Source: Amycolatopsis sp. GM8
GTDB lineage: Bacteria; Actinomycetota; Actinomycetes; Mycobacteriales; Pseudonocardiaceae
Assembly (NCBI RefSeq): GCF_021653975.1
Contig: NZ_JAJKFK010000004.1
Coordinates: forward strand, 122,936-186,935
Direction: 5' to 3'
DNA: 64,000 nt
Every line of letters begins with the position of its first letter. Position 1 is the stretch's first letter. Position numbers and translations under genes: made by a program. The notes under the pieces were generated by a model. The model saw only the letters and a program-made list of their open reading frames with translations, searched no databases and was not told the DNA's origin. Of this stretch, positions 1-64,000 are shown piece by piece.

Positions 1-37
1 GGGCGTTCCCCAACTGGTCAAACCGGCGGGGTTTACC

Positions 38-69
38 GGTGGGGCGCCCCCGCGGGGGGGGCCCCCACC
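38..69. terminator. G/C-rich hairpin downstream of the MFS gene
   Basis: Two 14-base arms (38-51 and 56-69) pair at 12 of 14 positions around a 4-base loop, just beyond the 3' end of the reverse-strand transporter gene that stops at 82. There is no T-run, as is common for actinomycete terminators. The run of eight Gs at 54-61 is also a place where assembly errors arise, so the exact sequence is less certain than elsewhere. Confidence 0.4.
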
Positions 70-81
70 ACGTGTCCGTCG

Positions 82-1386
82 TCAGGTCAGGTCGCGGCCC
101 TTTGTTTCCGGTGTGAGCAGGGTCGTGACCACGCCGATGGCGACGAGGACGACCATGTACAGCGCGAAGACCCACTGCAGGTGCTTGCTGCTCAGGTAGG
201 TCAGCAGGTACGGCGCGGTGCCGCCGAAGATCGCGACGATGAACGAGTACGGCACACCGATCCCGGACGCACGGACCGCGGTCGGGAACAACTCGGCGAA
301 GTAGGCCGGCATGATCCCGACGAACGCACCCAGGAACAGCAGCGCGATCACCATGATCAGCGCGAGCCGCACCGTGGAGCCGGTGATGCCCAGCAGCAGC
401 GGGAACGACAGCAGCAGGAAGGCCACACCGTAGGTCAGGAACACCGGCTTGCGGCCGAACCTGTCGGAGATCTTGCCCCACATGGGCAGCGTGGCCATGA
501 AAACGAGGTTGGCGAACACGGTGACCCACAGCGCGTGTGAGGCGGGGATTCCGCGGCTGCTTATCGCGTACGTGGAGATACCGATGGCCCAGGTGTAATA
601 GACGACCGTGCTCGCGAGGCTGAAACCGAGGATCCGGAACAGGCTGGCGCGGTTGGCGGCCAGGCCGCGCAACAGGTCGCGTGTGGACCGGCGGGTGCTC
701 GCGTTTTCGTTGTAGGCGTCGGTTTCGGGCAGGGTGCGCCGCAGGTACAGCCCCATCAGGCCGAGCAGGCCGCCGATGAGGAACGGGATCCGCCACGCCC
801 AGTCCTTCACGGTCTGGGCGCCGAGCACGCTGCTCGACCCCGCGCCGATCAGCGAGGCCAGCACGATCCCGGCGGTCACCGAGACGTACAGGCTGCTCGA
901 CCACAAGCCGCGCCGGGCGCGCGGGGCGATCTCGGCGATATAGGTGTAGGAGGCGGCGATCTCCCCGCCGTGCGCCAATCCCTGGGCGAGCCGGGCGACC
1001 ACGAGGATGACGGTGGCGCCCAAGCCGATCTGGCTGTGGGTGGGGGAAATGCCGATCACGAGACTGCCGGCGGCCATCAGCAGCATCGACGTGGTCATGG
1101 AGAAGCGGCGCCCGCGGCGGTCGGCGAGCCAGCCGAACACGAAACCACCGATGGGGCGCATGATGAATCCCACGGCGAACACGGCCAAAGTGGACAGTAG
1201 GGCGCTGGTGGCGCTGCCGCCGACGAAGAACTTGGCGGCGAAGAACGGGGCGAAGAGGGCGTAGACACTCCAGTCGTACCACTCCAGTGCGTTGCCCACG
1301 CCCGCGCCGGCCAGCGTCCGGAAGCGGTGCTCCGAAGGCGCTCCGGCGGTGGTGCCGGACGTTGAATTCTGGCTGGGAGCCGACAT
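82..1386 (-). CDS. MFS transporter, metabolite:H+ symporter (MHS) type
   Basis: A 434-residue, 12-helix major facilitator of the inner membrane, probably a proton-coupled importer of an organic acid or similar small metabolite. The first helix carries the MHS-type signature GNALEWYDW (about residues 31-39), and the loop between helices 2 and 3 carries GWLADRRGRR. The C-terminus ends PETKGRDL, usual for the family. The ATG at 1386 follows AAGGAGG with 4 bases spacing. It is the last gene of the reverse run that starts at 6606, so it probably imports the substrate or exports the product of the molybdenum hydroxylase / diketone hydrolase module. Family is clear; substrate is inference. Confidence 0.9.
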   Translation of the reverse strand: MSAPSQNSTSGTTAGAPSEHRFRTLAGAGVGNALEWYDWSVYALFAPFFAAKFFVGGSATSALLSTLAVFAVGFIMRPIGGFVFGWLADRRGRRFSMTTSMLLMAAGSLVIGISPTHSQIGLGATVILVVARLAQGLAHGGEIAASYTYIAEIAPRARRGLWSSSLYVSVTAGIVLASLIGAGSSSVLGAQTVKDWAWRIPFLIGGLLGLMGLYLRRTLPETDAYNENASTRRSTRDLLRGLAANRASLFRILGFSLASTVVYYTWAIGISTYAISSRGIPASHALWVTVFANLVFMATLPMWGKISDRFGRKPVFLTYGVAFLLLSFPLLLGITGSTVRLALIMVIALLFLGAFVGIMPAYFAELFPTAVRASGIGVPYSFIVAIFGGTAPYLLTYLSSKHLQWVFALYMVVLVAIGVVTTLLTPETKGRDLT

Positions 1387-1455
1387 TGGCCCTCCTTGGG
1401 GTAGGGATTGCCGACCGCGACGGAAGTCGTGGCGGCCTGAGAAAGGGGCGAAGAG

Positions 1456-1947
1456 TCAGCCGGCGGTCTCGCGCATCAGCCGGCTCGCGCGGCGGACGCC
1501 ACGCACGAAGTTCTCGTAACCCGTGCAGCGGCACAGGTTTCCACTCAGCGCGTCGCGGATCTGCGCGTCGGTGGGGTCGGGGGTGTGTTCGAGGAGCGTG
1601 ATGGCGGCGAAGGTCATGCCGGGTAGGCAGAACCCGCACTGGAACGAGTAGCACTCGAGAAACGCTCGTTGCACCGGATGTGGGTGGTCCGGTGTCCCGA
1701 TGCTTTCCAAGGTCTGGACATCCGCGCCGTGGATCCGGCCGGGAAGCTGCAGACAGGTCTTGACGCTGCGCCCGTCGACGAGGGCCGTGCAGGTTCCACA
1801 GTCACCGTTGCGGCACCCGGCTCGCACGCCGGTCACACCGAATTCCTCGCGGAGTACGTCGACGACCGTGGCGTCGGCGTCGACGGTGGCACTGACCTCC
1901 TTACCGTTCAACACAAGCGTGAGGGGCAGCTCGGGTAGCTCTGTCAT
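1456..1947 (-). CDS. Molybdenum hydroxylase, [2Fe-2S] small subunit (CoxS/XdhC-type)
   Basis: A 163-residue iron-sulfur subunit of a xanthine-oxidase-family enzyme, passing electrons from the Mo site to FAD. The N-terminal plant-type ferredoxin cluster is visible as CRNGDCGTC with a further Cys about 20 residues on. The C-terminal helical domain carries the second cluster motifs CGFC and CRC (in GNLCRCTGY). The ATG at 1947 overlaps the stop of the FAD subunit as ATGA, so the two are translationally coupled; an in-frame extension to 2190 lies inside the FAD gene and is not used. Length is normal for the family. Confidence 0.93.
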   Translation of the reverse strand: MTELPELPLTLVLNGKEVSATVDADATVVDVLREEFGVTGVRAGCRNGDCGTCTALVDGRSVKTCLQLPGRIHGADVQTLESIGTPDHPHPVQRAFLECYSFQCGFCLPGMTFAAITLLEHTPDPTDAQIRDALSGNLCRCTGYENFVRGVRRASRLMRETAG

Positions 1948-2771
1948 GGCTGGTCTCCTCGCGCTGCCAGTGCCTGCCGGACCGCCCGGCAGGCGATCTC
2001 TCCCGCGACCCGCGCCCGGTAACGGGCGTCGGCACGCAGGTCGGACCATCGCCGTTCGGTGGGGATTGCGGAAATCCGCTCGGCGACGGTGTGCTCGGTC
2101 CGGTTCGTCTCGGGGAGCGTGATTCGCAGCGGCACGTCCGCCACTCCGCCGATGGTCACCTCGGCCGAACCGGCCGGTGGGAGCACACACGCCGCCGTGA
2201 CCACCGGCCAGGACGACTCGGCGAACTTGAGCTTGTAGTACCCCGTAGTCCAGCCGGGAGGCGTACTGGGCACGGCGATCTCAGTGAGAAACTCGCCGCG
2301 CCGGAGGTCGGCACGTTCGGCGCCGAGGAAGAACTCGTCGACCGGAACTCGCCTGGTCCCGGCGGGCGACCGGAGCAGCATTTCGGCTCGCATCGCGACG
2401 AGCACGGCGGGGACGTCGGAGTTGGGGCGTGCCGCGCAGGCGGAGCCGCCCACGGTGCCCTGGTGGCGGATCTGGATGCCGCCGGTGATCCCGGATGCCA
2501 TCCGGTGCGGCATCGGCAGCCGTTCGGCGACCAGCGCCGACGTGATGAGCTGCTGGTAGCTGACCATCGCGCCGAGCCGGATCACCGTGCCGTCCGGCAC
2601 GATCTCGTCGAGGCCGAGCCTGCCGAGATCGACCACATGCGCGGTGTTCAGCTCGCCCCGGGTGAGTGCCGGCACGGTGAGGGTGCCGCCGCCGACGATC
2701 ACCGCGTCGGTCTGGAGGAGACCGGCGGCTTCGTCCGCCGTTGTGGGGTAGGCGACGTGGAAGCGTTTCAT
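1944..2771 (-). CDS. Molybdenum hydroxylase, FAD-binding medium subunit (CoxM-type)
   Basis: A 275-residue flavin subunit that receives electrons from the [2Fe-2S] subunit. The two FAD-binding stretches of the family are present: GGGTLTVPAL (about residues 27-36) and GTVGGSACAARPNSD (about residues 105-119). Its ATG overlaps the stop of the large subunit by four bases and its own stop overlaps the small-subunit start, giving gene order L-M-S. Family assignment is firm; the physiological electron acceptor cannot be read from sequence. Confidence 0.93.
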   Translation of the reverse strand: MKRFHVAYPTTADEAAGLLQTDAVIVGGGTLTVPALTRGELNTAHVVDLGRLGLDEIVPDGTVIRLGAMVSYQQLITSALVAERLPMPHRMASGITGGIQIRHQGTVGGSACAARPNSDVPAVLVAMRAEMLLRSPAGTRRVPVDEFFLGAERADLRRGEFLTEIAVPSTPPGWTTGYYKLKFAESSWPVVTAACVLPPAGSAEVTIGGVADVPLRITLPETNRTEHTVAERISAIPTERRWSDLRADARYRARVAGEIACRAVRQALAARGDQP

Positions 2772-4972
2772 GGCTGCCTCCCTCGGGTTTCGAGGAGGTC
2801 GAGCACTGTGGGCGGGGTCAACGGGACCGTTGTCACGGCGGCACCCTGCCCTGCCAGGGCGTCGTCCACGGCGTTCGCCACCGCCGCCATCGCACCGCCG
2901 ACACCGGCCTCACCGGCGCCCTTCGCGCCCAGGAGTGTTCCCGGCGCCGGGGTCTCATGGTGTTCGATGGTGAAGGAGGGCAGGTCGTTGGCGCGGGGGA
3001 TCAGGTACTCCTTGAACGAGCTGGTGCGCAAGGCGCCGTCGGCGCCGAACTGGCTCGACTCCGACACCGCGAGTCCGATACCCATCGCGATCGCGCCCTG
3101 CAACTGTCCTTCGACGAGCACCTCGTCGATGACGCGGCCGCAGTCGTGAACCGCGGTGAGTCCCAGCACCCGCACCACACCCGTGGCCGGGTCCACGCTG
3201 ACCCGGGCGACATAGGCGCCACTGGAGAAGTAGGGGTAGCTGTGCCGATAGGCGACTGTCTCTTGTGGACTCCGCAACGTTTCCGGCCGGTAGGTCCGGG
3301 TGCAGGAAAGGGCTTCCGTCCGTTCGGCGCCTTCCGTTTCGCGCAGCTTCTGGGCGAGGTCCCGGGCCGCGAGGACAACGGCCGCGCCGCCCACCGCGGT
3401 ACCACGGCTGCTGGCGTTGCCGGTGCCTGGCGGGCAGAGGTCCGTGTCGCCCTGGATCACCGTGACCCGGCCGCGATCGACACCCAATTCGGCAGCCGCG
3501 AGACGGGCAAGGCTGGTTTCGTTGCCACCGCCCGGATTCGTGACGCTACTCAGGACCACCACGCGCCCGTCGGGCTCGATGCGGACGGTGGCCGCCTCCG
3601 GCACGGCGGCGGTCGGTTGCCGACCATTTAACGGGCCGGACGCGTGGCCGCCGCCTTCAGGGGTGACCTCGACCGCGATCCCGAGCCCGTGCAGCAGGCC
3701 GTCCTCGCTGGGACTGACGATGCTCGCTCGCTGCTGCTCGTAGTCCGCCGCGTGCAGGACTTTTGTTAGCAGGGCTGGAAAATCGCCACTGTCCACAAGG
3801 TACCCGGACGGCATGCGGTGCGGTAAGGACTCGGTCGTCAGCAGGTTGCGGCGCCGTACCTCGGCGGGATCGAGGCCGACGTGGCGTGCCACCAGGTCCA
3901 TCGTGCGCTCCATGACCAGCACGGCGGTTTCTTTGCCGTAGCCGCGGCAGGACTGCCAGGGCGGCTGGTGGGTGGCGAGCACCCGGGAGCGGATTTCGAC
4001 GTTGGGCACGGCGTAGGCGGTCGGCAGCGTGGCCGCCGTGACGTAGGCCTGCCGCCAGCCCGGGGTGGCGCCCTCGGCGCCGACCGGGATCGTGATGTCG
4101 TCGCGGAACACCACGACCTGTCCGTCCGCGTCGAATCCGGCCCGCACGTGGTGGACCTGCTCACGCGCGCCGCCCAGCATGGTTTCCGCGCGGGTTTCGA
4201 TCCACTTGACCGGACGTCGGCACAGCAGGCTCATCAGGCACACCAGCGGTTCCTCGGGCTGCCCGGCCATCTTGATCCCGAAGGCGCCGCCGACCGGCGG
4301 GACGACGACGCGGATCGCGGTCTCCGGCATGCCGAGCACCTCGGCCAGTGTGGCGCGCAGCGCGAACGGCTGTTGGTGCGACGCGTGCACCGTCAGCTTG
4401 TGCGTGTCCTCGTCCCACGACGCGAGGTAGCCACGGGGTTCCAGCGGCGCACCGGTGCTGCGCGCGATCGGGAACGTGACTTCGAGCTCGTGCGGTGCCG
4501 AGGCGAACGCGGCTTCCGGATCGCCGGCCCGGAAATGGTTCTCGGCAAGGACTTCCGGCTCGTCGTCGGGCAGATCCCGGTAGTCGCCCGACACCGCCGC
4601 CGCGCCGGCACGAGCCGCCCGTGGACTCTCCGCCACCACGACCGCGATGGGTTCCCCCGGGTAGTGCACTTGGTCGACGGCCACGGCAAACGGATGTCCG
4701 CGCCGGGCGCCGATGAGTTCCGGATCGCCCATCGCGTACGGGATCGGCTTCAGATGCGTCGAAGCTTCCCGGCCGTCCAGCACGCGCACCACACCCGCCA
4801 CGCGCTCCGCCTCCGCCGTGTTCACCTTGGCGAGCCGGGCATGAGCGCGGGTGCTGCGGGCAACAGCCATGTGCAGCAGACCGTCCGGGCGCAGATCGTC
4901 CACAAAGGACGCCGTGCCGCCCGCGTAGGCGAACCCGTCGGTCTTGGGCCAGGGCTGGGTGGTGCCGGACAT
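2768..4972 (-). CDS. Molybdenum hydroxylase, molybdopterin large subunit (CoxL/XdhB-type)
   Basis: A 734-residue catalytic subunit. The Mo-cofactor motif GGAFGIKM and the family's active-site Glu motif GAKGAGEAGVGG are both present, so the enzyme should be catalytic. The CO-dehydrogenase active-site Cys loop (AYRCSFR) is not present, so this is not a CO dehydrogenase. The ATG at 4972 follows GAGGAG with 5 bases spacing. The neighbouring diketone hydrolase and cyclase suggest a cyclic ketone, enone or heterocycle as substrate. A related three-subunit Mo enzyme hydrating 2-cyclohexenone is known from Alicycliphilus; whether this one hydroxylates or hydrates is open. Confidence 0.92.
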   Translation of the reverse strand: MSGTTQPWPKTDGFAYAGGTASFVDDLRPDGLLHMAVARSTRAHARLAKVNTAEAERVAGVVRVLDGREASTHLKPIPYAMGDPELIGARRGHPFAVAVDQVHYPGEPIAVVVAESPRAARAGAAAVSGDYRDLPDDEPEVLAENHFRAGDPEAAFASAPHELEVTFPIARSTGAPLEPRGYLASWDEDTHKLTVHASHQQPFALRATLAEVLGMPETAIRVVVPPVGGAFGIKMAGQPEEPLVCLMSLLCRRPVKWIETRAETMLGGAREQVHHVRAGFDADGQVVVFRDDITIPVGAEGATPGWRQAYVTAATLPTAYAVPNVEIRSRVLATHQPPWQSCRGYGKETAVLVMERTMDLVARHVGLDPAEVRRRNLLTTESLPHRMPSGYLVDSGDFPALLTKVLHAADYEQQRASIVSPSEDGLLHGLGIAVEVTPEGGGHASGPLNGRQPTAAVPEAATVRIEPDGRVVVLSSVTNPGGGNETSLARLAAAELGVDRGRVTVIQGDTDLCPPGTGNASSRGTAVGGAAVVLAARDLAQKLRETEGAERTEALSCTRTYRPETLRSPQETVAYRHSYPYFSSGAYVARVSVDPATGVVRVLGLTAVHDCGRVIDEVLVEGQLQGAIAMGIGLAVSESSQFGADGALRTSSFKEYLIPRANDLPSFTIEHHETPAPGTLLGAKGAGEAGVGGAMAAVANAVDDALAGQGAAVTTVPLTPPTVLDLLETRGRQP

Positions 4973-5008
4973 CTGTACTCCTCGTCGAGCCAGGAAAACG
5001 CGGGAAGG

Positions 5009-5815
5009 TCAGCTCGTCTTCATCCGCGCCATCCCTTCCAGCGCCAGGCCGTAGCCGAGCAGGCCGTGGAGGCGCTGGCGGAGGTCCTCGGTGAGCACGG
5101 TGCGCGTGTACCGGCGGACGAGGCGTGGCTGGAGGATGAGCACGCGGGCGAGTTCCCGGGCCCGTTCCAGCACGTCACCGGCGGGCAGGACCTCGTTCAC
5201 CAGCCCGATCGTCTGCGCTTCCGCCGCGGTGAGCTTTTGCCCGGTCAACAGGAAGTAGCGGCCGCGGTTCGCGCCCATCAGCAGCGGCATCACGATGTGC
5301 ATGCCGTCGCCGGGCACCATCCCGCCGGGAAAATGGGCCGTGTCCTGGAAGTAGGTGTCCTCGGAGGCCAGCACGATGTCGGACACGAGCGGGATTTCCG
5401 CGTGCCGCACCGCGGGGCCGTTGATGGCGGCGATGACCGGGGCTTCGATCGACAGCAGGTTGGGCAGCAGGTGCTTGCCTTCCCACTGGATCGGGTCGTA
5501 GTGCTCCGGCGTCATCGTGTTGCGGTTCGGGTGCCGGCCCGGCTCGATCGCGGGTCCGCTGAACTGGTCGCCCGTGCCGGTCAGGATGATCACGTCGTTC
5601 TCGCGGTCGCGGCCGACCTGCAGGAAGGCGTCCTCGAGTTCGTTGTGCGCCAGCAGGCTCCAGTGCAGCGGGCCGTTCTCGGTGTGGAACCGCATCTCCA
5701 GGATGCCGTCCTCGCGCGTCATCTCGATCGTCTCGTACCGGTCGCGGTACTGGTCGAACGCCGACGGCGCGCGGACGAGGTCGGTCATGCTGCGGGCTTC
5801 GGTTCCGCTGGTCAC
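5009..5815 (-). CDS. Beta-diketone hydrolase, 6-oxocamphor hydrolase-like (crotonase fold)
   Basis: A 268-residue crotonase-superfamily protein that by recall resembles Rhodococcus 6-oxocamphor hydrolase, which cleaves a C-C bond in cyclic 1,3-diketones by a retro-Claisen reaction without CoA. Counting from the GTG, counterparts of its catalytic residues are visible: Trp52 and His57 (HWSLLAH), His138 (AVRHAEIP), His161 and Asp170 (AHFPGGMVPGD). The usual enoyl-CoA hydratase Glu pair is absent. The GTG at 5815 overlaps the upstream stop (GTGA) and has GGAG 8 bases before it; the ATG at 5788 (MTDLV) also fits the known N-terminus. It sits between the cyclase and the molybdenum hydroxylase. The subfamily is well supported; the substrate is not known. 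Confidence 0.8.
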   Translation of the reverse strand: MTSGTEARSMTDLVRAPSAFDQYRDRYETIEMTREDGILEMRFHTENGPLHWSLLAHNELEDAFLQVGRDRENDVIILTGTGDQFSGPAIEPGRHPNRNTMTPEHYDPIQWEGKHLLPNLLSIEAPVIAAINGPAVRHAEIPLVSDIVLASEDTYFQDTAHFPGGMVPGDGMHIVMPLLMGANRGRYFLLTGQKLTAAEAQTIGLVNEVLPAGDVLERARELARVLILQPRLVRRYTRTVLTEDLRQRLHGLLGYGLALEGMARMKTS

Positions 5816-6606
5816 TGGTCGTGCTCCGTTTCGTTGTCGTCGAAAATGGCCACCGCACGGGTCCAGCCCGCGGACGCGGCGTGGATCTTGACCGGGAAAC
5901 AGGCGACGGTGAAGCCGTGCGCGGGCAGCTGGTCGAGGTAACGCAGCTTCTCGATCTGGCAGTACTCGGTCTTGCGGCCCGCCTTGTGGCCTTCCCAGAT
6001 GATCGAGGCGTCGCGATCCCGCGCGTAGCGCTCGGCCACGTAGCTGAACGGCGCGTCCCAGCTCCACGCGTCGGTGCCCACCACCCGAACGCCCTGGTCG
6101 CACAGGTACAGCGTCGCTTCCCGGCCCATACCGCAGCCGCTCTGCGCGTACTCCTGGGTACCGAACCGGGCGCCTGCCGAGGTGTTGACGACCACGATGT
6201 CCAGCGGCCGCAACGTGTACTCGATGCGCTTGAGTTCCTGCTCGATATCGCTCGCGGTGACGATGTAGCCGTCGTCGAAATGGCGGAAGTCCAGCTTCAC
6301 GCCCGGGTTGAGAAACCAGTTCAGCGGCATCTCGTCGATCGTGCGTGGCCGGGAGCCATCCTCCATCATCGAGGAGTAATGCCAGGGAGCGTCCACATGG
6401 GTCCCGTTGTGGGTGGACAGATGGACGGTTTCCAGCGCGAACGCTTCGCTGTTGGGCAGTTCCTCCGGCCGCAGGCCCTCGTAGCGGCGCTGCAGCATCG
6501 GGACCGTGTCCTGATGGCTGGTGTACTCGATCTGGAACTCGTAACCCGGGGGATCGGCCGGAACGCCGTTCTCCAGGTTCATCGAAATATCGAGGAATCG
6601 TGGCAT
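5812..6606 (-). CDS. Cyclase-family metal-dependent hydrolase
   Basis: A 264-residue protein of the cyclase / kynurenine-formamidase-like family, metal-dependent hydrolases of amides, lactones and some C-C bonds. The metal motif HxGTHxDxPxH is present as HNGTHVDAPWH (around residues 66-76). It is the first gene of the operon running to 82, and its start lies about 70 bases from the LacI-type palindromes at 6675-6694. A ring-opening or lactone/diketone hydrolysis role next to the oxocamphor-hydrolase-like enzyme is plausible. Tryptophan catabolism is not supported, as no other kynurenine gene is near. Confidence 0.85.
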   Translation of the reverse strand: MPRFLDISMNLENGVPADPPGYEFQIEYTSHQDTVPMLQRRYEGLRPEELPNSEAFALETVHLSTHNGTHVDAPWHYSSMMEDGSRPRTIDEMPLNWFLNPGVKLDFRHFDDGYIVTASDIEQELKRIEYTLRPLDIVVVNTSAGARFGTQEYAQSGCGMGREATLYLCDQGVRVVGTDAWSWDAPFSYVAERYARDRDASIIWEGHKAGRKTEYCQIEKLRYLDQLPAHGFTVACFPVKIHAASAGWTRAVAIFDDNETEHDQ

Positions 6607-6674
6607 GGCCGCAGTTCATTCCAATCATGCGACAGGCTGGTGAACTCCGACGCTAAGCACTCCGCGATACCGGG

Positions 6675-6694
6675 TCAAACGTTTGATATCAAAT
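6675..6694. promoter_or_regulatory. Two overlapping palindromes, likely LacI-type operator
   Basis: TCAAACGTTTGA (6675-6686) is a perfect 12-bp palindrome with the central CG typical of LacI/GalR operators. It overlaps a second perfect palindrome, TTTGATATCAAA (6683-6694). On the reverse strand a TTTGAC -35-like element lies within the first palindrome, so a bound repressor would block transcription of the cyclase operon. The LacI-family gene ends at 6689 right beside it. Confidence 0.65.
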
Positions 6695-7705
6695 CCGCGC
6701 TGGTCCTGCGGTCGAATCCCGGGCGATCAGCTCGGGCGGGTCCGGCACGACGACCCGCCGCGCGGCGCCGCCGGCGGTCAGCACCAGCGCGAGTTCGACC
6801 GCTTCCGCGCCGAGGCGTTTCGTGGGCATGGACACCGTGGTGAGGCGTGGTGTCAGGTAGTCGGCCAACTGGTCATTGTGGACGGACAACACGGAGATCT
6901 CCCCGGGCACCGCGATGTTTTCGCTGCGTGCCGCGGCCAGCGCGCCGACGCCCATCGGGAAGGTGCCGGCCACCAGTGCCGTGGGGCGCTGCGTCGAGCG
7001 CAGGACACGCAACGCGCCCTCGTAGCCCGCCGCGTAGTCCCGGTCGGGCATTTCCACGGTGGTCGCGCGCACGTCGAGCCGCTGCGCGGCGCGCACGAAC
7101 CCGCGTTCGCGGCGGACCATCGTGTCCAGTGTGCGGGGACCGAAGATGCCGCAGATCGACCGGTGACCGAGCGCGGCCAGGTGCTCCACCGCACACGCCG
7201 TGGCGTCGCCGTCACGCAGCACGACGCTGGCGGAGACGCCGCGCACCTGACGGTTGACCAGGACGACGGACCGCGGCAGCTGCCCGGCGAGCCGGCGCAG
7301 GGCGGCGTCCTCGATCTGCCCGGAGGCCACGAGCATGGCGTCGACCCGGCCGTGCATGACCATGTCCGTGATGGTCTCGTGCGGGTCGCCGGCAGCATGG
7401 GTGCCGAGCACGAGTCCGTAGCCGTGTTGTTTCGCCTGCTCCTCGACGCCCTGCGCGATCGAGGAGTACACCGGGCTGGAGAATCCGGGCAACAGCAGGC
7501 CGAGCGTCATCGTGCGGGAACTGCGCAGTCCGCGCGCCGACGCGTCGGCGCGATACCCCACTTCGTCGGCGGCGCGGAGGATCCGCGCCCGCGTGTCCTT
7601 CGAGGCGAAGCCGCGTGGATCGTCCCGCAGCACCCGCGAGACGAGGCTGAAGTGCACACCCGCCGCGTCTGCCACGTCACGTAGCGTCGGACGCCGCTGT
7701 CCCAT
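6689..7705 (-). CDS. LacI-family transcriptional regulator
   Basis: A 338-residue repressor. The N-terminal helix-turn-helix reads TLRDVADAAGVHFSLVSRVL (from about residue 7) and is followed by a hinge and a periplasmic-binding-protein-like effector domain. The ATG at 7705 has GGAGGG 8 bases upstream. It lies upstream and on the same strand as the cyclase, diketone hydrolase, molybdenum hydroxylase and MFS genes, and the palindromes at its 3' end are its most likely target. The effector is probably the pathway substrate or a ring-opened product (inference). Confidence 0.93.
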   Translation of the reverse strand: MGQRRPTLRDVADAAGVHFSLVSRVLRDDPRGFASKDTRARILRAADEVGYRADASARGLRSSRTMTLGLLLPGFSSPVYSSIAQGVEEQAKQHGYGLVLGTHAAGDPHETITDMVMHGRVDAMLVASGQIEDAALRRLAGQLPRSVVLVNRQVRGVSASVVLRDGDATACAVEHLAALGHRSICGIFGPRTLDTMVRRERGFVRAAQRLDVRATTVEMPDRDYAAGYEGALRVLRSTQRPTALVAGTFPMGVGALAAARSENIAVPGEISVLSVHNDQLADYLTPRLTTVSMPTKRLGAEAVELALVLTAGGAARRVVVPDPPELIARDSTAGPARI

Positions 7706-7768
7706 GCCGTTTTCCCTCCGCTGTCGAACCCGCCGGTCCTACTGTCGCACTTCGCCGTGCGACCGCGC

Positions 7769-8695
7769 TCAGGCGACGCGGAGTACGATCTTGCCCCTGG
7801 TGCGGCCGGAGTCGATGAGGCTGTGCGCTTCCTGAACGTCGTCGAGGTCGAAGGCCTTCGTGACGACGGGCCGGATCGCTCCGCTGTCGACCAGTTCGGC
7901 GATCTCGGCGAGGCGCGGTCCGTTGGAGTCCAGGATGAAGGTCTCCGCCGTGATTCCGAGCTGGCGCGCCTTGTCCGCGTCCGGTGCGCCCGCGACCGTG
8001 ACGAGGGTCCCGCTCGGGACGACGACGTCGTAGGACCGTTCGAGCGTGTCGCCGCCCACAGTGTCCAGCACGACGTCGGCGAAGCGGCCGCGGGCGGTGA
8101 AGTCCTCGTTCCGGTAGTCGATGACTTCGTCGGCTCCGAGCGACTTGGCCAGGTCGATCCCGTCGCCCGAGGCGGTCGCGACCACATGGGCCCCGCGGTG
8201 CTTCGCGAGCTGGACGGCCGCCGAGCCGACCCCGCCCGCGGCGGCGTGGATCAGGGCGGTTCCGCCCGGCTTCAGCTCGCCGATCTCGAAGAGTGCCTTC
8301 CACGCGGTCAGTGTGACCAGGGGGAGGCTGGCGGCTTGCTCGAGCGTGATGCTGCGCGGTGCCTTGGCGATCTCGCCGGGGTCGACGGCGACGTACTCGG
8401 AGTACGTGCCGTCCCGGTCGAGTGCCGGGCGGCCGTACACCACGTCGCCGAGGGAGAGCGAGGTGTCAGACGTGCCGAGGTCGACGACGGTGCCCGCGAA
8501 GTCCCAGCCGAGAATCCACGGGAACGGCCGCTCGGAGAACTTGAAAATTCCTTCGCGCACAAGGGAATCGACGGGGTTGACGGCTGCGGTGTGCACGCGG
8601 ATGAGTACGTCGTTGGCGCCGAGCGAGGGCAGGGGAGTGGACTCCACCTTGAGCACCGAGCCGTCACCGTGCTGGTGGATGCGAACTGCTTTCAT
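7769..8695 (-). CDS. NADPH:quinone reductase-like oxidoreductase (zinc-free MDR)
   Basis: A 308-residue zinc-independent medium-chain reductase. The N-terminal GroES-like domain shows AAVNPVDSLVREG and the Rossmann motif is AAAGGVGSAAVQLAK (about residues 148-162). No catalytic or structural zinc ligands are present. Such enzymes reduce quinones or activated enones with NADPH. The ATG at 8695 matches the usual start MKAVRIHQHG; longer in-frame starts reach into the intergenic control region. It is divergent from the aldo/keto reductase at 8856, and the shared gap holds a copy of the XRE-type operator. Confidence 0.9.
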   Translation of the reverse strand: MKAVRIHQHGDGSVLKVESTPLPSLGANDVLIRVHTAAVNPVDSLVREGIFKFSERPFPWILGWDFAGTVVDLGTSDTSLSLGDVVYGRPALDRDGTYSEYVAVDPGEIAKAPRSITLEQAASLPLVTLTAWKALFEIGELKPGGTALIHAAAGGVGSAAVQLAKHRGAHVVATASGDGIDLAKSLGADEVIDYRNEDFTARGRFADVVLDTVGGDTLERSYDVVVPSGTLVTVAGAPDADKARQLGITAETFILDSNGPRLAEIAELVDSGAIRPVVTKAFDLDDVQEAHSLIDSGRTRGKIVLRVA

Positions 8696-8768
8696 GACAG
8701 AGTCTTCGTTCCTTTGCGTGTGGGTAGCCGTCGTCAGCGACATTAGGTCGATGCGGACGGACGAGCAT

Positions 8769-8783
8769 GGGTGTGTCGCACCC
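8769..8783. promoter_or_regulatory. GGGTG-N5-CACCC operator, copy 1
   Basis: Inverted repeat GGGTGTGTCGCACCC in the gap between the divergent quinone reductase and aldo/keto reductase genes; with the flanking T and A the arms are 6 bp. It matches 13 of 15 positions of the repeat at 10647-10661 ahead of the XRE regulator gene. The XRE protein encoded at 9756 is the obvious candidate to bind both. Confidence 0.65.
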
Positions 8784-8855
8784 ACTTTCGCGCGCGGAAA
8801 AGGCGGAATCATCGTGATAGGAACGTGTTGACAGCACGCGGAAGGGGTGACCATT

Positions 8856-9752
8856 GTGGACGAACTGGCGAACCGCACCGGGGTTTTCGAGATTGCGGGC
8901 AAGAAGGTGCCGAGGCTGGGATTCGGGGCCATGCGCTTGACCGGTCGCGGGATCTGGGGTGAGCCCGCCGACCGCGCGGAGTGTGTCGCGGTCGTGCGCC
9001 GGGCCGTCGAACGCGGTGTCCGGTTCATCGACACTGCCGACTCCTACGGACCGTACGTGGCCGAGGAAATCATTCGCGAAGCGATTCATCCGTACCCGGA
9101 CGAGGTCGTGATCGCGACGAAAGCCGGTCTGACCCGCAACGGGCCGGATGTGATCGATACGCCGGACGGACCGAAGCGGCTCGGGCCGGCGGCGTGGCCG
9201 CCCGTGGGCCGGCCGGAGTACCTGCGCCAGCAAGCACTGATGAGCCTGCGCCGGCTCGGACTGGAACAGATCGATCTCTTCCAGTTGCACCGCGTCGATC
9301 CCCAGGTGCCACTGGCCGACCAGGTCGGTGAGCTGGCGAAACTGCGGGAGGAAGGCAAAATCGCGGCCATCGGGCTCTCGGAGGTCAGCGTCGCGCAGCT
9401 CGCCGAAGCGCGCGCCATCACCGACATCGCGACGGTTCAGAATCGGTACAACGTGGTGGAACGCAAGTCCCGGGACCTGTTGGACGTGTGCGAGCGCGAC
9501 GGCATCGGGTTCATCCCGTGGGCACCGGTGGCGCAGGGCGGCCTGGACGGGGCGGCGGGCGTGCTGGCGGACGTCGCGCGGGAACACGAAGCCACGGTGG
9601 CGCAGGTAGCCATCGCGTGGCTGCTGGCGAGTTCGCCCGTGATGATGCCGATCCCGGGCACCTCGCGGCGCACGCACCTGGACGAAAACCTCGCCGCTGC
9701 GGACATCCGGTTGTCGGATGACGATCTCGCTCGGCTGACGGCCGCCGCCTGA
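8856..9752 (+). CDS. Aldo/keto reductase
   Basis: A 298-residue NADPH-dependent (beta/alpha)8 reductase. The catalytic tetrad is present: Asp and Tyr in DTADSYG, Lys in IATKAG and His in QLHRVD. It reduces aldehydes or ketones to alcohols; substrate unknown. The GTG at 8856 is 8 bases from the AAGGGG ribosome site, whereas the GTG at 8847 overlaps that site and is less likely. Its stop lies 3 bases from the stop of the convergent XRE gene, and it probably belongs to that regulator's regulon through the operator at 8769. Confidence 0.92.
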   Translation: MDELANRTGVFEIAGKKVPRLGFGAMRLTGRGIWGEPADRAECVAVVRRAVERGVRFIDTADSYGPYVAEEIIREAIHPYPDEVVIATKAGLTRNGPDVIDTPDGPKRLGPAAWPPVGRPEYLRQQALMSLRRLGLEQIDLFQLHRVDPQVPLADQVGELAKLREEGKIAAIGLSEVSVAQLAEARAITDIATVQNRYNVVERKSRDLLDVCERDGIGFIPWAPVAQGGLDGAAGVLADVAREHEATVAQVAIAWLLASSPVMMPIPGTSRRTHLDENLAAADIRLSDDDLARLTAAA

Positions 9753-9755
9753 CGG

Positions 9756-10619
9756 TCAGGACCGGCGATCGTCCACTGTGGATTCTTCCTGCGCCGCCTC
9801 GGCGGCGAGGCGGCGCAGGAGAACGAACGCGTCCTCGGCCGCACTGCCGGGCTCGGCGGTGTACACGGAGAGGTGCTGGCCGGGCGCGCTGGTCACGGCC
9901 AGCGCTTCGAAGTGCACGGACAGCTCGCCGACCCGCGGATGGCGGAACCGCTTGTCCTCGTGGGTGCGGGGACGCACTTCGTACCGCGCCCACAGGGTCG
10001 CGAACACCGGGCTGTGCGCGCTGATCTCACCGAGCACCGCCTCGATCCGCCGGTCACCGGGGAACCGCGCGGCTGACGCGCGCAGGTTGTTCACCGCGAT
10101 CTCGGCCGCTTTGTCCCAGTCGGCGTAGAACCGCCGTGCGAACGGATCCAGGAAGATCATCCGCAGCAGGTTGTCGAACCGGGCGAAACCGGAGTACAGC
10201 GCTTCGGCCATGGCGTTGGCCGCCAGCACGTCCTGCGCGGACCCGACCACGAACGCCGGCACGTCGCGCATCCCGTTCATCAGCGTGACAAGGTCGCGGC
10301 TCACCTCGGTGACCGGCGCCGCCGTCGCACCGGGCACGGGCATGCCCAACCGGAACAGGTGGGCGGCCGCCGCTTCGTCCAGGCGCAGCGCCCGCGCGAT
10401 CGCCGACAGCACCTGCTCGGACGGATGCCGTTCCCGGCCCTGTTCCAGGCGGACGTAGTAGTCGGTGCTGACACCGGCCAGCAGCGCCACCTCGTCACGG
10501 CGGAGTCCCGGCACCCGCCGCGCGCCGTCGTCGGGTAGCCCCGCCACAGCCGGCGTCACCGCGTCACGACGTGCCCTGAGGTAGTCGCCGAACTCGTTAC
10601 CACTCTCCACGGTTACCAC
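9756..10619 (-). CDS. XRE-family regulator with MmyB-type ligand domain
   Basis: A 287-residue regulator. The N-terminal helix-turn-helix contains RRDEVALLAGVSTDYYVRLE (about residues 39-58) and the C-terminal two thirds match the MmyB-like, PAS-type ligand domain common in actinomycetes, where such proteins often control an adjacent oxidoreductase. It is convergent with the aldo/keto reductase gene. The palindrome at 10647-10661, 28 bases ahead of its start, and its near-identical copy at 8769 suggest autoregulation plus control of the reductase pair. Confidence 0.93.
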   Translation of the reverse strand: MVTVESGNEFGDYLRARRDAVTPAVAGLPDDGARRVPGLRRDEVALLAGVSTDYYVRLEQGRERHPSEQVLSAIARALRLDEAAAAHLFRLGMPVPGATAAPVTEVSRDLVTLMNGMRDVPAFVVGSAQDVLAANAMAEALYSGFARFDNLLRMIFLDPFARRFYADWDKAAEIAVNNLRASAARFPGDRRIEAVLGEISAHSPVFATLWARYEVRPRTHEDKRFRHPRVGELSVHFEALAVTSAPGQHLSVYTAEPGSAAEDAFVLLRRLAAEAAQEESTVDDRRS

Positions 10620-10646
10620 GCTAACCAGGTGGGCAACGGCGAGGAG

Positions 10647-10661
10647 GGGTGCATCGCACCC
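10647..10661. promoter_or_regulatory. GGGTG-N5-CACCC operator, copy 2
   Basis: GGGTGCATCGCACCC, with 6-bp arms, lies upstream of the XRE gene. It is nested inside a wider imperfect inverted repeat: GGTGGGCAA at 10629-10637 pairs at 8 of 9 positions with TTGCCCGCC at 10662-10670. It shares 13 of 15 bases with the site at 8769-8783. Confidence 0.65.
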
Positions 10662-10673
10662 TTGCCCGCCGAC

Positions 10674-10710
10674 CTTATTAGCGTTACGTTACTAATGAAA
10701 CGCTAATAAG
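10674..10710. promoter_or_regulatory. 12-bp-arm inverted repeat upstream of the ABC operon
   Basis: CTTATTAGCGTT (10674-10685) and its exact reverse complement (10699-10710) flank a 13-base centre. The AT-rich site stands out from the surrounding GC-rich DNA and ends where the ribosome site of the gene at 10719 begins, so a bound repressor would block that promoter. The TetR-family gene at 15677, last in this operon, is the likeliest ligand; the XRE protein is an alternative. Confidence 0.6.
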
Positions 10711-10718
10711 GAGCGGAC

Positions 10719-11690
10719 GTGGTTGGTTGCAACGACGCGGGACCACGGTGGAGCCGGCCGGGACCACATGAGGTGGGCACGGCCGAGTTCGACGATTGGA
10801 CCGTCGCCGACGGGCAGCAGGTGGCTGCCGTCGTGCGATACCCGCATTCACAGGGGGACACCCCGCTGCCGGTGATCGTGCTGTGCCATGGGCTCGGCGG
10901 CGACCACCGCGGCTACGGCGGTCTCGGCGCCTACTGGGCGTCGCACGGCTATGCGGTGCTGCATCCGCAGTTCCTCGATTCCCTCGCCATCGCCGGTCCC
11001 CGCCTCGGCCTGCCCGTCATGGACGAGCAAGCCTGGCCCCACAACGCATCCGCGCGTGAGCGGATGCACGCGATGCTGTTCGACCCGAAGCACTGGCTGT
11101 CCCGCGTGGCCCGAGTGCACGCGGTCCTCGACTCACTGGCCGGGCAGAAACGCGTGCCTGCCCGGCTCCGGGCCGACGGGGTGCTCGTCGCCGGACATTC
11201 GTTCGGCGCCTACACGGCCCAACTCCTGCTCGGCACGCGACTGTTCGACGTCGGACTGGACCACGAGCGCTTCGCGCATCCGGCCGTCGCGGGTGGAATC
11301 CTGTTGTCACCGCAGGGAAGTGGGGACCGTGGACTCACCGCTCGGTCCTGGGACGACGTCACCGCACCCGTGCTGACCGTCACGGCCACGCACGACATCG
11401 GCGCCCGGGGTGAGGGTCTGGAGTGGCGGCGAGAGGTGTTCGACCGGGCGCCGGCACGCCTCAAACATCTCGCGGTCGTCCGCGGCGGCGACCACCAGCT
11501 CGGCGGAATTCCCCGGCCTGACAACGAAAACCAGGCCGATGCCCCAGTGCGCGCCGCGATCGCGGCCGTGACCACCGCGTTCGCCCACCACGCGCTCGGC
11601 GACCGGGCGGCGGGGGAGTGGCTGGCGAGCGGTCCTTTCCCGACGATCCTCGACCACGCCCACCAGGAGGCCGCATGTCCGACATCATGA
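10719..11690 (+). CDS. Alpha/beta hydrolase, dienelactone-hydrolase-like
   Basis: A 323-residue serine hydrolase. The nucleophile elbow is GHSFGAYTAQ and the oxyanion-side loop LCHGLGGDHRGYG lies near residue 53; a late His in the GGDHQL stretch would complete the triad. No signal peptide is evident. The GTG at 10719 follows AAGGAG with 5 bases spacing. It is the first gene of a forward operon with an ABC importer and a CoA transferase, so it may hydrolyse an ester or lactone form of the imported compound. Exact substrate unknown. Confidence 0.85.
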   Translation: MVGCNDAGPRWSRPGPHEVGTAEFDDWTVADGQQVAAVVRYPHSQGDTPLPVIVLCHGLGGDHRGYGGLGAYWASHGYAVLHPQFLDSLAIAGPRLGLPVMDEQAWPHNASARERMHAMLFDPKHWLSRVARVHAVLDSLAGQKRVPARLRADGVLVAGHSFGAYTAQLLLGTRLFDVGLDHERFAHPAVAGGILLSPQGSGDRGLTARSWDDVTAPVLTVTATHDIGARGEGLEWRREVFDRAPARLKHLAVVRGGDHQLGGIPRPDNENQADAPVRAAIAAVTTAFAHHALGDRAAGEWLASGPFPTILDHAHQEAACPTS

Positions 11691-12463
11691 TCAAGGGGAC
11701 CGGCGTCGAGCGGACGTTCGTCGCCCGGGGCCACACGGTGCACGCGCTCGGCCCGGTCGACCTGGCCGTCGAACGGGGCGAGTTCGTCGCCATCGTCGGC
11801 CCGTCCGGGTGTGGCAAGTCGACCCTGCTGCGCATCGTCGCGGGCCTGGCCGCACCCACGGCGGGCGAGCTCGTCATCGACCGGGCCGATCCGCAGGCTC
11901 CACTGTGTTCGATGGTGTTCCAGGACTACGGGATCTTTCCCTGGAAGACCGTGCTCGCGAACGTCCGGCTGCCGCTGGACATCGCCGGTGTCTCCCGTGG
12001 CCGGGCGAACGAGGTCGCGCGTGACTGGATCGACCGGGCAGGCGTCGCCGGCTTCGAATCCGCTTACCCGGCAACGCTTTCCGGCGGTATGCGGCAGCGG
12101 GTGGCACTGGCGCGGGCGTTCGTCGCCAACCCCGAGGTCCTCCTGATGGACGAGCCGTTCGCGGCGCTGGACGCCCAGCTGCGCCTTGTCCTGCAACAGG
12201 AGTTGCTGCGGGTGTGGGAAGCGCATCGCCGCACGGTCCTGTTCGTCACCCATTCCATCGACGAAGCGTTACTGCTCGCCGACCGCGTCGTCGTGATGTC
12301 CTCCCGGCCGGGCCGCATCCTCGACGACATCACGGTTCCGTTCGCCCGGCCGCGGACGCGGTCCGCGCGCTCGGCGGCCGAGTTCGGCGCGCTCGAAGAC
12401 CACATCTGGCGGCTCCTGAAGGGTGAGGTGGAAGAACGTGAGCACGCTCATGACGTCGCATGA
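11675..12463 (+). CDS. ABC transporter ATP-binding protein, NitT/TauT type
   Basis: A 262-residue ATPase of the nitrate/sulfonate/taurine importer class. Walker A is GPSGCGKST, the signature is LSGGMRQRVALARA and Walker B is VLLMDEPFAALD. The ATG at 11675 sits 4 bases after AGGAGG and overlaps the hydrolase gene by 16 bases; the permease start overlaps its 3' end. Together with the permease (12438) and lipoprotein (13335) it makes one complete importer for a small, probably anionic, organic substrate. Confidence 0.93.
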   Translation: MSDIMIKGTGVERTFVARGHTVHALGPVDLAVERGEFVAIVGPSGCGKSTLLRIVAGLAAPTAGELVIDRADPQAPLCSMVFQDYGIFPWKTVLANVRLPLDIAGVSRGRANEVARDWIDRAGVAGFESAYPATLSGGMRQRVALARAFVANPEVLLMDEPFAALDAQLRLVLQQELLRVWEAHRRTVLFVTHSIDEALLLADRVVVMSSRPGRILDDITVPFARPRTRSARSAAEFGALEDHIWRLLKGEVEEREHAHDVA

Positions 12464-13307
12464 CCAGCTGGACCGCCGCGACCTCGTGCGGCGGGTCCCC
12501 GGTCCCGCCGAGCGGGCGCCGCAGCGCTACGCCCGCCGCCGCCGTGCCGTGACCGTCACCCTCGCCTGGGCGACACCGGTGCTGCTGATCGTGGTGTGGG
12601 AGCTGGCCGCGCGGTTCGGCACGCTCGACACCCGGTTCTTCCCCGCGCCGAGCGTCATCTGGCAGGCGGGTGTGCAGTCCATTCAGGACGGTGCGATGAC
12701 CGGCGCGGTCGTCGACACGGTTCGCAAGCTGCTGATCGGCTACGGGATCGGCGCGGTCGCCGGGGTGGCCCTGGGTGTCCTGCTCGGTCTGTCGTGGATC
12801 GCCAGGGCGGCCCTCGAACACACCCTGGTCGCGCTGTACACGCTGCCCAAGCTCGCGCTCTTCCCGGTGTTCCTGCTCATCTTCGGGCTCGGTTCGATGC
12901 CGCAGATCGTGCTCGTCGCGGTTTCGGTGTTCTTCATCGTCGTGCTGGCCTCGACGACCGCGGTCATCTCGGTCGAGCAGGGTTACCGCGACGCGGCGGC
13001 CGTGCTCGGCGCGAAACGCACGCAGCTGCTGCGGCATGTCATCATTCCGGCCGCCCTGCCCGCCATCGCGACCGCGATCCGGTTGACCGCGGGCATCGCG
13101 ATCCTCGTGATCGTCGGCATCGAGATGGTGTCCGGTGACAGCGGGCTCGGTTACCTGATCTTCCAGCGATCCCAGGTGTTCGACCCCGGCACGATGTATG
13201 CCGGCGTGATCATCGCCGGCCTGATCGGCGTGGCCTTCACCGGCCTCGTCAGCTTCGCGATGAAGTTCGCGATCCCCCAGCAGCGACCGCGGCTGCGCCG
13301 GTCCTGA
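12438..13307 (+). CDS. ABC transporter permease, NitT/TauT type
   Basis: A 289-residue inner-membrane permease with about six helices after a basic, cytoplasmic N-terminus. The EAA-type loop that contacts the ATPase is visible as AAAVLGAKRTQLLRHVIIPA (about residues 185-204). The GTG at 12438 with GGAAG upstream is preferred; an ATG at 12450 is also possible. It overlaps the ATPase gene by 26 bases, consistent with coupled translation. Confidence 0.92.
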   Translation: MSTLMTSHDQLDRRDLVRRVPGPAERAPQRYARRRRAVTVTLAWATPVLLIVVWELAARFGTLDTRFFPAPSVIWQAGVQSIQDGAMTGAVVDTVRKLLIGYGIGAVAGVALGVLLGLSWIARAALEHTLVALYTLPKLALFPVFLLIFGLGSMPQIVLVAVSVFFIVVLASTTAVISVEQGYRDAAAVLGAKRTQLLRHVIIPAALPAIATAIRLTAGIAILVIVGIEMVSGDSGLGYLIFQRSQVFDPGTMYAGVIIAGLIGVAFTGLVSFAMKFAIPQQRPRLRRS

Positions 13308-13334
13308 ATCTTCTTGTCACGGTCAGGAGAAAGC

Positions 13335-14438
13335 ATGTTCGGAAAATCTCGTGCACGGGCGATAGGTGCCGCTGTCATGGCGGCCGGGCTGGCCTTCACG
13401 AGCGCTTGCGCCCCGTCCGCACAGCAAACACAGGCCACCGACGCGAAGCAGGTATCCGTCCTGCCCGCGGGCGTGACCCTGTCCGGCAAGCCGGACACGC
13501 CGGCGCCCAAACCGCTTGCCCAGCACGCGTCGCTGAAGGTCGGTATTCCGTCCAAATTGGAGCTCGAGGCGCCCGCGCTTCTGGCGCAGACCTACGGCGA
13601 GTTCGCCAAGGAGAATCTCGACGTCACCTTCGTCACCGACACGGTGCCGAACCTGCTCACCTTGCTGGGGCAGGACAAGATCGACGTCGTCTACGCGGGC
13701 GCGCAGGCCCTGGTGTTCAACGCACTTCGCCACGGCGTGCCGATCCGCTGGGTCTCCGGCGTCGCATCGTCCTCTCCGGACAGTGGCATCTACATGAGCA
13801 CGAAGTACGGCACGTCGGCGGCCGACTTCAACCCGGCGGTGTTGAAGGGCAAGAACATCGGGGTCAACCCCGGCGGCCTGGCGGCTCCTTCGGAGTACGG
13901 GCTCTACGAGCTGATCACGAAGGGCGGGCTGAATCCGAGCGACGTGCGGATGACCCCGTTCAACGACATCTCCGCGATGACGCAGGCCCTCAACAACGGA
14001 TCGCTCGACGGCGCCACCCTCGGCGCACCGTTCACCGCCAGCCTCAAACCGGGCGTGGCGTTCCAAGCCGAAGCCGGTTACCCGACGAGCATCCAGATCG
14101 CCGGTTACTTCGCGACCACGCAACTGCTGGGCGCGCACCGGGACGCGGGCGTCGCGTTCTTCCGGGCGCTGCAACGCACTGTGAACACCTACCTCAGCGG
14201 CGACTACCACCAGAACGCCGACGTGATGGCCAAGATGGCACAGCAATTGGGCACGAGCGTCGACAAGCTCCGGGTGGCGGCGTCGGTTCCGTTCGACTTC
14301 AACGTCCCCGCACAGTCCGTGGACAGCCTGCAGCAGATGTACCAGTCGGTGCCGGGGACCCTGCAGGTCGGTAGCCCGGTCAAGCCCGGCGAACTGATCG
14401 ACCTGTCACTCGTCATCGATGCGGCACAAGGAAAATGA
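13335..14438 (+). CDS. ABC transporter substrate-binding lipoprotein, NitT/TauT type
   Basis: A 367-residue extracytoplasmic binding protein (NMT1/SsuA-like). The N-terminus has a basic start, a hydrophobic stretch and a Cys at residue 25 (FTSAC), a slightly atypical lipobox, so it is probably lipid-anchored. The mature domain has family features such as LLTLLGQDKIDVVYAGAQA. The ATG at 13335 follows AGGAGA. Its stop overlaps an ATG that could start the next gene 51 bases early. The ligand is unknown; the CoA transferase downstream suggests a carboxylic acid. Confidence 0.92.
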   Translation: MFGKSRARAIGAAVMAAGLAFTSACAPSAQQTQATDAKQVSVLPAGVTLSGKPDTPAPKPLAQHASLKVGIPSKLELEAPALLAQTYGEFAKENLDVTFVTDTVPNLLTLLGQDKIDVVYAGAQALVFNALRHGVPIRWVSGVASSSPDSGIYMSTKYGTSAADFNPAVLKGKNIGVNPGGLAAPSEYGLYELITKGGLNPSDVRMTPFNDISAMTQALNNGSLDGATLGAPFTASLKPGVAFQAEAGYPTSIQIAGYFATTQLLGAHRDAGVAFFRALQRTVNTYLSGDYHQNADVMAKMAQQLGTSVDKLRVAASVPFDFNVPAQSVDSLQQMYQSVPGTLQVGSPVKPGELIDLSLVIDAAQGK

Positions 14439-14485
14439 CAGCCGGCCCAGGCGAACCCGACGCGACCAAGGAGGACCACCACACG

Positions 14486-15664
14486 ATGAGCGACGCGCTG
14501 GCCGGTATCAGGGTGCTCGACGCCGCGACCGTCCTCGCGGGCCCGGTCTCGGCGACGATCCTCGGTGACTTCGGTGCCGACGTCGTCAAGATCGAGGACC
14601 CGAAGGTGGGCGACTTCACCCGCAGCGGCGGCCGATCAGCCGCCTGGTTGCAGGAGGGGCGCAACAAGAAGTCTGTCGCCCTGGACCTGCGGACGCCGGA
14701 GGGCCAGGCCCTGCTGCACCGGTTGGTGCCGCATTTCGACGTGGTCGTCACGAACTTCCGACCGCCGACCCTCGAGCGCTACCGGATGCTGCCCGAGCAC
14801 CTGCAGCCGCTCAACCCGAGGGCGGTGCTGCTCTATCTGACCGGATTCGGCTTGACCGGGCCCTATCGTGACCGGGGCGCGTTCGACCGGATCGCCAGCG
14901 CGTACAGCGGCCTGACCTATGTCACGGGCGAGCCGGAACGGCCGCCCGTGCGCAGCGGGTACTCGGTCATCGACTACATGAGCGCGTACCTGGCGGCCTT
15001 CTCGGTGGTGGCCGCACTGCGCCACCGCGATCTCCGGTCGGGCTCGGGGCAGGTCATCGATCTGGCCCTGTACGAAGCCGCGTTGCGGTCCAGTGAGGAC
15101 TCGGTCACCGCGTTCGGTCTCGACGGGCAGGTCCGGGAGCGGCTGGGCAACAAGAACCCGGCCATCGTGCCCGCGTCGGATTTCGTGACCGTCGACGGCA
15201 GGCGGGTTTCCTTGCACGCCGGCACCGATTCGCTGTTCCGGCGCCTGGCCGCCGTGATGAACCAGCCGGAACTGGCCGCGGATTCCCGTTTCGCGGACCG
15301 GGCCGCGCGGATCCGGCACCAGGACGAGCTGTACCCGATCATCGGTTCGTGGGTCGGCCGGCTGACCGCCGACGAGGTCGTCAAACTGCTGAGCGACGCC
15401 GACATCCCGGCCTCGCCGATCATGAGTGTCGCGGACCTGGTGAACGACCCGCACTGCAAGGACCGCGGTTCGATCGTCACCGTTCCCGACGCGGAGTTCG
15501 GCGAGGTCCCGATGGTCGCTCCGCTGCCGCGGTTGAGTGCCACGCCGGGAACCGTGCGCTGGGCCGGCACCACGCTGGGCGCGCATACCGACGAGGTGCT
15601 CGGTGGTCTGCTCGGTCTGTCCACGAGCGACCTCGATTCCCTGCGCGAACAAGGCGTGGTGTGA
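14486..15664 (+). CDS. CaiB/BaiF-type (class III) CoA transferase
   Basis: A 392-residue class III CoA transferase, which moves CoA between carboxylic acids through an active-site Asp. The N-terminus LAGIRVLDAATVLAGP is typical, and the probable catalytic Asp lies in VIDYMSAYLAA (about residues 160-170). The ATG at 14486, 11 bases after AAGGAGG, matches homologous starts; an ATG at 14435 overlaps the lipoprotein stop. In the operon it would activate the imported or hydrolysed acid. Confidence 0.92.
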   Translation: MSDALAGIRVLDAATVLAGPVSATILGDFGADVVKIEDPKVGDFTRSGGRSAAWLQEGRNKKSVALDLRTPEGQALLHRLVPHFDVVVTNFRPPTLERYRMLPEHLQPLNPRAVLLYLTGFGLTGPYRDRGAFDRIASAYSGLTYVTGEPERPPVRSGYSVIDYMSAYLAAFSVVAALRHRDLRSGSGQVIDLALYEAALRSSEDSVTAFGLDGQVRERLGNKNPAIVPASDFVTVDGRRVSLHAGTDSLFRRLAAVMNQPELAADSRFADRAARIRHQDELYPIIGSWVGRLTADEVVKLLSDADIPASPIMSVADLVNDPHCKDRGSIVTVPDAEFGEVPMVAPLPRLSATPGTVRWAGTTLGAHTDEVLGGLLGLSTSDLDSLREQGVV

Positions 15665-15676
15665 AGGATGGATGAC

Positions 15677-16285
15677 ATGAACGACACCGCCGGGCAAGCG
15701 GCGCAGGGCCGGCGGTCGCGGGACCGGGCTCGCACCGAGGCCGACCTGCTCCAGACGACCTTCGACCTGCTCCAGCGGGACGGCATCTTCGCCGGGCTCA
15801 ACCTGCAGGAGGTGGCCGAGCGGTCCGGGGTGAACCGCGGCCAGATCTACCAGTACTTCGGCGACCGGCGGTCGCTGTTGAGGGCGGCGGTCGCCCACCG
15901 GGCGCGCGAGTGGGCGGCCGGGGCGCAACGGCATTGGGAAAAATCGTTTCTCGGCCGCCGCAAGGCCATGTTCCGCAGTGCGCTGGCCAACCCCGCGTCC
16001 ACTCTGGTGGAGGCGCTGCTCGCCATCGACGGCGATCCCGACTACCACCCGTTGCCGGAGATCGAGAAGACGAAAGCCGCGCTGGAACGGGATCAGCACA
16101 CCGGCGCCCTCCCGCCCGGCTCAGACGCGATCGCGATGCACGCGTTCATGGTGGCGGCCTACAAGGGTTACCTCATCTTCCGGGAAGCGCTCGCCCGCGA
16201 CCTCGACCTGCCGGTCGACCAACTCGACGCGCGCGTGCTGGCGATCCACGACCAGGCGCTGGAAGCGATGGCACGGGAAGACTGA
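15677..16285 (+). CDS. TetR-family transcriptional regulator
   Basis: A 202-residue regulator with helix-turn-helix LQEVAERSGVNRGQIYQYFG (about residues 37-56) and a divergent C-terminal ligand domain. The ATG at 15677 is 8 bases from the AAGGA ribosome site; the ATG at 15668 overlaps that site. It is the last gene of the 10719 operon, 12 bases after the CoA transferase. The strong inverted repeat at 10674-10710 is its most likely operator. Confidence 0.92.
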   Translation: MNDTAGQAAQGRRSRDRARTEADLLQTTFDLLQRDGIFAGLNLQEVAERSGVNRGQIYQYFGDRRSLLRAAVAHRAREWAAGAQRHWEKSFLGRRKAMFRSALANPASTLVEALLAIDGDPDYHPLPEIEKTKAALERDQHTGALPPGSDAIAMHAFMVAAYKGYLIFREALARDLDLPVDQLDARVLAIHDQALEAMARED

Positions 16286-16697
16286 GTATCGGGGTTCAAC
16301 CGTCCGAAGTGGACATGCTGGGCACGGCACCGAGGACTATTCGGCCACGGGCGGTAGCGGGAGTAGCCGGCGCGGATCGCTGGTGGCGAGGCAATGTCGT
16401 GATCAACGGGCCGAGATGTACTGGGGCGTGACGCCCTCCGGGATTCGCCAGCAGTGCCAGCCCGGCAGCGCAGCGAGGGTGCGCCACTGCCGCAGCGCCC
16501 CGAGCACGTACAGGCACACGTGATCAGCACTGGCGGTGAGCCCGAGCGTGCCCGGCCCGAGCGCGCCCAGTACGCGCGGCGGTTGCACGGTGCTGCCGAA
16601 CACGAGCCGCGGACATCGTCCACGAACCACCGGCGGCCAGCGCGAGTCCACCCGCGCCAGCAAGCTGCTCAGTGTGATCTCGTACCCCGCCGACCGC
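16286..16697. other. Gene-poor 412-bp stretch between TetR and the cyclodeaminase gene
   Basis: This is the only gap over 300 bases without a confidently called gene. I see no RNA gene, repeat or clear terminator in it. Its only coding candidate is the reverse open frame at 16403-16663 described separately; 16286-16402 shows nothing recognisable. Confidence 0.5.
16403..16663 (-). CDS. Possible small ORF or gene remnant, unknown function
   Basis: An 86-codon reverse frame opening with TTG and lacking a convincing ribosome site; it stays open further upstream, into the cyclodeaminase stop region. Third positions are mostly G or C, as in real genes of this genome, so it may be a decayed gene end or a small gene. 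The C-terminal LPGWHCWRIPEG recalls the PGW-x-x-W motif of small actinobacterial proteins of unknown role; that is a loose resemblance only. Confidence 0.3.
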   Translation of the reverse strand: MLARVDSRWPPVVRGRCPRLVFGSTVQPPRVLGALGPGTLGLTASADHVCLYVLGALRQWRTLAALPGWHCWRIPEGVTPQYISAR

Positions 16698-17717
16698 TCA
16701 ACCGGCGAACGCGCGTGGCGATGGTGCTACGCCGGTCAGGTCCACGGGCGTGCCGAGGCCTTGGGCGCGCGCGGTGTCGAGGACGAGGCGCGCGGCGGCC
16801 ATGTCCTGGATGGCGAGGCCGACCGAGTTGAACAGCGTGATCTCGGTGTCGTTGGTACGGCCGGGTTTGCTGCCGCGCACGACGTCTCCGAGTTCGGTGG
16901 TCAGGTCATCCGTGGTGAGATCGCCAGCGGCGAGGGGAACCATGATGGCCCCGGACTCGTGCGTCGCCGTGTGCAGGCTGTCGATGATCAGGCGTGCACG
17001 GGTGACGGCGTCGGTGTCGATTTCCCGGTGATCGGGCCTCGGTGGTGCGCCGACGGCGTTGACGTGGAGTCCGTCGGGGAACCAGGCGCCCCGCACGATC
17101 GGAGTGCGTGCCGGCGTCACGGTACAGACGATGTCCGCACGACGGACGGCGTCATGCGGCGTCGTGGCGATGTCGATGCGCAACCCGGGTTCAGTCATCT
17201 CCTCGGCGAAGCGGGCCGCGGTGGCGTGGTGGCGGCTCCAGACGATGACGTGGTCGATGGGGCGGACCCGGCGTAGCGCGCTGAGGTGCGCGCGGGCCTG
17301 CGGGCCGGCGCCGACGAGCCCGAGGAGGTGGCTGTCGGACCGGGCCAGATGGCGGGTGGCGACGGCGGAAGTGGCGGCGGTGCGGTGCCGGGTGATGGCG
17401 GCGCCGTCGAGGAATGCCTCGCACGTGCCGGTATGGGGGTCGGCCAGGACGATGGCCGACTGCTGGACCGGACGGCCGGCGGCGGAATTGGCGGGGACAT
17501 CGGCGAGCAGCTTCACACCGGCTGTGTGATTGAGGGCCGCGGTCATGGGAACGAGCACGGCGGTGGAGCCGGGTACGTGGGCGGGCGTGCGCGCGGGCTG
17601 GGTCGCGGTGCCCGCGGCCAGGTCGGCGTGCGCGGTCTCGACGGCGTCGATGATCTCCTCGGGGGAGATCATCGAGAGCGCGGCGGTGATGTCGGCGTGG
17701 GTCAGGATCAGGACCAC
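16698..17717 (-). CDS. Ornithine cyclodeaminase / mu-crystallin family protein
   Basis: A 339-residue NAD(P)-binding protein of the OCD/mu-crystallin family, whose members act as cyclodeaminases, ketimine or imino-acid reductases, or amino-acid dehydrogenases. The Rossmann segment LLGLVGAGPQARAHLSALR (about residues 129-147) and the family segment RHRTAATSAVATRHLA are present. The GTG at 17717 has AGGAG 6 bases ahead. It lies 9 bases after the NMT1-like gene in a three-gene reverse run begun by the GntR regulator. True ornithine deamination is not supported by context. Confidence 0.88.
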   Translation of the reverse strand: MVLILTHADITAALSMISPEEIIDAVETAHADLAAGTATQPARTPAHVPGSTAVLVPMTAALNHTAGVKLLADVPANSAAGRPVQQSAIVLADPHTGTCEAFLDGAAITRHRTAATSAVATRHLARSDSHLLGLVGAGPQARAHLSALRRVRPIDHVIVWSRHHATAARFAEEMTEPGLRIDIATTPHDAVRRADIVCTVTPARTPIVRGAWFPDGLHVNAVGAPPRPDHREIDTDAVTRARLIIDSLHTATHESGAIMVPLAAGDLTTDDLTTELGDVVRGSKPGRTNDTEITLFNSVGLAIQDMAAARLVLDTARAQGLGTPVDLTGVAPSPRAFAG

Positions 17718-17726
17718 GTCCCGCTC

Positions 17727-18641
17727 CTAGTGAACGACGGCGGCGTCGGCGGGGCGAGGGTCGACGAGATCGGCGAAATCAATGGGACCGTCGATGAGAT
17801 GCTCCTCCGCGATCATGTCCTGCCATTCCTCGTAGGAGTCGCGGTCGATGCGGATGTCGGCCCACAGACCGGTTCCTCGCAAATCGTCGACGACGTCGAT
17901 CAGCAGTCCCGTGTCGAGCGCGGGCCATTCCTTCCGTAGCAACGTTTTCGCCTCGCGGGCCGGGTTCTCGGCCAGCCACTGGCAGGCACGGACAAGCGCC
18001 CTGCAGAACGCCCACGGCAGCCGGTTCTCGTCGTCGAGGCGGCTGGGGCTGGTGTAGTAGACGCTGTTGGGCATCAACCCGAGGGAGTCGACGCGCAGGG
18101 CGATGTGCCCGCGCCCGCCGCGCTCCAGCACGGTGGCGTTCACAACGTCGGTGATGAGCACGTCGCCCAGACCGCCGCAGAACAGTTCGGTGAGGACCCC
18201 GCCTGACAGGTCGCGGATGAAGCGGACCTCGGCCGGGTCGACGCCGGCGCGACGCAGCAGCCCCGCGGTGTGGATGTAGTAGGCGGCGCTCCCGGCGCCA
18301 GGGGCGAGCACGGTCTTGCCGGCAAGGTCCGCCAAGCCGAAGTCACGAACGGGCTCCCTGGTCACGAATGCCTTGGGGTTACGGGCATTGAGCGCCGCGA
18401 ACGCCCGGTATTCACGGCCGCGGCCGTGATACATCGCGGGCACCCAGATGCCGCCGAGGGCGACGTGCGCACGACCCTCGTCGAGGTCGTCGAGCACACC
18501 GGTCCAGGGCTCGGGTGCCCAGCGCCGGAAGTCCAGCCCTTCGTCGGCGAAGTAGCCGTGGTCGGCGGCGATGTACTCGGGCAGGTAGTTGGGCCAGTGC
18601 GAGGTGGCCGTCACGGCGAAGGGTCGCGGCGTGCCTGTCAT
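17727..18641 (-). CDS. NMT1/THI5-like substrate-binding-fold protein without signal peptide
   Basis: A 304-residue protein with the fold of ABC binding proteins (NYLPEYIAADHGYFADEGL near the N-terminus). Unlike the homologue at 13335 it has no signal peptide or lipobox, and no permease or ATPase gene is adjacent. It may be a cytoplasmic enzyme or ligand-binding protein, as THI5-like proteins can be; the Cys-rich motif of yeast Thi5 is absent. Its ATG overlaps the GntR stop by four bases, so it is co-translated with that regulator. Confidence 0.75.
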   Translation of the reverse strand: MTGTPRPFAVTATSHWPNYLPEYIAADHGYFADEGLDFRRWAPEPWTGVLDDLDEGRAHVALGGIWVPAMYHGRGREYRAFAALNARNPKAFVTREPVRDFGLADLAGKTVLAPGAGSAAYYIHTAGLLRRAGVDPAEVRFIRDLSGGVLTELFCGGLGDVLITDVVNATVLERGGRGHIALRVDSLGLMPNSVYYTSPSRLDDENRLPWAFCRALVRACQWLAENPAREAKTLLRKEWPALDTGLLIDVVDDLRGTGLWADIRIDRDSYEEWQDMIAEEHLIDGPIDFADLVDPRPADAAVVH

Positions 18642-19339
18642 GCGAGGTCCTCTTGGTTCGGCTCGGCTCCGGCGGGCAGCACGCCTGCCAAGGATGCCAA
18701 GGACGGGCGGCGGCCACGTTCGACATGGGCGAACGCCAGTGACGCGGCGAGTTCGACCTCGCCGTTGCGGATCGCGTCGTACAGCTCGTGGTGCTCGCTG
18801 CACAGGACACCCGGATCGCGATCGGAGGTCAGTCGGAACAACCACCGCACCCGGGCGTTGATCGGCGCCATCATCGACTGGAGCAGGCGGTTCGCCGACA
18901 GTCGCACGATCGCTTCGTGGAAAGCCGAGTTGGCCGCCGCGATCTCGCTCTTCGAGCCGTCCGCAGTGGCGAGTTCGGCGCGGGCCAATGCCGGTTCCAG
19001 GGCCGCCGTCGCCGACGAATGTGGCTGCTGACTCGCCAGCCGTGCGGCCAGCACCTCCAGGCTCGTCCGCACATTGAACAGCTCGTCGATGTCGCGCAAG
19101 GTCAGCCGTGTGACCACCGCGCCCCGTCGCGGCAGGGTGGTGATCAGTCCCTCGGCCTCGAGCTGGGGGAGTGCCTCCCGGATCGGGATGCGCGAAACCC
19201 CCAGGCGCTCGGACAGTTCCCGCTCGAGCAACCGGCTTCCGGGCGGGAAATCCCCGTCGATGATTCCGTCGCGCAGGTACTCGTACACCTTGCGGGCCCG
19301 TGGCTGATCGTCGTCGCCCGCCGCCTCAGAAACCATCAT
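18638..19339 (-). CDS. GntR-family regulator, FadR/FCD subfamily
   Basis: A 233-residue regulator: winged helix at the N-terminus (LLERELSERLGVSRIPIREA, about residues 37-56) followed by an all-helical FCD domain. The start is uncertain between ATG at 19339, ATG at 19336 and a TTG at 19348; no good ribosome site is seen, so the transcript may be nearly leaderless. It is divergent from the MFS gene at 19543, and the palindrome at 19503 matches FadR-subfamily operators. It probably controls both directions. Confidence 0.92.
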   Translation of the reverse strand: MMVSEAAGDDDQPRARKVYEYLRDGIIDGDFPPGSRLLERELSERLGVSRIPIREALPQLEAEGLITTLPRRGAVVTRLTLRDIDELFNVRTSLEVLAARLASQQPHSSATAALEPALARAELATADGSKSEIAAANSAFHEAIVRLSANRLLQSMMAPINARVRWLFRLTSDRDPGVLCSEHHELYDAIRNGEVELAASLAFAHVERGRRPSLASLAGVLPAGAEPNQEDLA

Positions 19340-19502
19340 GGCATACAAGATAACCCAGGGTGCTGAGATTGCCCAGTCTCACCGGTTGGCGAACCATGGC
19401 TCGTCCGACCACTTCGACCTGGCGATTTACTCGTTCGCAACCCGAAGTCCGACTGTCTTACCTCGCTTTAACACGTCAGCCCTGGTGATCAGAAAGAGCA
19501 GG

Positions 19503-19514
19503 TTGGTATACCAA
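19503..19514. promoter_or_regulatory. GntR (FadR-subfamily) operator
   Basis: TTGGTATACCAA is a perfect 12-bp palindrome matching the FadR-subfamily pattern T-N-GT-N3-AC-N-A. It lies 28 bases ahead of the MFS start codon, in the divergent gap with the GntR gene. Confidence 0.7.
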
Positions 19515-19542
19515 AAGCCTCACCGTTCGACGGAGGTCATTC

Positions 19543-20982
19543 ATGGATCGCACGGAACCAGCGAACGAAGCAGCACTGTCCAAAGTGGAGACGGTCCACT
19601 CACCTGGCGGCGGCCTCGCGGGCGCGCTCGACCGCATCGGGTTCACCAGGGCCCACGCCGGCGTGGTGGCGCTGGTCCTCGCGGGAATGTTCTTCGACGC
19701 GCTCGAGCAGGACGCCACCGGCGCGATCGGGGAGGGCCTCAAAGCCAGCTTCGGCATGGACACCGGTCAGCTCGCCCTGCTCAACACGGTCACCACGATC
19801 GGCGGTCTGGTGGGGCGCCTGGTCACCGGTTACCTCGCCGACCGCAAGGGCCGGCGCTTCGCCCTCAGCCTGAACCTGCTGCTCTACACCCTGGGCGGGA
19901 TCCTGAGCGCGATCGCGCCGAACGCGGAGATCCTGCACCTGAGCCGGTTCATCGTCGGAGTCGGGCTGGGCGGGGAATTCACCGTCGGACTCGCCCTGCT
20001 CGCGGAAATAGTCGCCACCCGCTACCGCGGCACCGTGTCCGCGTCGCTCAACATCGGTTCCGGCGGGGTCGGCAACTTCGTCGCTTTCGGGCTGTTCCTG
20101 CTGGTCCTCGGACCGCTCAACGACGCACTCGGCGGAACCTCGCTGAGCTGGCGCTGGCTGTTCGTCCTGCTGGCACTGCCCGCGGTCCTGGTGGTGGTCT
20201 TCCGTCGCTACCTACCCGAATCGCCACGGTTCCTGCTCGCCCAAGGTCGCGTCGACGAAGCCAACACCGCGCTCACCGTCCTGGCGTCGGGCAGGCTCAG
20301 CCGGCGCCCGGCCGAGGTCACGCCCTATCTGTCCACAGAGGATATTCCTGACGCCGCGGGTGACCGTGTCCGGCTCACCGAGCTCGTCACCCGCATTTCC
20401 TTGCGCCGCACCGCCGCCATCGGAATCGCGTCCTGGATGTCGTTCGGCGCGCAGGTCACGCTGCTCGTCCTGATGCCCTCGATCCTCGTCGCGCAGGGAT
20501 ACAGCGTCACGAGCAGCCTGGCCTTCACGATGGTGATGAACTTCGGCAGCCTGCTCGGCGCCTGCGCGTCGGCCTACCTCGCCGGGCGTGCTCCACGCAA
20601 AACCGTTGTCGTCTCCGCCGCGATTCTGGGCTGCGCCGCCGCCGTCGCCTTCGCGCTCTTCGCCCACGGGGTCGCCTTGATTCTCGTCCTCGGCGCGACC
20701 TTCCAGTTCTTCGCCTTGCTGCTCAATACCACGCTGGCCGCGTGGTCCCCGGAGTTGTACCCGACCCGGGTGCGCGCCCTGGGCACGTCGGTCGTCAACG
20801 GCATCGGCAACGTCTCAGGCGCTGTCATGCCCCTGCTCGCCGTCGCCCTGTTCGCCGCGGGCGGCATCGTCGGTGTCTTCGTCATGCTCGCCGTCATGTA
20901 CGTCGCGCTCGCCGCATCAGCCGTGTGGGCGCCCGAAACCCACGACCGCTCACTCGAAGAACTCAACCCGGAACACCGATGA
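19543..20982 (+). CDS. MFS transporter, organic-acid / sugar-porter-like
   Basis: A 479-residue, 12-helix major facilitator. Signature loops are GRLVTGYLADRKGRR between helices 2 and 3, PESPRFLLAQGR before the central loop and PETHDRSLEEL at the C-terminus, as in aromatic-acid:H+ and sugar-porter-like carriers. The ATG at 19543 has GGAGG 6 bases upstream. It is divergent from GntR and is probably the carrier for the substrate of the OCD-like enzyme. Its last 33 bases overlap the 3' end of the convergent LysR gene. Confidence 0.92.
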   Translation: MDRTEPANEAALSKVETVHSPGGGLAGALDRIGFTRAHAGVVALVLAGMFFDALEQDATGAIGEGLKASFGMDTGQLALLNTVTTIGGLVGRLVTGYLADRKGRRFALSLNLLLYTLGGILSAIAPNAEILHLSRFIVGVGLGGEFTVGLALLAEIVATRYRGTVSASLNIGSGGVGNFVAFGLFLLVLGPLNDALGGTSLSWRWLFVLLALPAVLVVVFRRYLPESPRFLLAQGRVDEANTALTVLASGRLSRRPAEVTPYLSTEDIPDAAGDRVRLTELVTRISLRRTAAIGIASWMSFGAQVTLLVLMPSILVAQGYSVTSSLAFTMVMNFGSLLGACASAYLAGRAPRKTVVVSAAILGCAAAVAFALFAHGVALILVLGATFQFFALLLNTTLAAWSPELYPTRVRALGTSVVNGIGNVSGAVMPLLAVALFAAGGIVGVFVMLAVMYVALAASAVWAPETHDRSLEELNPEHR

Positions 20983-21807
20983 GGTCACGGCGATCTCGTG
21001 GAGGGCGCCCGCCAGCGGGTTGGGGTCGCCGGCGCGGGTGGCGAGCACGACCTGGCACGGGTCGATGCCCTCGACGGGCACTGTCGTGAGGTCCGGGCGC
21101 AGCGTGCTGCGCCGATCGCCGGCGGGCAGGATGGCGATGGCGCGGCCGTCGGCGATGACTTCGAGCTTGTCCTCGAAGCTGCCGTCGAGGACCGATTCGA
21201 GTGGCCCGCTCCAGATCGTGGGAGAGCTGGTGCAGGCGACGAGAGGCTCGTCGGCGAGGTCGTCGAGCGTGACGGATTCCTTGCCGGCGAAGCGATGCGA
21301 CATCGGCACCACCAGAACCCTCGGCTCGTCGTAGAGGACGGTCACGCGCAGCTGGTCCGCCGGGAACGGTAGCGGCCGCCGGGCCACGAGCGCGTCCACC
21401 CGGAGCTCGGGCAGTGCGTGGGTGTCCTGCCAGGTCAGGTGGCGAGTGCTGACGTGGGCATCAGGATACCGGCGGCGTAGTTCCCGCACCGCCGCCGTGA
21501 TCACCAGGTCCGCGACATAGCCGACCGTGATCTCCCGCTGAGGCGCGGCGGAGCGCGCGGTGAGCTCCGCCTGGCGCGCGGCGTGCAGCAGCATCCGTGC
21601 CTGCGGGAGAAATGCCCGGCCGGCTTCGGTGAGATGGCTGCCCTGCGGGGTGCGGTCGAACAGCCGCACACCGAGCTCGTGTTCCAGACGCTGGATCTGG
21701 CGGCTGAGCGACGGCTGGGCGAGATGCAGGGCGGCTGCCGCGCGCCCGAAGTTCAGGTGCTCCGCGACCACGGCGAAGTACCGCACCAGCCGCAAGTCCA
21801 AGTCCAC
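20950..21807 (-). CDS. LysR-family transcriptional regulator
   Basis: A 285-residue regulator: N-terminal winged helix (FGRAAAALHLAQPSLSRQIQ, about residues 20-39) and a C-terminal periplasmic-binding-like effector domain. It begins with GTG at 21807 without a clear ribosome site. It is divergent from the SDR gene at 21901, and the 7-bp-arm repeat with 11-base spacer in the gap is a textbook LysR box. It probably activates that SDR in response to an unknown co-inducer. Confidence 0.93.
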   Translation of the reverse strand: MDLDLRLVRYFAVVAEHLNFGRAAAALHLAQPSLSRQIQRLEHELGVRLFDRTPQGSHLTEAGRAFLPQARMLLHAARQAELTARSAAPQREITVGYVADLVITAAVRELRRRYPDAHVSTRHLTWQDTHALPELRVDALVARRPLPFPADQLRVTVLYDEPRVLVVPMSHRFAGKESVTLDDLADEPLVACTSSPTIWSGPLESVLDGSFEDKLEVIADGRAIAILPAGDRRSTLRPDLTTVPVEGIDPCQVVLATRAGDPNPLAGALHEIAVTSSVFRVEFFE

Positions 21808-21822
21808 GCACAGCGAGTCTAC

Positions 21823-21847
21823 TCGTCATGCGTTTGCGGTATGACGA
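21823..21847. promoter_or_regulatory. LysR box (T-N11-A) in divergent promoter
   Basis: TCGTCAT-N11-ATGACGA is a perfect inverted repeat with 7-bp arms and an 11-base spacer. It contains the T-N11-A core recognised by LysR-type regulators and lies between the LysR gene and the SDR gene it faces. Confidence 0.75.
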
Positions 21848-21900
21848 CGTGCGGAACAGGTCTTGGACGGTGCGCCGGCAGGTGTTCTTCACTGGAGGTC

Positions 21901-22644
21901 ATGGGCGAGTACGAAGGTAAGAATGTCGTGATCACGGGTGGCAGCAGCGGTGTCGGTCTGGCCACGGCGAAATTGTTCGCCGGTGGTGGAGCGCGGGTTC
22001 TGATCAGTGGTCGCACCCGGGCCACGCTCGATTCCGCTCACGAACAGCTTGGTGAGAGCGCGGTGACCGTCCTCGGCGACGTGGCGTCACTGTCCGATGT
22101 GGACGCACTCGCCGGCCGGGCGAAGGCGGAGTTCGGCCTTGTGGACGCCCTGTTCGTGAACGCCGGCGTGACCCGGTCCGTGTCCTTCGAAGCGATGTCC
22201 GAGCAGGTGTACGACGAGCTGTTCGCGATCAACGCCAAGGGCGCCTACTTCACCGTGCAGAAGTTCCTGCCGTTGCTGCGCGACGGCAGCGGCGTCGTGC
22301 TCACCACCTCGGTCGCGAACGTCAAAGGGATGCCGACGGTCAGTGCGTACGCGGCCAGCAAAGCGGCGTTGCGCTCCATGACCCGTAGCCTGGCTCGGGA
22401 GTTGCTGCCGCGGCGGATCCGGGTCAACGCGATCAGCCCCGGTCCTATCGACACCGGCATCCTGGAGAGGTCGATGCCGAGGGACGCGGCCGAGCAGACC
22501 AGGGCACAGATGACGGCGAACAACCCCATGCTGCGGTTCGGCGACTCCGGCGAGGTCGCGAAGGCGGTGGCGTTCCTGGCTTTCCACGCCACCTACACCA
22601 CGGGCGCCGAGTTCCCCGTGGACGGCGGTGCCTCCCAGTTGTGA
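21901..22644 (+). CDS. SDR-family oxidoreductase
   Basis: A 247-residue classical short-chain dehydrogenase/reductase. The cofactor motif TGGSSGVG (residues 12-19), NAG and catalytic YAASK are present. The ATG at 21901 is only 2 bases from a GGAGG site, a tight spacing, but it begins at the usual family N-terminus and no better start exists. Divergent from LysR and probably activated by it. Such enzymes oxidise alcohols or reduce ketones; the substrate is unknown. Confidence 0.92.
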   Translation: MGEYEGKNVVITGGSSGVGLATAKLFAGGGARVLISGRTRATLDSAHEQLGESAVTVLGDVASLSDVDALAGRAKAEFGLVDALFVNAGVTRSVSFEAMSEQVYDELFAINAKGAYFTVQKFLPLLRDGSGVVLTTSVANVKGMPTVSAYAASKAALRSMTRSLARELLPRRIRVNAISPGPIDTGILERSMPRDAAEQTRAQMTANNPMLRFGDSGEVAKAVAFLAFHATYTTGAEFPVDGGASQL

Positions 22645-22665
22645 TGCTCACGCCGCAGTAATGGG

Positions 22666-22698
22666 ACGGGCCGCGCGACGGGCGGTCGCGTGGCCCGT
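22666..22698. terminator. Bidirectional terminator hairpin between convergent SDR genes
   Basis: Arms of 14 bases (22666-22679 and 22685-22698) pair at 13 of 14 positions around a 5-base loop, in the short gap between two converging SDR genes. A role as transcription terminator for both strands is the simplest reading. Confidence 0.65.
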
Positions 22699-22704
22699 TG
22701 AGCG

Positions 22705-23418
22705 TCAGTTCGTCAGCGACTGGGCGTAGAACTCCGCGGGATCCGTCGCGAGCGAGGATTTCACGAAGCGGCTCGCATCGTCGATCAGGACCTCGACCGC
22801 GCCCGACTGGACGCCGTCCAGGCTGGCTCGCGCGACCTCGATCGGATCGATCTTCGGGACGTCGTAGCCGGCCATGATGTCGGTGTCCGCCGCGCCCAGA
22901 TGCACGGCCTGCACCAGGGTCTTCTGGCCGGCGAGATCGAGGCGCAGCACGTTGGTCAGGCTCCACTCGGCCGCCTTGGCGGTGCAGTAGGCGCCCGCGG
23001 CGTTGTTGGCCATCCACGACAGGACCGAGAGGATGTTCACGACCGCGCCTCCGCCGTTGGCGGCGAGAACCGGCGCGAACGCACGGGTCACGGCCAAGGT
23101 GCCGAAGAAATGCGTGTCGTGTTCGAGCCGGATCTGCTCCAGGTCGCCCGTCAGAAGGTTCGCGTGCGTCGCGACGCCGGCGTTGTTGACCAGCAGCGTG
23201 ACATCGGAGGCCGCGGCGGCGGCGTTCGCCACCGACTGCGCGTCCAGCAGATCGAGGTGCAGTGGCACCACCCGCGGGTCGGACGCTTCGATCAGCTCGG
23301 GACGCCGTGCCGTGGCATAGACCTTCGCGGCTCCTCGCGTGAGCAGTTCGTCGACGAACCGGCGGCCGATGCCGCGATTCGCGCCGGTGACGAGTGCGAT
23401 CGAGCCAGTGACATCCAT
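22705..23418 (-). CDS. SDR-family oxidoreductase, MerR-controlled
   Basis: A 237-residue short-chain dehydrogenase/reductase with TGANRGIG (residues 13-20), NNAG and catalytic YCTAK. It is divergent from the MerR gene at 23536. Its promoter has the 19-bp -35/-10 spacer and central dyad expected of MerR-activated promoters, so it is probably induced by the MerR ligand. The gene faces the terminator at 22666-22698. Confidence 0.92.
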   Translation of the reverse strand: MDVTGSIALVTGANRGIGRRFVDELLTRGAAKVYATARRPELIEASDPRVVPLHLDLLDAQSVANAAAAASDVTLLVNNAGVATHANLLTGDLEQIRLEHDTHFFGTLAVTRAFAPVLAANGGGAVVNILSVLSWMANNAAGAYCTAKAAEWSLTNVLRLDLAGQKTLVQAVHLGAADTDIMAGYDVPKIDPIEVARASLDGVQSGAVEVLIDDASRFVKSSLATDPAEFYAQSLTN

Positions 23419-23451
23419 GGGTTTCCTTTCAGGGCGGTATCCAGGTGCTCG

Positions 23452-23482
23452 CTGGTAGGCTAAAACCTGACGTTGACGTCAA
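23452..23482 (-). promoter_or_regulatory. MerR-type promoter for the SDR gene at 22705
   Basis: On the reverse strand, TTGACG (23482-23477) and TACCAG (23457-23452) are separated by exactly 19 bases, longer than the normal 17, as in promoters that MerR proteins activate by DNA distortion. The dyad TGACGT-TG-ACGTCA (23468-23481) overlaps the -35 element and the start of the spacer. The SDR start codon is about 34 bases past the -10 element. Confidence 0.65.
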
Positions 23483-23535
23483 GGGCAAGGTGACGTCGGG
23501 TGATGGTGACCGACACGACATCGGAGGACGGGCGG

Positions 23536-23931
23536 ATGCGAATCGGGGAGCTGGCCAGCAAGGCGAACGTGAGCACCCGCGCGCTGCGCTACTACGAGGA
23601 GCAGGGGATCCTCACTGCCGAGCGCACACCGAGTGGCCAGCGGGAGTACGGGGATTCGGCGGTCGATCGGGTGCGGCTGATCCAGCATTTCTACGCCGCC
23701 GGGCTCGGCAGCCGCACCATCGCCGCCATCCTGCCGTGCATCGATGCCGGGCACGCGGAACCCGAGATCGTCGAACGCCTCCGCGTCGAACGCGCGCTCA
23801 TCACCGAGAGCATCGCGCAACTGGAGGAAACCCGGCGGAATCTCGATCGCGTGATCGAGCACGCCGTCCATCCGGATCCGCACCATTGCGACGCGTCTCG
23901 CGCATCGCTGACGGTCGAGCACGCATTCTGA
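23536..23931 (+). CDS. MerR-family transcriptional regulator
   Basis: A 131-residue regulator with the N-terminal MerR winged helix (MRIGELASKANVSTRALRYY) and a dimerisation coiled coil. The short C-terminus ends in a His/Asp/Cys-containing stretch (HPDPHHCDAS) that lacks the paired Cys of metal-sensing MerR proteins, so an organic or redox signal is likelier. The ATG at 23536 lies 8 bases after GGAGG; a GTG at 23500 is an unlikely alternative. It is divergent from the SDR it probably activates. Confidence 0.9.
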   Translation: MRIGELASKANVSTRALRYYEEQGILTAERTPSGQREYGDSAVDRVRLIQHFYAAGLGSRTIAAILPCIDAGHAEPEIVERLRVERALITESIAQLEETRRNLDRVIEHAVHPDPHHCDASRASLTVEHAF

Positions 23932-23938
23932 GGTCTTC

Positions 23939-23988
23939 GGAATTCTGCCGAATTCCCGCGTACAATGGAAAAACTGCCCCAGGGGCAG
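23939..23988. promoter_or_regulatory. Two inverted repeats ahead of the TetR gene
   Basis: GGAATTC-TGCC-GAATTCC (23939-23956) and CTGCCCC-A-GGGGCAG (23974-23988) are both perfect, with 7-bp arms. They flank a TACAAT -10-like hexamer at 23961-23966. One or both may be autoregulatory operators for the TetR gene at 24007; the second could instead form a hairpin in the leader RNA. Confidence 0.5.
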
Positions 23989-24006
23989 CGTTGATCTGGA
24001 GGACGG

Positions 24007-24660
24007 ATGACGGCGGCGGCACCGCGACGCGCGACGCGTAAGGACGCGCGGCGGAACTACGACCAGATCGTCGCGGCGGCGGCGGACGCGATCGCCGTCC
24101 ACGGCGCGGACGCCTCGCTCGAGGAGATCGCGAGGCAGGCCGGCGTCGGTTCGGCGACGCTGTACCGGCACTTCGCGACGCGGTACGAGCTGCTCGAAGC
24201 CGTGTTCCACGGCCGTGTCGTGCGTCTGGTCGAGGAATCGCGCGAGCTGGCCGACAATGTCGATCCCGCCTCGGCATTGTTTGCCTGGTTGCGGTCGGTC
24301 GGCGCTTACGTAGCCGCGACCAGGGGCCTGGCCGAGTCGCTGATGCTGGGGCGCCAGCAGCGCCCGCCGTTCGACGCGGCCAGCTGCTACGACATCCTCG
24401 CCGAACGCGGCGCCGAATTGGTGGACCGCGCGCATGCCGCCGGCGTGATCCGGCCCGAGGTGACCATCGTCGACCTCATGATGTTCTTGTACGCGCTGTC
24501 GCTCGCGGTGGAGCAGGGCACGGACGGATCGGACATCGTGGACCGGTTGCTGCTGCTGGCCTCGAACGGCATCTTCGAGCCGGACACCCTGCCCGCCACG
24601 AAACCCGTGAGGCGGAAGAAGGCAGCCCGGAAGCCCGCGGCGAAGAACGCCGCGGGCTGA
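24007..24660 (+). CDS. TetR-family regulator with Lys/Ala-rich C-terminal tail
   Basis: A 217-residue regulator with helix-turn-helix LEEIARQAGVGSATLYRHFA (about residues 39-58). After the ligand domain it carries an extra basic tail rich in Lys, Arg and Ala (RRKKAARKPAAKNAAG), unusual for TetR proteins and perhaps a non-specific DNA-contacting extension. The ATG at 24007 has GGAGG 4 bases ahead. It converges on the Rieske dioxygenase operon, whose own control sites look like IclR targets, so its regulon is unclear. Confidence 0.92.
   Translation: MTAAAPRRATRKDARRNYDQIVAAAADAIAVHGADASLEEIARQAGVGSATLYRHFATRYELLEAVFHGRVVRLVEESRELADNVDPASALFAWLRSVGAYVAATRGLAESLMLGRQQRPPFDAASCYDILAERGAELVDRAHAAGVIRPEVTIVDLMMFLYALSLAVEQGTDGSDIVDRLLLLASNGIFEPDTLPATKPVRRKKAARKPAAKNAAG
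24632..24658. terminator. Hairpin inside the TetR tail codons
   Basis: AGCCCGCGGCG (24632-24642) and its exact complement (24648-24658) give 11-bp arms with a 5-base loop, ending 2 bases before the end of the TetR stop codon. It lies between two converging genes and could terminate both, although it also encodes the Ala/Lys-rich tail. Confidence 0.5.
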
Positions 24661-24680
24661 ATGGTCCACACCGGACACGA

Positions 24681-25232
24681 TCAGAAGAAGTTGCTCAAGT
24701 TCTGCGACAGCAACACGGTCTGCTCCAGGAAGATGTAACGCCGCGCGATCCGGAAGCCGTCGTCGGTGCGGCGCAGGACATCCTCCCGCCGGCCGATCCA
24801 TTGGTCCTCTTCGGACTTGAGCCGCGTCCGGTACAGCAGGAAATTCGTCTCGGCCGTCAGTTCGGTGCCGGTGTCCTCGATGATCCGGACGTTGGTCACC
24901 AGGTGCCGGGTCCGCGACGGCGGGTCCTCGGCCCAGGCCGTGCCGGTGGCGAGCTTGGCGACCCGGCCCGACAGGATCTGCTTGTCGTCGTCGAAGAACG
25001 CCATCTCGCCGGGTTTGGTGAACTCGCGGGACAGTTCCCGCCGGGACATGGTCCGCCGGATCGGCATGAAGTAATGCGTGTCGTCCGTGAACAGCGCGAG
25101 CCACTGGTCGTAGCTGTGGCTGTCCAGCAGCGCCGCCTCGTCGGTGTAGAACTCCTCGACCTCGTACTGCCGGTACATCCTGGCCAGTTTCGCCGGGTCG
25201 ATGGCGGCCTCGGTGTCGGTGTGCGTGCTCAT
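24681..25232 (-). CDS. Aromatic-ring-hydroxylating dioxygenase, beta subunit
   Basis: A 183-residue structural subunit of a Rieske non-haem iron dioxygenase (BphA2/TodC2-like, NTF2 fold). Family features include EVEEFYTDEAALLDSHSYDQWLALF near the N-terminus (in two parts across residues 25-49) and RIARRYIFLEQ near the C-terminus. The ATG at 25232 has a GAGGG site 9 bases ahead; a GTG at 25262 is also open. It overlaps the alpha-subunit stop region only if that longer start is used. It pairs with the alpha subunit to form the oxygenase. Confidence 0.9.
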   Translation of the reverse strand: MSTHTDTEAAIDPAKLARMYRQYEVEEFYTDEAALLDSHSYDQWLALFTDDTHYFMPIRRTMSRRELSREFTKPGEMAFFDDDKQILSGRVAKLATGTAWAEDPPSRTRHLVTNVRIIEDTGTELTAETNFLLYRTRLKSEEDQWIGRREDVLRRTDDGFRIARRYIFLEQTVLLSQNLSNFF

Positions 25233-25248
25233 CTCGATCAGCCCTCGC

Positions 25249-26613
25249 TCAGATGGATTCACCGGGTTTGGTGTTGCGCCGCAACTCGTCCCAGCTCGGG
25301 CGCTTGAGCCATTCCTTCCACACCAGATAGGTCCACAGCTGCGCGTGCTCGTTGACCGGGGCTTCGATCTTGGCGAGGCCGTCGTCCTGGACGATCTTTC
25401 CCCGTCCCAGCCCCATCTTCAGCAACTGCGGCACGTTCCGCGCCTCGCCACCGCGGGTCTGCGCCATGCTCTGCGACCAGTTCTCGCCGTCTTCCTGCTC
25501 CAGGAAACCCGCCGGCCCGAACGAATGGATCTGCCTGCCCAGGTGCGCTTTCTGTGCCTCCGCACTGTCTGCGCGGTTGCGGAAGCTGAACCACCAGATC
25601 TCGGTGGTGTCGACGGTCCGCGGCACCCGCAGGCTCAACTGCCCGTCGAAGGTGATCCAGCTGTTCGGGAAGACGTGCGGGTGGCCACCGATCTGGAGCC
25701 CGAGGGGGCCGAGTGCGGCCGCTGTCTCGGGCCGGTCGTGCCATTCGAAGATGGACATGTACTCCGGTGGCAGCGCCGACATGACCGCGGACCAGGACGG
25801 GCCGGAGATCGCATGGCCGTATTCGGCCAGCAGCACGATCGTGTCGGTGTCCGTGCGCAACCGTTGCACCCCGAGGTTCTTGCCCTCCGGGGTCATCGCC
25901 CCGCCGGAGTCCAATGTGTCCGGTGAGCTCGGCACCATGCCGACCGCCTGCGCGGAGATGTGCGTGATCTGCGGGTGGTAGAAGTCGAAGGTGTTGTCCG
26001 CCGGGAACTTCCAGTTGGTCTTGAGCACGAACTTCTGGATCCCCGGCACGACCTCCATGTCGCCGCGCTGGGCGACCAGGTCGAGGCTGAGCCGGCCGGT
26101 GCGGCCGAGGAACTCGTGCAGCGGCGGCGCCTCGGGGTCCATCGTGGCGAAGACGAATCCCTGGTAGGTGTCCAGTTGCGCCACGCGCCGCAGCGGATGC
26201 TTCGACTTGTCCAGCTCGTCGTGGTAGAAGTCCTTGAGCCCCGGGACGCCGACCAGTTCACCGGCGAGGTCGAACGTCCACCCGTGATAGGTGCACATGA
26301 AGTTCTTGACGTTGCCCTCGTCCGCGCGGCACACGGCGTTCCCGCGGTGGCTGCACGTGTTGATCAGTGCCTTGATACCGCCGTCGCGCTGCCGCACCAC
26401 GAGCACGTTGTCGCGGCCCATCGGCGCTTCGAAGAAGTCGCCCCGTTTCGGGATCTGGCTTTCGTGACACAGGAACAGCCAGGCGCGCCCGAAAATGTGC
26501 TCCATCTCGAGATCGAAGATCTCTTCGTCGCTGAAGATGCGGCGGTCCAGTTCGCCGGTCTCCACGTTGACGAGCTCGTCGAGCCGGTCGACGACGCTCC
26601 GCGATGCCGTCAT
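25249..26613 (-). CDS. Aromatic-ring-hydroxylating dioxygenase, alpha (Rieske) subunit
   Basis: A 454-residue catalytic subunit. The Rieske cluster ligands are in CSHRG and CTYHGW (about residues 87-112). Mononuclear-iron ligands appear as DFYHPQITH (His-x4-His), with DGENW later supplying the probable Asp. The length matches toluene/biphenyl dioxygenases. It adds both atoms of O2 to an aromatic ring to give a cis-dihydrodiol, drawing electrons from the ferredoxin (29299) and reductase (30592). The exact aromatic substrate cannot be told from sequence. Confidence 0.92.
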   Translation of the reverse strand: MTASRSVVDRLDELVNVETGELDRRIFSDEEIFDLEMEHIFGRAWLFLCHESQIPKRGDFFEAPMGRDNVLVVRQRDGGIKALINTCSHRGNAVCRADEGNVKNFMCTYHGWTFDLAGELVGVPGLKDFYHDELDKSKHPLRRVAQLDTYQGFVFATMDPEAPPLHEFLGRTGRLSLDLVAQRGDMEVVPGIQKFVLKTNWKFPADNTFDFYHPQITHISAQAVGMVPSSPDTLDSGGAMTPEGKNLGVQRLRTDTDTIVLLAEYGHAISGPSWSAVMSALPPEYMSIFEWHDRPETAAALGPLGLQIGGHPHVFPNSWITFDGQLSLRVPRTVDTTEIWWFSFRNRADSAEAQKAHLGRQIHSFGPAGFLEQEDGENWSQSMAQTRGGEARNVPQLLKMGLGRGKIVQDDGLAKIEAPVNEHAQLWTYLVWKEWLKRPSWDELRRNTKPGESI

Positions 26614-26659
26614 GGCCTCTCCTCTCTCTCTGCCGAATCTGGTTACCGGCCAGGCGGTT

Positions 26660-27553
26660 TCAGTCCTGGTCGAACTCGTGGCCCCAGTAGGCCGCCGCGT
26701 CGTAGGTGACGACCGACCAGTTGTCGTCGTCGATGAGCAGGCCCTGCGTCCCGTACTCGACCCCGAAGCCGGACGGTGAATGCATGTAGAACGACAGCAT
26801 CTTGTCGTTGGTGTGCCGGCCGAGCGTGGCCAGCTTCTGGATCTTCTGCGCGTGCACCTTGTCCAGCGCGCGCCCGACCGTGTCGACGTCGGCGACCTCG
26901 ATCATGAAGTGGTTGATCTCGGTCTTCGTGTCCGCGCCGGGCCGGTTCGGTGCCACCGCGAGGGAATGGTGTCGCGGGTTCACGTGCAGGAAGGTCAGCA
27001 CCAGGCCCGGGATCGGCACGATGTAGTCACTGATCTTGAAGCCGAGCACGTCGCGGTAGAAGGCGATCGCGGTGTCGGGATCCGCGCAGGTGACCACCAC
27101 GTGCCCGAGCCCGAGGTCGCGGCCGTCCGGTGTGGTGGTGACGAACGTGGCGCCGGTCGGCGACACGAACGGAAGCTTCGGAGCCGTTGCGCCGTAATGG
27201 AATTCGAGCGTGACCCCAGCCGGGTCGGTACAGCTGACCAGCCGGCGCACCCCGCGCAGTTCGGCGAGTGCGGCGTCCTCCTTGTGTGCGACGCCGGCCG
27301 CGTCCAGAGTGCGGACCACAGCGTCGAGTTCGTCCGGGCCCGCGACCTCCCAGCCGACATAGGTCAACTCGTCCTCGCCGGCGGTCAGCGCGAGCCGGTA
27401 CCGCCGTTCGTCCATACGTAGCAACAAGGTCGGTGTGCCGTCGCTGTCGGTGTGCTCGGCCTGCATACCGAGGATGTCCGTCGCGTAGTGCTCCCAAGCG
27501 CCGAGATCACGCACGCCCAGGCCCAGGTAACCGAGCGCGTGCACGTTTCCCAT
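26660..27553 (-). CDS. Extradiol ring-cleavage dioxygenase, type I (BphC-like)
   Basis: A 297-residue two-domain VOC enzyme matching 2,3-dihydroxybiphenyl 1,2-dioxygenase and relatives. Fe(II) ligands of the C-terminal domain are visible: His in LGLGHVVVTC, His in NPRHHSLAV and Glu in FGVEYGTQG. It opens catechols next to the hydroxyls to a yellow meta-cleavage product. GGAG lies ahead of the ATG at 27553. It starts the sub-operon with the dioxygenase subunits, and an IclR-type palindrome lies upstream at 27629. Confidence 0.92.
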   Translation of the reverse strand: MGNVHALGYLGLGVRDLGAWEHYATDILGMQAEHTDSDGTPTLLLRMDERRYRLALTAGEDELTYVGWEVAGPDELDAVVRTLDAAGVAHKEDAALAELRGVRRLVSCTDPAGVTLEFHYGATAPKLPFVSPTGATFVTTTPDGRDLGLGHVVVTCADPDTAIAFYRDVLGFKISDYIVPIPGLVLTFLHVNPRHHSLAVAPNRPGADTKTEINHFMIEVADVDTVGRALDKVHAQKIQKLATLGRHTNDKMLSFYMHSPSGFGVEYGTQGLLIDDDNWSVVTYDAAAYWGHEFDQD

Positions 27554-27628
27554 GAGCTCTCCGTCCTCTTGTCCGGTTGGTTCTCGTGGTCAGTATCTGT
27601 GCGCCGCCGGCAGCCGAATAGAGAAGCG

Positions 27629-27643
27629 TTCCGGCTGGCAGAA
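27629..27643. promoter_or_regulatory. TTCYG-N5-CRGAA box, copy 1 (likely IclR site)
   Basis: TTCCG-GCTGG-CAGAA lies in the gap between the dihydrodiol dehydrogenase and the extradiol dioxygenase genes. It matches the sites at 31882-31896 and (opposite orientation) 29697-29711 over both half-sites and parts of the spacer. Confidence 0.6.
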
Positions 27644-27644
27644 A

Positions 27645-28442
27645 TTACGCCGAAGGTGCCGGGCGTTGCGGCGTTCCCACCGAGCTCAGGTCGAACACCG
27701 TGCCGGTGACCGTCCGCGACGCTGTGGGTGAAGCGAGCAGGAGGTAGGCACCGACATAGTCGGCGGGCTCGATCTCTATTTCCAGTGCGGAAAAGCGTTT
27801 CTGATATTCCCCGATCGGCATGTCGCCGATCGAATTCCGTTCGAGTCCGAGCGCACCCGGGCCACGCAGATCGGTGGCCATGCCGCCGGGAGCGACCCCG
27901 TTGACCCGGATTTCCGGCGCGAGCTCGAACGCGAGCTGGCGCACGACACCGACCCCGGCGTGTTTGGACGCCGTGTACAACGGACCGCCGCCCATCGGAA
28001 AGAACGACGCGTTGGACAACGTGAAGATCATGCTGCCGCGCGTGGACCGGAGTGCGTCGACCGAAGCGCGGGCGCCGAGTAGATACGCCTTGACGTTGAC
28101 CGCGAACAATTCGTCGAACGCGGGTCCGAGTTCGTCGGGGTCGATGTCCGTGAGCGGCTTGCCGAAATCCCACAGTCCGGCATTGCCGATGAACACGTCG
28201 AGCTTCCCGAACGCCGCGATCGCGGACTCGACCGCTTTCGCATTGTCGCGTGCGGACGTGACATCTCCGGCCACGCACGGGACATCGGGTCCCAGGTCCT
28301 TGGTGACCTGCGCGAGCTTCTCGGGTGACCGATCGAGAATCGCGACGCGCGCGCCCTCTTCGAGGAAACGCTCCGCCAGCGCCCGGCCGAGACCCGATCC
28401 ACCGCCCGTGATCAGTACGGCGCGGCCGTCCAGCGAGCCCAT
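27645..28442 (-). CDS. cis-Dihydrodiol dehydrogenase (BphB-like SDR)
   Basis: A 265-residue short-chain dehydrogenase that rearomatises cis-dihydrodiols to catechols with NAD+. The start GRAVLITGGGSGLGRALAER (from residue 6) closely resembles BphB/TodD proteins, and catalytic YTASK is present. The ATG at 28442 shares one base with the hydrolase stop (TGATG). It sits between the dioxygenase genes and the meta-cleavage hydrolase, exactly the expected pathway position. Confidence 0.88.
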   Translation of the reverse strand: MGSLDGRAVLITGGGSGLGRALAERFLEEGARVAILDRSPEKLAQVTKDLGPDVPCVAGDVTSARDNAKAVESAIAAFGKLDVFIGNAGLWDFGKPLTDIDPDELGPAFDELFAVNVKAYLLGARASVDALRSTRGSMIFTLSNASFFPMGGGPLYTASKHAGVGVVRQLAFELAPEIRVNGVAPGGMATDLRGPGALGLERNSIGDMPIGEYQKRFSALEIEIEPADYVGAYLLLASPTASRTVTGTVFDLSSVGTPQRPAPSA

Positions 28443-29302
28443 CACGTGCTCACGAGGAAATCGCGGACGAGCCGGTTGAACTCGTCGGCGTGTTCGAGCT
28501 GCGCCCAATGTCCGCACCGGTTGAGCAGCACCAGGCGCGAATCGGGAATCATCGCGAGCGCCCGCATGCTGACCTCGTAGTGGACGGTCCGGTCGTCATG
28601 ACCGTGGATCAGCAGCATCGGCACGTCGCACTCCGGGAGTTTGGCGGCCGCCTGGAGGAACGCTTCGCCGCCGACCTGGGCGCGGGCCAGGTCCAGCCAG
28701 TTCTTCAGGTGTTCGGGATGTTCGAGCGCGGCTTGTGAGCGTTGCGCGGCCAGCTCGTCCGTGGCGAACGACGGGTCGAAACACATGACCTGGACCAGCC
28801 GCTTGAAGTTCTCCGCCGACGGATCCTCGTACGTCTCGCCCAGGACCCGCAGTCCCTCGGAAAGCCCGCCCGGGGCGAGCACGCTGGGACCCCACACGCC
28901 CGAGCCCATCGTGACCACATGCGACACTCGCTCGCGGTGACCGGTCGCCATCATGAAGGCGATCCCACCGCCCATCGAGTTGCCCACAAAGGCGGCCCGC
29001 TCGATCTCGAGCGCGTCCATCAGCTGCCGCGTCGCCGCCGCCTGATCGCGCCCGGTCGTGAGATTCTGTTCGCTCGATTCACCCCAGCCCGGCATGGTCA
29101 CCGCGATGACCCGGAAATCGCGGGCGAGAACCGGGATATTGGGTGCGAAGTTCGACCAGCCGGTCGCACCGGGGCCGGTGCCGTGAATGAGGAATACGGG
29201 GTGACCCGCACCCGCTTCGTTGATCTGGATCCGGTAGTCCGGTGTCTCCACGATGCGCTGGGTGTTTTCGTAGGTCAGCACCGGATCGGTGGTCGCCGTC
29301 AT
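28442..29302 (-). CDS. Meta-cleavage product hydrolase (BphD/MhpC-like)
   Basis: A 286-residue alpha/beta hydrolase. The oxyanion-side motif HGTGPGATGWSNF and nucleophile elbow GNSMGG are hallmarks of hydrolases that cleave the C-C bond of meta-cleavage products (HOPDA-type), and a late GHDDRT / GHWAQLEH supplies Asp and His. Products would be a carboxylic acid and a 2-hydroxydienoate. The ATG overlaps the ferredoxin stop by four bases (ATGA). Confidence 0.9.
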   Translation of the reverse strand: MTATTDPVLTYENTQRIVETPDYRIQINEAGAGHPVFLIHGTGPGATGWSNFAPNIPVLARDFRVIAVTMPGWGESSEQNLTTGRDQAAATRQLMDALEIERAAFVGNSMGGGIAFMMATGHRERVSHVVTMGSGVWGPSVLAPGGLSEGLRVLGETYEDPSAENFKRLVQVMCFDPSFATDELAAQRSQAALEHPEHLKNWLDLARAQVGGEAFLQAAAKLPECDVPMLLIHGHDDRTVHYEVSMRALAMIPDSRLVLLNRCGHWAQLEHADEFNRLVRDFLVST

Positions 29303-29622
29303 GCCGATTCTCCTGATTCCGGAACGTCCACCATGACGTCGTCACCGGTGATCCGTACCTGGTATGCGCAGACCGGCCGGGTCGCGGGCGGGCTCAGCAC
29401 GGCCCCCGTCCGGATCGAGAACTTGGCGAAATGCCAGGCACATTCGACGATGTCGCCGTCGACATAGCCGTCGGCCAGTGACGACTCGTCGTGGGTACAG
29501 GTGTCGGCGAGTGCGAAGAACTCACGGTCGACATTGAACACCGCGACCGGTGGCTCCCACTCCGTTTGCATCGCCTCGCCGTCATCGACATCCGTCCGGC
29601 CGCACGCCCGTCGCCACGCCAT
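29299..29622 (-). CDS. Rieske ferredoxin (BphA3-like)
   Basis: A 107-residue Rieske-type ferredoxin that carries electrons from the reductase to the oxygenase alpha subunit. The [2Fe-2S] ligands are in CTHDESSL and CAWHFAKF. It is the first gene of the reverse dioxygenase run; the ATG at 29622 has AGG 6 bases ahead. The upstream gap carries an IclR-type palindrome at 29697. Confidence 0.92.
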   Translation of the reverse strand: MAWRRACGRTDVDDGEAMQTEWEPPVAVFNVDREFFALADTCTHDESSLADGYVDGDIVECAWHFAKFSIRTGAVLSPPATRPVCAYQVRITGDDVMVDVPESGESA

Positions 29623-29696
29623 TGCTTACCTGTTCCCTTCTTCGATGCCCGTCTGCCCGGTCTACCCCGGCGCGCGACCGCGGAGCAACGGTACGG

Positions 29697-29711
29697 TTCT
29701 GCCTGCTGGAA
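29697..29711. promoter_or_regulatory. TTCYG-N5-CRGAA box, copy 2 (likely IclR site)
   Basis: TTCTG-CCTGC-TGGAA in the divergent gap between the ferredoxin gene and the SDR at 29811. On the opposite strand it reads TTCCA-GCAGG-CAGAA, sharing AGGCAGAA with the copy at 31882 and differing from the consensus at one half-site base. Confidence 0.55.
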
Positions 29712-29751
29712 AAACGGCCGGTCCGTGCCGGCCCCTCGCCATTCGATGTAC

Positions 29752-29764
29752 CGTATCTTATACG
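29752..29764. promoter_or_regulatory. Short palindrome in divergent promoter
   Basis: CGTAT-CTT-ATACG, a 5-bp-arm palindrome between the ferredoxin and SDR genes. It may be an operator or contain -10-like elements; no matching copy was found elsewhere in the window. Confidence 0.3.
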
Positions 29765-29810
29765 CGGAGTTGCGCCGGGCGCCCGATCGAACTCGATGGA
29801 GGCCATGACA

Positions 29811-30560
29811 ATGTCGTCGGATGAACCACGGATCGCGCTGATCACCGGGGCTGGCTCGGGTCTCGGGGCGGCGGCCGCCGATCGGCTCGCCGAGGACGGT
29901 CACCTGATCGTGGCGGCCGACCTCGATCCGGCCGCCGCGCAGAAGACCGCGGACCGCGTGCTCGCCGCCGGCGGGCGTGCCGAGTGCGGGCAGGTCGACG
30001 TCTCCGATGCCGGCGCTGTCGCCGATCTGGTGCGGGGCATCGGCGAGCGGCACGGCCGCCTCGACATCGTCGTGTGCAGCGCGGGCATTTCGCATCGCCC
30101 GGGACCGACCGCCGAACTCGACCCGGAGATCTGGCAGCGCGTCCTCGCCGTCAACCTGACGGGCACTTTCCTGACCTGCCGGGCCGCGGTGCCTTTGATG
30201 CTGCGCAACGAATACGGGCGCATCGTGCTGCTGAGTTCGATCGCGGGCAAGGAGGGCAACGCCGGCCACGCGGCGTACTCGGCTTCGAAGGGCGGGGTCA
30301 TCGCGTTCGCCAAGGCGCTCGGCAAGGAACTCGCGACGACCGGCGTGCTGGTGAACGCCGTCGCGCCGGCGGTGATCGAGACACCCATGGTGACCCGGGG
30401 CAACCAGGATCTGGTCCGCGCGATGGCGGCGAAGATACCGATGAACCGCCTCGGCCGGGCCGACGAGGTCGCCGAACTCATTGCCTGGCTGGGCTCCGAC
30501 GCCTGCTCGTTCTCGACTGGCGCGGTCTACGACATCTCCGGCGGGCGCGCGACCTACTGA
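29811..30560 (+). CDS. SDR-family oxidoreductase
   Basis: A 249-residue short-chain dehydrogenase/reductase with TGAGSGLG (residues 11-18), CSAG in place of NNAG, and catalytic YSASK. The ATG at 29811 is 8 bases after GGAGG and is preferred over ATG at 29805. It is divergent from the aromatic dioxygenase operon and shares its control region, so it may act on an alcohol or side-chain product of the same pathway, or be a second dihydrodiol dehydrogenase. Confidence 0.88.
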   Translation: MSSDEPRIALITGAGSGLGAAAADRLAEDGHLIVAADLDPAAAQKTADRVLAAGGRAECGQVDVSDAGAVADLVRGIGERHGRLDIVVCSAGISHRPGPTAELDPEIWQRVLAVNLTGTFLTCRAAVPLMLRNEYGRIVLLSSIAGKEGNAGHAAYSASKGGVIAFAKALGKELATTGVLVNAVAPAVIETPMVTRGNQDLVRAMAAKIPMNRLGRADEVAELIAWLGSDACSFSTGAVYDISGGRATY

Positions 30561-30591
30561 TCGTGTCGCATGTGGACGGTGCTCGCGGCGC

Positions 30592-31836
30592 TCAGGCGGG
30601 TTTGGGCACGCCCTTGGCCAGCTGCGCGAGATTGGCCGAGGGGTCGGCCAGAACGTCCGCCGGCACCACGGCGGTGCGCTCGATGAGCCTGCGGGCGGCG
30701 GCGACTTCGCGTGGCGAATCGAGTCCGAGGGTGGCGATCACGCGCTCGTCACGGAGCCAGAAAGCGAGGAAACGTTCAGGGGTCGCACCGGCTCGCAGCA
30801 CGAGCGTGTCGGTGGGCCGGGGACGGCCGAACAATTGGTACGTCAAGCCGAATTGATCCGACCACGCATAAGGGGTGGCGGTGAATTCGGCCGGTCTGCC
30901 CGCCATGGAGGCGCCCACGGCGGCGCCGTGACGCATCGCGGTGTCCCAGTGCTCGATCCGTCCGGGTTCGGCCAGTGCCGGATGCGGCTGGCTGGCGACG
31001 TCCCCGGCGGCCCAGATCCACGGGTTGCTGGAGGCGCCGAACCGGTCGACCACGATGCCGTGCCGGTCGGTGCGGAGCCCGGACATGATGGCGAGGTCGT
31101 CGCGCGGTGCTACGCCGATCCCGACGACGGCGGCCGCCGCCGGGAGCCGGCGGCCGTCGTCGAGCAGCACCGATTCCAGCCTGCCGGTGCCGGCGAATTC
31201 GCGCACCGTGCGACCGAGGTGAAAAGGTGTTCCGTGCCCGGCGTGTAAATCGTGCACGAGGTGGCCGATCGAGGTGCCGACCGCATGCACCAGAGGCCGC
31301 GGTGCCAGCTCCACGACGGTCACGTCCAGCCCGTGTTCGCGGGCCTGTGCCGCCAGTTCGAGGCCGATGAATCCGGCACCGATGATGACCAGCGGCCCGC
31401 CCCCGCCGAGCTGCCGGTTCAAGATCGCGGCGTCGGCGGCGTCGCGGAGCGAGAGGACACCCTCTAGGCGGGCGCCGGCAATGTTCAGGCGCCGCGCCCG
31501 GACGCCGCTGGCGAGCAGAACTTGATCGGCGATGAGCGGCGGGCTGCCGTCGTCGAGATGGACACGCCGCCTGGTGGTGTCGAGCGCGCGCACCCGTACG
31601 CCGAGCCGGAGTTCGAGGGAATGGTCGGCATAAGTCTGTTCGTCGATGATCGGTTTGAGCTTGAACTCGGAGATGCCGAGTAACGATTTGGACAGTGGGG
31701 GACGTTCGTACGGCAGGTTCGGATCGGCGTCGATCATGGTGATCGCACCGTCGTAATCGGCCTGACGCATGGCCAGGGCGGCCGACACGCCGGCCGCGCT
31801 CGCCCCGATGATGACCGTGTGCTCGTGGGTACGCAC
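30592..31836 (-). CDS. Ferredoxin reductase of the aromatic dioxygenase (BphA4-like)
   Basis: A 414-residue FAD- and NADH-binding reductase. The FAD motif VIIGASAAGVSAA (residues 8-20), the family motif PYERPPLSKSLLG and the NAD motif VIIGAGFIGLELAA are present, with a late WAAGDVA. It completes the three-component electron chain NADH to reductase to ferredoxin to oxygenase. It starts with GTG at 31836, divergent from the IclR gene; the shared gap carries an IclR-type palindrome. Confidence 0.92.
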   Translation of the reverse strand: MRTHEHTVIIGASAAGVSAALAMRQADYDGAITMIDADPNLPYERPPLSKSLLGISEFKLKPIIDEQTYADHSLELRLGVRVRALDTTRRRVHLDDGSPPLIADQVLLASGVRARRLNIAGARLEGVLSLRDAADAAILNRQLGGGGPLVIIGAGFIGLELAAQAREHGLDVTVVELAPRPLVHAVGTSIGHLVHDLHAGHGTPFHLGRTVREFAGTGRLESVLLDDGRRLPAAAAVVGIGVAPRDDLAIMSGLRTDRHGIVVDRFGASSNPWIWAAGDVASQPHPALAEPGRIEHWDTAMRHGAAVGASMAGRPAEFTATPYAWSDQFGLTYQLFGRPRPTDTLVLRAGATPERFLAFWLRDERVIATLGLDSPREVAAARRLIERTAVVPADVLADPSANLAQLAKGVPKPA

Positions 31837-31881
31837 GGCGGGGAGTATGCGGCCGGGCGCGCGACGGCGGCAATCTTGTTG

Positions 31882-31896
31882 TTCCGCGAGGCAGAA
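31882..31896. promoter_or_regulatory. TTCYG-N5-CRGAA box, copy 3 (likely IclR site)
   Basis: TTCCG-CGAGG-CAGAA between the divergent ferredoxin reductase and IclR genes. It shares GTTCCG and GGCAGAAA with the copy at 27629, beyond the half-sites themselves, which argues for a real operator. Confidence 0.62.
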
Positions 31897-31991
31897 ACGA
31901 CGGCCTCTAGAAAACGGGGGAGCCCTCCGTTACTCTTCGTCGATACCGTCCCCGAGACTCGTCGGGACGGGCGAAGTACACGGGAGGCACC

Positions 31992-32801
31992 GTGGCCCTA
32001 CAAACGCGCAGCCGCGAAAACGGAACCGGCCCGGTCGAGGTGTCAGCCGGGGCCGGTTTGGACAGTTCCGCCGGCAAGGCGCTGGCTCTGCTCGACGCGT
32101 TTCGCGACGGGGGCGCGGTAGTGGGGGTGTCGGACCTGGCCGACCGGGCCGGGATGGCGAAGTCCACGGCGCACCGCTTGCTCGTGGTGCTGATCGAGCG
32201 CGGCTACGTGCGGCGGGTGAACGGGAAATACGCGCTCTCCTCGTGGGTGTTCGAACTCGGCAACCAGGTGCCGATCGCCCGCACCAACGGGTTGCGGGAC
32301 CGCGCGATTCCGTACATGACCGAACTCTTCGCGCGTACCCGCACCACCGTCCACCTGGCTGTCCTGCGCGGCACCGACATTCTCTACGTCGACAAGCTCT
32401 ACGGTCACGACTCGGTGCACGCCGCCACCACCATCGGTGCCCGCCGCCCCGCGCACGCCACCGGCCTCGGCAAGGCGATGCTCGCCTTCGCCTCGAACGA
32501 GGACCTGCACCGGAACCTCTCCGTGCGCTACCGGCGTTTCACCGCGTACACCGTCGCGACCCCCGGCAACATGGCGCAGATCCTCCGCCGCGTCCGTGAG
32601 GAAGGCTGTGCGACCGACCACGAGGAGTCGTTTCTCGGCATCTCGTGCCTCGCCGCGCCGATTCTCGATCCCCGTACCCACCATGCCGTGGCGGCCCTTT
32701 CCCTGACCGCGGGTACCGGCACCGGCAACGCCGCGCTCCTGCGGCACAAGAACCTCCTGCTCGGCACCGCGCAGACGCTCTCGGCCCAGCTCGCCGGCTG
32801 A
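31992..32801 (+). CDS. IclR-family transcriptional regulator
   Basis: A 269-residue regulator: N-terminal winged helix (VSDLADRAGMAKSTAHRLLV, about residues 45-64) and a C-terminal GAF-like effector domain. The GTG at 31992 follows GGAGG. IclR proteins commonly govern aromatic catabolism. Its position beside the reductase gene, plus three similar palindromes at all control regions of the dioxygenase cluster, make it the probable pathway regulator. Activator or repressor mode cannot be told. Confidence 0.93.
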   Translation: MALQTRSRENGTGPVEVSAGAGLDSSAGKALALLDAFRDGGAVVGVSDLADRAGMAKSTAHRLLVVLIERGYVRRVNGKYALSSWVFELGNQVPIARTNGLRDRAIPYMTELFARTRTTVHLAVLRGTDILYVDKLYGHDSVHAATTIGARRPAHATGLGKAMLAFASNEDLHRNLSVRYRRFTAYTVATPGNMAQILRRVREEGCATDHEESFLGISCLAAPILDPRTHHAVAALSLTAGTGTGNAALLRHKNLLLGTAQTLSAQLAG

Positions 32802-32880
32802 GCCTGGACCCAGATTTTCAAACCCGAATAGTTTCGAATGGGAGTTGAATCTTGCCCGGGACACCCCGTATCGTCGGCTT

Positions 32881-33762
32881 GTGACCGACAACGTCGTGGT
32901 GCGGGCGAACGGTATCGACATCTGCTACGAGTCGCTGGGCGACCCGGGCGATCCGGCCCTGCTGCTGATCATGGGCATGGGTACGCAGCTCAACGGGTGG
33001 GAGATGGAGTTCGTCTCCCTGTTCGTCGACCGCGGCTTCCGTGTGGTGCGGTTCGACAACCGGGACACCGGCCGTTCGACCTGGTTCGGCGACGCCGTGC
33101 CCGACCTGCCCGCCGCGCGCGCCGGCGACGTGAACGCGGCGGTGTATTCGCTGGCGGACATGGCCGATGACGCCGCCGGACTGCTCGACGCGCTGGGCAT
33201 CGAGCGGGCGCATGTCGCGGGCGCGTCGATGGGCGGGCAGATCGCCCAGACACTGGCCATCCGGCATCCCGGACGCGTGCTGTCGCTCGCGTCGATCATG
33301 TCCACCACCGGCGATCGCACCGTGGGGCGTGCGCTGCCGGAGGCACTCGCCGCCATCGTCGCGCGGGCTCCCGACACCCGCGAAGAGACGATCGCCGCGG
33401 CGCTCGAGCGGGGCCGGGTCCTTGCCGGCGGCGGATTCCCGTTCGACGCCGAGCTCGCCCGCGTGCGCGCGGAACGTGCCTACGACCGCGCGAACAATCC
33501 GCTCGGGAAGGTACGCCAGCAGGCCGCGCTGCTCACCGGTGGGGACCGGACCGCCGCGCTGCGCGAGCTTCGCGTGCCTGCCGTCGTCATCCACGGCACC
33601 GCCGACCCGCTCGTCACGGTCAGCGGCGGCGAAGCCACCGCGGCCGCGATTCCGGGTGCCGAGCTGGTGCTCATCGAGGGCATGGGGCACGAGTTCCCGG
33701 CCGGCGCGCGGGCCCGGATCGTCGACGCGATCGCCGTGAACGCGGCTCGCGTGCACGCCTGA
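32881..33762 (+). CDS. Alpha/beta hydrolase (RdmC/aclacinomycin-esterase-like)
   Basis: A 293-residue alpha/beta hydrolase. The strand-turn LLLIMGMGTQLNGW, the motif RFDNRDTGRST and the nucleophile elbow GASMGGQIAQ are typical; a late GMGHEFPA provides His. The GTG at 32881 fits homologous starts but lacks a clear ribosome site; a start at 32845 is open. The AT-rich sequence ATTTTCAAAC at 32814-32823 ahead of it matches the left part of the repeat at 59768. It may hydrolyse lactones made by the BVMOs downstream. Confidence 0.87.
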   Translation: MTDNVVVRANGIDICYESLGDPGDPALLLIMGMGTQLNGWEMEFVSLFVDRGFRVVRFDNRDTGRSTWFGDAVPDLPAARAGDVNAAVYSLADMADDAAGLLDALGIERAHVAGASMGGQIAQTLAIRHPGRVLSLASIMSTTGDRTVGRALPEALAAIVARAPDTREETIAAALERGRVLAGGGFPFDAELARVRAERAYDRANNPLGKVRQQAALLTGGDRTAALRELRVPAVVIHGTADPLVTVSGGEATAAAIPGAELVLIEGMGHEFPAGARARIVDAIAVNAARVHA

Positions 33763-33777
33763 AAAACAAAGGGAGCA

Positions 33778-34578
33778 ATGGTGCGATCCCCAGCAACTGA
33801 AGAGGTGCGGCGCGTCGCCGTCGTCACGGGCGGCAGCCGGGGCCTCGGCCTGGCCGGCGTGCGCGCCTTGGCCGCGGAGGGTTTCGATGTCGCGGTCTGC
33901 GATCTGGACGAGCCGGAAGAGGGTTCCCGCGGTCTGGCGAAGGAACTGTCCGAGTTCGGGGTGCGATCGCTGTACCGCACGATGGACATCTCCGATCTCG
34001 GTGCGCATGCCGCCTTTCTCGACGACGTCGAGCGTGAGCTCGGCCCGGTCGACTGCCTGCTCGACAACGCGGGTATTCCGGATCGCCCGCTCACCGACAT
34101 CCTCGACGTGCAACCGTCCACATTCGACAGATCCGTCGAGGTGAACCTCCGCGGCACGTTCTTCCTCACCCAGGCCGTCGCACGGCGCATGCTCGCGCGG
34201 GCCGACGCGCCCTGCCGCCGGTCGATCATCGTGATCAGCTCGGTCGCGGCCGAGATCCCGTCGCTCAGCCGGTCGCAGTACTGCCTGACGAAGGCGTCGT
34301 TGTCGATGCTCGTCAAGCTGTTCGCGCTGCGGCTCGGGCAGCACGGGATCGACGTGCACGAGATCCGGCCCGGTTTCATGCGCACCTCGATGACCGCGTC
34401 CGCCGGTGGTGACCGGATGGCGGCCGCCATCGAGGCCGGCCGGGTGGCGATTCCCCGGTGGGGCGAGCCGGAGGACGTCGGCGCGGCGGTGGCCACGCTG
34501 GCGAGCGGCCGGCTGCCCTATCTCACCGGCCAGCCCCTGTGGATCGCCGGTGGCCTCAACATCCAGCGCGCGCTCTGA
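33778..34578 (+). CDS. SDR-family oxidoreductase
   Basis: A 266-residue short-chain dehydrogenase/reductase. TGGSRGLG (residues 17-24), DNAG instead of NNAG, and catalytic YCLTK are present. It starts with ATG at 33778 close to GGGAG (a GTG at 33781 has better spacing). It lies between two hydrolases and ahead of a monooxygenase, and could oxidise a cyclic alcohol to the ketone the BVMO uses. Confidence 0.9.
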   Translation: MVRSPATEEVRRVAVVTGGSRGLGLAGVRALAAEGFDVAVCDLDEPEEGSRGLAKELSEFGVRSLYRTMDISDLGAHAAFLDDVERELGPVDCLLDNAGIPDRPLTDILDVQPSTFDRSVEVNLRGTFFLTQAVARRMLARADAPCRRSIIVISSVAAEIPSLSRSQYCLTKASLSMLVKLFALRLGQHGIDVHEIRPGFMRTSMTASAGGDRMAAAIEAGRVAIPRWGEPEDVGAAVATLASGRLPYLTGQPLWIAGGLNIQRAL

Positions 34579-34607
34579 CGCGCACCACTTTTCGAGGAGT
34601 GCCAACG

Positions 34608-35459
34608 ATGAACTCCAGCGACGACCGGCGCACCGGATCGGTGGCCGCGGGGGCGGTCGACGTCGGTTTCGTCGACGCCGGTACGGACGAACCGGGCCGG
34701 TGCCCGATCGTCCTGCTGCCCGGGACCGGCGGCCGGCCCGCCACGCACTACGCGTTCCTGCTGCCGATGCTCGCCGCGCGGCATCGCGTGGTCGGCGTCG
34801 ACTTCGCCCCGATTCCCGAAGACGCCGGTGAACTCGGCGTCGACGATCTCGTCGAGCAGGTGGTGGCCGTGCTCGAACACGTCCTGCCCGGCCGCCGCGT
34901 GCTGCTCGTCGGGTACTCCCTCGGCGCGGTCGTCGCCACGGCGCTGGCCGCGCGACGGCCCGATCTGGTGGACAGCCTGGCCCTGGTGGCCGGGTGGCTG
35001 ACCACCGACGTGCACCAGCAGTTGCGCAGCTCGGTCTGGCACGCCCTGCGGGCCGAGGACTCGAAGGCGTTGCGCGACTACATGACCTACTGCGCGTTCA
35101 GCCAGCCCTACCTGCTGGCCCGCACCGCGCTCGAACTGGAGCTGCTGCCGACCCGGTTCGAGCTGGACGAGCGGCTCGACCAGCACATGGACCTCAACCG
35201 GCGGGTGGATATCGCCGGTCTCGCCCAGCACGTGGCGGCCCCGACGCTCGTCGTCGGGTGCACCCACGACCAGATGGTCCCGGTACGGCACAGCAAGCTG
35301 CTGTTCGGCGCGATCACCGGCGCGCGCTACACCGAAATCGCCTCCGGTCACGGCGTGCTGCTGGAACGCCCCGCCGAGGTGTACCGGCTCATCGAGTCGT
35401 TCGCCGCCGACCCCCACCATCATCCGGCGGGCAGCATCCTGCCCGCCCCGGCGCCCTGA
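34608..35459 (+). CDS. Alpha/beta hydrolase
   Basis: A 283-residue alpha/beta hydrolase with nucleophile elbow GYSLGAVVAT, early loop LLPGTGGRPATHY and a late Asp/His pair (CTHDQMV, SGHGVLLE). The ATG at 34608 has GAGGAG 8 bases ahead. It is 9 bases before a BVMO-type monooxygenase gene, and a BVMO paired with a hydrolase usually means lactone or ester opening. Confidence 0.88.
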   Translation: MNSSDDRRTGSVAAGAVDVGFVDAGTDEPGRCPIVLLPGTGGRPATHYAFLLPMLAARHRVVGVDFAPIPEDAGELGVDDLVEQVVAVLEHVLPGRRVLLVGYSLGAVVATALAARRPDLVDSLALVAGWLTTDVHQQLRSSVWHALRAEDSKALRDYMTYCAFSQPYLLARTALELELLPTRFELDERLDQHMDLNRRVDIAGLAQHVAAPTLVVGCTHDQMVPVRHSKLLFGAITGARYTEIASGHGVLLERPAEVYRLIESFAADPHHHPAGSILPAPAP

Positions 35460-35468
35460 GGAGCAGCC

Positions 35469-36959
35469 ATGTCCACACCAGAGCACGACGACCCGCTGAC
35501 CGACGTCGAGACGATCGTCGTCGGCGCCGGCTTCGCGGGCGTGGGGCTGGGTATCCAGCTGGTCCGGGCCGGCCGTACGTCGTTCGTCATCCTGGAACGC
35601 GCCGATGACGTCGGCGGTACCTGGCGCGACAACACCTACCCGGGCGTCGCCTGTGACGTGCCGTCGCACCTGTACTCGTTTTCCTTTCACCCCAAGGCGG
35701 ACTGGTCGCGCGTCTTTTCGCCCGGCGCCGAGATCTGGCAGTACCTGCGCGACGCCGCGCGGGACGAAGGCGTCCTGCCGCACGTCCGGCTCGGCGCCGA
35801 CATGCGGACGTGCCGGTGGGATCCGCAGGCGCGGCGCTGGATCGTGCACACGTCGTCCGGGACGTACACCGGCCGGTTCCTCGTGCTCGCGGCCGGGCAC
35901 CTCGCCGACGAGAAACTGCCTGACATCCCCGGGGTCGAGTCCTTCCCCGGCGACCTGTTCCACTCCGCGCGATGGCGGCACGACCGCCCGCTCGCGGGGA
36001 AACGGGTGGGCGTAGTGGGTTCCGGGGCATCGGCGATCCAGATCGTGCCGTCCATTGTGGACGACGTCAGCGAGCTGGTGATCTTCCAGCGGTCGGCCCC
36101 GTGGCTCATGCCGCGCCGCGACCGCGCGTATTCCGACGCCGAGAAGCGCATGTTCCAGCGCGATCCCGCGAGCCGGGTTTCGGTGCGCACGGAGTGGTTC
36201 TGGAACCTGGAGTTCAACTACGCGGCCCGGCGCCGGCTCGAGCCGTTCTTTTCCGGCGCGAAGGCTGTCGCGAGGGCGCATCTCGCGAGCCAGGTGCCCG
36301 ATCCGGATCTGCGGCACAAGCTCACGCCGGACTACGAGCTGGGCTGCAAGCGAGTCCTCATCTCGAGTGATTTCTATCCGGCGGTGGCCAAGGACAACGT
36401 CACCCTGGAGCCGTCCGCACTGTCCCGAGTGGACGGAAGCAGCGCGATCAGCGCCGCCGGCAACTCCTACGAACTCGACACGCTGGTGTTCGCGACCGGC
36501 TTCGAGGCGGCCGACCCGCCGTTCGCGGCGAACGTGTACGGCAAGGACGGCCGCTCGCTCGCCGAGCACTGGGCGGGTGGCATGCACGCCCTGCAGTCCG
36601 CCGGCGTTCCCGGTTTTCCCAACATGTTCATCATCAACGGGCCGAACACGGGCCTCGGGCACAACTCGGTCGTGTACATGATCGAGTCGCAGCTGCGGTA
36701 CGTGCTCGGCGCGATGGACTACGCCGATCAGCACGCGCTGGCGACGCTCGAACCCGATGCCGGGGCGGAACGGACCTACCTGGCCGAGGTGCGTCAGCGC
36801 AGCGAGGGGACGGTGTGGCTCGAGGGCGGTTGCCGGAGCTGGTACGTGGACCCGGGATCGGGCGAGCTGACCATCATCTGGCCCGACTTCGCACACGTCT
36901 TCCGTGACCGGAACTCGGTGTTCGAACCGTCCGGTTACGCCGTCACCGGCGCGTACTGA
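35469..36959 (+). CDS. Flavin monooxygenase, Baeyer-Villiger type (first)
   Basis: A 496-residue FAD/NADPH monooxygenase. It has two Rossmann motifs, VVGAGFAGVGLG (about residues 17-28) and VVGSGASAIQ. Between them lies the BVMO fingerprint FxGxxxHxxxW as FPGDLFHSARW. The usual following P/D is replaced by R, so its type within the flavin monooxygenases is somewhat uncertain. Expected reaction: ketone to ester or lactone. It sits tightly between a hydrolase and a zinc alcohol dehydrogenase. Confidence 0.88.
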   Translation: MSTPEHDDPLTDVETIVVGAGFAGVGLGIQLVRAGRTSFVILERADDVGGTWRDNTYPGVACDVPSHLYSFSFHPKADWSRVFSPGAEIWQYLRDAARDEGVLPHVRLGADMRTCRWDPQARRWIVHTSSGTYTGRFLVLAAGHLADEKLPDIPGVESFPGDLFHSARWRHDRPLAGKRVGVVGSGASAIQIVPSIVDDVSELVIFQRSAPWLMPRRDRAYSDAEKRMFQRDPASRVSVRTEWFWNLEFNYAARRRLEPFFSGAKAVARAHLASQVPDPDLRHKLTPDYELGCKRVLISSDFYPAVAKDNVTLEPSALSRVDGSSAISAAGNSYELDTLVFATGFEAADPPFAANVYGKDGRSLAEHWAGGMHALQSAGVPGFPNMFIINGPNTGLGHNSVVYMIESQLRYVLGAMDYADQHALATLEPDAGAERTYLAEVRQRSEGTVWLEGGCRSWYVDPGSGELTIIWPDFAHVFRDRNSVFEPSGYAVTGAY

Positions 36960-36969
36960 GGAGCTTCCG

Positions 36970-38049
36970 ATGAAAGCGTTCGCCGTCGTCACCGCCGACG
37001 ACCCCACGATCACGGAGATCGAACTGCCCGACGTGGCACCCGAGGCCGGCGAGGTGGTGCTGCGGGTGCTGCACTCCGGCGTGTGCCACACCGATGTCCA
37101 CTTGCGACTCGGCTACTACGACCTCGGCAGCGCGGGCCGGATGCGCCTCGTGGAACGGGGTTTCAGCTACCCGCTCGTACCCGGGCACGAGATCGTCGGC
37201 GAGGTCGTCGCCGCCGGGCCGGATGCCCGCGGTGTCGCGATCGGGGACGTGCGGCTGGTCTATCCGTGGATCGGTTGCGGTGCCTGTCATCGCTGCGCCG
37301 CCGGGGACGACAACCTGTGCCTGCGCGGCCGGGTGCTGGGCGTGAACAAGCACGGTGGTTACGCCGAAACGGTCCGCGTGCCGGACGCGAAGTACCTCGT
37401 GGAGCTCGGGGGACTGGACCCGGCGTCCGCGGCGCCGCTCGCCTGCTCCGGGCTGACCGCGATGGCCGCCGCGAACAAGGTTCTGCCGTTGCCGCCGGAC
37501 ACCCCGGTCGTGGTGATCGGCGCCGGCGGGGTGGGGCTGAACGTGGTGGCCGTGCTCGCCGCACGAGGGCACGCGGCGATCTGTGCCGCCGACGTGAACC
37601 CGGACAATCTGGCGCTCGCCAAGGAACTCGGTGCGACGTCGACGGTGCTGCTCGGCGGGGACGATGACATCGCCGCCGTAACGGGTGCCACGGGCGGCCC
37701 GGTCGAAGCGGTGATCGACCTCGTGAACAGTTCGTCGACCGCGCAACTGGGGATCGGCCTGCTGACCAAGGCGGGCCTGCTCGTGCAAGTGGGGCTCTTC
37801 GGCGGTGAATTCACCGTTCCGACCCCGCTGATGCCCCTGCGCGCGCTGCGGCTCGAAGGTGCCTTCACGGGAACACTGGCCGAACTGCGAGATGTCGTCG
37901 AGCTGGCCGCGGACGGCCGCCTTCGCGCGGCGCCGGTTCTGCCGGGCGTACTCGATCGCGACGGCGTCAGCGACTCATTGGACCGCCTGGCGAATGGCGG
38001 CGTTCCGGGCCGCATTGTGCTGTCCGCGTCACAGCCGGAATCCTTGTGA
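36970..38049 (+). CDS. Zinc-dependent alcohol dehydrogenase (MDR)
   Basis: A 359-residue medium-chain dehydrogenase. Catalytic zinc ligands appear in GVCHTDVH and GHEIVGEV, and structural-zinc cysteines in CGACHRCAAGDDNLC. The cofactor loop is GAGGVGLNVV. The ATG at 36970 begins the usual MKAFAVV N-terminus; it lies 10 bases after the BVMO stop. It would oxidise a secondary or cyclic alcohol to the ketone, or handle the omega-hydroxy acid released after lactone hydrolysis. Confidence 0.92.
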   Translation: MKAFAVVTADDPTITEIELPDVAPEAGEVVLRVLHSGVCHTDVHLRLGYYDLGSAGRMRLVERGFSYPLVPGHEIVGEVVAAGPDARGVAIGDVRLVYPWIGCGACHRCAAGDDNLCLRGRVLGVNKHGGYAETVRVPDAKYLVELGGLDPASAAPLACSGLTAMAAANKVLPLPPDTPVVVIGAGGVGLNVVAVLAARGHAAICAADVNPDNLALAKELGATSTVLLGGDDDIAAVTGATGGPVEAVIDLVNSSSTAQLGIGLLTKAGLLVQVGLFGGEFTVPTPLMPLRALRLEGAFTGTLAELRDVVELAADGRLRAAPVLPGVLDRDGVSDSLDRLANGGVPGRIVLSASQPESL

Positions 38050-38070
38050 GCTGCGGGAGCGCCGTGCTAA

Positions 38071-38089
38071 TTTCAAATCTCTATTGAAA
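38071..38089. promoter_or_regulatory. TTTCAA-N7-TTGAAA inverted repeat, copy 1
   Basis: TTTCAA-ATCTCTA-TTGAAA lies in the 104-base gap before the second BVMO gene. The same 6-bp arms and 7-base spacing recur at 59768-59790, and a shortened form occurs at 47408-47424. It marks an internal promoter and likely operator within the otherwise tightly packed run. Confidence 0.6.
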
Positions 38090-38153
38090 CTGTTCGAGCT
38101 TGAAAACTGACCGGACGGCCCCGAGCTGTGCGGGACCGGCGAAAGGATCTCTG

Positions 38154-39946
<1,793 letters not shown>

Positions 39947-39950
<4 letters not shown>

Positions 39951-41095
39951 GCGGGCCGCTCGACGGGATCGTCGTCGCCGACTTCTCGCGTATCGTCGCC
40001 GGACCCTATTGCACGATGCTGCTCGGCGACCTGGGCGCCGATGTGATCAAAGTGGAGGGTCCGCACGGCGAGGACACCCGGGCGTTCATGCCGCCGGCGC
40101 GGGACGGGGTCAGCACGTACTACCTGTCGATCAACCGCAACAAGCGGTCCATCGCGCTCGACCTCGCCGACCCGGCGGATCTCGCTGTGGCACACGAACT
40201 GTCGGCCAGGGCCGACGTCTTCGTGCACAACTTCAAGCCGGGCGGGATCGAGCGGTTCGCCCTCGGCTACTCCGACGTCGCCGCGCGCAATCCCGGCTCG
40301 ATCTATTGCGCCATCAGCGGTTTCGGCACCCGCGCGGGTGCCGCCCTGCCCGGCTACGACCTGGTCGTGCAGGCGGCGTCCGGGCTCATGCACCTCACCG
40401 GCGACCCGGCCGGGCCACCGCAGCGCGCCGGGATAGCGGCGTTCGACGTGATGACCGGACTGCACGCCGCCATCGGCATCCTGGCCGCGCTGAACGAACG
40501 CGAACGCAGCGGCCGCGGGCAGCTGGTCGAGACCAATCTGCTGTCCGCCGCGCTGAGCTCGATGATCAACCAGACCTCGGCGTACGTGGCCGGGGGAGTG
40601 GTGCCGCAGCCGATGGGCAACGGGCATCTGAGCCTGTTTCCGTACGACCCGATGGCCACCGGCGACGGCGATCTCGTCGTGATCGCCGGGAACAACGCCC
40701 AGTTCCGGGTGCTGTGCGCGGAACTGGGCGTGCCCGGACTCGCCGACGATCCGCGCTTCGCCACCGTGTCCGCGCGCAACGCTCATCGCGAGGAGTTGCG
40801 GCCACTGCTGCTGGCCGAGCTGAAGCGCAAGTCCGCGGCCGAGTGGTTCGCCCAGTTGACCAAGGCCGGCCTGCCGTGCGGGCCGATCAACGACGTCCGC
40901 GGCGGGGTCGAATTCGCCGAGGAGCTCGGCCTGGAGCCGGTCGCGATGGCCGGTGGGGTACCGACCGTCCGCAATCCGCTGGCGTTTTCCCGGACCCCGG
41001 TTCGCTACGACTACGCGCCGCCTCCGGTCGACGGGTCCGGCGCGGAGATCCGCGAGTGGCTCCGCGCGCGTGCCGGGGAGGCGGACCATGCGTGA
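39947..41095 (+). CDS. CaiB/BaiF-type (class III) CoA transferase
   Basis: A 382-residue class III CoA transferase. N-terminal LDGIVVADFSRIVAGPYC is typical, and the likely catalytic Asp is in AAFDVMTGLHAA (about residues 162-173). The ATG overlaps the BVMO stop (ATGA), showing tight coupling. It should activate the acid from lactone opening and oxidation to a CoA ester for the thiolase and acyl-CoA dehydrogenase that follow. Confidence 0.92.
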
Positions 41096-42308
41096 CGCCG
41101 TCATCTGCGAACCGCTGCGGACGCCGATCGGCCGGTTCGGCGGGGTGCTCGCCGGGGTCGGCGCGGAGCGGCTGGCGTCGGTCGTCATCGCGGGCCTGCT
41201 CGAGCGGACCGGGCTGCCCGCCGACGCGATCGACGATGTCGTGTTCGGACAGTGCTATCCCAGTGGTGAGGCGCCGGCGATCGGCCGGGTCGCCGCGCTG
41301 GACGCCGGATTGCCGGTCACCGTCGGCGGGATGCAGATGGACCGGCGGTGTGGTTCCGGGCTGCAGGCCGTGTGTCACGCCGCCATGCAGGTGCAGACCG
41401 GGGTGTCCGGCCTGGTGCTCGCCGGCGGTGCGGAAAGCATGAGCCGGGCCGAGTTCTACACCGACGCGATCCGCTTCGGCCCGCGAGGCGACGGGGTCAC
41501 CTTGCACGACCGGCTCGCCCGGGCGCGGCTGACCGCGGGCGGCGAGCATCACCCGGTGCCCGGCGGCATGCTGGAGACCGCAGAGAACCTCCGCCGCGAG
41601 TACGGCATCGGCCGCGTGGAGCAGGACGAATTGGCGCTGCGATCCCATCAGCGCGCGGTGGCCGCGCAGCGGTCCGGCGTGTTCGCCGAGGAGATCGTGC
41701 CGGTGCCGGTGCCGGTGACCGACCGGCGCGGCAGCACCACGATGGTCGACACCGACGAACATCCGCGCCCGGACTCGTCGCTGGAATCACTGGCCCGCCT
41801 GCGCCCGGTCCGGTCCGCGGTCGACCCGGAGGCCACCGTGACCGCGGGCAATGCCAGCGGCCAGAACGACGCGGCGGCCGTCTGCGTGGTGACCACGCCG
41901 GAACGCGCGGCGGAGCTGGGGCTGCGGCCGCTCGCCCGGCTCGTGTCGTGGGCGAGCGCCGGTGTCGAGCCGGCGCGGATGGGGATCGGGCCGGTGCCCG
42001 CGACCGAGAAAGCGCTTTCCCGCGCCGGGGTCACGCTGGCCGACGTCGATCTCATCGAGCTCAACGAGGCCTTCGCCGCGCAGGTACTGGCCGTGACGCG
42101 CGAGTGGAAGCTGACCTGCGACGACTGGGAGCGGGTGAACGTGCACGGTTCGGGGATCTCGCTCGGCCATCCGGTCGGCGCGACCGGCGTTCGCATGCTC
42201 GCCACGATGCTGCGCGAACTGGACCGCCGTGACGGCCGGTACGCACTGGAAACGATGTGCATCGGCGGCGGGCAGGGGCTCTCGGCGTTGTTCGAGCGGG
42301 TCGCGTGA
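41088..42308 (+). CDS. Thiolase (acetyl-CoA acyltransferase family)
   Basis: A 406-residue thiolase. The acyl-binding Cys is in DRRCGSGLQAV (about residue 88), the catalytic His in GHPVGATG and the second Cys in CIGGGQGLSA, so all active-site residues are present. It overlaps the CoA transferase gene by 8 bases, with GGGGAGG ahead of the ATG. It would release acetyl-CoA (or condense) in a beta-oxidation sequence of the ring-opened product. Confidence 0.93.
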   Translation: MRDAVICEPLRTPIGRFGGVLAGVGAERLASVVIAGLLERTGLPADAIDDVVFGQCYPSGEAPAIGRVAALDAGLPVTVGGMQMDRRCGSGLQAVCHAAMQVQTGVSGLVLAGGAESMSRAEFYTDAIRFGPRGDGVTLHDRLARARLTAGGEHHPVPGGMLETAENLRREYGIGRVEQDELALRSHQRAVAAQRSGVFAEEIVPVPVPVTDRRGSTTMVDTDEHPRPDSSLESLARLRPVRSAVDPEATVTAGNASGQNDAAAVCVVTTPERAAELGLRPLARLVSWASAGVEPARMGIGPVPATEKALSRAGVTLADVDLIELNEAFAAQVLAVTREWKLTCDDWERVNVHGSGISLGHPVGATGVRMLATMLRELDRRDGRYALETMCIGGGQGLSALFERVA

Positions 42309-42309
42309 C

Positions 42310-43461
42310 GTGGCCGAGGTACCCATCGACGACATCCTCGCCACCGTCCGGAGCCTGGTCCGCGACCGCGTCGTGCCGGCCGAGACGGAAATCGAAGAGA
42401 CCGACGCGATTCCCGGCGACCTGCGCCGGATGGCGAAGGAAATGGGGCTCTTCGGCTTCACGATCGACGAAAAGTACGGCGGTCTCGGGCTTTCCGTGGT
42501 CGACGAGGCGCGCCTGGTGATGGAACTGGGCTACACGTCGCCGGCCTTCCGCTCGATGTTCGGCACCAACAACGGCATCGCGGGACACGTGTTGCTCCTC
42601 GGCGCCACCGAAAAGCAGCGGGCCGAGTACCTGCCCAAACTCGCGTCGGGGGAGTGGACCGCGTCGTTCGCCCTGACCGAGCCCGAAGCCGGTTCGGACC
42701 CGAGTTCGATCCGCACCACCGCGCGCCGCACCGGCGACGGCTGGGTGATCGACGGCGGCAAGCGGTTCATCACGAACGCGCCGCTGGCCGACGTGTTCTT
42801 CGTGTTCGCCCGGACCGGGGACGATGCCGGCGGGATCTCGACGTTCCTGGTCGAACGCGACACGCCCGGGGTCACGGTCGGCCCGAAGGACCACAAGATG
42901 GGCCAGGCCGGGGCCTGGACGGCCGACGTCGGGTTCGACGGGGTGCGGGTCCGGCCGGACGCGCTGATCGGGGAGGAGCCGGGGCACGGCCTTTCCGTCG
43001 CGATGCGCTGCCTCGCGCACGGCCGGATCCACATCGGAGCCCTGTGCGTCGGGCTGGCCGAACGGCTGGTCGACGAGTCGGTCGCCTACGCGACGACGCG
43101 CACCCAGTCGGGCCGGCCGATCGCGGACTTCCAGCTCGTGCAAGGGCTCATCGCCGACTCCTACACCGACTATCTCGCCGCGCACGGAGTCGTGATGGAG
43201 GCGGCGCGCCGCTACGAGGCCGGGACGGACGTGCGGATCGCGCCGTCGGCGGCGAAGTACTTCGCCAGCGAAGCGGTCTTCCGCGTCGCGGACCGCGCGG
43301 TGCAGATCCACGGCGGTTCGGGCTACATGCGCGGCAACGCGGTGGAGCGGCTGTTCCGCGACGCGCGCCTGTTCCGGCTTTACGAAGGCACCAGCCAGAT
43401 CCAGCAAGTGATCATCGCGCGCGAACTCAGCCGCGCGGCACAGCGACGGCGGCACCCCTGA
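42310..43461 (+). CDS. Acyl-CoA dehydrogenase
   Basis: A 383-residue FAD acyl-CoA dehydrogenase. It has FALTEPEAGSDPSS and FITNAPLADVFFVFAR in the middle domain, and catalytic Glu in YEGTSQIQQVI near the C-terminus. It begins with GTG 1 base after the thiolase stop. With the CoA transferase and thiolase it provides the first step of beta-oxidation; no enoyl-CoA hydratase or hydroxyacyl-CoA dehydrogenase gene follows, so those must lie elsewhere. Confidence 0.93.
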   Translation: MAEVPIDDILATVRSLVRDRVVPAETEIEETDAIPGDLRRMAKEMGLFGFTIDEKYGGLGLSVVDEARLVMELGYTSPAFRSMFGTNNGIAGHVLLLGATEKQRAEYLPKLASGEWTASFALTEPEAGSDPSSIRTTARRTGDGWVIDGGKRFITNAPLADVFFVFARTGDDAGGISTFLVERDTPGVTVGPKDHKMGQAGAWTADVGFDGVRVRPDALIGEEPGHGLSVAMRCLAHGRIHIGALCVGLAERLVDESVAYATTRTQSGRPIADFQLVQGLIADSYTDYLAAHGVVMEAARRYEAGTDVRIAPSAAKYFASEAVFRVADRAVQIHGGSGYMRGNAVERLFRDARLFRLYEGTSQIQQVIIARELSRAAQRRRHP

Positions 43462-43474
43462 CGGCCGCCGTCGC
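43443..43474. terminator. Hairpin between convergent acyl-CoA dehydrogenase genes
   Basis: GCGACGGCGGC (43443-43453) pairs perfectly with 43464-43474: 11-bp arms and a 10-base loop that contains the stop codon of the forward gene. It sits in the 24-base gap between converging genes and probably terminates both. Confidence 0.6.
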
Positions 43475-43485
43475 CGAGTCGTGGC

Positions 43486-44715
43486 TCAGTTGCCGCCCGG
43501 TCCGGTGAAGCGGATCGGGCGGCCGAGCGCGCCGACGCCCAGGGTCTGCTGCAACTGGTCGGTCTTCCACGCCATGACCACGCCGCCGAGGAGGTCGCGG
43601 AAGATCCGCTCCAGCGGCCGGTCCGTGACGAACCCGTGCGCGCCGCACGTCTTCATCGCGCCCATCGCCACCTCTTCGGTCATCCGGCGCAGGTGGAACA
43701 GGGTGCGGACCAGGTCGCGGGTCAGCTCGTGCTCGTCGTCGTAGCTGTCGATGCGCGAGATCATGTCGTAGAGCAGCGCGCGCCCGGTGCCGAGCCAGTG
43801 GTCCATGTTCCCGATGGCCGTGTGCGCCCAGGCTTCGTCCGCGTGGAAGGTCTGGGCTGCCGGGTTGAAGGTGCCTTCCGCCATGTAGCCGTAGCGGTGC
43901 TGGACGTGGTCGAGGGTGAAGTCGAAGGCCGCGCGGGCCGCACCCAGCCAGATACCGGCGACGCCGAACGCGACAATGGCCGAGTCGGTCACCTTCCGCT
44001 GCGCCTTCAGCGAGTCCAGCGGAGTGACCAGGCAGTCGGCCCGCGGCACCCGGAGCCCGGCGCACTCGATGTCGTTGCTGCCGGTCGCCCGCATCCCCAT
44101 CGCGCTCCAGTTGCGGTGGTTGATCAGCCCCGGCTCGCCGGAGCGGGCGATCGTCATCGCGAACAGCTCCTGCCCGTCCTCGGCGCTGCCGTCGATCACC
44201 CCGCCGACCATCACGTACGCGGCCGCGTCGCTCATCGAACCGAAACCGGCGCGCCCGGAGAACACGAGATCGTCACCGTCCGCGCGGCAGTGCAGCCGGG
44301 CGGTCCGCGCGTCGAGCGAGCCGCTCGGCACGGAGAACGCGCCGCAGGTGACCGCTTCGTGGGCGCGGATCGCGGCGAAGGCCTCGTCGCGTCGCGGGAA
44401 CGACGGCATCTGGCCGAGCGATCGCGCGCCGCCCCAGTGCATGTTGAGTGCCACCGCCGTCGAGGGATCGCGGTAACCGAGCGTCTCGGTCACCCGGACG
44501 ATCAGGTCGAGGCCGGGGCCGGTCTCGCCGTGCGCGGGGTCCACGACCATCCCGGTGACGCCGAGTTCCTGGAGCGTGCGGACGTTCTCGATCGAGAGCT
44601 GCCCCAGCCGGTCCGCTTCGGCGGTGCGCTTGATGTAGTCGGGTTGGTCGACGCGTTCGCGCAGCCGGGCGACGAAGACATCTGGCTCGACGGTCCTGAC
44701 CGTATCGTTCGACAC
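43486..44715 (-). CDS. Acyl-CoA dehydrogenase-fold protein lacking the usual catalytic Glu
   Basis: A 409-residue acyl-CoA-dehydrogenase-superfamily protein. The flavin domain is recognisable (MGMRATGSNDIE; GDDLVFSGRAGFGS), but where classical enzymes have YEGTSQIQ the C-terminus reads GGVVMAWKTDQLQ, so the usual base is missing. Such members can be flavin-dependent monooxygenases (HsaA/DszC-like) or use another Glu. The GTG at 44715 has AGGAG 5 bases ahead. It is divergent from a TetR gene that probably controls it. Confidence 0.82.
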   Translation of the reverse strand: MSNDTVRTVEPDVFVARLRERVDQPDYIKRTAEADRLGQLSIENVRTLQELGVTGMVVDPAHGETGPGLDLIVRVTETLGYRDPSTAVALNMHWGGARSLGQMPSFPRRDEAFAAIRAHEAVTCGAFSVPSGSLDARTARLHCRADGDDLVFSGRAGFGSMSDAAAYVMVGGVIDGSAEDGQELFAMTIARSGEPGLINHRNWSAMGMRATGSNDIECAGLRVPRADCLVTPLDSLKAQRKVTDSAIVAFGVAGIWLGAARAAFDFTLDHVQHRYGYMAEGTFNPAAQTFHADEAWAHTAIGNMDHWLGTGRALLYDMISRIDSYDDEHELTRDLVRTLFHLRRMTEEVAMGAMKTCGAHGFVTDRPLERIFRDLLGGVVMAWKTDQLQQTLGVGALGRPIRFTGPGGN

Positions 44716-44734
44716 GGAAGCTCCTGAATTGGCT

Positions 44735-44747
44735 AGACTGTAAGTCT
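44735..44747. promoter_or_regulatory. Palindrome in divergent ACAD/TetR promoter
   Basis: AGACT-GTA-AGTCT, a perfect 5-bp-arm palindrome in the 33-base gap between the acyl-CoA-dehydrogenase-like gene and the TetR gene. Its position allows it to repress both directions. Confidence 0.5.
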
Positions 44748-44748
44748 G

Positions 44749-45426
44749 ATGGAAAGTAGTCAAAATCTAATGCCCACCGAAAAGCCCGTCAAGCGCCCGT
44801 ATCGGTCGGACGTGCGTGAGCAGCAAGCGCGCGAGCGCCGCCTCGCCGTGATCGCGGCAGCCGGGAGGCTGTTCGCCGAACGGGGCTACGGGGCCACCTC
44901 GGTCGATGTCATCGCCGCGGAGGCCGGCGTCGCGCGCGCGACGGTGTTCGCCGCGGTCGGCGGAAAGCCCGCGCTGATGCGAGCGGCCTACGAGCTGGCG
45001 GTCGCGGGCGGGAACGAAGAGATCCCGAAGGCTCGCGAGACCTGGTTCGCGCAGCTGGCCGCGGCGCGTTCGGGGGCGGGAGTGCTGCGCGCGTACGCGG
45101 CTGTACTCGCCGAGGTGTACGAGCGGCTCGCGCCGGTCTACGAGTCCCTGCGCATCGCCGCCGGGACCGACGCCGAACTGGTCGAGCTGCTCGACGAGAT
45201 CGACCAGGCGCGGCTCGCCGGTGCCGCCAACATCGTCGCGGCCGTCCGGCGGCACGGCGGGTTGCGGCCAGGACTGTCCGCCGGGGACGCGGCGGACAGC
45301 CTGTGGGCGGTCGGTGACCCCGGGCTCTTCCACCGGCTCGTCGTCGCCCGTCAGTGGGACGTCGCGCGATACCGGACGTGGCTGGCCGGAGTGCTGTGCC
45401 GCGAGCTGCTGGGCGGCGACGCTTGA
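44749..45426 (+). CDS. TetR-family transcriptional regulator
   Basis: A 225-residue regulator. The helix-turn-helix is SVDVIAAEAGVARATVFAAV (about residues 50-69), with an AVGGK ending in place of the usual Y-x-H/Y-F. The ATG at 44749 begins right after the palindrome at 44735, which may imply a nearly leaderless message; ATG at 44770 is an alternative. It is divergent from the atypical acyl-CoA-dehydrogenase homologue, its likely target. Confidence 0.9.
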   Translation: MESSQNLMPTEKPVKRPYRSDVREQQARERRLAVIAAAGRLFAERGYGATSVDVIAAEAGVARATVFAAVGGKPALMRAAYELAVAGGNEEIPKARETWFAQLAAARSGAGVLRAYAAVLAEVYERLAPVYESLRIAAGTDAELVELLDEIDQARLAGAANIVAAVRRHGGLRPGLSAGDAADSLWAVGDPGLFHRLVVARQWDVARYRTWLAGVLCRELLGGDA

Positions 45427-45454
45427 GCGCTTGCCGTACCACGGAACGCGCCGC

Positions 45455-45468
45455 CCGTATGATTACGG
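45455..45468. promoter_or_regulatory. Inverted repeat upstream of second TetR gene
   Basis: CCGTA-TGAT-TACGG lies 24 bases before the TetR start at 45493, with a smaller related repeat CCGT-ACC-ACGG at 45434-45444. Possible autoregulatory sites; no copy elsewhere was seen. Confidence 0.35.
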
Positions 45469-45492
45469 CGCGACCGGACGGATTGGCAGGCG

Positions 45493-46083
45493 ATGACGAA
45501 AATTCGAAGCAAGCAACAGCTGATCGACGCCGCGGCGAAAGTGTTCGCGGAAAAGGGCTACGAGGCGGCCCGGATCGAGGACATCGCGGCGGAGCTCGGG
45601 GTACTTCAGGGTAGCGTCTATTACCACATCGACAGCAAGGCCGGCTTGCTCAGGCTCGTGCAGCGTTCCCGTTTCCGGGAGATGATGACGCAGATCGAGG
45701 ACATCGCGAACGGCACCGAGCCCCCGCGCGACAAGCTCAAGAAGGCGATCCGCGCCCAGCTGCGCTACATCGAGCGCTACCTCCCCGAATCGTCGCACTG
45801 GTTCACCAACCCGCCCGATCCGCGCAAGACCCAGGAAGAGACCGAGGAGTTCCGCTCGGCGATGCAGCGGCACCGGGAGAACTGGAAAGCGATCATCCGG
45901 GCGGGCATTCGCAGCGGTGACATCCGCCGCAACGTGGACCCGTCGGTCGCGGTGCTGTCGATCCTCGGCATGACCAACTACGTCGCGCGGTGGTATCGCG
46001 AGGGTTCGCGGCGTTCGATCGAGCAGATCGCCAACCAGCAGTTCGACATGATCTGGGCGGGAATGTCCACTCGGGAGGACTGA
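45493..46083 (+). CDS. TetR-family transcriptional regulator
   Basis: A 196-residue regulator. The helix-turn-helix is RIEDIAAELGVLQGSVYYHI (about residues 28-47). The C-terminal ligand domain (MTNYVARWYREGSRRSIEQIANQ) resembles TetR proteins that sense acyl-CoA or steroid-type CoA thioesters in actinobacteria. That makes it a candidate for controlling the CoA-linked degradation genes around it, and one possible ligand of the TTTCAA-N7-TTGAAA or TCGAAT-N3-ATTCGA sites. This link is inference. Confidence 0.9.
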   Translation: MTKIRSKQQLIDAAAKVFAEKGYEAARIEDIAAELGVLQGSVYYHIDSKAGLLRLVQRSRFREMMTQIEDIANGTEPPRDKLKKAIRAQLRYIERYLPESSHWFTNPPDPRKTQEETEEFRSAMQRHRENWKAIIRAGIRSGDIRRNVDPSVAVLSILGMTNYVARWYREGSRRSIEQIANQQFDMIWAGMSTRED

Positions 46084-46093
46084 CGCCTGCGGT

Positions 46094-46121
46094 ATTCTCG
46101 AATCGTATTCGAATCGAGAAT
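46094..46121. promoter_or_regulatory. Nested palindromes upstream of unknown gene
   Basis: Outer arms ATTCTCGA (46094-46101) and TCGAGAAT (46114-46121) enclose a perfect inner palindrome TCGAAT-CGT-ATTCGA (46098-46112). The inner element resembles TTGAAT-AGC-ATTCGA at 54685-54699. It lies 15 bases ahead of the start of the unknown gene at 46137. Confidence 0.55.
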
Positions 46122-46136
46122 GCGGGGAGAATGCCC

Positions 46137-47423
46137 ATGCGGGAAGCTGTCGAGGACCTGCTGGCCGATCCGGCGTCGCCCGACGCGCAGACCCGCGCGC
46201 AGCGGGCGATCTGGGCGGAACGGGACCGGAGGTATCCGGTGCCGGCCTGCCCGTTCACCGCGGAGGAGCTGAAAGCCATCGCGGTCGCCGGACGGCGCGT
46301 CGCCTATCTGCCGCCCGAACTCGCGGGCCGAGGCGGGCCGTCGCGGCTCGGACGGATTTTCCCGGCCATGAACAGCGATCCCGTGACCGAAGGCATGTCG
46401 TTCGCGAACGACGCCGACGCCGGGGGATGGTTCGACTACGACGCCACCGCCGACCCGCCCTATTCGGATCTCGATGAGCCGGACCTGCTGGCGGCGCTCG
46501 AACGCGGGCAGCGGCGCCTGCTGACGCTGAACCAGTATGTCGTCGCGGCCCAGGACACCAAGTTGTTCACCGGTCGCTACCTGGACGAGCGGCGGTCGTG
46601 GGTCCGGCTCGGCACGCGGGTGGACGGCCGGTTGATCGCGGCCCGGTTCGACGGGGCGGAAATGGCGGAGGGACTGGGCGACGAGGAACCGGTCGACGGC
46701 TCGCTGCTCGTCGCCTACGACGTCCAGGCAGGGGATCGCGGACCGGTGCTCGGTGCCCGCAGTGGTTCGCTGCGACCGCCACTGGGCACACCGGACGCCG
46801 CGACCGAGCGCGCGCGAATCGCCGATCTCTATGTCCGGGCCGGATTTCCCGGGGCATTGGGCATGCCGGCCGGCGAGTACACCGCTTCGCTGCCCTTGAT
46901 CGTGCCCGCGCCGCCGGACTACCGCGGCCTTTTCGACGTGCCGCTGATCGTCGAGACCCGGATTCCCTGGCGGGAGCAGGCGATCCTGCTGGGCATCGCG
47001 TTGTCGAGCGGTACGCGGCGGACCGAGTACGAGCCGCACGACTGCGCGTCCGCGCCACAGCGAGCACCCTATTCGGCGTGGTTCACCGGGTGGGGGCAAC
47101 GGTTTCCGGAGCCGATCGCGCCGGACGCCGCTCGTGCGCGGCTGCGGCGGGACGCCGAGGCCGGTGGGTCACTGCCGGAACTGATCGCGATGCTGGCGGC
47201 CCATCCCGAATTCAGCGCGACCGGCCGGTTCTTCGAGGCGATCGGCGCCGTCGCCCAGGACATGGTGAACCCCGGCCTGGCGGGCGAAGGCACGCACCTG
47301 CGCACGCCATGCGTGTTCCATTGGCGCGGGCGCCCGGAGATCGGGGCGAACCTGCACCCGACGGCATTCTCCGTTTTCCGGCCGCTGGTCCGGGGGTCCC
47401 GGACAAATTCAAATGCGAGTTGA
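46137..47423 (+). CDS. Protein of unknown function
   Basis: A 428-residue soluble protein I do not recognise. There is no signal peptide or membrane segment, and I see no nucleotide-binding or metal motif. Features include VAYLPPELAGRGG, an Asp/Tyr-rich stretch GGWFDYDATADPPYSDLDEPD (in two parts, about residues 99-119) and GANLHPTAFSVFRPLV at the end. Codon use is normal for the genome, so it is a real gene. The ATG at 46137 is 7-8 bases after GGGGAG; ATG at 46131 is too close. It has its own palindromic promoter and follows a TetR gene. Confidence 0.75.
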   Translation: MREAVEDLLADPASPDAQTRAQRAIWAERDRRYPVPACPFTAEELKAIAVAGRRVAYLPPELAGRGGPSRLGRIFPAMNSDPVTEGMSFANDADAGGWFDYDATADPPYSDLDEPDLLAALERGQRRLLTLNQYVVAAQDTKLFTGRYLDERRSWVRLGTRVDGRLIAARFDGAEMAEGLGDEEPVDGSLLVAYDVQAGDRGPVLGARSGSLRPPLGTPDAATERARIADLYVRAGFPGALGMPAGEYTASLPLIVPAPPDYRGLFDVPLIVETRIPWREQAILLGIALSSGTRRTEYEPHDCASAPQRAPYSAWFTGWGQRFPEPIAPDAARARLRRDAEAGGSLPELIAMLAAHPEFSATGRFFEAIGAVAQDMVNPGLAGEGTHLRTPCVFHWRGRPEIGANLHPTAFSVFRPLVRGSRTNSNAS

Positions 47424-47424
47424 C
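47408..47424. promoter_or_regulatory. TTCAA-N7-TTGA inverted repeat, weaker copy
   Basis: TTCAA-ATGCGAG-TTGAC spans the stop codon of the unknown gene, 31 bases before the SDR start at 47456. Arm sequence and 7-base spacing agree with the copies at 38071 and 59768, with one mismatch at the outer right base. Confidence 0.4.
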
Positions 47425-47455
47425 TTTGCCGAGAAGCCGCCGGTAGCATCCAGAA

Positions 47456-48373
47456 ATGCCTGAGGACTATTTCCACACGCTGCTGTCCGCGAAGGTCGAC
47501 GCCGGCGAGGCGAGCCAGGAATACTGGTGGGACGAATCGCGGATTCCTTTGGCCAGTATCGACAAACGCGTCACGGAGCTGCTCGATCTGACCGGCAAGC
47601 GTGCGGTCATCACCGGCGGCGCCGGGATCAACCTCGGGCAGGCCTGCGTCAACCGGCTGGCCGGGCTCGGCGCCGACGTCGCGGTGGTCGACCTCAGCCC
47701 CGAGGTCGCCGCGAGCTCCGGGCACCAGCGGCACGCGGCCCCGCCCGACGCGACTCAGATCGCCAAGGCGGCGGCCGAGAAGTGGGGCGCCAAGGTCGTT
47801 CCCATCCACGGTGACGTCACCGACTGGGACGGCGTCAATCGTGCCATGGCGGAGGCAGCCGACCAGCTCGGCGGAATCGACATCCTCGTCAACAACGCGG
47901 CCGACACCGCGGTCGGCGACTTCGCCGGATTCACCCGCGAGGACATCGACCGTACGGCCAAGGGCACCCTGCTCGGGCCCATCTACTGCAGCCGGGTGGC
48001 GCTGGACTACATGCTGCCGCAAGGGGATGGGCGCATCATCAACATCGGCAGTGAGGCCGGAATGTCGGCGATGCCGTTGCTGACGCTCTACGGCACGATG
48101 AAGGGCGGGCTGGCGACGTTCACCCGCTTCCTCGGCAAGGAGGTCGCGCGGCACGGCGTGCGTGTCCTCGGTGTCAACGCGGGTTCCATGTGGGGGCCGG
48201 GCCGCCCGCTGACCGATGACGTCCCGCAGACCCTCTATCCCCGCGCCCGCACCGGCATCCAGCGCTACGAGCTGCCGGAGGAGGTCGCCAACATGGTGGC
48301 GTTCCTGGCCTCGGACGCGTCGAGCGCGATGGCGGGTGTCATGATCGACATGGGCGGCGGCATGTCGGTCTAG
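47456..48373 (+). CDS. SDR-family oxidoreductase, atypical
   Basis: A 305-residue short-chain dehydrogenase/reductase with a longer N-terminus than classical members: the fold begins near residue 43, and residues 1-42 include EASQEYWWDESRIPLAS. The glycine motif TGGAGINLG differs from TGxxxGxG, but NNAAD and catalytic YGTMK are present, so it should bind NAD(P). A weak TTCAA-N7-TTGA site lies upstream. It is followed by a strong bidirectional terminator. The substrate is unknown. Confidence 0.88.
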   Translation: MPEDYFHTLLSAKVDAGEASQEYWWDESRIPLASIDKRVTELLDLTGKRAVITGGAGINLGQACVNRLAGLGADVAVVDLSPEVAASSGHQRHAAPPDATQIAKAAAEKWGAKVVPIHGDVTDWDGVNRAMAEAADQLGGIDILVNNAADTAVGDFAGFTREDIDRTAKGTLLGPIYCSRVALDYMLPQGDGRIINIGSEAGMSAMPLLTLYGTMKGGLATFTRFLGKEVARHGVRVLGVNAGSMWGPGRPLTDDVPQTLYPRARTGIQRYELPEEVANMVAFLASDASSAMAGVMIDMGGGMSV

Positions 48374-48383
48374 CGATGGTGTG

Positions 48384-48415
48384 GAATGTGTCTCCGCCGC
48401 CGCGGAGACACATTC
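48384..48415. terminator. Strong bidirectional terminator
   Basis: Perfect 14-bp arms (GAATGTGTCTCCGC at 48384-48397 and its complement at 48402-48415) with a 4-base loop fill the gap between the convergent SDR and ABM genes. It is the strongest hairpin in the window. Confidence 0.8.
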
Positions 48416-48772
48416 TCAGCTGTTCGCCGAATCGTCGACCGGCACCCATTTGCCATCGCGCGTCATGAAATACTGCTGGTCGTGGAATTCGGCGCCGTCC
48501 TTGCCGGTGACCCGGGCGCCCCAGTCGAGCAGATGCGCATAGGGGATCTCGCGATTGCTCTCGGCCTCCCAATGCGCGTCATAGGTCACTTTGTCGGCCC
48601 AGTGCTCGAGTATCGCGAAATTCGTCGGAGTCGTGGTCGACTGCATCAGCTCGTACTGCAGGCACCCGGGCTCGGCATTCACGAGCTCGTACGTGCCGAC
48701 CCACTCTTCGCGGAGAGCTTCTTCGTTACCGGGGTTGACGTGGATGTTGACCACGACCCGTATCCCTGCCAT
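48416..48772 (-). CDS. Antibiotic biosynthesis monooxygenase (ABM) domain protein
   Basis: A 118-residue ABM-fold protein (dimeric alpha/beta barrel). These small proteins act as cofactor-free monooxygenases of quinol-type substrates or as accessory factors. Typical features: VVVNIHVNPGNEEALREEW at the start, EPGCLQYEL, and ILEHWADKVTYDAHWE. It lies 3 bases after the tandem VOC gene and ends at the terminator at 48384, so it closes the reverse run from 54644. Confidence 0.87.
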   Translation of the reverse strand: MAGIRVVVNIHVNPGNEEALREEWVGTYELVNAEPGCLQYELMQSTTTPTNFAILEHWADKVTYDAHWEAESNREIPYAHLLDWGARVTGKDGAEFHDQQYFMTRDGKWVPVDDSANS

Positions 48773-48775
48773 CGC

Positions 48776-49864
48776 CTACGCCTCCTGGCCGTCGAAGACC
48801 GCTGATCCGATCCGGTAGTACGGACCTTTTCCTTCCATTGTGGTGAGATCGACAGACGGGTCGAGCCCGAAACACTCCACCGCCAGACCACCCAGTCGCT
48901 TCCTGGTGTCGAGGTAGTAGAACTCGGCGATGCCGCCGCCGAGCGTGCCGCTCATGCACACGTCGACGCCCGTTGCCGTCAGCCACGAGCGCAGTGTCAG
49001 CCAGTGTTCATGGCCGGCCAGCCCGACCAGGTTCAGGTGATGAATACCCTCGCCGACCACATTGAGGAAGTTCTCCTTGTAGTCCGACGGCCCCAGCGTC
49101 GGCTGAACGATCTCGAAACCCAGGGCACTGTCGAAGGGCGTCGTCGCCGCGAAGTATTCGTGCTCGACCGGCCGTCCGTCGAAGGTCGGGTTCTCCAGCG
49201 ATCCTTCCTCCGTGCGCCAGTTCTGGACGGACCATTCCGGGACGCCGAAGACACGGGTGTAGGACTCGGTGCGTGCCACCATGTCACGAACCACGACACC
49301 GAAATGCTGGATCCCGTTCGGCACGGGCAGCGGCCCCACCCCGGCAGGTCTGGCGTAAGTGCCGGCGAGGTCCAGTTCTTCGTCGGCGGGCAGCGTTACG
49401 GTTCCACCGGCGAGCGGGCGGATGATCTGGATGTAGAACCCGCCCAGCAGCGAACGCGTGTCGACTTCGACGACCGAACCGACGCCGTCGAGGTCGTATT
49501 CTTGCGCGACCGGAGCGTTGAGCGAGGCAAGGGCCGCGATCGCTCCGTCGGCTGCCGCATCGTCCATGGTGAACGCCAGATGGTGAATTCCCTGCCCGTT
49601 GGTCGCCTGGAAGTCCTTGTAGGTACTTCGTCCCTCAGCCGGCTCGATGAGCCAGAACGTGCTTCCCCATGGTGCCGTGCCCACGGCCACGCGCCCGCCG
49701 AAGGTGGTGCGCTCGCCCCGCACCACCGCACGGGTGAGCAACGGTTCGGTGTGCGCAATGTGCCAGATGTTGATGTCGAAAAGTTCGGCGTAGCCACGCG
49801 CGATCGTTTCGATGTCCCGAACGACAAGCCCGACGTGGTGCAGCGGTGCGGAAATCGCGGGCAT
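48776..49864 (-). CDS. Tandem VOC (glyoxalase/extradiol-fold) protein
   Basis: A 362-residue protein with two VOC units, about residues 5-150 and 185-345. In the second unit the H/H/E metal set is intact (GIQHFG, GIHHLN, LAVECFG). In the first unit the His residues remain (HHVGLVV, GIHHLAF) but the Glu position reads FYIQIIRP, so it may not bind metal. This suggests one catalytic and one structural half. The ATG at 49864 follows AGGAG. It could be a dioxygenase, epimerase or hydroxylase-type VOC enzyme. Confidence 0.82.
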   Translation of the reverse strand: MPAISAPLHHVGLVVRDIETIARGYAELFDINIWHIAHTEPLLTRAVVRGERTTFGGRVAVGTAPWGSTFWLIEPAEGRSTYKDFQATNGQGIHHLAFTMDDAAADGAIAALASLNAPVAQEYDLDGVGSVVEVDTRSLLGGFYIQIIRPLAGGTVTLPADEELDLAGTYARPAGVGPLPVPNGIQHFGVVVRDMVARTESYTRVFGVPEWSVQNWRTEEGSLENPTFDGRPVEHEYFAATTPFDSALGFEIVQPTLGPSDYKENFLNVVGEGIHHLNLVGLAGHEHWLTLRSWLTATGVDVCMSGTLGGGIAEFYYLDTRKRLGGLAVECFGLDPSVDLTTMEGKGPYYRIGSAVFDGQEA

Positions 49865-49990
49865 AGCACTCCTGACATGTTCAGCGGACGAACCCGGTCC
49901 GGCGCCTCCAGTCAAAACGCGAACTTATCCACCGGGTCACGCTGTGGCAAAGCGCTGAGTTCCATGGTGCGGAAACCCGCGGCAAGCTCG

Positions 49991-51277
49991 TCACTCGTCG
50001 AGACGCATCGCGAGCCGTTTCATCCGGGCGAAGTCGCGCAGCTGCGCGCGCACCTCGGGCGGGGCGGCTTCGGGATCCACATCCGGCCTGGTGCGGCCGT
50101 ATGCCTCGACGCTCTGAACCGGCGAGGCGGAACGCTTTTCCCGGCGCCGCAAAGCTTGCTCGGCGAAGGGTGCCAGCGCCGCACGGCGTTTCCGGGCCCG
50201 TTCCCGTTCGCGGGCCCGGAATTCGGGCAGCACCTCGTCGGCGAACAGCTGAAGCGAGCCGGTGATCTCCTCGTGCGTGAGCCTGCCCGCCTGATGGACG
50301 AACACGGCCTGGTCGACTCCCGCTTCCTCGTAGGCCCTGAGTCGTTCGGCCAGTTCCGCTGGCGTACCGACGGCGTGGCTGCCACGCACCGGCAGCGGCC
50401 CGCCCAGCTCGTCGCGCACCGTTTGTGAGCGGGCCCAGATGTCGGTGTGCCCGGGAATGTGCCGGCCGTAGGTGTAGTAATGGCGCACGGCATAGGTGAG
50501 GAAACCGAATGCCTCGGCGCCGCGTTCGGCCGCCACCGCCGCGTCGCGGTCGCAGTGAAACGGGCTCAACATGGCGACGGCGGGATTCACCGTGTGCCCG
50601 ATCGGTGTGCACTCGCGTTTGAAGGTTTCGTAGTACTCGGCGACGACGCGGCGTGCTTCGTCCGGATCGTAAAAGCCGTGCGTCAACGCGCCGACCCCGA
50701 GCCGGGCACACGCCTGCACGCTCGCCTCGTCCGAGCATGCCATCCACAGTGGCGGATGCGGGCGCTGAACGGGCTTGGGCACGATGTTCCGGGGCGGCAC
50801 GGTCACATGGGGCCCGGTGTGACCGGGATAGGGCTCCAGCGCCAGCATGTCGGCGACCTGTTCGATCGCCTCCATCGTCATGGCCCGGCGTTCCTCCGCC
50901 GGGATGCCGAAGCCTTCCAGTTCGATCCGCGATTTCGAATCGCCGATCCCGAAATCGACCCGGCCACCGGAGACCAGGTCGAGGGTGGCGATCCGTTCGG
51001 CCACCCGCACCGGGTGGTTGTAGGCGGGCGGCATGAGGACGATGCCGTGCCCCAGCCGGATCCGGGTGGTCCGCTGGCTGGCGGCGGCGAGCAGCACCTC
51101 CGGTGCCGAGGAGTGCGAGTACTCCTCCAGGAAGTGCTGCTCGACCGCCCACGCGTGGTCGAAGCCGGCCCGGTCGGCGAGCTCCATCTGTGCCAGTGCC
51201 TCGGAAAACAGCGTCGCCTCGGCCCCGTCGGCCCACGGCCGGGGGAGCTGCAAACCGAACTGGAGGCCGAACTTCAC
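49991..51277 (-). CDS. LLM-class flavin-dependent oxidoreductase
   Basis: A 428-residue bacterial-luciferase-fold oxidoreductase using FMN or F420. Features: N-terminal KFGLQFGLQL, LGHGIVLMPPAYNHPVRVAERIATLD (in parts, about residues 75-100), GRVDFGIG. After the barrel it carries a basic, Arg-rich tail of about 60 residues (RERERARKRRAA) not usual for the family. It starts with GTG at 51277. It is one of three LLM enzymes in this reverse cluster, suggesting consecutive monooxygenations; the substrate is unknown. Confidence 0.88.
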   Translation of the reverse strand: MKFGLQFGLQLPRPWADGAEATLFSEALAQMELADRAGFDHAWAVEQHFLEEYSHSSAPEVLLAAASQRTTRIRLGHGIVLMPPAYNHPVRVAERIATLDLVSGGRVDFGIGDSKSRIELEGFGIPAEERRAMTMEAIEQVADMLALEPYPGHTGPHVTVPPRNIVPKPVQRPHPPLWMACSDEASVQACARLGVGALTHGFYDPDEARRVVAEYYETFKRECTPIGHTVNPAVAMLSPFHCDRDAAVAAERGAEAFGFLTYAVRHYYTYGRHIPGHTDIWARSQTVRDELGGPLPVRGSHAVGTPAELAERLRAYEEAGVDQAVFVHQAGRLTHEEITGSLQLFADEVLPEFRARERERARKRRAALAPFAEQALRRREKRSASPVQSVEAYGRTRPDVDPEAAPPEVRAQLRDFARMKRLAMRLDE

Positions 51278-51311
51278 AACGCCACCGTGACGCGCACATC
51301 GACGGTGACGC

Positions 51312-52226
51312 TCACAGGCCCGCCATCTCGTGCACTCGCTCGACGGCACGCAGCGTGTCCGCGGCGCTCGGCGGATCACCGGCCAGGCCCGCCATCCCGA
51401 CCTCCGGCCACCGCTCCATCGGCACCGGCTCGCCAGGATGGTTGTACAGCAACACGATGAGGCGGTCGGCCCCCGCGTCCTGGTAGGCGCGCTGGATCGC
51501 GGGGCTCGCGTCACGCACACCGACGGAGATCTCGATCTCGCCGGGGTCACGCCCGATGCGTTTGCATTCCTCGCCGATCGCGCGCCGCGCGTCCGCGAGT
51601 TGCTCGGGGGACACGCCCATCGCGAGCCAGCCGTCGCCCCACGCAGCGATCCGCCGGTAGCTGCGCTCGGACGCCATCGCACCCATGATGACCGGCGGGT
51701 GCGGGCTCTGCACCGGCCGCGGATCGCAGATCATTTCGGGGAACTCGAGCAGCTCGCCCTTGTACGACGCGGAACCGTCCGTCCACAGTGCCCGCATCGC
51801 CTCGATCGTTTCGCGGGTGTAGCGCCACGGTGTCGCGGCGTGCGGGTTCAGCAGGCCGGTCACTTCGGGCAGCCAGCCCGTGCCGATGCCGAACAGCATG
51901 CGGCCGCCGGAAAAGTTGTCCAGCGTGCTGACCGCCTTCGCCAGCACCAGCGGGTGGTGCTCGGGGACGAGGCAGACGCCAGTGCCGACCTTCAGCGACT
52001 TCGTGGTCGCGGCCATGAAGCTCAGCAGCACGAACGGGTCGGCCATCTGCCCGTAGACCGAAGGGATGGCCCCGCCGGTCATCGGATAGGGCGTCTGAGG
52101 GTTGGCCGGCAGCACGGTGTGCTCGGGGGCCCAGAACGACTCGAATCCGCCGTCCTCCAACGCTTTCGCGAGGGTCACCGCGTCGACGGTATAGCCGGTG
52201 ACGAAGAACTGGACGCCGATCTTCAC
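51312..52226 (-). CDS. LLM-class oxidoreductase, F420-type
   Basis: A 304-residue luciferase-fold enzyme of the shorter F420-dependent subgroup. It begins KIGVQFFVTGY and shows FWAPEHTVLP and GRMLFGIGTGWLPEV. The GTG at 52226 overlaps the nitroreductase stop, with GGGGA ahead, so the two are coupled. An F420- or FMN-linked oxidation or reduction in the same pathway as its neighbours is likely; which cofactor is not decided by sequence here. Confidence 0.88.
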   Translation of the reverse strand: MKIGVQFFVTGYTVDAVTLAKALEDGGFESFWAPEHTVLPANPQTPYPMTGGAIPSVYGQMADPFVLLSFMAATTKSLKVGTGVCLVPEHHPLVLAKAVSTLDNFSGGRMLFGIGTGWLPEVTGLLNPHAATPWRYTRETIEAMRALWTDGSASYKGELLEFPEMICDPRPVQSPHPPVIMGAMASERSYRRIAAWGDGWLAMGVSPEQLADARRAIGEECKRIGRDPGEIEISVGVRDASPAIQRAYQDAGADRLIVLLYNHPGEPVPMERWPEVGMAGLAGDPPSAADTLRAVERVHEMAGL

Positions 52227-52837
52227 ATTTTTCCCCAGCGGTCGCGGTAGATCACTTCGGACACCGGCTGCCGCGTCACGGGGCCGTAGCGCCCCTCCGG
52301 GAAGCCGATCGGGATGGTCGCACCCAGCTCGACCGTGGCGGGAATGCCGAAATGTTCGCGCACCGCCGGTTCGTTCGCGAGGTGGTTGGTCGTCATCGCC
52401 GCGCCGAGGCCCATGCCCCGTGCGGCCAGTAACAGGTTCTGCGTCGCGGTGAACACCGAGGACCACATGTAGTGCGGGTCCGGTTTCTCCGCCGAGGGAA
52501 AGGCGTTTTCCACCGCGGTCAGGATGAACGCCGGGATCTTGTCGAACTCCAGCACGAAGCGCCGGTACATCCGCTGGTTCCGCGCGGCCAGTGAGTGGTC
52601 GTCGTCGGCCGGTGGCCCGTCGCCGAGCGTCGGCGCGAGCGCCGTGGCCAGCATGTCACGAAACCAGCGCCGGTCGCCGGGGTCGGTGACGATGATGAAT
52701 CGCCACAGCTGGGAATTCCCCGCGCTCGCGGCGCGCGTGGCGTAGTACACCAGCCGCTCGAGCATTTCGTCCGGAACGGGGTCGGGTTTGAGCCGCCGGA
52801 TCGACCGGCAGGTCTCCATCGCCTCGAAGAGGTCCAC
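52223..52837 (-). CDS. Nitroreductase-family FMN oxidoreductase
   Basis: A 204-residue FMN-binding nitroreductase-fold protein. The early RSIRRLKPDPVPDEMLERL and SAGNSQLWRF stretches are the FMN-contacting motifs, and GMGLGAAMTT is conserved late. Such proteins reduce nitro groups, quinones or enones, or supply reduced flavin. Between LLM genes it could be the flavin reductase partner. GTG start at 52837. Confidence 0.9.
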   Translation of the reverse strand: MDLFEAMETCRSIRRLKPDPVPDEMLERLVYYATRAASAGNSQLWRFIIVTDPGDRRWFRDMLATALAPTLGDGPPADDDHSLAARNQRMYRRFVLEFDKIPAFILTAVENAFPSAEKPDPHYMWSSVFTATQNLLLAARGMGLGAAMTTNHLANEPAVREHFGIPATVELGATIPIGFPEGRYGPVTRQPVSEVIYRDRWGKM

Positions 52838-52852
52838 TCTGGTCCTTTCCGC

Positions 52853-53635
52853 TCACGCCCATTGATGGTCGTCGGGCAACCTGATCGCCGCGAACCGCGT
52901 TTCGCCATGAGTGCGGCTGCGATGCCCCTGCCCGTGGTCGTCGCGCACCAGGCACACGTCGCCGGCATGCAGCACCCGCTTGCCGCCGGATCCGCCGACT
53001 TCGAGTTCGAACCCGCCGCTCAGCACGAACACCAGGCTGGGCGAGGGCTCGGTGTGCCAGTCCCCGAACGAGCCGGGGGACAGGCACATCCAGGACAGCG
53101 CCAGCGCGTCCTGACCGGGCGAGTCGCCCGGCGTGGCCGGGAACAGCCGGTCGAGGTCGCGCAGGTTCGCCCGGTCGTCGGCCACGTACATCTCGGCGAT
53201 CGTCGGCGCGTTTCGCGGGCCACGCCGCGCTTCCAGCAGTTCCGGCATCACCGAGCCCGCCTGCCACTCGCCGGTCACCTCGACTTCGATCAGCCGGGTC
53301 TCGCCGACGAAACGGGCGGTCAGGTCCTGCTCGCCGGTGGCGTCGACCAGAACGACATCGCCCGGGCGGGCCACGGCGCGCATGTCCGGTGCGTCGATCC
53401 GCACCGCCCCGGACACGACGAGCAGCAGCCGGCGCGGACTGTCCACAAGCGACTCGCTGGTGCCGTCGGCATACCGGTGTGTCCGCACGGGACCGATGGC
53501 CCCGGCCAGTCGCGGGTCGGGCGCCGCGGCCTGCTCTTCCTCGGTGGCGGTGGCGCCGAAATGCAGGAACGGCAGTGTCAGCGCCGCGATCCGGGACTTT
53601 CCGGCGCCGTCACGACTGAGTCGGAAGCCGGTCAT
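52853..53635 (-). CDS. Cupin-domain protein (two cupin units)
   Basis: A 260-residue protein with two beta-barrel cupin regions: one around residues 65-115 (RPGDVVLVDATGEQ) and one around residues 185-250 (GDWHTEPSPSLVFVLSGGFELE; HAGDVCLVRDDHGQGH). The second has His and Glu residues suitable for metal binding. The ATG at 53635 has AAGGAG 7 bases ahead. It may be a dioxygenase, isomerase or ligand-binding protein; context points to an oxidative step. Confidence 0.82.
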   Translation of the reverse strand: MTGFRLSRDGAGKSRIAALTLPFLHFGATATEEEQAAAPDPRLAGAIGPVRTHRYADGTSESLVDSPRRLLLVVSGAVRIDAPDMRAVARPGDVVLVDATGEQDLTARFVGETRLIEVEVTGEWQAGSVMPELLEARRGPRNAPTIAEMYVADDRANLRDLDRLFPATPGDSPGQDALALSWMCLSPGSFGDWHTEPSPSLVFVLSGGFELEVGGSGGKRVLHAGDVCLVRDDHGQGHRSRTHGETRFAAIRLPDDHQWA

Positions 53636-53708
53636 CGTGGAGCTCCTTCCGGAGTGATGATATCTGACGTACGGTACAGCGATGGCAGGCGGAAGTCACG
53701 CCACAGCG

Positions 53709-54644
53709 TCACCGGGCGAGCTCGGTGATCGCGGGCGCCAGCCATTCCAATTGCTCGACACCGCTGCCGTAGTCGCCGGTCATCGGAGTCAGCATGACGT
53801 GGTCGGCCCCGGCCGCGAGATGCTCCTGGACCTTCGCCGTGATCGCGTCCCGGCCACCGTGCGCGATGATGGCGTCCACGACGTGGCCGGCCCCGGCGGC
53901 GACATCCTCGGCCGGGTAGCCGAGGCGGACGAGGTTCGCGGCATACGGCGAATCCGGCCTGCCGAAACTGGCCGCGGCCAATCGCCGCGCCGTCTCCCGC
54001 GCCCGCTGCTTGTCGGCGTCGGGGACGACCGGCAACCCGATGACGAGCAGCTTGCCCGCGCCCAGCGTGGCCCGCGCCGCGGCGGTGTACTCGGCGGGGA
54101 CGACGGTCGGCTGCGCGCCGTCCGCGATCTCACCGGCCAGTTTCAGCATCTTGGGCCCGTTGGCCGCGATGATGCGCGGGTAGGCGGCATCGGCCTCGGA
54201 CGCCGTCATCCGCTCGAGGTACTCGCGGAGGCGGGCGAGCGGCCGATCGTAGGTGTGGCCGAGCATTTCGGCGTGGAACGGGTAACCGGGTCCCAGTCCC
54301 AGCACGAACCGGCCGGGGAACGCGTCGGCGAGCAGCGCGCTCGCGCCGTGCGCGGTTTCGGCGGGCCGGGCCCACATGTTCGCGACGGAGGTGCCGAACG
54401 TCATCCGCTCGGTCGCCCCGAGCAGGACGGCCAGCTCGACGAGACCGTCCTTTCCGCCGATGCCTTCGCCGTTCCAGGCCGCCTTGTAGCCGGCGCGTTC
54501 GAGGCGGCGTACGGCATCCACCTGCATGGCCATCGGGAATCGCTTCATGGCGCCGACGGTGGGCAGGTGGAATCCCACCGGACCGATCGAGGACCGCGCG
54601 GATCGCACGCGGTCGCCACCGGCTGGGTCGCTGCTCTGTGTCAT
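53709..54644 (-). CDS. LLM-class oxidoreductase, F420-type
   Basis: A 311-residue luciferase-fold protein. Features: LPTVGAMKRFPMAMQVDAVRRLE, FGTSVANMWARPAETAHGA and GRFVLGLGPGYPFHAEMLG, as in F420-dependent LLM enzymes. The ATG at 54644 with GGGAAG 7 bases upstream is preferred to an open start at 54695 that would run through the palindrome at 54685. It is the first gene of the reverse run ending at 48416. Confidence 0.87.
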   Translation of the reverse strand: MTQSSDPAGGDRVRSARSSIGPVGFHLPTVGAMKRFPMAMQVDAVRRLERAGYKAAWNGEGIGGKDGLVELAVLLGATERMTFGTSVANMWARPAETAHGASALLADAFPGRFVLGLGPGYPFHAEMLGHTYDRPLARLREYLERMTASEADAAYPRIIAANGPKMLKLAGEIADGAQPTVVPAEYTAAARATLGAGKLLVIGLPVVPDADKQRARETARRLAAASFGRPDSPYAANLVRLGYPAEDVAAGAGHVVDAIIAHGGRDAITAKVQEHLAAGADHVMLTPMTGDYGSGVEQLEWLAPAITELAR

Positions 54645-54684
54645 CGGATCACTTCCCGGTTCACCGTGTTTCCCATAGATTTTT

Positions 54685-54699
54685 TTGAATAGCATTCGA
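54685..54699. promoter_or_regulatory. TTGAAT-N3-ATTCGA palindrome in divergent promoter
   Basis: TTGAAT-AGC-ATTCGA is palindromic apart from one base pair and has the same layout as TCGAAT-CGT-ATTCGA at 46098. It sits 40 bases ahead of the LLM gene and upstream of the ABC-transporter operon in the opposite direction. Confidence 0.5.
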
Positions 54700-54820
54700 T
54701 TAAGTTCCGGTCACGATTCTATGCGTGATTGAATCTGCTGTGTCATCGTGCCACACACCAAACGCCGACGGCACGCGGCTCCGCCGCAGCGAATACCGCC
54801 GGTGCAACGAAAGGTGAGAC

Positions 54821-56092
54821 ATGATGCGTTCAGCATCTGTGCTCGGACTGCTCGCGACGGGTGCGCTCGTGGTCGCGGCCTGTGTCGGCTGTGGCAGTGG
54901 TTCGGGTGACTCGGCCCAGGCGGGCGCGACGAGTCAAGCGCCGGCCGCCGCCCGGAGCGGGACGAAGTTCGACCCGGCCAAGCCCGCGGTCACCGTCGGG
55001 TTCCACAACATGGAGGGTGGCGCGATCTCGGTCCCCGACGTCCGGGCCGGGTTCGAGGCCGGGATGGACTACGTGAACTCCGAACTCGGCGGCATCAACG
55101 GCGGCGAGATGAAGGCGGTCAGCTGCAAGACCGACGGCTCGCCGGAATCCTCGGTCAACTGCGCCAACCAGTTCGTGCAGAAGAACGTCGTCCTCGCGAC
55201 CTCGGGTGTCGACTTCGGCGCCGACAGCATGCTCCCCGTGCTGAAGTCGGCGGGTCTCGCCGAGATGGGCATGGTCGCGCTGGCCCCGGCCATGGACCAG
55301 GCGGTCGGCGACGCGTGGTTCGCCGCGTTCTCCGCTCGTGAGGCCTACGCGGCCGACGTCGTGGAGCAGCACAACCTCGGCGCGAAGTCGCTCGCCGTGG
55401 CCATGGTGGACACCGCGGCCACGCGGTCCAACTACGACAACATCATCGCGCCCGCGGCGGCGAAACTCGGGATGACCGCGAAGGTGTTCTACTACCCGAC
55501 GCAGGCCGACTGGACCTCGCTCGCCGCGACGATCGCGGCGACGAACCCGGACGCGGTCACGCTGTGGACCACCGGCGCGGACGCCCTCGCCGCGGTTCCC
55601 GCGCTGCGCTCCGTGGGCTTCAACGGCACCATCAACGCGGGCTCCAACAACGAGATCATCCCCAGGCTGGACGCGAGCGTATTGCAGAACGTCAACTTCA
55701 CCTCGACCTTCTACAGCACGGATTTCGCCAGCGTCCCGCCGAAGGTGAAGCAGGATCTCGACGCGTTCAGCTACTACATCAAGAAGGACGGGCCGAACGT
55801 GCAGGCGATGGCGCAGGCCCAGCAGGGCTTCTACGTCGCGGTGCAGGCCGCCGACATGCTGCGCCAGATCAAGACCGACCCGCTGACCGCGAAGGCCGTG
55901 CACGACGGGATGGGCGCGACCAAGGGCGGCGAGATCTTCCGCACCACCGGCTACGACTGCTCGAAGCCGACGTGGCCGAACTCCACCGCCTGCGCCAGCG
56001 GACTCCTCTTCGCGAAGGTCAACGGCGACAAGAAACTCGAGACCCTGCCCGACCAGCCGGTGGACGTCACCGCCGTGCGCCCGGCGTCCTGA
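54821..56092 (+). CDS. Branched-chain-type ABC substrate-binding lipoprotein
   Basis: A 423-residue type-I periplasmic binding protein (LivJ/LivK superfamily). The signal peptide ends in a lipobox LVVAAC (Cys21), followed by a Gly/Ser/Ala-rich linker. The mature part has VTVGFHNMEGG and NANCANQ-like LivJ features such as SSVNCANQFVQKN. In catabolic regions such proteins often bind aromatic or alicyclic acids, not amino acids. The ATG at 54821 (or 54824) follows AAGGTGAG. It is the first gene of a three-gene importer operon. Confidence 0.92.
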   Translation: MMRSASVLGLLATGALVVAACVGCGSGSGDSAQAGATSQAPAAARSGTKFDPAKPAVTVGFHNMEGGAISVPDVRAGFEAGMDYVNSELGGINGGEMKAVSCKTDGSPESSVNCANQFVQKNVVLATSGVDFGADSMLPVLKSAGLAEMGMVALAPAMDQAVGDAWFAAFSAREAYAADVVEQHNLGAKSLAVAMVDTAATRSNYDNIIAPAAAKLGMTAKVFYYPTQADWTSLAATIAATNPDAVTLWTTGADALAAVPALRSVGFNGTINAGSNNEIIPRLDASVLQNVNFTSTFYSTDFASVPPKVKQDLDAFSYYIKKDGPNVQAMAQAQQGFYVAVQAADMLRQIKTDPLTAKAVHDGMGATKGGEIFRTTGYDCSKPTWPNSTACASGLLFAKVNGDKKLETLPDQPVDVTAVRPAS

Positions 56093-56124
56093 CGCACTGC
56101 CCGCGAACGAAGGGAACGACGATC

Positions 56125-58944
56125 TTGAGTCAGTATCTGTTGTTCTTGGTGCTCGGCCTCGGCGTCGGGGCGGTGTATGCCGCCCTGACGCTGGGGATCG
56201 TCGTGACGTACCAGGGCACCGGCGTGATCAACTTCGCCGCCGCGGCGATGGCCGCGGTGCCGCTGTACGTCTACGACGACCTCCGGCACGGAAAGCTGAC
56301 CCTGCCGGTTCCCTGGCTGCCGTCGTTCGAGGTCGGGGTGCCTCCGGTGTGGGCCTCGGTGATCATCGCCGTCGCCGTCGGAGCCCTGCTCGGCGCGCTC
56401 GTCGAGGTGGCCGTCTCGCATCCGCTGCGCAAGGCCCCGCCGCTGGCGAAGGTCGTCGCCGCGGTCGGGATCATGCTGACCCTGCAGGCGGCGGTCGCGC
56501 TCACGTACAGCACCGACGCGCGGCTCCGCACGGTGTTGCTGCCCGCGGGCACGGTCAAGATCGCCGGCGCGACCGTCGCCACCGACCGGCTCTGGCTGAT
56601 CGCGATCGTCGTCGTCCTCGGTTCCGCGCTGGCGGTGTGGTTCCGCTGGTCGCGCACCGGTCTCGCGGTGCGTGCGGCGGCGGAGAACGAGCGGGCCGCG
56701 GCGTTCGCCCGGCTCTCCCCGCGCACGCTCGGCATGGTCACGTGGGTACTGGCATCCACGTTCAGCAGCCTCGTCCTGGTGCTGGCCGGCCCGGCCACCG
56801 GCGTGCTGTCGCCGTCGACGATGACGCTGCTGGTGGTGCCCGCGCTGGCGGGCGCGCTGCTGGCCCGGCTGAGTTCGCTGTGGGTCGGCCTCGCCGGCGC
56901 GCTCCTGCTCGGTGTGGTGCAGTCGGAACTGCAGTTCGTTTCCCTGGCGAAGTCGTGGTGGCCGGAGTGGGCGAAGCAGGGGCTGACCGACGCCATCCCG
57001 TTCGTCGTCATCGTCATCGCGCTGTACCTGCTCGGGCGGACGATCCCGACCCGCGGGGACGACACGACCACCAGGCTGCCGCCGGTGATCCTGCCGCGCA
57101 ACCGGCCACTCGTGATCGGGCTGCTGGTGGCCGGCGGTGTCGCGGTGCTGGCGGCCACCAGCGGCACCTACCGGTTCGGTGTCATCACCAGCCTCGCAAT
57201 CGCGCTCATCGCGCTCTCGCTCGTCGTGCTGACCGGCTTCGTCGGCCAGATTTCGTTGGCACAGGCCGCTTTCGCCGGGGTCGCGGGCCTCGTCCTGTCC
57301 AAGTTCGGGACGGGCGTGCCGTTCCCGTTCTCGATGATCCTGGCCGCGCTCATCGCCGGTGCGGCCGGTGTCGTCGTCGGTCTTCCCGCGCTGCGAATAC
57401 GTGGCGCGCAACTGGCCGTCGTCACCCTCGCCGCCGCGCTCACCCTCCAGCGTTTCGTGTTCGCCAACCCGGCGATCGTGTCGGCGACGACGGACGTCAT
57501 CCCCAGCCCGAGCCTGTTCGGCTGGAACCTCTCGGTCCGCGACGGCCAGGACGTCGCCCGGCTGCCTTTCGGGCTGCTGGTCCTTGCCGTGGTCGCGATC
57601 GCGTTCGTCCTGGTCACCAACCTCCTGCGGGCCGGCACCGGGCGCAAGATGCTCGCGGTCCGCTCGAACGAACGAGCCGCGGCCGCCATGGGCATCGGGG
57701 TGTCCTCGGTGAAGCTGATGGCGTTCGCGCTGTCCTCGTTCCTCGCCGGGCTGGGCGGCACGCTGATCGGCTACAGCCGCGGCCAGCTGTCGGCCGACTC
57801 CTTCGGTGTGTTCGTCGGCCTCGCCTTCCTGGCCACCGCGTATGTCGCCGGGATCACCAGCGCGAGCGGCGCGCTGATCGCGGGGGCGGGAGCCGTGCTC
57901 GGCATCGTTTACGTCTTCCTCGACAGCAATCTCGACCTCGGCCAGTACTACGCGCTGATCACCGGTCTGTCGCTGATCCTGACGGTGCTGTTCAACCCGA
58001 TGGGGATCGCCGGCAAGACGCGCGCCGACTTCGATCGCCTTGCCGGCCGGTTCCGGCGCCGCAAGCCCGCGACCGCCCCGGCCGTCACGATCGCACCGGT
58101 CCCGGCCGCGCCGCCCGCGCGCGCGGTGGGCGACGTCCTGCTGCGGACTCACGGCATCACGGTCTCCTACGGTGGCGTGACCGCGGTGGACGATCTCGGC
58201 ATCGAGGTGCGCGCCGGCGAGATCGTCGGGCTGATCGGTCCCAACGGCGCGGGCAAGACGAGTTTCATCGATGCCATCACCGGGTTCACCCCGTGCGCCG
58301 GTGAGGTGACGCTCGGCGGGCGGGTGCTGAGCAAGGCGCCGCCGCACCGCCGCGCGCGGGCGGGGCTGGTCCGCACCTGGCAGGCCGCCGAACTGTTCGA
58401 CGACCTGTCGGTCGAGAACAACCTGCGCGTCGCCGACGACGTCGGCCGCGACGGCGTGAAGTTGTTGCGCGACACGGTAATGCCGAACCCGGCACCGTCC
58501 CCGGCGATCCGGAACGCACTCGAGCTGATGTCACTGACCGATGTCGTGGACAGCAGACCGGGTGAGCTCTCCCTCGGCCGGCAGAAGGCGCTCGGTGTGG
58601 CCAGGGCATTGGCGCTGCGACCCGAGGTGCTGCTGCTGGACGAGCCGGCCGCGGGCCTGGACACGGCGGAGAGCCTCGCGTTCGGTGTCCATCTCCGGCA
58701 GATCGCCGCCACCGGTGTGGGATGCCTGCTCATCGATCACGACATGCATCTCGTGCTCGGGGTGTGCGATCGCGTCTACGTGATCGAGTTCGGCAAGCTC
58801 ATCGCCGTGGGACCGCCCGACGTGGTGCGGCGCGATCCACGGGTGCTCGCCTCCTATCTCGGTGCGGACAGCGTCGGCGAGGACGGCTACGAACCCGATC
58901 TGGACGACGATGTGGAAGCGGCGTTCCCGGGCGGGCGATCATGA
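56125..58944 (+). CDS. Fused LivH-LivM-LivG: two permeases plus ATPase in one chain
   Basis: A 939-residue ABC importer component. Residues 1-300 are a LivH-type permease ([17 protein letters not shown]). Residues 320-640 are a LivM-type permease ([23 protein letters not shown]-like [12 protein letters not shown]). Residues 670-935 are a LivG-type ATPase with Walker [10 protein letters not shown] (about residue 706), signature [14 protein letters not shown] and Walker [13 protein letters not shown]. It begins with TTG at 56125, 8-10 bases after AAGGGA; no ATG fits. LivM-LivG fusions are known; the added LivH is less common. It pairs with the separate LivF ATPase. Confidence 0.92.
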
Positions 58945-59684
58945 GCACACTCATCGAGACGAACGAGCTGACCTGCGGTTATGGCCGGCTGCCGGTCGTG
59001 CGTGGGCTCGACCTGACGGTCGGCGCCGGCGAGGTGGTGTGCCTGCTCGGTGCCAACGGCGCGGGCAAGACGACCTCGCTGCTCACGATCGCCGGGGCGC
59101 TGCCGAAGCTCGGCGGGACGGTGCACGTCGCCGGTCGGAAGGTGACGGCGGCGCGCCCGCACGAGGTCGCCCGCCGCGGGGTGAGCATCGTGCCGGAGGG
59201 CCGCGGCCTGTTCTACAAGCTGACCGTCGCGGAAAACCTGCGGCTGCGGCGGCATCGCAGGTCGACCGTCTCGGTGGCCGAAGTCCTCGGCCACTTCCCG
59301 GCGCTGTCGAAGCTGATGTCGCGGCGAGCGGGCCTGCTCTCCGGCGGCGAGCAGCAGATGCTGGCCCTCGCGGGCGCGCTGGTCGCGGACCCGCGGGTGA
59401 TCATGCTCGACGAGATGAGCCTCGGGCTGGCACCGAGCATCGTCGAGCAGCTCCTGCCGATGGTGCGGGAGATCGCGGACAGCCGGGGGATGGGTGTCCT
59501 GCTCGTCGAGCAGCACGTGCTGGCCGCGCTGAAGATCGCCGACCGTGGATACGTTCTCGCGCAAGGCAATGTCGTCGCGGAAGGGACCGCGGCCGAACTG
59601 CGCCGGGACGCCGAACTGATCGAGGCGAGCTACCTCGGCGACGGCAAGGCGGTCACCGAAGCCGAAGCGATCGGTCTGATCTGA
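58941..59684 (+). CDS. livF: ABC transporter ATP-binding protein, LivF type
   Basis: A 247-residue ATPase. Walker A is GANGAGKTT, the signature [16 protein letters not shown] and Walker [14 protein letters not shown]. The typical LivF stretch [21 protein letters not shown] is present in full. The ATG overlaps the stop of the fused permease/ATPase gene (ATGA). It supplies the second nucleotide-binding domain of the branched-chain-type importer. Confidence 0.93.
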
Positions 59685-59767
59685 CCATGCTGGGGGATCA
59701 GGTCGGGTTCCTCGGATGCCCCGCTCCGCCGAGGTGGGGTGGCTTGTCCGTGACCGCACGCCGTGAT

Positions 59768-59790
59768 ATTTTCAAACACGTATTGAAAAT
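59768..59790. promoter_or_regulatory. ATTTTCAA-N7-TTGAAAAT inverted repeat, copy 2
   Basis: A perfect inverted repeat with 8-bp arms and a 7-base spacer (ACACGTA), upstream of the SnoaL-like gene. Core arms and spacing equal those at 38071-38089, and its left ten bases ATTTTCAAAC recur at 32814-32823. Confidence 0.65.
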
Positions 59791-59862
59791 TGGCTGGTCG
59801 GGCCGGTTTTTTCCGGCAGGCGGAACCGGAATCGAGGCGCGGTGGCGCGGCTCGGTTAGGGT

Positions 59863-59874
59863 TGGTGATCACCA
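59863..59874. promoter_or_regulatory. TGGTGATCACCA palindrome
   Basis: A perfect 12-bp palindrome 49 bases ahead of the SnoaL-like gene. A second palindrome, TCGAA-TAC-TTCGA, lies at 59899-59911 just before the ribosome site. Together with the repeat at 59768 the leader holds three candidate operators. Confidence 0.45.
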
Positions 59875-59923
59875 GGCCGCACGAGTTTCAAGCCGGACTC
59901 GAATACTTCGAAGGAGGTGTGAA

Positions 59924-60337
59924 TTGCCGGATGCCATCGACGGGGCCGATACCTTGCTCGCGAGTGTCCCGGCGATGAGCGAGGGCGAGATCGACGAGCT
60001 CTTCCAGGCTTTCGTTCATGCCTTCGGCCAACGTGACCTGGCGGTCCTGGCCTCGCTCTGGACGCCGGACATCCGCGCTTGGCACAGCGTCGACTGCCAC
60101 GCCAAGGATCGCGACGAGTATCTGGCGTTCATCGCCAACCTGCCGAAACGCGAGACTCGATTCGTGGATCCCCGCCGGACCTATTTCCACAACGGTTTCG
60201 TCCAGCAGCACATCGTGGAGATCATCCCGCCGGACGGTCCGGTCGACCGGAACTACATTTGCCTGGTGATGAGGATGGAGAATGGTCTTATCTCGCGCAT
60301 TGACGAATATATCACTTTCGGCCCGGTCATGCCCTGA
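59924..60337 (+). CDS. SnoaL-like / NTF2-fold protein
   Basis: A 137-residue single-domain protein of the SnoaL/NTF2 fold, related to small isomerases, hydratases and epoxide hydrolases such as ketosteroid isomerase. Features: FVHAFGQRDLAVLASLWTPDI early and DRNYICLVMRMENGLISRIDEY at the end. The TTG at 59924 is placed 6 bases after a strong AAGGAGG site; no ATG or GTG fits. It starts a forward run with an esterase and an LLM oxidoreductase. The exact reaction is unknown. Confidence 0.85.
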   Translation: MPDAIDGADTLLASVPAMSEGEIDELFQAFVHAFGQRDLAVLASLWTPDIRAWHSVDCHAKDRDEYLAFIANLPKRETRFVDPRRTYFHNGFVQQHIVEIIPPDGPVDRNYICLVMRMENGLISRIDEYITFGPVMP

Positions 60338-60360
60338 ACTTCGAGGTTCGGTGGCCGCCC

Positions 60361-61218
60361 GTGGCTGAGCACGCCGTCGTGAGCCCAGCTCTGCGAAAAC
60401 GGCGCGCGGCCGCGGAAGCTTTCGTCGAGCTGGCCAGCGAACCGGAAGGGGTGCGCTGGACCGAGGTGAACGCCGGTGGCATCACAGGGTTGTGGGCGGA
60501 AGCCATTGATGGCAGCGCGGACCGGGTGGTGCAGTACCTGCACGGCGGTGGTTATCTGAGCGGCTCGGCGGCCTCGCATCGCCGGCTCGGCGGCCACCTG
60601 GCCAAGGCGGTCGGTGGTCGCGTGTTCCTGCTGGATTACGGGCGGGCGCCCGAAAATCCGCACCCCGGCCCGGTCAACGACAGTGTGGCGGCCTATCGCT
60701 GGTTGCTCGATGACGGTGTGCGCCCGGATCGGCTGGCCGTGGCCGGGGATTCGTCCGGCGGCGGGCTCGCGCTGGCCACGTTGCTGAAGCTGCGCGACGA
60801 CGGGTTGCCCCAGCCCGCGGCCGCCGTGGCCCTCTCGCCGTGGACCGATCTCGAGGTCACCGGCGAGACCGTGACGAGCAACGCCGATCAGGATCTCATC
60901 GTCACCCCCGGCAGATTACGGGAGCTGGCCGAGGTTTTCCTGGCGGGCGGGGACGTTCGCGATCCGCTGGCCGCACCGCTGCACGGGGACTATCGCGGGG
61001 TGTGCCCGATCTACCTTCAGGTCGGGGGCGCCGAGATTCTCCTCGACGACAGCAACCGGGTCGCCGAGGTCGCCCGGCGAGCGGGGGTCGACGTCACGGT
61101 CGACGTATTCGCCGGGATGCAACACGTGTTCCAGATGAAGGTCGGGAAACTGCCGGCAGCCGACGAAGCGATCGCGCGCATGGGTGACTGGCTGAGCACA
61201 CGACTCGGCGGGAACTGA
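60361..61218 (+). CDS. Alpha/beta hydrolase, hormone-sensitive-lipase (HSL) family
   Basis: A 285-residue esterase of the HSL family. It has the oxyanion motif HGGGYLSG (about residue 61), the nucleophile elbow GDSSGGG (Ser about residue 132) and a late GMQHVFQM that supplies His. Such enzymes hydrolyse short-chain esters and lactones. The GTG start at 60361 lies 6 bases after GGTGG. It lies between the SnoaL-like gene and the LLM oxidoreductase, all on the same strand. Confidence 0.92.
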   Translation: MAEHAVVSPALRKRRAAAEAFVELASEPEGVRWTEVNAGGITGLWAEAIDGSADRVVQYLHGGGYLSGSAASHRRLGGHLAKAVGGRVFLLDYGRAPENPHPGPVNDSVAAYRWLLDDGVRPDRLAVAGDSSGGGLALATLLKLRDDGLPQPAAAVALSPWTDLEVTGETVTSNADQDLIVTPGRLRELAEVFLAGGDVRDPLAAPLHGDYRGVCPIYLQVGGAEILLDDSNRVAEVARRAGVDVTVDVFAGMQHVFQMKVGKLPAADEAIARMGDWLSTRLGGN

Positions 61219-61259
61219 GCGGAACGTTTCCGAAACAAGATGTGAAAGGTTGAACTCCA

Positions 61260-62411
61260 GTGAAGATCGGCGTTTTTTTCAATTGGCAGAACACCACCGA
61301 CTGGGATCGTTACCTGGCCAAGGATTCGTCCCCGCAGGTGATCACCGACCAGCAGATCTACGATGAGGAGATCTACCTCGGAGACCTGGTCGAGCCGCTG
61401 GGATTCGACTCGTACTGGGCGATCGACCACTACTTCACGCCCTACGGAATGACCGGCGGCGCGCTGCAGAACCTCACCCGTTTCGCGGGGCGGACCAACC
61501 GGATCGACGTCGGCACCATGGTCGTCGTCCTCCCGTGGTACAACCCGCTGCTGGTGGCCCACCAGATCAGTGTGCTCGACAACATGCTGCAGGGACGCCA
61601 GTTGACCCTCGGCCTCGGCCGGGGAGCCTCGTTCCGTGAGTTCGACCCGCTCGGGATTCCGATGGGCGACGCGCGGGGACGATTCATGGAATCACTCGAC
61701 GTCCTCAAGCTGGCGCTCACCAAGGAGTTCTTCTCCTTCGAAGGTGAGTACTTCCAGATTCCCGAGACGAGTATCCGGCCGAAGTTCCGCAACCCCGAGC
61801 GCCTTCTGGATCGCATGCGGATCGCGTGGAACAGCCCCGAGACGTTGCCGATCGCGGCGAAAGCCGGGGTGGGTATTTTCATGACCGGGCAGAAGAGCTT
61901 CGCGGACTACCGGAAGGATGTCGGCAAGTTCAACGGCCTGCGGGCGGAGAGTGGCTGGGCGCCCGTGCAGCCGACCGTCACCGTGCGGATTTCGTGTTTC
62001 GAATCCGAGACCGAGGCCTGGGACGTCATCTCCGCGCACATGGTCGAGGCGCAGCGCAACGCGCACACGCATTACGGATTCGGCGGCGTCTCGAAAATGG
62101 GGGACAAGAAGGGTTACGAGCAGTACGCCGCGCTCGACAACTTCAAGATCACCGACGAGCAGATCATCGAGAAGGAGGCGCTGCCGCAGGCTTGGGGGAC
62201 CCCCGACCAGGTTTTCGAGAAGCTGCAGTCCATTCAGCAGGTGACCGGCGCCGAGGAATTCGTCTGCAACTTCCGGTACGGCAGCATGCCCGCGGAGACC
62301 GCCGAGCGATCGATGCGGTTGTTCGCCGAGAAGGTGCTGCCGCGCCTGCACAAGATGGACACGCCGCTCGACCCCAGCCTCACCGGCGCCGCCAGCGCGA
62401 CCTCGGCCTAG
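61260..62411 (+). CDS. LLM-class flavin-dependent oxidoreductase
   Basis: A 383-residue luciferase-fold monooxygenase or oxidoreductase. Features: KIGVFFNWQNTTDWDR at the start, WAIDHYFTPYGM, MVVVLPWYNPLLVAHQISVLD (in parts, about residues 81-101) and LTLGLGRGAS. It is closer in length to flavin-dependent LLM monooxygenases than to the F420 subgroup. The GTG at 61260 follows GAAAGG at 10 bases. Its stop overlaps the stop of the convergent XRE gene by four bases. Confidence 0.9.
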   Translation: MKIGVFFNWQNTTDWDRYLAKDSSPQVITDQQIYDEEIYLGDLVEPLGFDSYWAIDHYFTPYGMTGGALQNLTRFAGRTNRIDVGTMVVVLPWYNPLLVAHQISVLDNMLQGRQLTLGLGRGASFREFDPLGIPMGDARGRFMESLDVLKLALTKEFFSFEGEYFQIPETSIRPKFRNPERLLDRMRIAWNSPETLPIAAKAGVGIFMTGQKSFADYRKDVGKFNGLRAESGWAPVQPTVTVRISCFESETEAWDVISAHMVEAQRNAHTHYGFGGVSKMGDKKGYEQYAALDNFKITDEQIIEKEALPQAWGTPDQVFEKLQSIQQVTGAEEFVCNFRYGSMPAETAERSMRLFAEKVLPRLHKMDTPLDPSLTGAASATSA

Positions 62412-63241
62412 TCCACCCCGATGGCGGCATCCTGGACCATGGAGGCGAGGAGCCGGAGTTTCTCGTCGCTCTCACTACAGTGATCCGCGTAATAGAGCAC
62501 CAGCAGCAGATCGTCGACGGGCAGCTTGTCCCGGTGCAGGTGCAGCTCGCCCACGACGGGATGGTGCACGGTGGTGGTGCCGCCATCGAGGCCGCGCACG
62601 TCGTGGCGCGCCCAGAGAGTCCGGAACCGTTCGCTCGAAAGGGCCAGTTCACCCACCAGTTCCACGAATCGCGGGTTGTCGATGTCGTCGCCGATGGACT
62701 TTCTGAAGGCGGCGATGAACCCTTCCGCGGAACGCGTCCAGTCCTGCTGGAACGCCTGTTCTTCGGGATCGAGGAGCAGCGAACGGAGACGGTTGTACCC
62801 GGGCTGCAGGCGCGGCGAGAGCGCGACGGCGAGTTGGTTGGAGGCGAGCACGTCGAACGCGCGCCCTTCCACGAACGCGGGAACCTGCACGCTCGCCAGC
62901 AGCTGGAGCAACCGTGCCAGCACACGTTCGGGCTTCGCGCGCCGCTTCGGCCTGGGGCGTGGGGCGGCCAGGCTCAGCAGGTATTCCTGTTCGAACTCGT
63001 CGAGGTGCAGCACCCGGCCGAGCGACGCGAGGACCTGCGGTGAGGGGTTCTTGTCGCGGCCGCGCTCGAGCCGCAGGTAGTAGTCGGCGCTGATGCCCGC
63101 GAGCAGCGCCACTTCTTCCCGGCGGAGCCCGGGAACGCGGCGATTGACACCGGCCGGCAACCCGGCCTGTTCCGGGGTCACCAGCGCCCGCCGGGCACGG
63201 AGGTACGCGCCGAGCAGGTTGGCGTGATCGTCGCCGCTCAT
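62408..63241 (-). CDS. XRE-family regulator with MmyB-type ligand domain
   Basis: A 277-residue regulator of the same class as the one at 9756. The helix-turn-helix contains RREEVALLAGISADYYLRLE (about residues 40-59), followed by an MmyB-like domain with SFVLLYYAD-type features (LLLVLYYADHCSESDEKLRL). Start ATG at 63241; ATG at 63250 also possible. It is divergent from the SDR at 63345, a common actinomycete pairing in which the regulator represses the dehydrogenase. The palindrome at 63277 is the likely operator. Confidence 0.92.
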   Translation of the reverse strand: MSGDDHANLLGAYLRARRALVTPEQAGLPAGVNRRVPGLRREEVALLAGISADYYLRLERGRDKNPSPQVLASLGRVLHLDEFEQEYLLSLAAPRPRPKRRAKPERVLARLLQLLASVQVPAFVEGRAFDVLASNQLAVALSPRLQPGYNRLRSLLLDPEEQAFQQDWTRSAEGFIAAFRKSIGDDIDNPRFVELVGELALSSERFRTLWARHDVRGLDGGTTTVHHPVVGELHLHRDKLPVDDLLLVLYYADHCSESDEKLRLLASMVQDAAIGVD

Positions 63242-63276
63242 GTCCACCATCGTAAAACGGGCTGCCCGGATGAAAG

Positions 63277-63293
63277 GGGTCCTGCCAGGACCC
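63277..63293. promoter_or_regulatory. Palindrome between divergent XRE and SDR genes
   Basis: GGGTCCTG-C-CAGGACCC is a perfect 17-bp palindrome, midway in the 103-base gap. Its sequence differs from the GGGTG-N5-CACCC operators of the first XRE gene, so the two XRE proteins probably recognise different sites. Confidence 0.65.
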
Positions 63294-63344
63294 TGGAAGA
63301 AGGGGACACTGCCTGCTTCCGGGAAACAGTTCGACACTGAAGCC

Positions 63345-64000
63345 ATGGACATCACCAACCGCACAGTTTTCATCTCCGGCGCCACCTCGGGAATCGGTCT
63401 CGAACTCGCCCGGCGCTTCGACGCCGCCGGCAGCACGGTCATCGTCGGTGGCCGGCGAACCGACCTGCTGGACAAGATCGCCGCCGAAGGGTTCGCGACC
63501 GTTCCCATCGACGTGACCGATTCCAGCAGCGTTGACCGTGCCCGCGACACGATCCTTCAGAGCCACCCCAGCCTCGACACCATCGTGACGATGGCCGGCG
63601 TGGGGTTCCCCGAGGACCTGCGCGATCCCGCACATTTCGGCGACGCCGAGAAAACCATCGACACCAACCTGCTCGGCACGATCCGCGTCATCGACGCGTT
63701 CACCCCGCACCTGATCGGGCGCGGCGGCGGCACGATCATCACGGTCTCGTCGGGGATCGGGTTCCTGCCGTTCCCGGTCATGCCCACCTACGCCGCGTCG
63801 AAGGCCGGCGTGCACGCCTACACCGAGGCGTTGCGCGCGCAACTGGACGGCACCGGTGTCGAGGTCGCCGAACTCGTTCCCCCGGCCGTCGCCACCAGGC
63901 TCGGACAAGCCCCGCGCAACCCCCACGCACTCGACCTGACCGAGTTCGCCACCGAGGTGATGGACCTGGTCCAGGCCAATCCGACGCCACACGAGATCCT
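63345..64000 (+). CDS. SDR-family oxidoreductase (DltE-like), cut by window end
   Basis: The first 218 residues of a short-chain dehydrogenase/reductase, still open at the window edge. It has SGATSGIG (residues 10-17), MAGVGFPED in place of NNAG, and catalytic YAASK with an upstream SSG. Its closest look is to DltE-type oxidoreductases that commonly accompany XRE regulators in actinomycetes. The ATG at 63345 is the first codon after the divergent promoter. Probably near full length, as the family has about 240-260 residues. Confidence 0.9.
   Translation, partial: MDITNRTVFISGATSGIGLELARRFDAAGSTVIVGGRRTDLLDKIAAEGFATVPIDVTDSSSVDRARDTILQSHPSLDTIVTMAGVGFPEDLRDPAHFGDAEKTIDTNLLGTIRVIDAFTPHLIGRGGGTIITVSSGIGFLPFPVMPTYAASKAGVHAYTEALRAQLDGTGVEVAELVPPAVATRLGQAPRNPHALDLTEFATEVMDLVQANPTPHEI

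What the first reader, a model, noticed from the sequence alone, without database searches (positions are those of the whole stretch)
82..7705. LacI-controlled cyclic-diketone module: Mo hydroxylase, oxocamphor-hydrolase-like enzyme and cyclase
One reverse operon combines a complete xanthine-oxidase-type Mo enzyme, a crotonase that keeps the Trp/His/His/His/Asp set of 6-oxocamphor hydrolase, a cyclase-family hydrolase and an importer. Known precedent: in Alicycliphilus a three-subunit Mo enzyme hydrates 2-cyclohexenone and oxidises it to a 1,3-dione, which is then cleaved. The inference is an actinobacterial route in which a cyclic enone or ketone is converted to a cyclic 1,3-diketone and opened by retro-Claisen cleavage. 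I know of no description of this gene set together.
Basis: partly seen in the sequence, partly recalled or inferred. Interest (0 to 1): 0.78.

Follow-up and report, generated by a model that had tools for sequence, protein, structure and literature searches.

The report
Conserved molybdenum-enzyme and diketone-hydrolase operon
A soil-type actinobacterium carries an uncharacterised operon, apparently spread between distant bacteria partly on plasmids, that seems to oxidise a small ring compound with a molybdenum enzyme, open the ring with water, and then cut a carbon-carbon bond with a camphor-hydrolase-like enzyme; what it eats is unknown.

Summary
In detail: LacI, PF04199 cyclase, crotonase, Mo/FAD/FeS subunits and MFS importer on the minus strand. 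The crotonase is clearly of the CoA-independent beta-diketone hydrolase type (241 bits to 6-oxocamphor hydrolase, 231 to Alr4455, 68 to the best enoyl-CoA hydratase; W40/H45/H122/H145/D154/E244 kept), but in a clade apart from the camphor enzyme. The Mo trimer accompanies 18 of 19 clade-A loci and none of 49 others examined. The seven-gene order recurs in 6 genomes; one exact operator, TATCAAACGWTTGAC, sits at the operon promoter in 5 of 5 carrier genomes searched.

New facts: the hydrolase beside the crotonase is interchangeable (cyclase 13, metallo-beta-lactamase 2, SMP-30 3, unreadable 1). An enone-reductase-like gene outside the given coordinates is linked to actinobacterial copies. Streptomyces and Xanthobacter copies lie beside 3-oxoacid CoA-transferase and thiolase genes.

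The diketone-hydrolase and co-occurrence claims are supported. A carbocyclic enone substrate is not; the hydration half of its Alicycliphilus precedent was later questioned by the same group, though Mo-dependent oxidation of the cyclic hydroxyketone stands. I favour Mo oxidation, lactone-type ring opening, then retro-Claisen cleavage.

The parts
82..1386 (-). MFS importer, metabolite:H+ symporter-like, last gene of the operon
   Evidence: PF07690/PF00083; best NCBIfam TIGR00883 metabolite/H+ symporter 341 bits, below its cut-off 443; 70-76% identical relatives at the same place in L027, L028, L081, L096, L097
1456..1947 (-). [2Fe-2S] subunit of the molybdenum enzyme
   Evidence: Fer2 + Fer2_2; relative beside the Mo gene in 18 of 19 clade-A loci
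1944..2771 (-). FAD subunit of the molybdenum enzyme
   Evidence: FAD_binding_5; relative beside the Mo gene in 18 of 19 clade-A loci
2768..4972 (-). molybdopterin (xanthine-oxidase family) subunit, 734 aa, with two in-frame gaps relative to most relatives
   Evidence: Ald_Xan_dh_C, MoCoBD_1, MoCoBD_2; E688 in the motif GAKGAGEAG invariant in 10 aligned rows (that this is the catalytic Glu is recalled); gaps of about 16 and 37 residues
5009..5788 (-). crotonase-fold beta-diketone hydrolase type (6-oxocamphor-hydrolase-like)
   Evidence: 241 bits to 1o8u, 231 to 2j5g, next enoyl-CoA hydratase 68; W40 H45 H122 H145 D154 E244 kept; clade A, support 100/99. Start at ATG 5788 is my choice; not tested
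5812..6606 (-). cyclase-family (PF04199) metal-dependent hydrolase
   Evidence: PF04199 125 bits; HNGTHVDAPWH in window, HNGTH and DAP invariant in the 18 rows; nearest solved relatives isatin hydrolase A, only 27 bits
6674..6688 (-). LacI-type operator TATCAAACGTTTGAC (core palindrome TCAAACGTTTGA at 6675-6686), overlapping a -35-like TTGACC with TAGCGT 17 bases on
   Evidence: same sequence, T or A at one base, before the first enzyme gene in 8 loci of two gene arrangements; one exact site in each of 5 carrier genomes, reversed-pattern control 0; one palindromic site in the window. The promoter scan called nothing there
6689..7705 (-). LacI-family regulator, presumed repressor
   Evidence: PF00356 + PF13377; 64-70% relatives beside the operon in L027, L028, L031, L035, L081, L096, L097
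7769..8695 (-). quinone/enone-reductase-like MDR oxidoreductase (QOR), outside the given coordinates, linked to actinobacterial copies of the module
   Evidence: at E<=1e-90 in 3 of 150 family genomes, own and two others, all three carriers of the operon; best match beside the operon in 4 of 5 carrier genomes, none in G907; in 5 of 8 readable actinobacterial module loci and in none of 10 proteobacterial ones
8847..9752 (+). aldo/keto reductase, possible accessory gene
   Evidence: PF00248; 69%, 76%, 83%, 56% relatives near the operon in L027, L028, L096, L097, but the family is common: 22 of 150 family genomes at E<=1e-95

Best explanation
A catabolic module under one LacI-type operator that appears to move between phyla. 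An importer takes up a small ring compound, probably polar or anionic (inferred). The three-subunit Mo hydroxylase oxidises it (inferred) to a ring that contains a lactone or another hydrolysable 1,3-dicarbonyl, for example by hydroxylating a carbon next to a ring oxygen. A metal-dependent hydrolase (cyclase here; metallo-beta-lactamase fold or SMP-30 in relatives) opens the ring with water (inferred). The beta-diketone hydrolase then cuts the resulting 1,3-diketone by retro-Claisen hydrolysis without CoA (inferred from family and intact active-site residues). The acids released enter central metabolism, in some hosts perhaps through 3-oxoacid CoA-transferase and a thiolase. Shown by sequence: gene content, conserved linkage, conserved operator sequence, intact residues. 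Not shown: substrate, order of steps, repressor binding, any activity.
For: Crotonase family, active-site set and clade. Mo trimer beside 18 of 19 clade-A loci and in 0 of 49 other crotonase loci, 32 of which have at least 4 kb on both sides. Full seven-gene order in window, L027, L028, L081, L096, L097. One of three unrelated hydrolase families beside the crotonase in 18 of 18 readable clade-A loci: cyclase 13, MBL 2, SMP-30 3; none has two, by tblastn at E<=1e-10 with one to two representatives of each. Of the 49 other loci, two hold an SMP-30 relative (L038, L040) and two an MBL relative (L085, L101). 3-oxoacid CoA-transferase genes plus thiolase in L031, L035, L036 (the L035 thiolase only by similarity clustering); the L036 thiolase passes the PcaF cut-off, 673 against 597 bits. 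Operator. Analogous order of steps, Mo oxidation then lactonase then beta-keto-acid cleavage, in deoxyribose breakdown (PMC6365646, passages).
Against: PF04199 members can break C-C bonds of cyclic 1,3-diones (dihydrophloroglucinol cyclohydrolase, PMC10470551), so the cyclase need not be a lactonase. The L031 thiolase is below the PcaF cut-off (443 against 597), and the window operon has no CoA-transferase or thiolase. The Mo subunits of actinobacterial and proteobacterial modules are only 38-40% identical, and a wider tree leaves them unresolved against two further Mo enzymes, so a common substrate across phyla is not assured. One clade-A locus (L082) has no Mo trimer but an aldehyde dehydrogenase in the stretch read; no Mo gene is listed in the first 12 kb past the record start, and that plasmid is not among the 5 records matched by the window's Mo subunit at E<=1e-60. 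The linked reductase is absent from the 10 proteobacterial copies.
Confidence: 0.47

Rival explanations
1. One reading: the Mo enzyme converts a cyclic enone, hydroxyketone or ketone to a carbocyclic 1,3-diketone, which the crotonase and/or the cyclase opens by retro-Claisen hydrolysis.
For: Crotonase belongs with 6-oxocamphor and Anabaena beta-diketone hydrolases; a cyclase-family enzyme opens the cyclic 1,3-dione dihydrophloroglucinol (PMC10470551); the Alicycliphilus Mo enzyme is still regarded by its authors as a dehydrogenase of cyclic alcohols that gives 1,3-cyclohexanedione (PMC4052635); an enone-reductase-like gene is linked to actinobacterial copies.
Against: The hydratase half of that precedent is doubted; two hydrolases are not needed for a simple cyclic 1,3-dione; the hydrolase slot is filled by SMP-30 or metallo-beta-lactamase-fold proteins elsewhere.
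Confidence: 0.23
2. The Mo enzyme is an aldehyde or lactol dehydrogenase for a sugar-like or aldehyde substrate, the second hydrolase is a lactonase, and the crotonase cleaves a diketo acid further on.
For: Best NCBIfam model for the Mo subunit is glyceraldehyde dehydrogenase alpha, 425 bits but below its cut-off 790; an aldehyde dehydrogenase stands next to cyclase and crotonase in L082; LacI regulators often sense sugars (recalled); deoxyribose precedent.
Against: No sugar kinase, isomerase or SDR among the window's operon genes; the deoxyribose enzyme is an IorAB-like two-subunit enzyme with a cytochrome c in its operon, unlike this FAD-containing trimer; beta-diketones are not usual sugar intermediates (recalled).
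Confidence: 0.15
3. N-heterocycle route: Mo hydroxylation next to ring nitrogen gives a lactam, the cyclase hydrolyses it as isatin hydrolase does, deamination gives a 1,3-diketone that the crotonase cleaves.
For: Nearest solved cyclase relatives are isatin hydrolases, 27 bits; a RidA-family gene follows the Mo genes in L083; nearest solved relative of the L084 Mo subunit is quinoline 2-oxidoreductase, 352 bits.
Against: SMP-30 enzymes in the hydrolase slot are not known lactamases (recalled); no deaminase or RidA among the window's operon genes or the genes listed around L081; not looked for in the other actinobacterial copies.
Confidence: 0.12
4. The genes are an ordinary enoyl-CoA hydratase and unrelated neighbours with no joint pathway.
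For: Record annotation calls the crotonase an enoyl-CoA hydratase/isomerase family protein.
Against: Score gap 241 to 68 bits, conserved linkage and one operator per genome.
Confidence: 0.03

Closest known systems
6-oxocamphor hydrolase (PDB 1o8u)
   Same: Crotonase fold, 241 bits, same W/H/H/H/D/E set.
   Different: Falls outside clade A, with L012 and the Rhodococcus plasmid gene L086, which has P450, ferredoxin, SDR and AMP-binding genes within 7 kb; the window has a Mo enzyme and no P450 among the ten proteins scanned.
Anabaena beta-diketone hydrolase Alr4455 (PDB 2j5g/2j5s)
   Same: 231 bits; described as a CoA-independent crotonase in the title of its structure paper, seen in the reference list of PMC3584854.
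   Different: Phe instead of Trp40; outside clade A.
Alicycliphilus denitrificans MhyADH (Mo/FAD/FeS enzyme of cyclohexanol breakdown)
   Same: Three subunits with molybdopterin, FAD, [2Fe-2S]; oxidises 3-hydroxycyclohexanone to a 1,3-dione (PMC4052635, passages).
   Different: Sequence not compared; hydratase activity doubted by the same group.
Dihydrophloroglucinol cyclohydrolase DPGC (Clostridium scatologenes)
   Same: Cyclase family, Mn-dependent hydrolase, retro-Claisen opening of a cyclic 1,3-dione (PMC10470551, passages).
   Different: [quoted passage not shown] no Mo enzyme and no crotonase named in the passages seen.
Oxidative deoxyribose pathway (Pseudomonas simiae)
   Same: Mo dehydrogenase, then lactonase, then beta-keto-acid cleavage, MFS transporters (PMC6365646, passages).
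   Different: Mo enzyme is an IorAB-like pair with a cytochrome c; cleavage by an acetyl-CoA-using beta-keto acid cleavage enzyme.

Membership tests
CoA-independent beta-diketone hydrolases of the crotonase superfamily (OCH/ABDH) | Sequence closer to OCH/ABDH than to enoyl-CoA hydratases of known structure | tested here: met
   241 and 231 bits against 68 bits for the best enoyl-CoA hydratase
CoA-independent beta-diketone hydrolases of the crotonase superfamily (OCH/ABDH) | Active-site residues W40 (F in ABDH), H45, H122, H145, D154, E244 | tested here: met
   WHHHDE in window; the OCH residue list is recalled and from the finding; ABDH's catalytic H43, H144, D153, E243 are named in PMC3584854
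CoA-independent beta-diketone hydrolases of the crotonase superfamily (OCH/ABDH) | Hydrolysis of a 1,3-diketone without CoA | not testable with these tools
   needs an assay
6-oxocamphor hydrolase of camphor breakdown (orthologue) | Groups with 1o8u in a tree | tested here: not met
   1o8u lies with L086, L012, L099 (98/83), outside clade A (100/99)
6-oxocamphor hydrolase of camphor breakdown (orthologue) | Camphor-type neighbours (P450, ferredoxin) | tested here: not met
   none among the ten proteins of window 82-10619
Xanthine-oxidase-family molybdenum hydroxylases, three-subunit | Mo, FAD and [2Fe-2S] subunits with their domains and the conserved Glu | tested here: met
Xanthine-oxidase-family molybdenum hydroxylases, three-subunit | Assignment of the Mo subunit to a named enzyme model | tested here: not met
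   all 13 NCBIfam models matched lie below their cut-offs, best 425 of 790
PF04199 cyclase / DPGC-like cyclohydrolases | PF04199 match and HxGTHxDxPxH metal motif | tested here: met
   (that the motif binds metal is recalled)
PF04199 cyclase / DPGC-like cyclohydrolases | DPGC's substrate residues Trp20/Tyr22 | not tested
   DPGC sequence not held; structure prediction switched off
Cyclohexenone-type Mo enzyme (MhyADH) | Sequence relation, and hydration of enones or oxidation of cyclic alcohols | not tested
   sequence not compared; hydration itself doubted

The most novel reading that the evidence does not exclude
A transferable catabolic 'cassette' in which a Mo hydroxylase builds a lactone or 1,3-dicarbonyl in a small ring, an exchangeable metal hydrolase (cyclase, metallo-beta-lactamase fold or SMP-30) opens it, and a dedicated CoA-independent retro-Claisen hydrolase finishes it: an undescribed general route for O-heterocycles such as 4-pyrones or furanones in actinobacteria and proteobacteria.
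Probability: 0.35. Interest if true: 0.72.

Novelty: new variant of a known kind. Interest (0 to 1): 0.52.

Why it matters
In the plasmid records read here these crotonases are annotated as enoyl-CoA hydratase family proteins, and few of the kind have a known natural job (recalled). Here one clade is tied to a specific Mo enzyme and a second hydrolase across two phyla, partly on plasmids, and in actinobacteria to a regulator with a single exact operator per genome. That makes the question of what these beta-diketone hydrolases do in nature directly testable: four purified parts and one reporter would give inducer, substrate and order of steps.

Tried and rejected
Rejected: the crotonase as a true enoyl-CoA hydratase; orthology with the camphor enzyme; assignment of the Mo subunit to a named NCBIfam enzyme model. 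Considered and not settled: whether proteobacterial and actinobacterial module Mo enzymes form one clade. With 7 own-genome paralogues they do (support 93/92); with three more plasmid rows (L141, L142, L143) the branch is unresolved. The own-genome Mo gene nearest in the tree (L008, in L144) has no relative of the window's cyclase, crotonase or importer nor of the MBL, FAH or SMP-30 proteins beside it by tblastn at E<=1e-5; one ordinary crotonase relative lies 6 kb away. The aldo/keto reductase was too common to count as specific.

Literature: nine term searches listed no paper that describes this gene set; I saw listings only, several of them capped (30 of 463, 15 of 532, 15 of 17, 12 of 23, 12 of 283), and most subscription papers are not held, so absence is weak. 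The riboflavin pathway paper (PMC12746152, abstract and passages) is similar in logic but uses other enzymes. The curcuminoid beta-diketone hydrolase paper (cited in PMC12981152, which I read whole) is not held, so its family is unknown to me. Neighbourhoods of crotonases outside clade A were annotated only in samples: eight proteins from five loci and two plasmid regions.
Full report
WHAT IS THERE. They run LacI, cyclase, crotonase, Mo, FAD, FeS, MFS on the minus strand. The window lies at C17:122936-186935 of an 8.16-Mb genome. Its family is Pseudonocardiaceae by inference: family member G848 has a contig of the same length, 872,512 bases, as the Amycolatopsis eburnea record L027, and G1011's match has the same coordinates as the one on Pseudonocardia plasmid NZ_CP012185.

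THE CROTONASE. Against all solved chains it scores 241 bits with 6-oxocamphor hydrolase and 231 with the Anabaena beta-diketone hydrolase; the best enoyl-CoA hydratase scores 68. On an alignment of 81 rows it has W40, H45, H122, H145, D154 and E244. These residues are common to most rows, so they show family, not substrate. The tree of these 81 rows left out duplicates of fuller loci and rows under 190 residues or 90 bits. In it the window falls in a clade of 18 (support 100/99) that excludes both solved enzymes. The camphor enzyme groups instead with a Rhodococcus plasmid gene, L086, whose neighbours include P450, ferredoxin, SDR and AMP-binding genes. So the protein looks like, but is not an orthologue of, 6-oxocamphor hydrolase.

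LINKAGE. A genome-contig scan with the crotonase returned 55 loci. Plasmid records added more: 36 records matched, and I read the neighbourhoods of 6 plus a second stretch on three of those. Clade A as finally counted holds 19 loci: the 18 tree rows, and a second copy on the P. graminis plasmid (L141), placed by its 69% identity, not by tree. L029 and L030 have identical crotonases and several others are near kin, so the 19 are not all independent. Mo, FAD and FeS genes are present in 18 of 19. The exception, L082 of Paraburkholderia megapolitana, has cyclase, crotonase and an aldehyde dehydrogenase; no Mo gene is listed in the 12 kb beyond the record start (that table is incomplete), and the plasmid is not among the 5 records matched by the window's Mo subunit at E<=1e-60. 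Of 49 loci outside the clade none has the Mo gene at E<=1e-10; 32 of the 49 have at least 4 kb on both sides, 47 were in the tree, and one (L079) is only 28% identical. Loci L012-L025, with about 1.5 kb on each side, were left out of that count, as was L080. The full seven-gene order is in window, L027, L028, L081, L096 and L097. The module is rare: 15 of 397 genomes of the order have a crotonase of this type at E<=1e-30, and only the window's own exceeds 49% identity; 8 of 390 of the family match at E<=1e-70, own, four at 78-81% and three at 49-52%; 2 of 396 of the phylum sample, own and one at 54%. Yet crotonase and cyclase stay 73-79% identical between this actinobacterium and Alphaproteobacteria, and copies sit on plasmids, which suggests transfer between phyla.

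THE EXCHANGEABLE HYDROLASE. Beside the crotonase, 13 clade-A loci have the cyclase, 2 (Streptomyces L031, L035) a metallo-beta-lactamase-fold protein, 3 (Burkholderiales L083, L084, L141) an SMP-30/gluconolactonase; L026 starts at the crotonase and cannot be read. No locus shows two, by tblastn at E<=1e-10. The SMP-30 protein's nearest solved relatives include regucalcin. Three unrelated hydrolase families in one slot suggest one kind of reaction, ring hydrolysis, and lactones are the substrate class I recall as common to SMP-30 and many metallo-beta-lactamase-fold enzymes. Against this, PF04199 also contains an enzyme that opens a cyclic 1,3-dione (PMC10470551). Cyclases 56-62% identical to the window's were read in six of 90 matching plasmid records: near FAH-family hydrolases in L102, L103, L105, beside beta-keto acid cleavage enzymes in L106, L107, with neither in L104. 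On Pseudonocardia plasmid pBCI1-2, about 48 kb from its copy of the operon, a second cluster joins Mo/FAD/FeS with a metallo-beta-lactamase, an FAH-family protein and another crotonase, the last only 29% identical to the window's.

DOWNSTREAM AND ACCESSORY GENES. Streptomyces L031 has two 3-oxoacid CoA-transferase subunits and a thiolase next to the module; L035 has the two subunits, and a thiolase by similarity clustering only; Xanthobacter L036 has a CoA-transferase subunit and a thiolase that passes the 3-oxoadipyl-CoA thiolase cut-off (673 against 597 bits), while the L031 thiolase does not (443). This suggests, but does not prove, a 3-oxo acid product. In L036 a convergent gene that clusters with a TetR regulator lies between these genes and the module. 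In the window the QOR gene at 7769-8695 lies directly upstream of LacI. It was found at E<=1e-90 in 3 of 150 family genomes, own and two others, all module carriers. At E<=1e-60 it is in 4 of 5 carriers, with the best match beside the module each time; G907 has none, and the own genome has a second, 43% match elsewhere. It is near 5 of 8 readable actinobacterial modules (window, L027, L035, L081, L097; not L028, L031, L096) and none of 10 proteobacterial ones, and its place differs between genomes, so the link is not mere synteny. The aldo/keto reductase is less specific.

REGULATION. A 15-base site TATCAAACG(T/A)TTGAC lies before the first enzyme gene in the eight loci that have the LacI gene, in both the co-directional and the divergent arrangement. 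Each of five carrier genomes has exactly one exact copy, at the operon; G907 has one further one-mismatch site; the reversed control pattern gives none. The site overlaps TTGAC(C/G), followed 17-18 bases on by TAGC(T/G)T in 7 of the 8 sequences printed (counted by eye; L028 differs). The promoter scan called nothing there, as that second hexamer is poor. I read it as a repressor covering the -35 region; binding is not shown. The proteobacterial copies L029, L083, L084 and L141 have a TetR-family gene nearby instead.

THE MO ENZYME. All domains and the conserved Glu are present. No NCBIfam model reaches its cut-off. The window protein lacks about 16 and 37 residues present in most relatives; L081 and L097 are also short at the second place. 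Whether the gaps matter is untested because structure prediction was off. Actinobacterial and proteobacterial module Mo subunits are 38-40% identical; their common origin is supported in one tree (93/92) and unresolved in a wider one.

INTERPRETATION. Shown: gene content, linkage, operator sequence, family and intact residues. Inferred: Mo oxidation of a small ring, hydrolytic opening, CoA-free retro-Claisen cleavage. A lactone-type route fits the exchangeable hydrolase better; sugar-like and N-heterocyclic substrates are not excluded. The term searches listed under Tried and rejected showed no description of the gene set. I rate it a new variant of known catabolic operons, with a clear and testable open question.

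Noticed in passing
window 2768-4972: The Mo subunit lacks about 16 and 37 residues in frame relative to most relatives; two Pseudonocardiaceae relatives (L081, L097) are also shortened at the second place.
   Followed up: partly
L141 (NZ_CP024936.1 222000-240000) and L084: Paraburkholderia graminis plasmid pPHS1_P carries two copies of the module with SMP-30 in place of the cyclase.
   Followed up: yes
L142 (NZ_CP012185.1 572000-588000): A second, related cluster on the same Pseudonocardia plasmid: Mo/FAD/FeS with metallo-beta-lactamase, FAH-family protein, another crotonase and MFS genes.
   Followed up: partly
L086 (Rhodococcus sp. 008 plasmid pR8L1): A crotonase that groups with 6-oxocamphor hydrolase lies with P450, ferredoxin, SDR and AMP-binding genes, which looks like a camphor-type pathway.
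   Followed up: no
L081:15205-17281: The QOR-type gene beside the Pseudonocardia operon appears split by an IS630-family transposase.
   Followed up: no
L039:6038-9759: A crotonase outside clade A follows an FMO-like flavoprotein and an iron-type alcohol dehydrogenase, another possible cyclic-ketone context.
   Followed up: no
L102-L107: A widespread cyclase subfamily, 56-62% identical to the window's, lies near FAH-family or beta-keto acid cleavage genes in five of the six plasmid regions read (90 records matched).
   Followed up: partly
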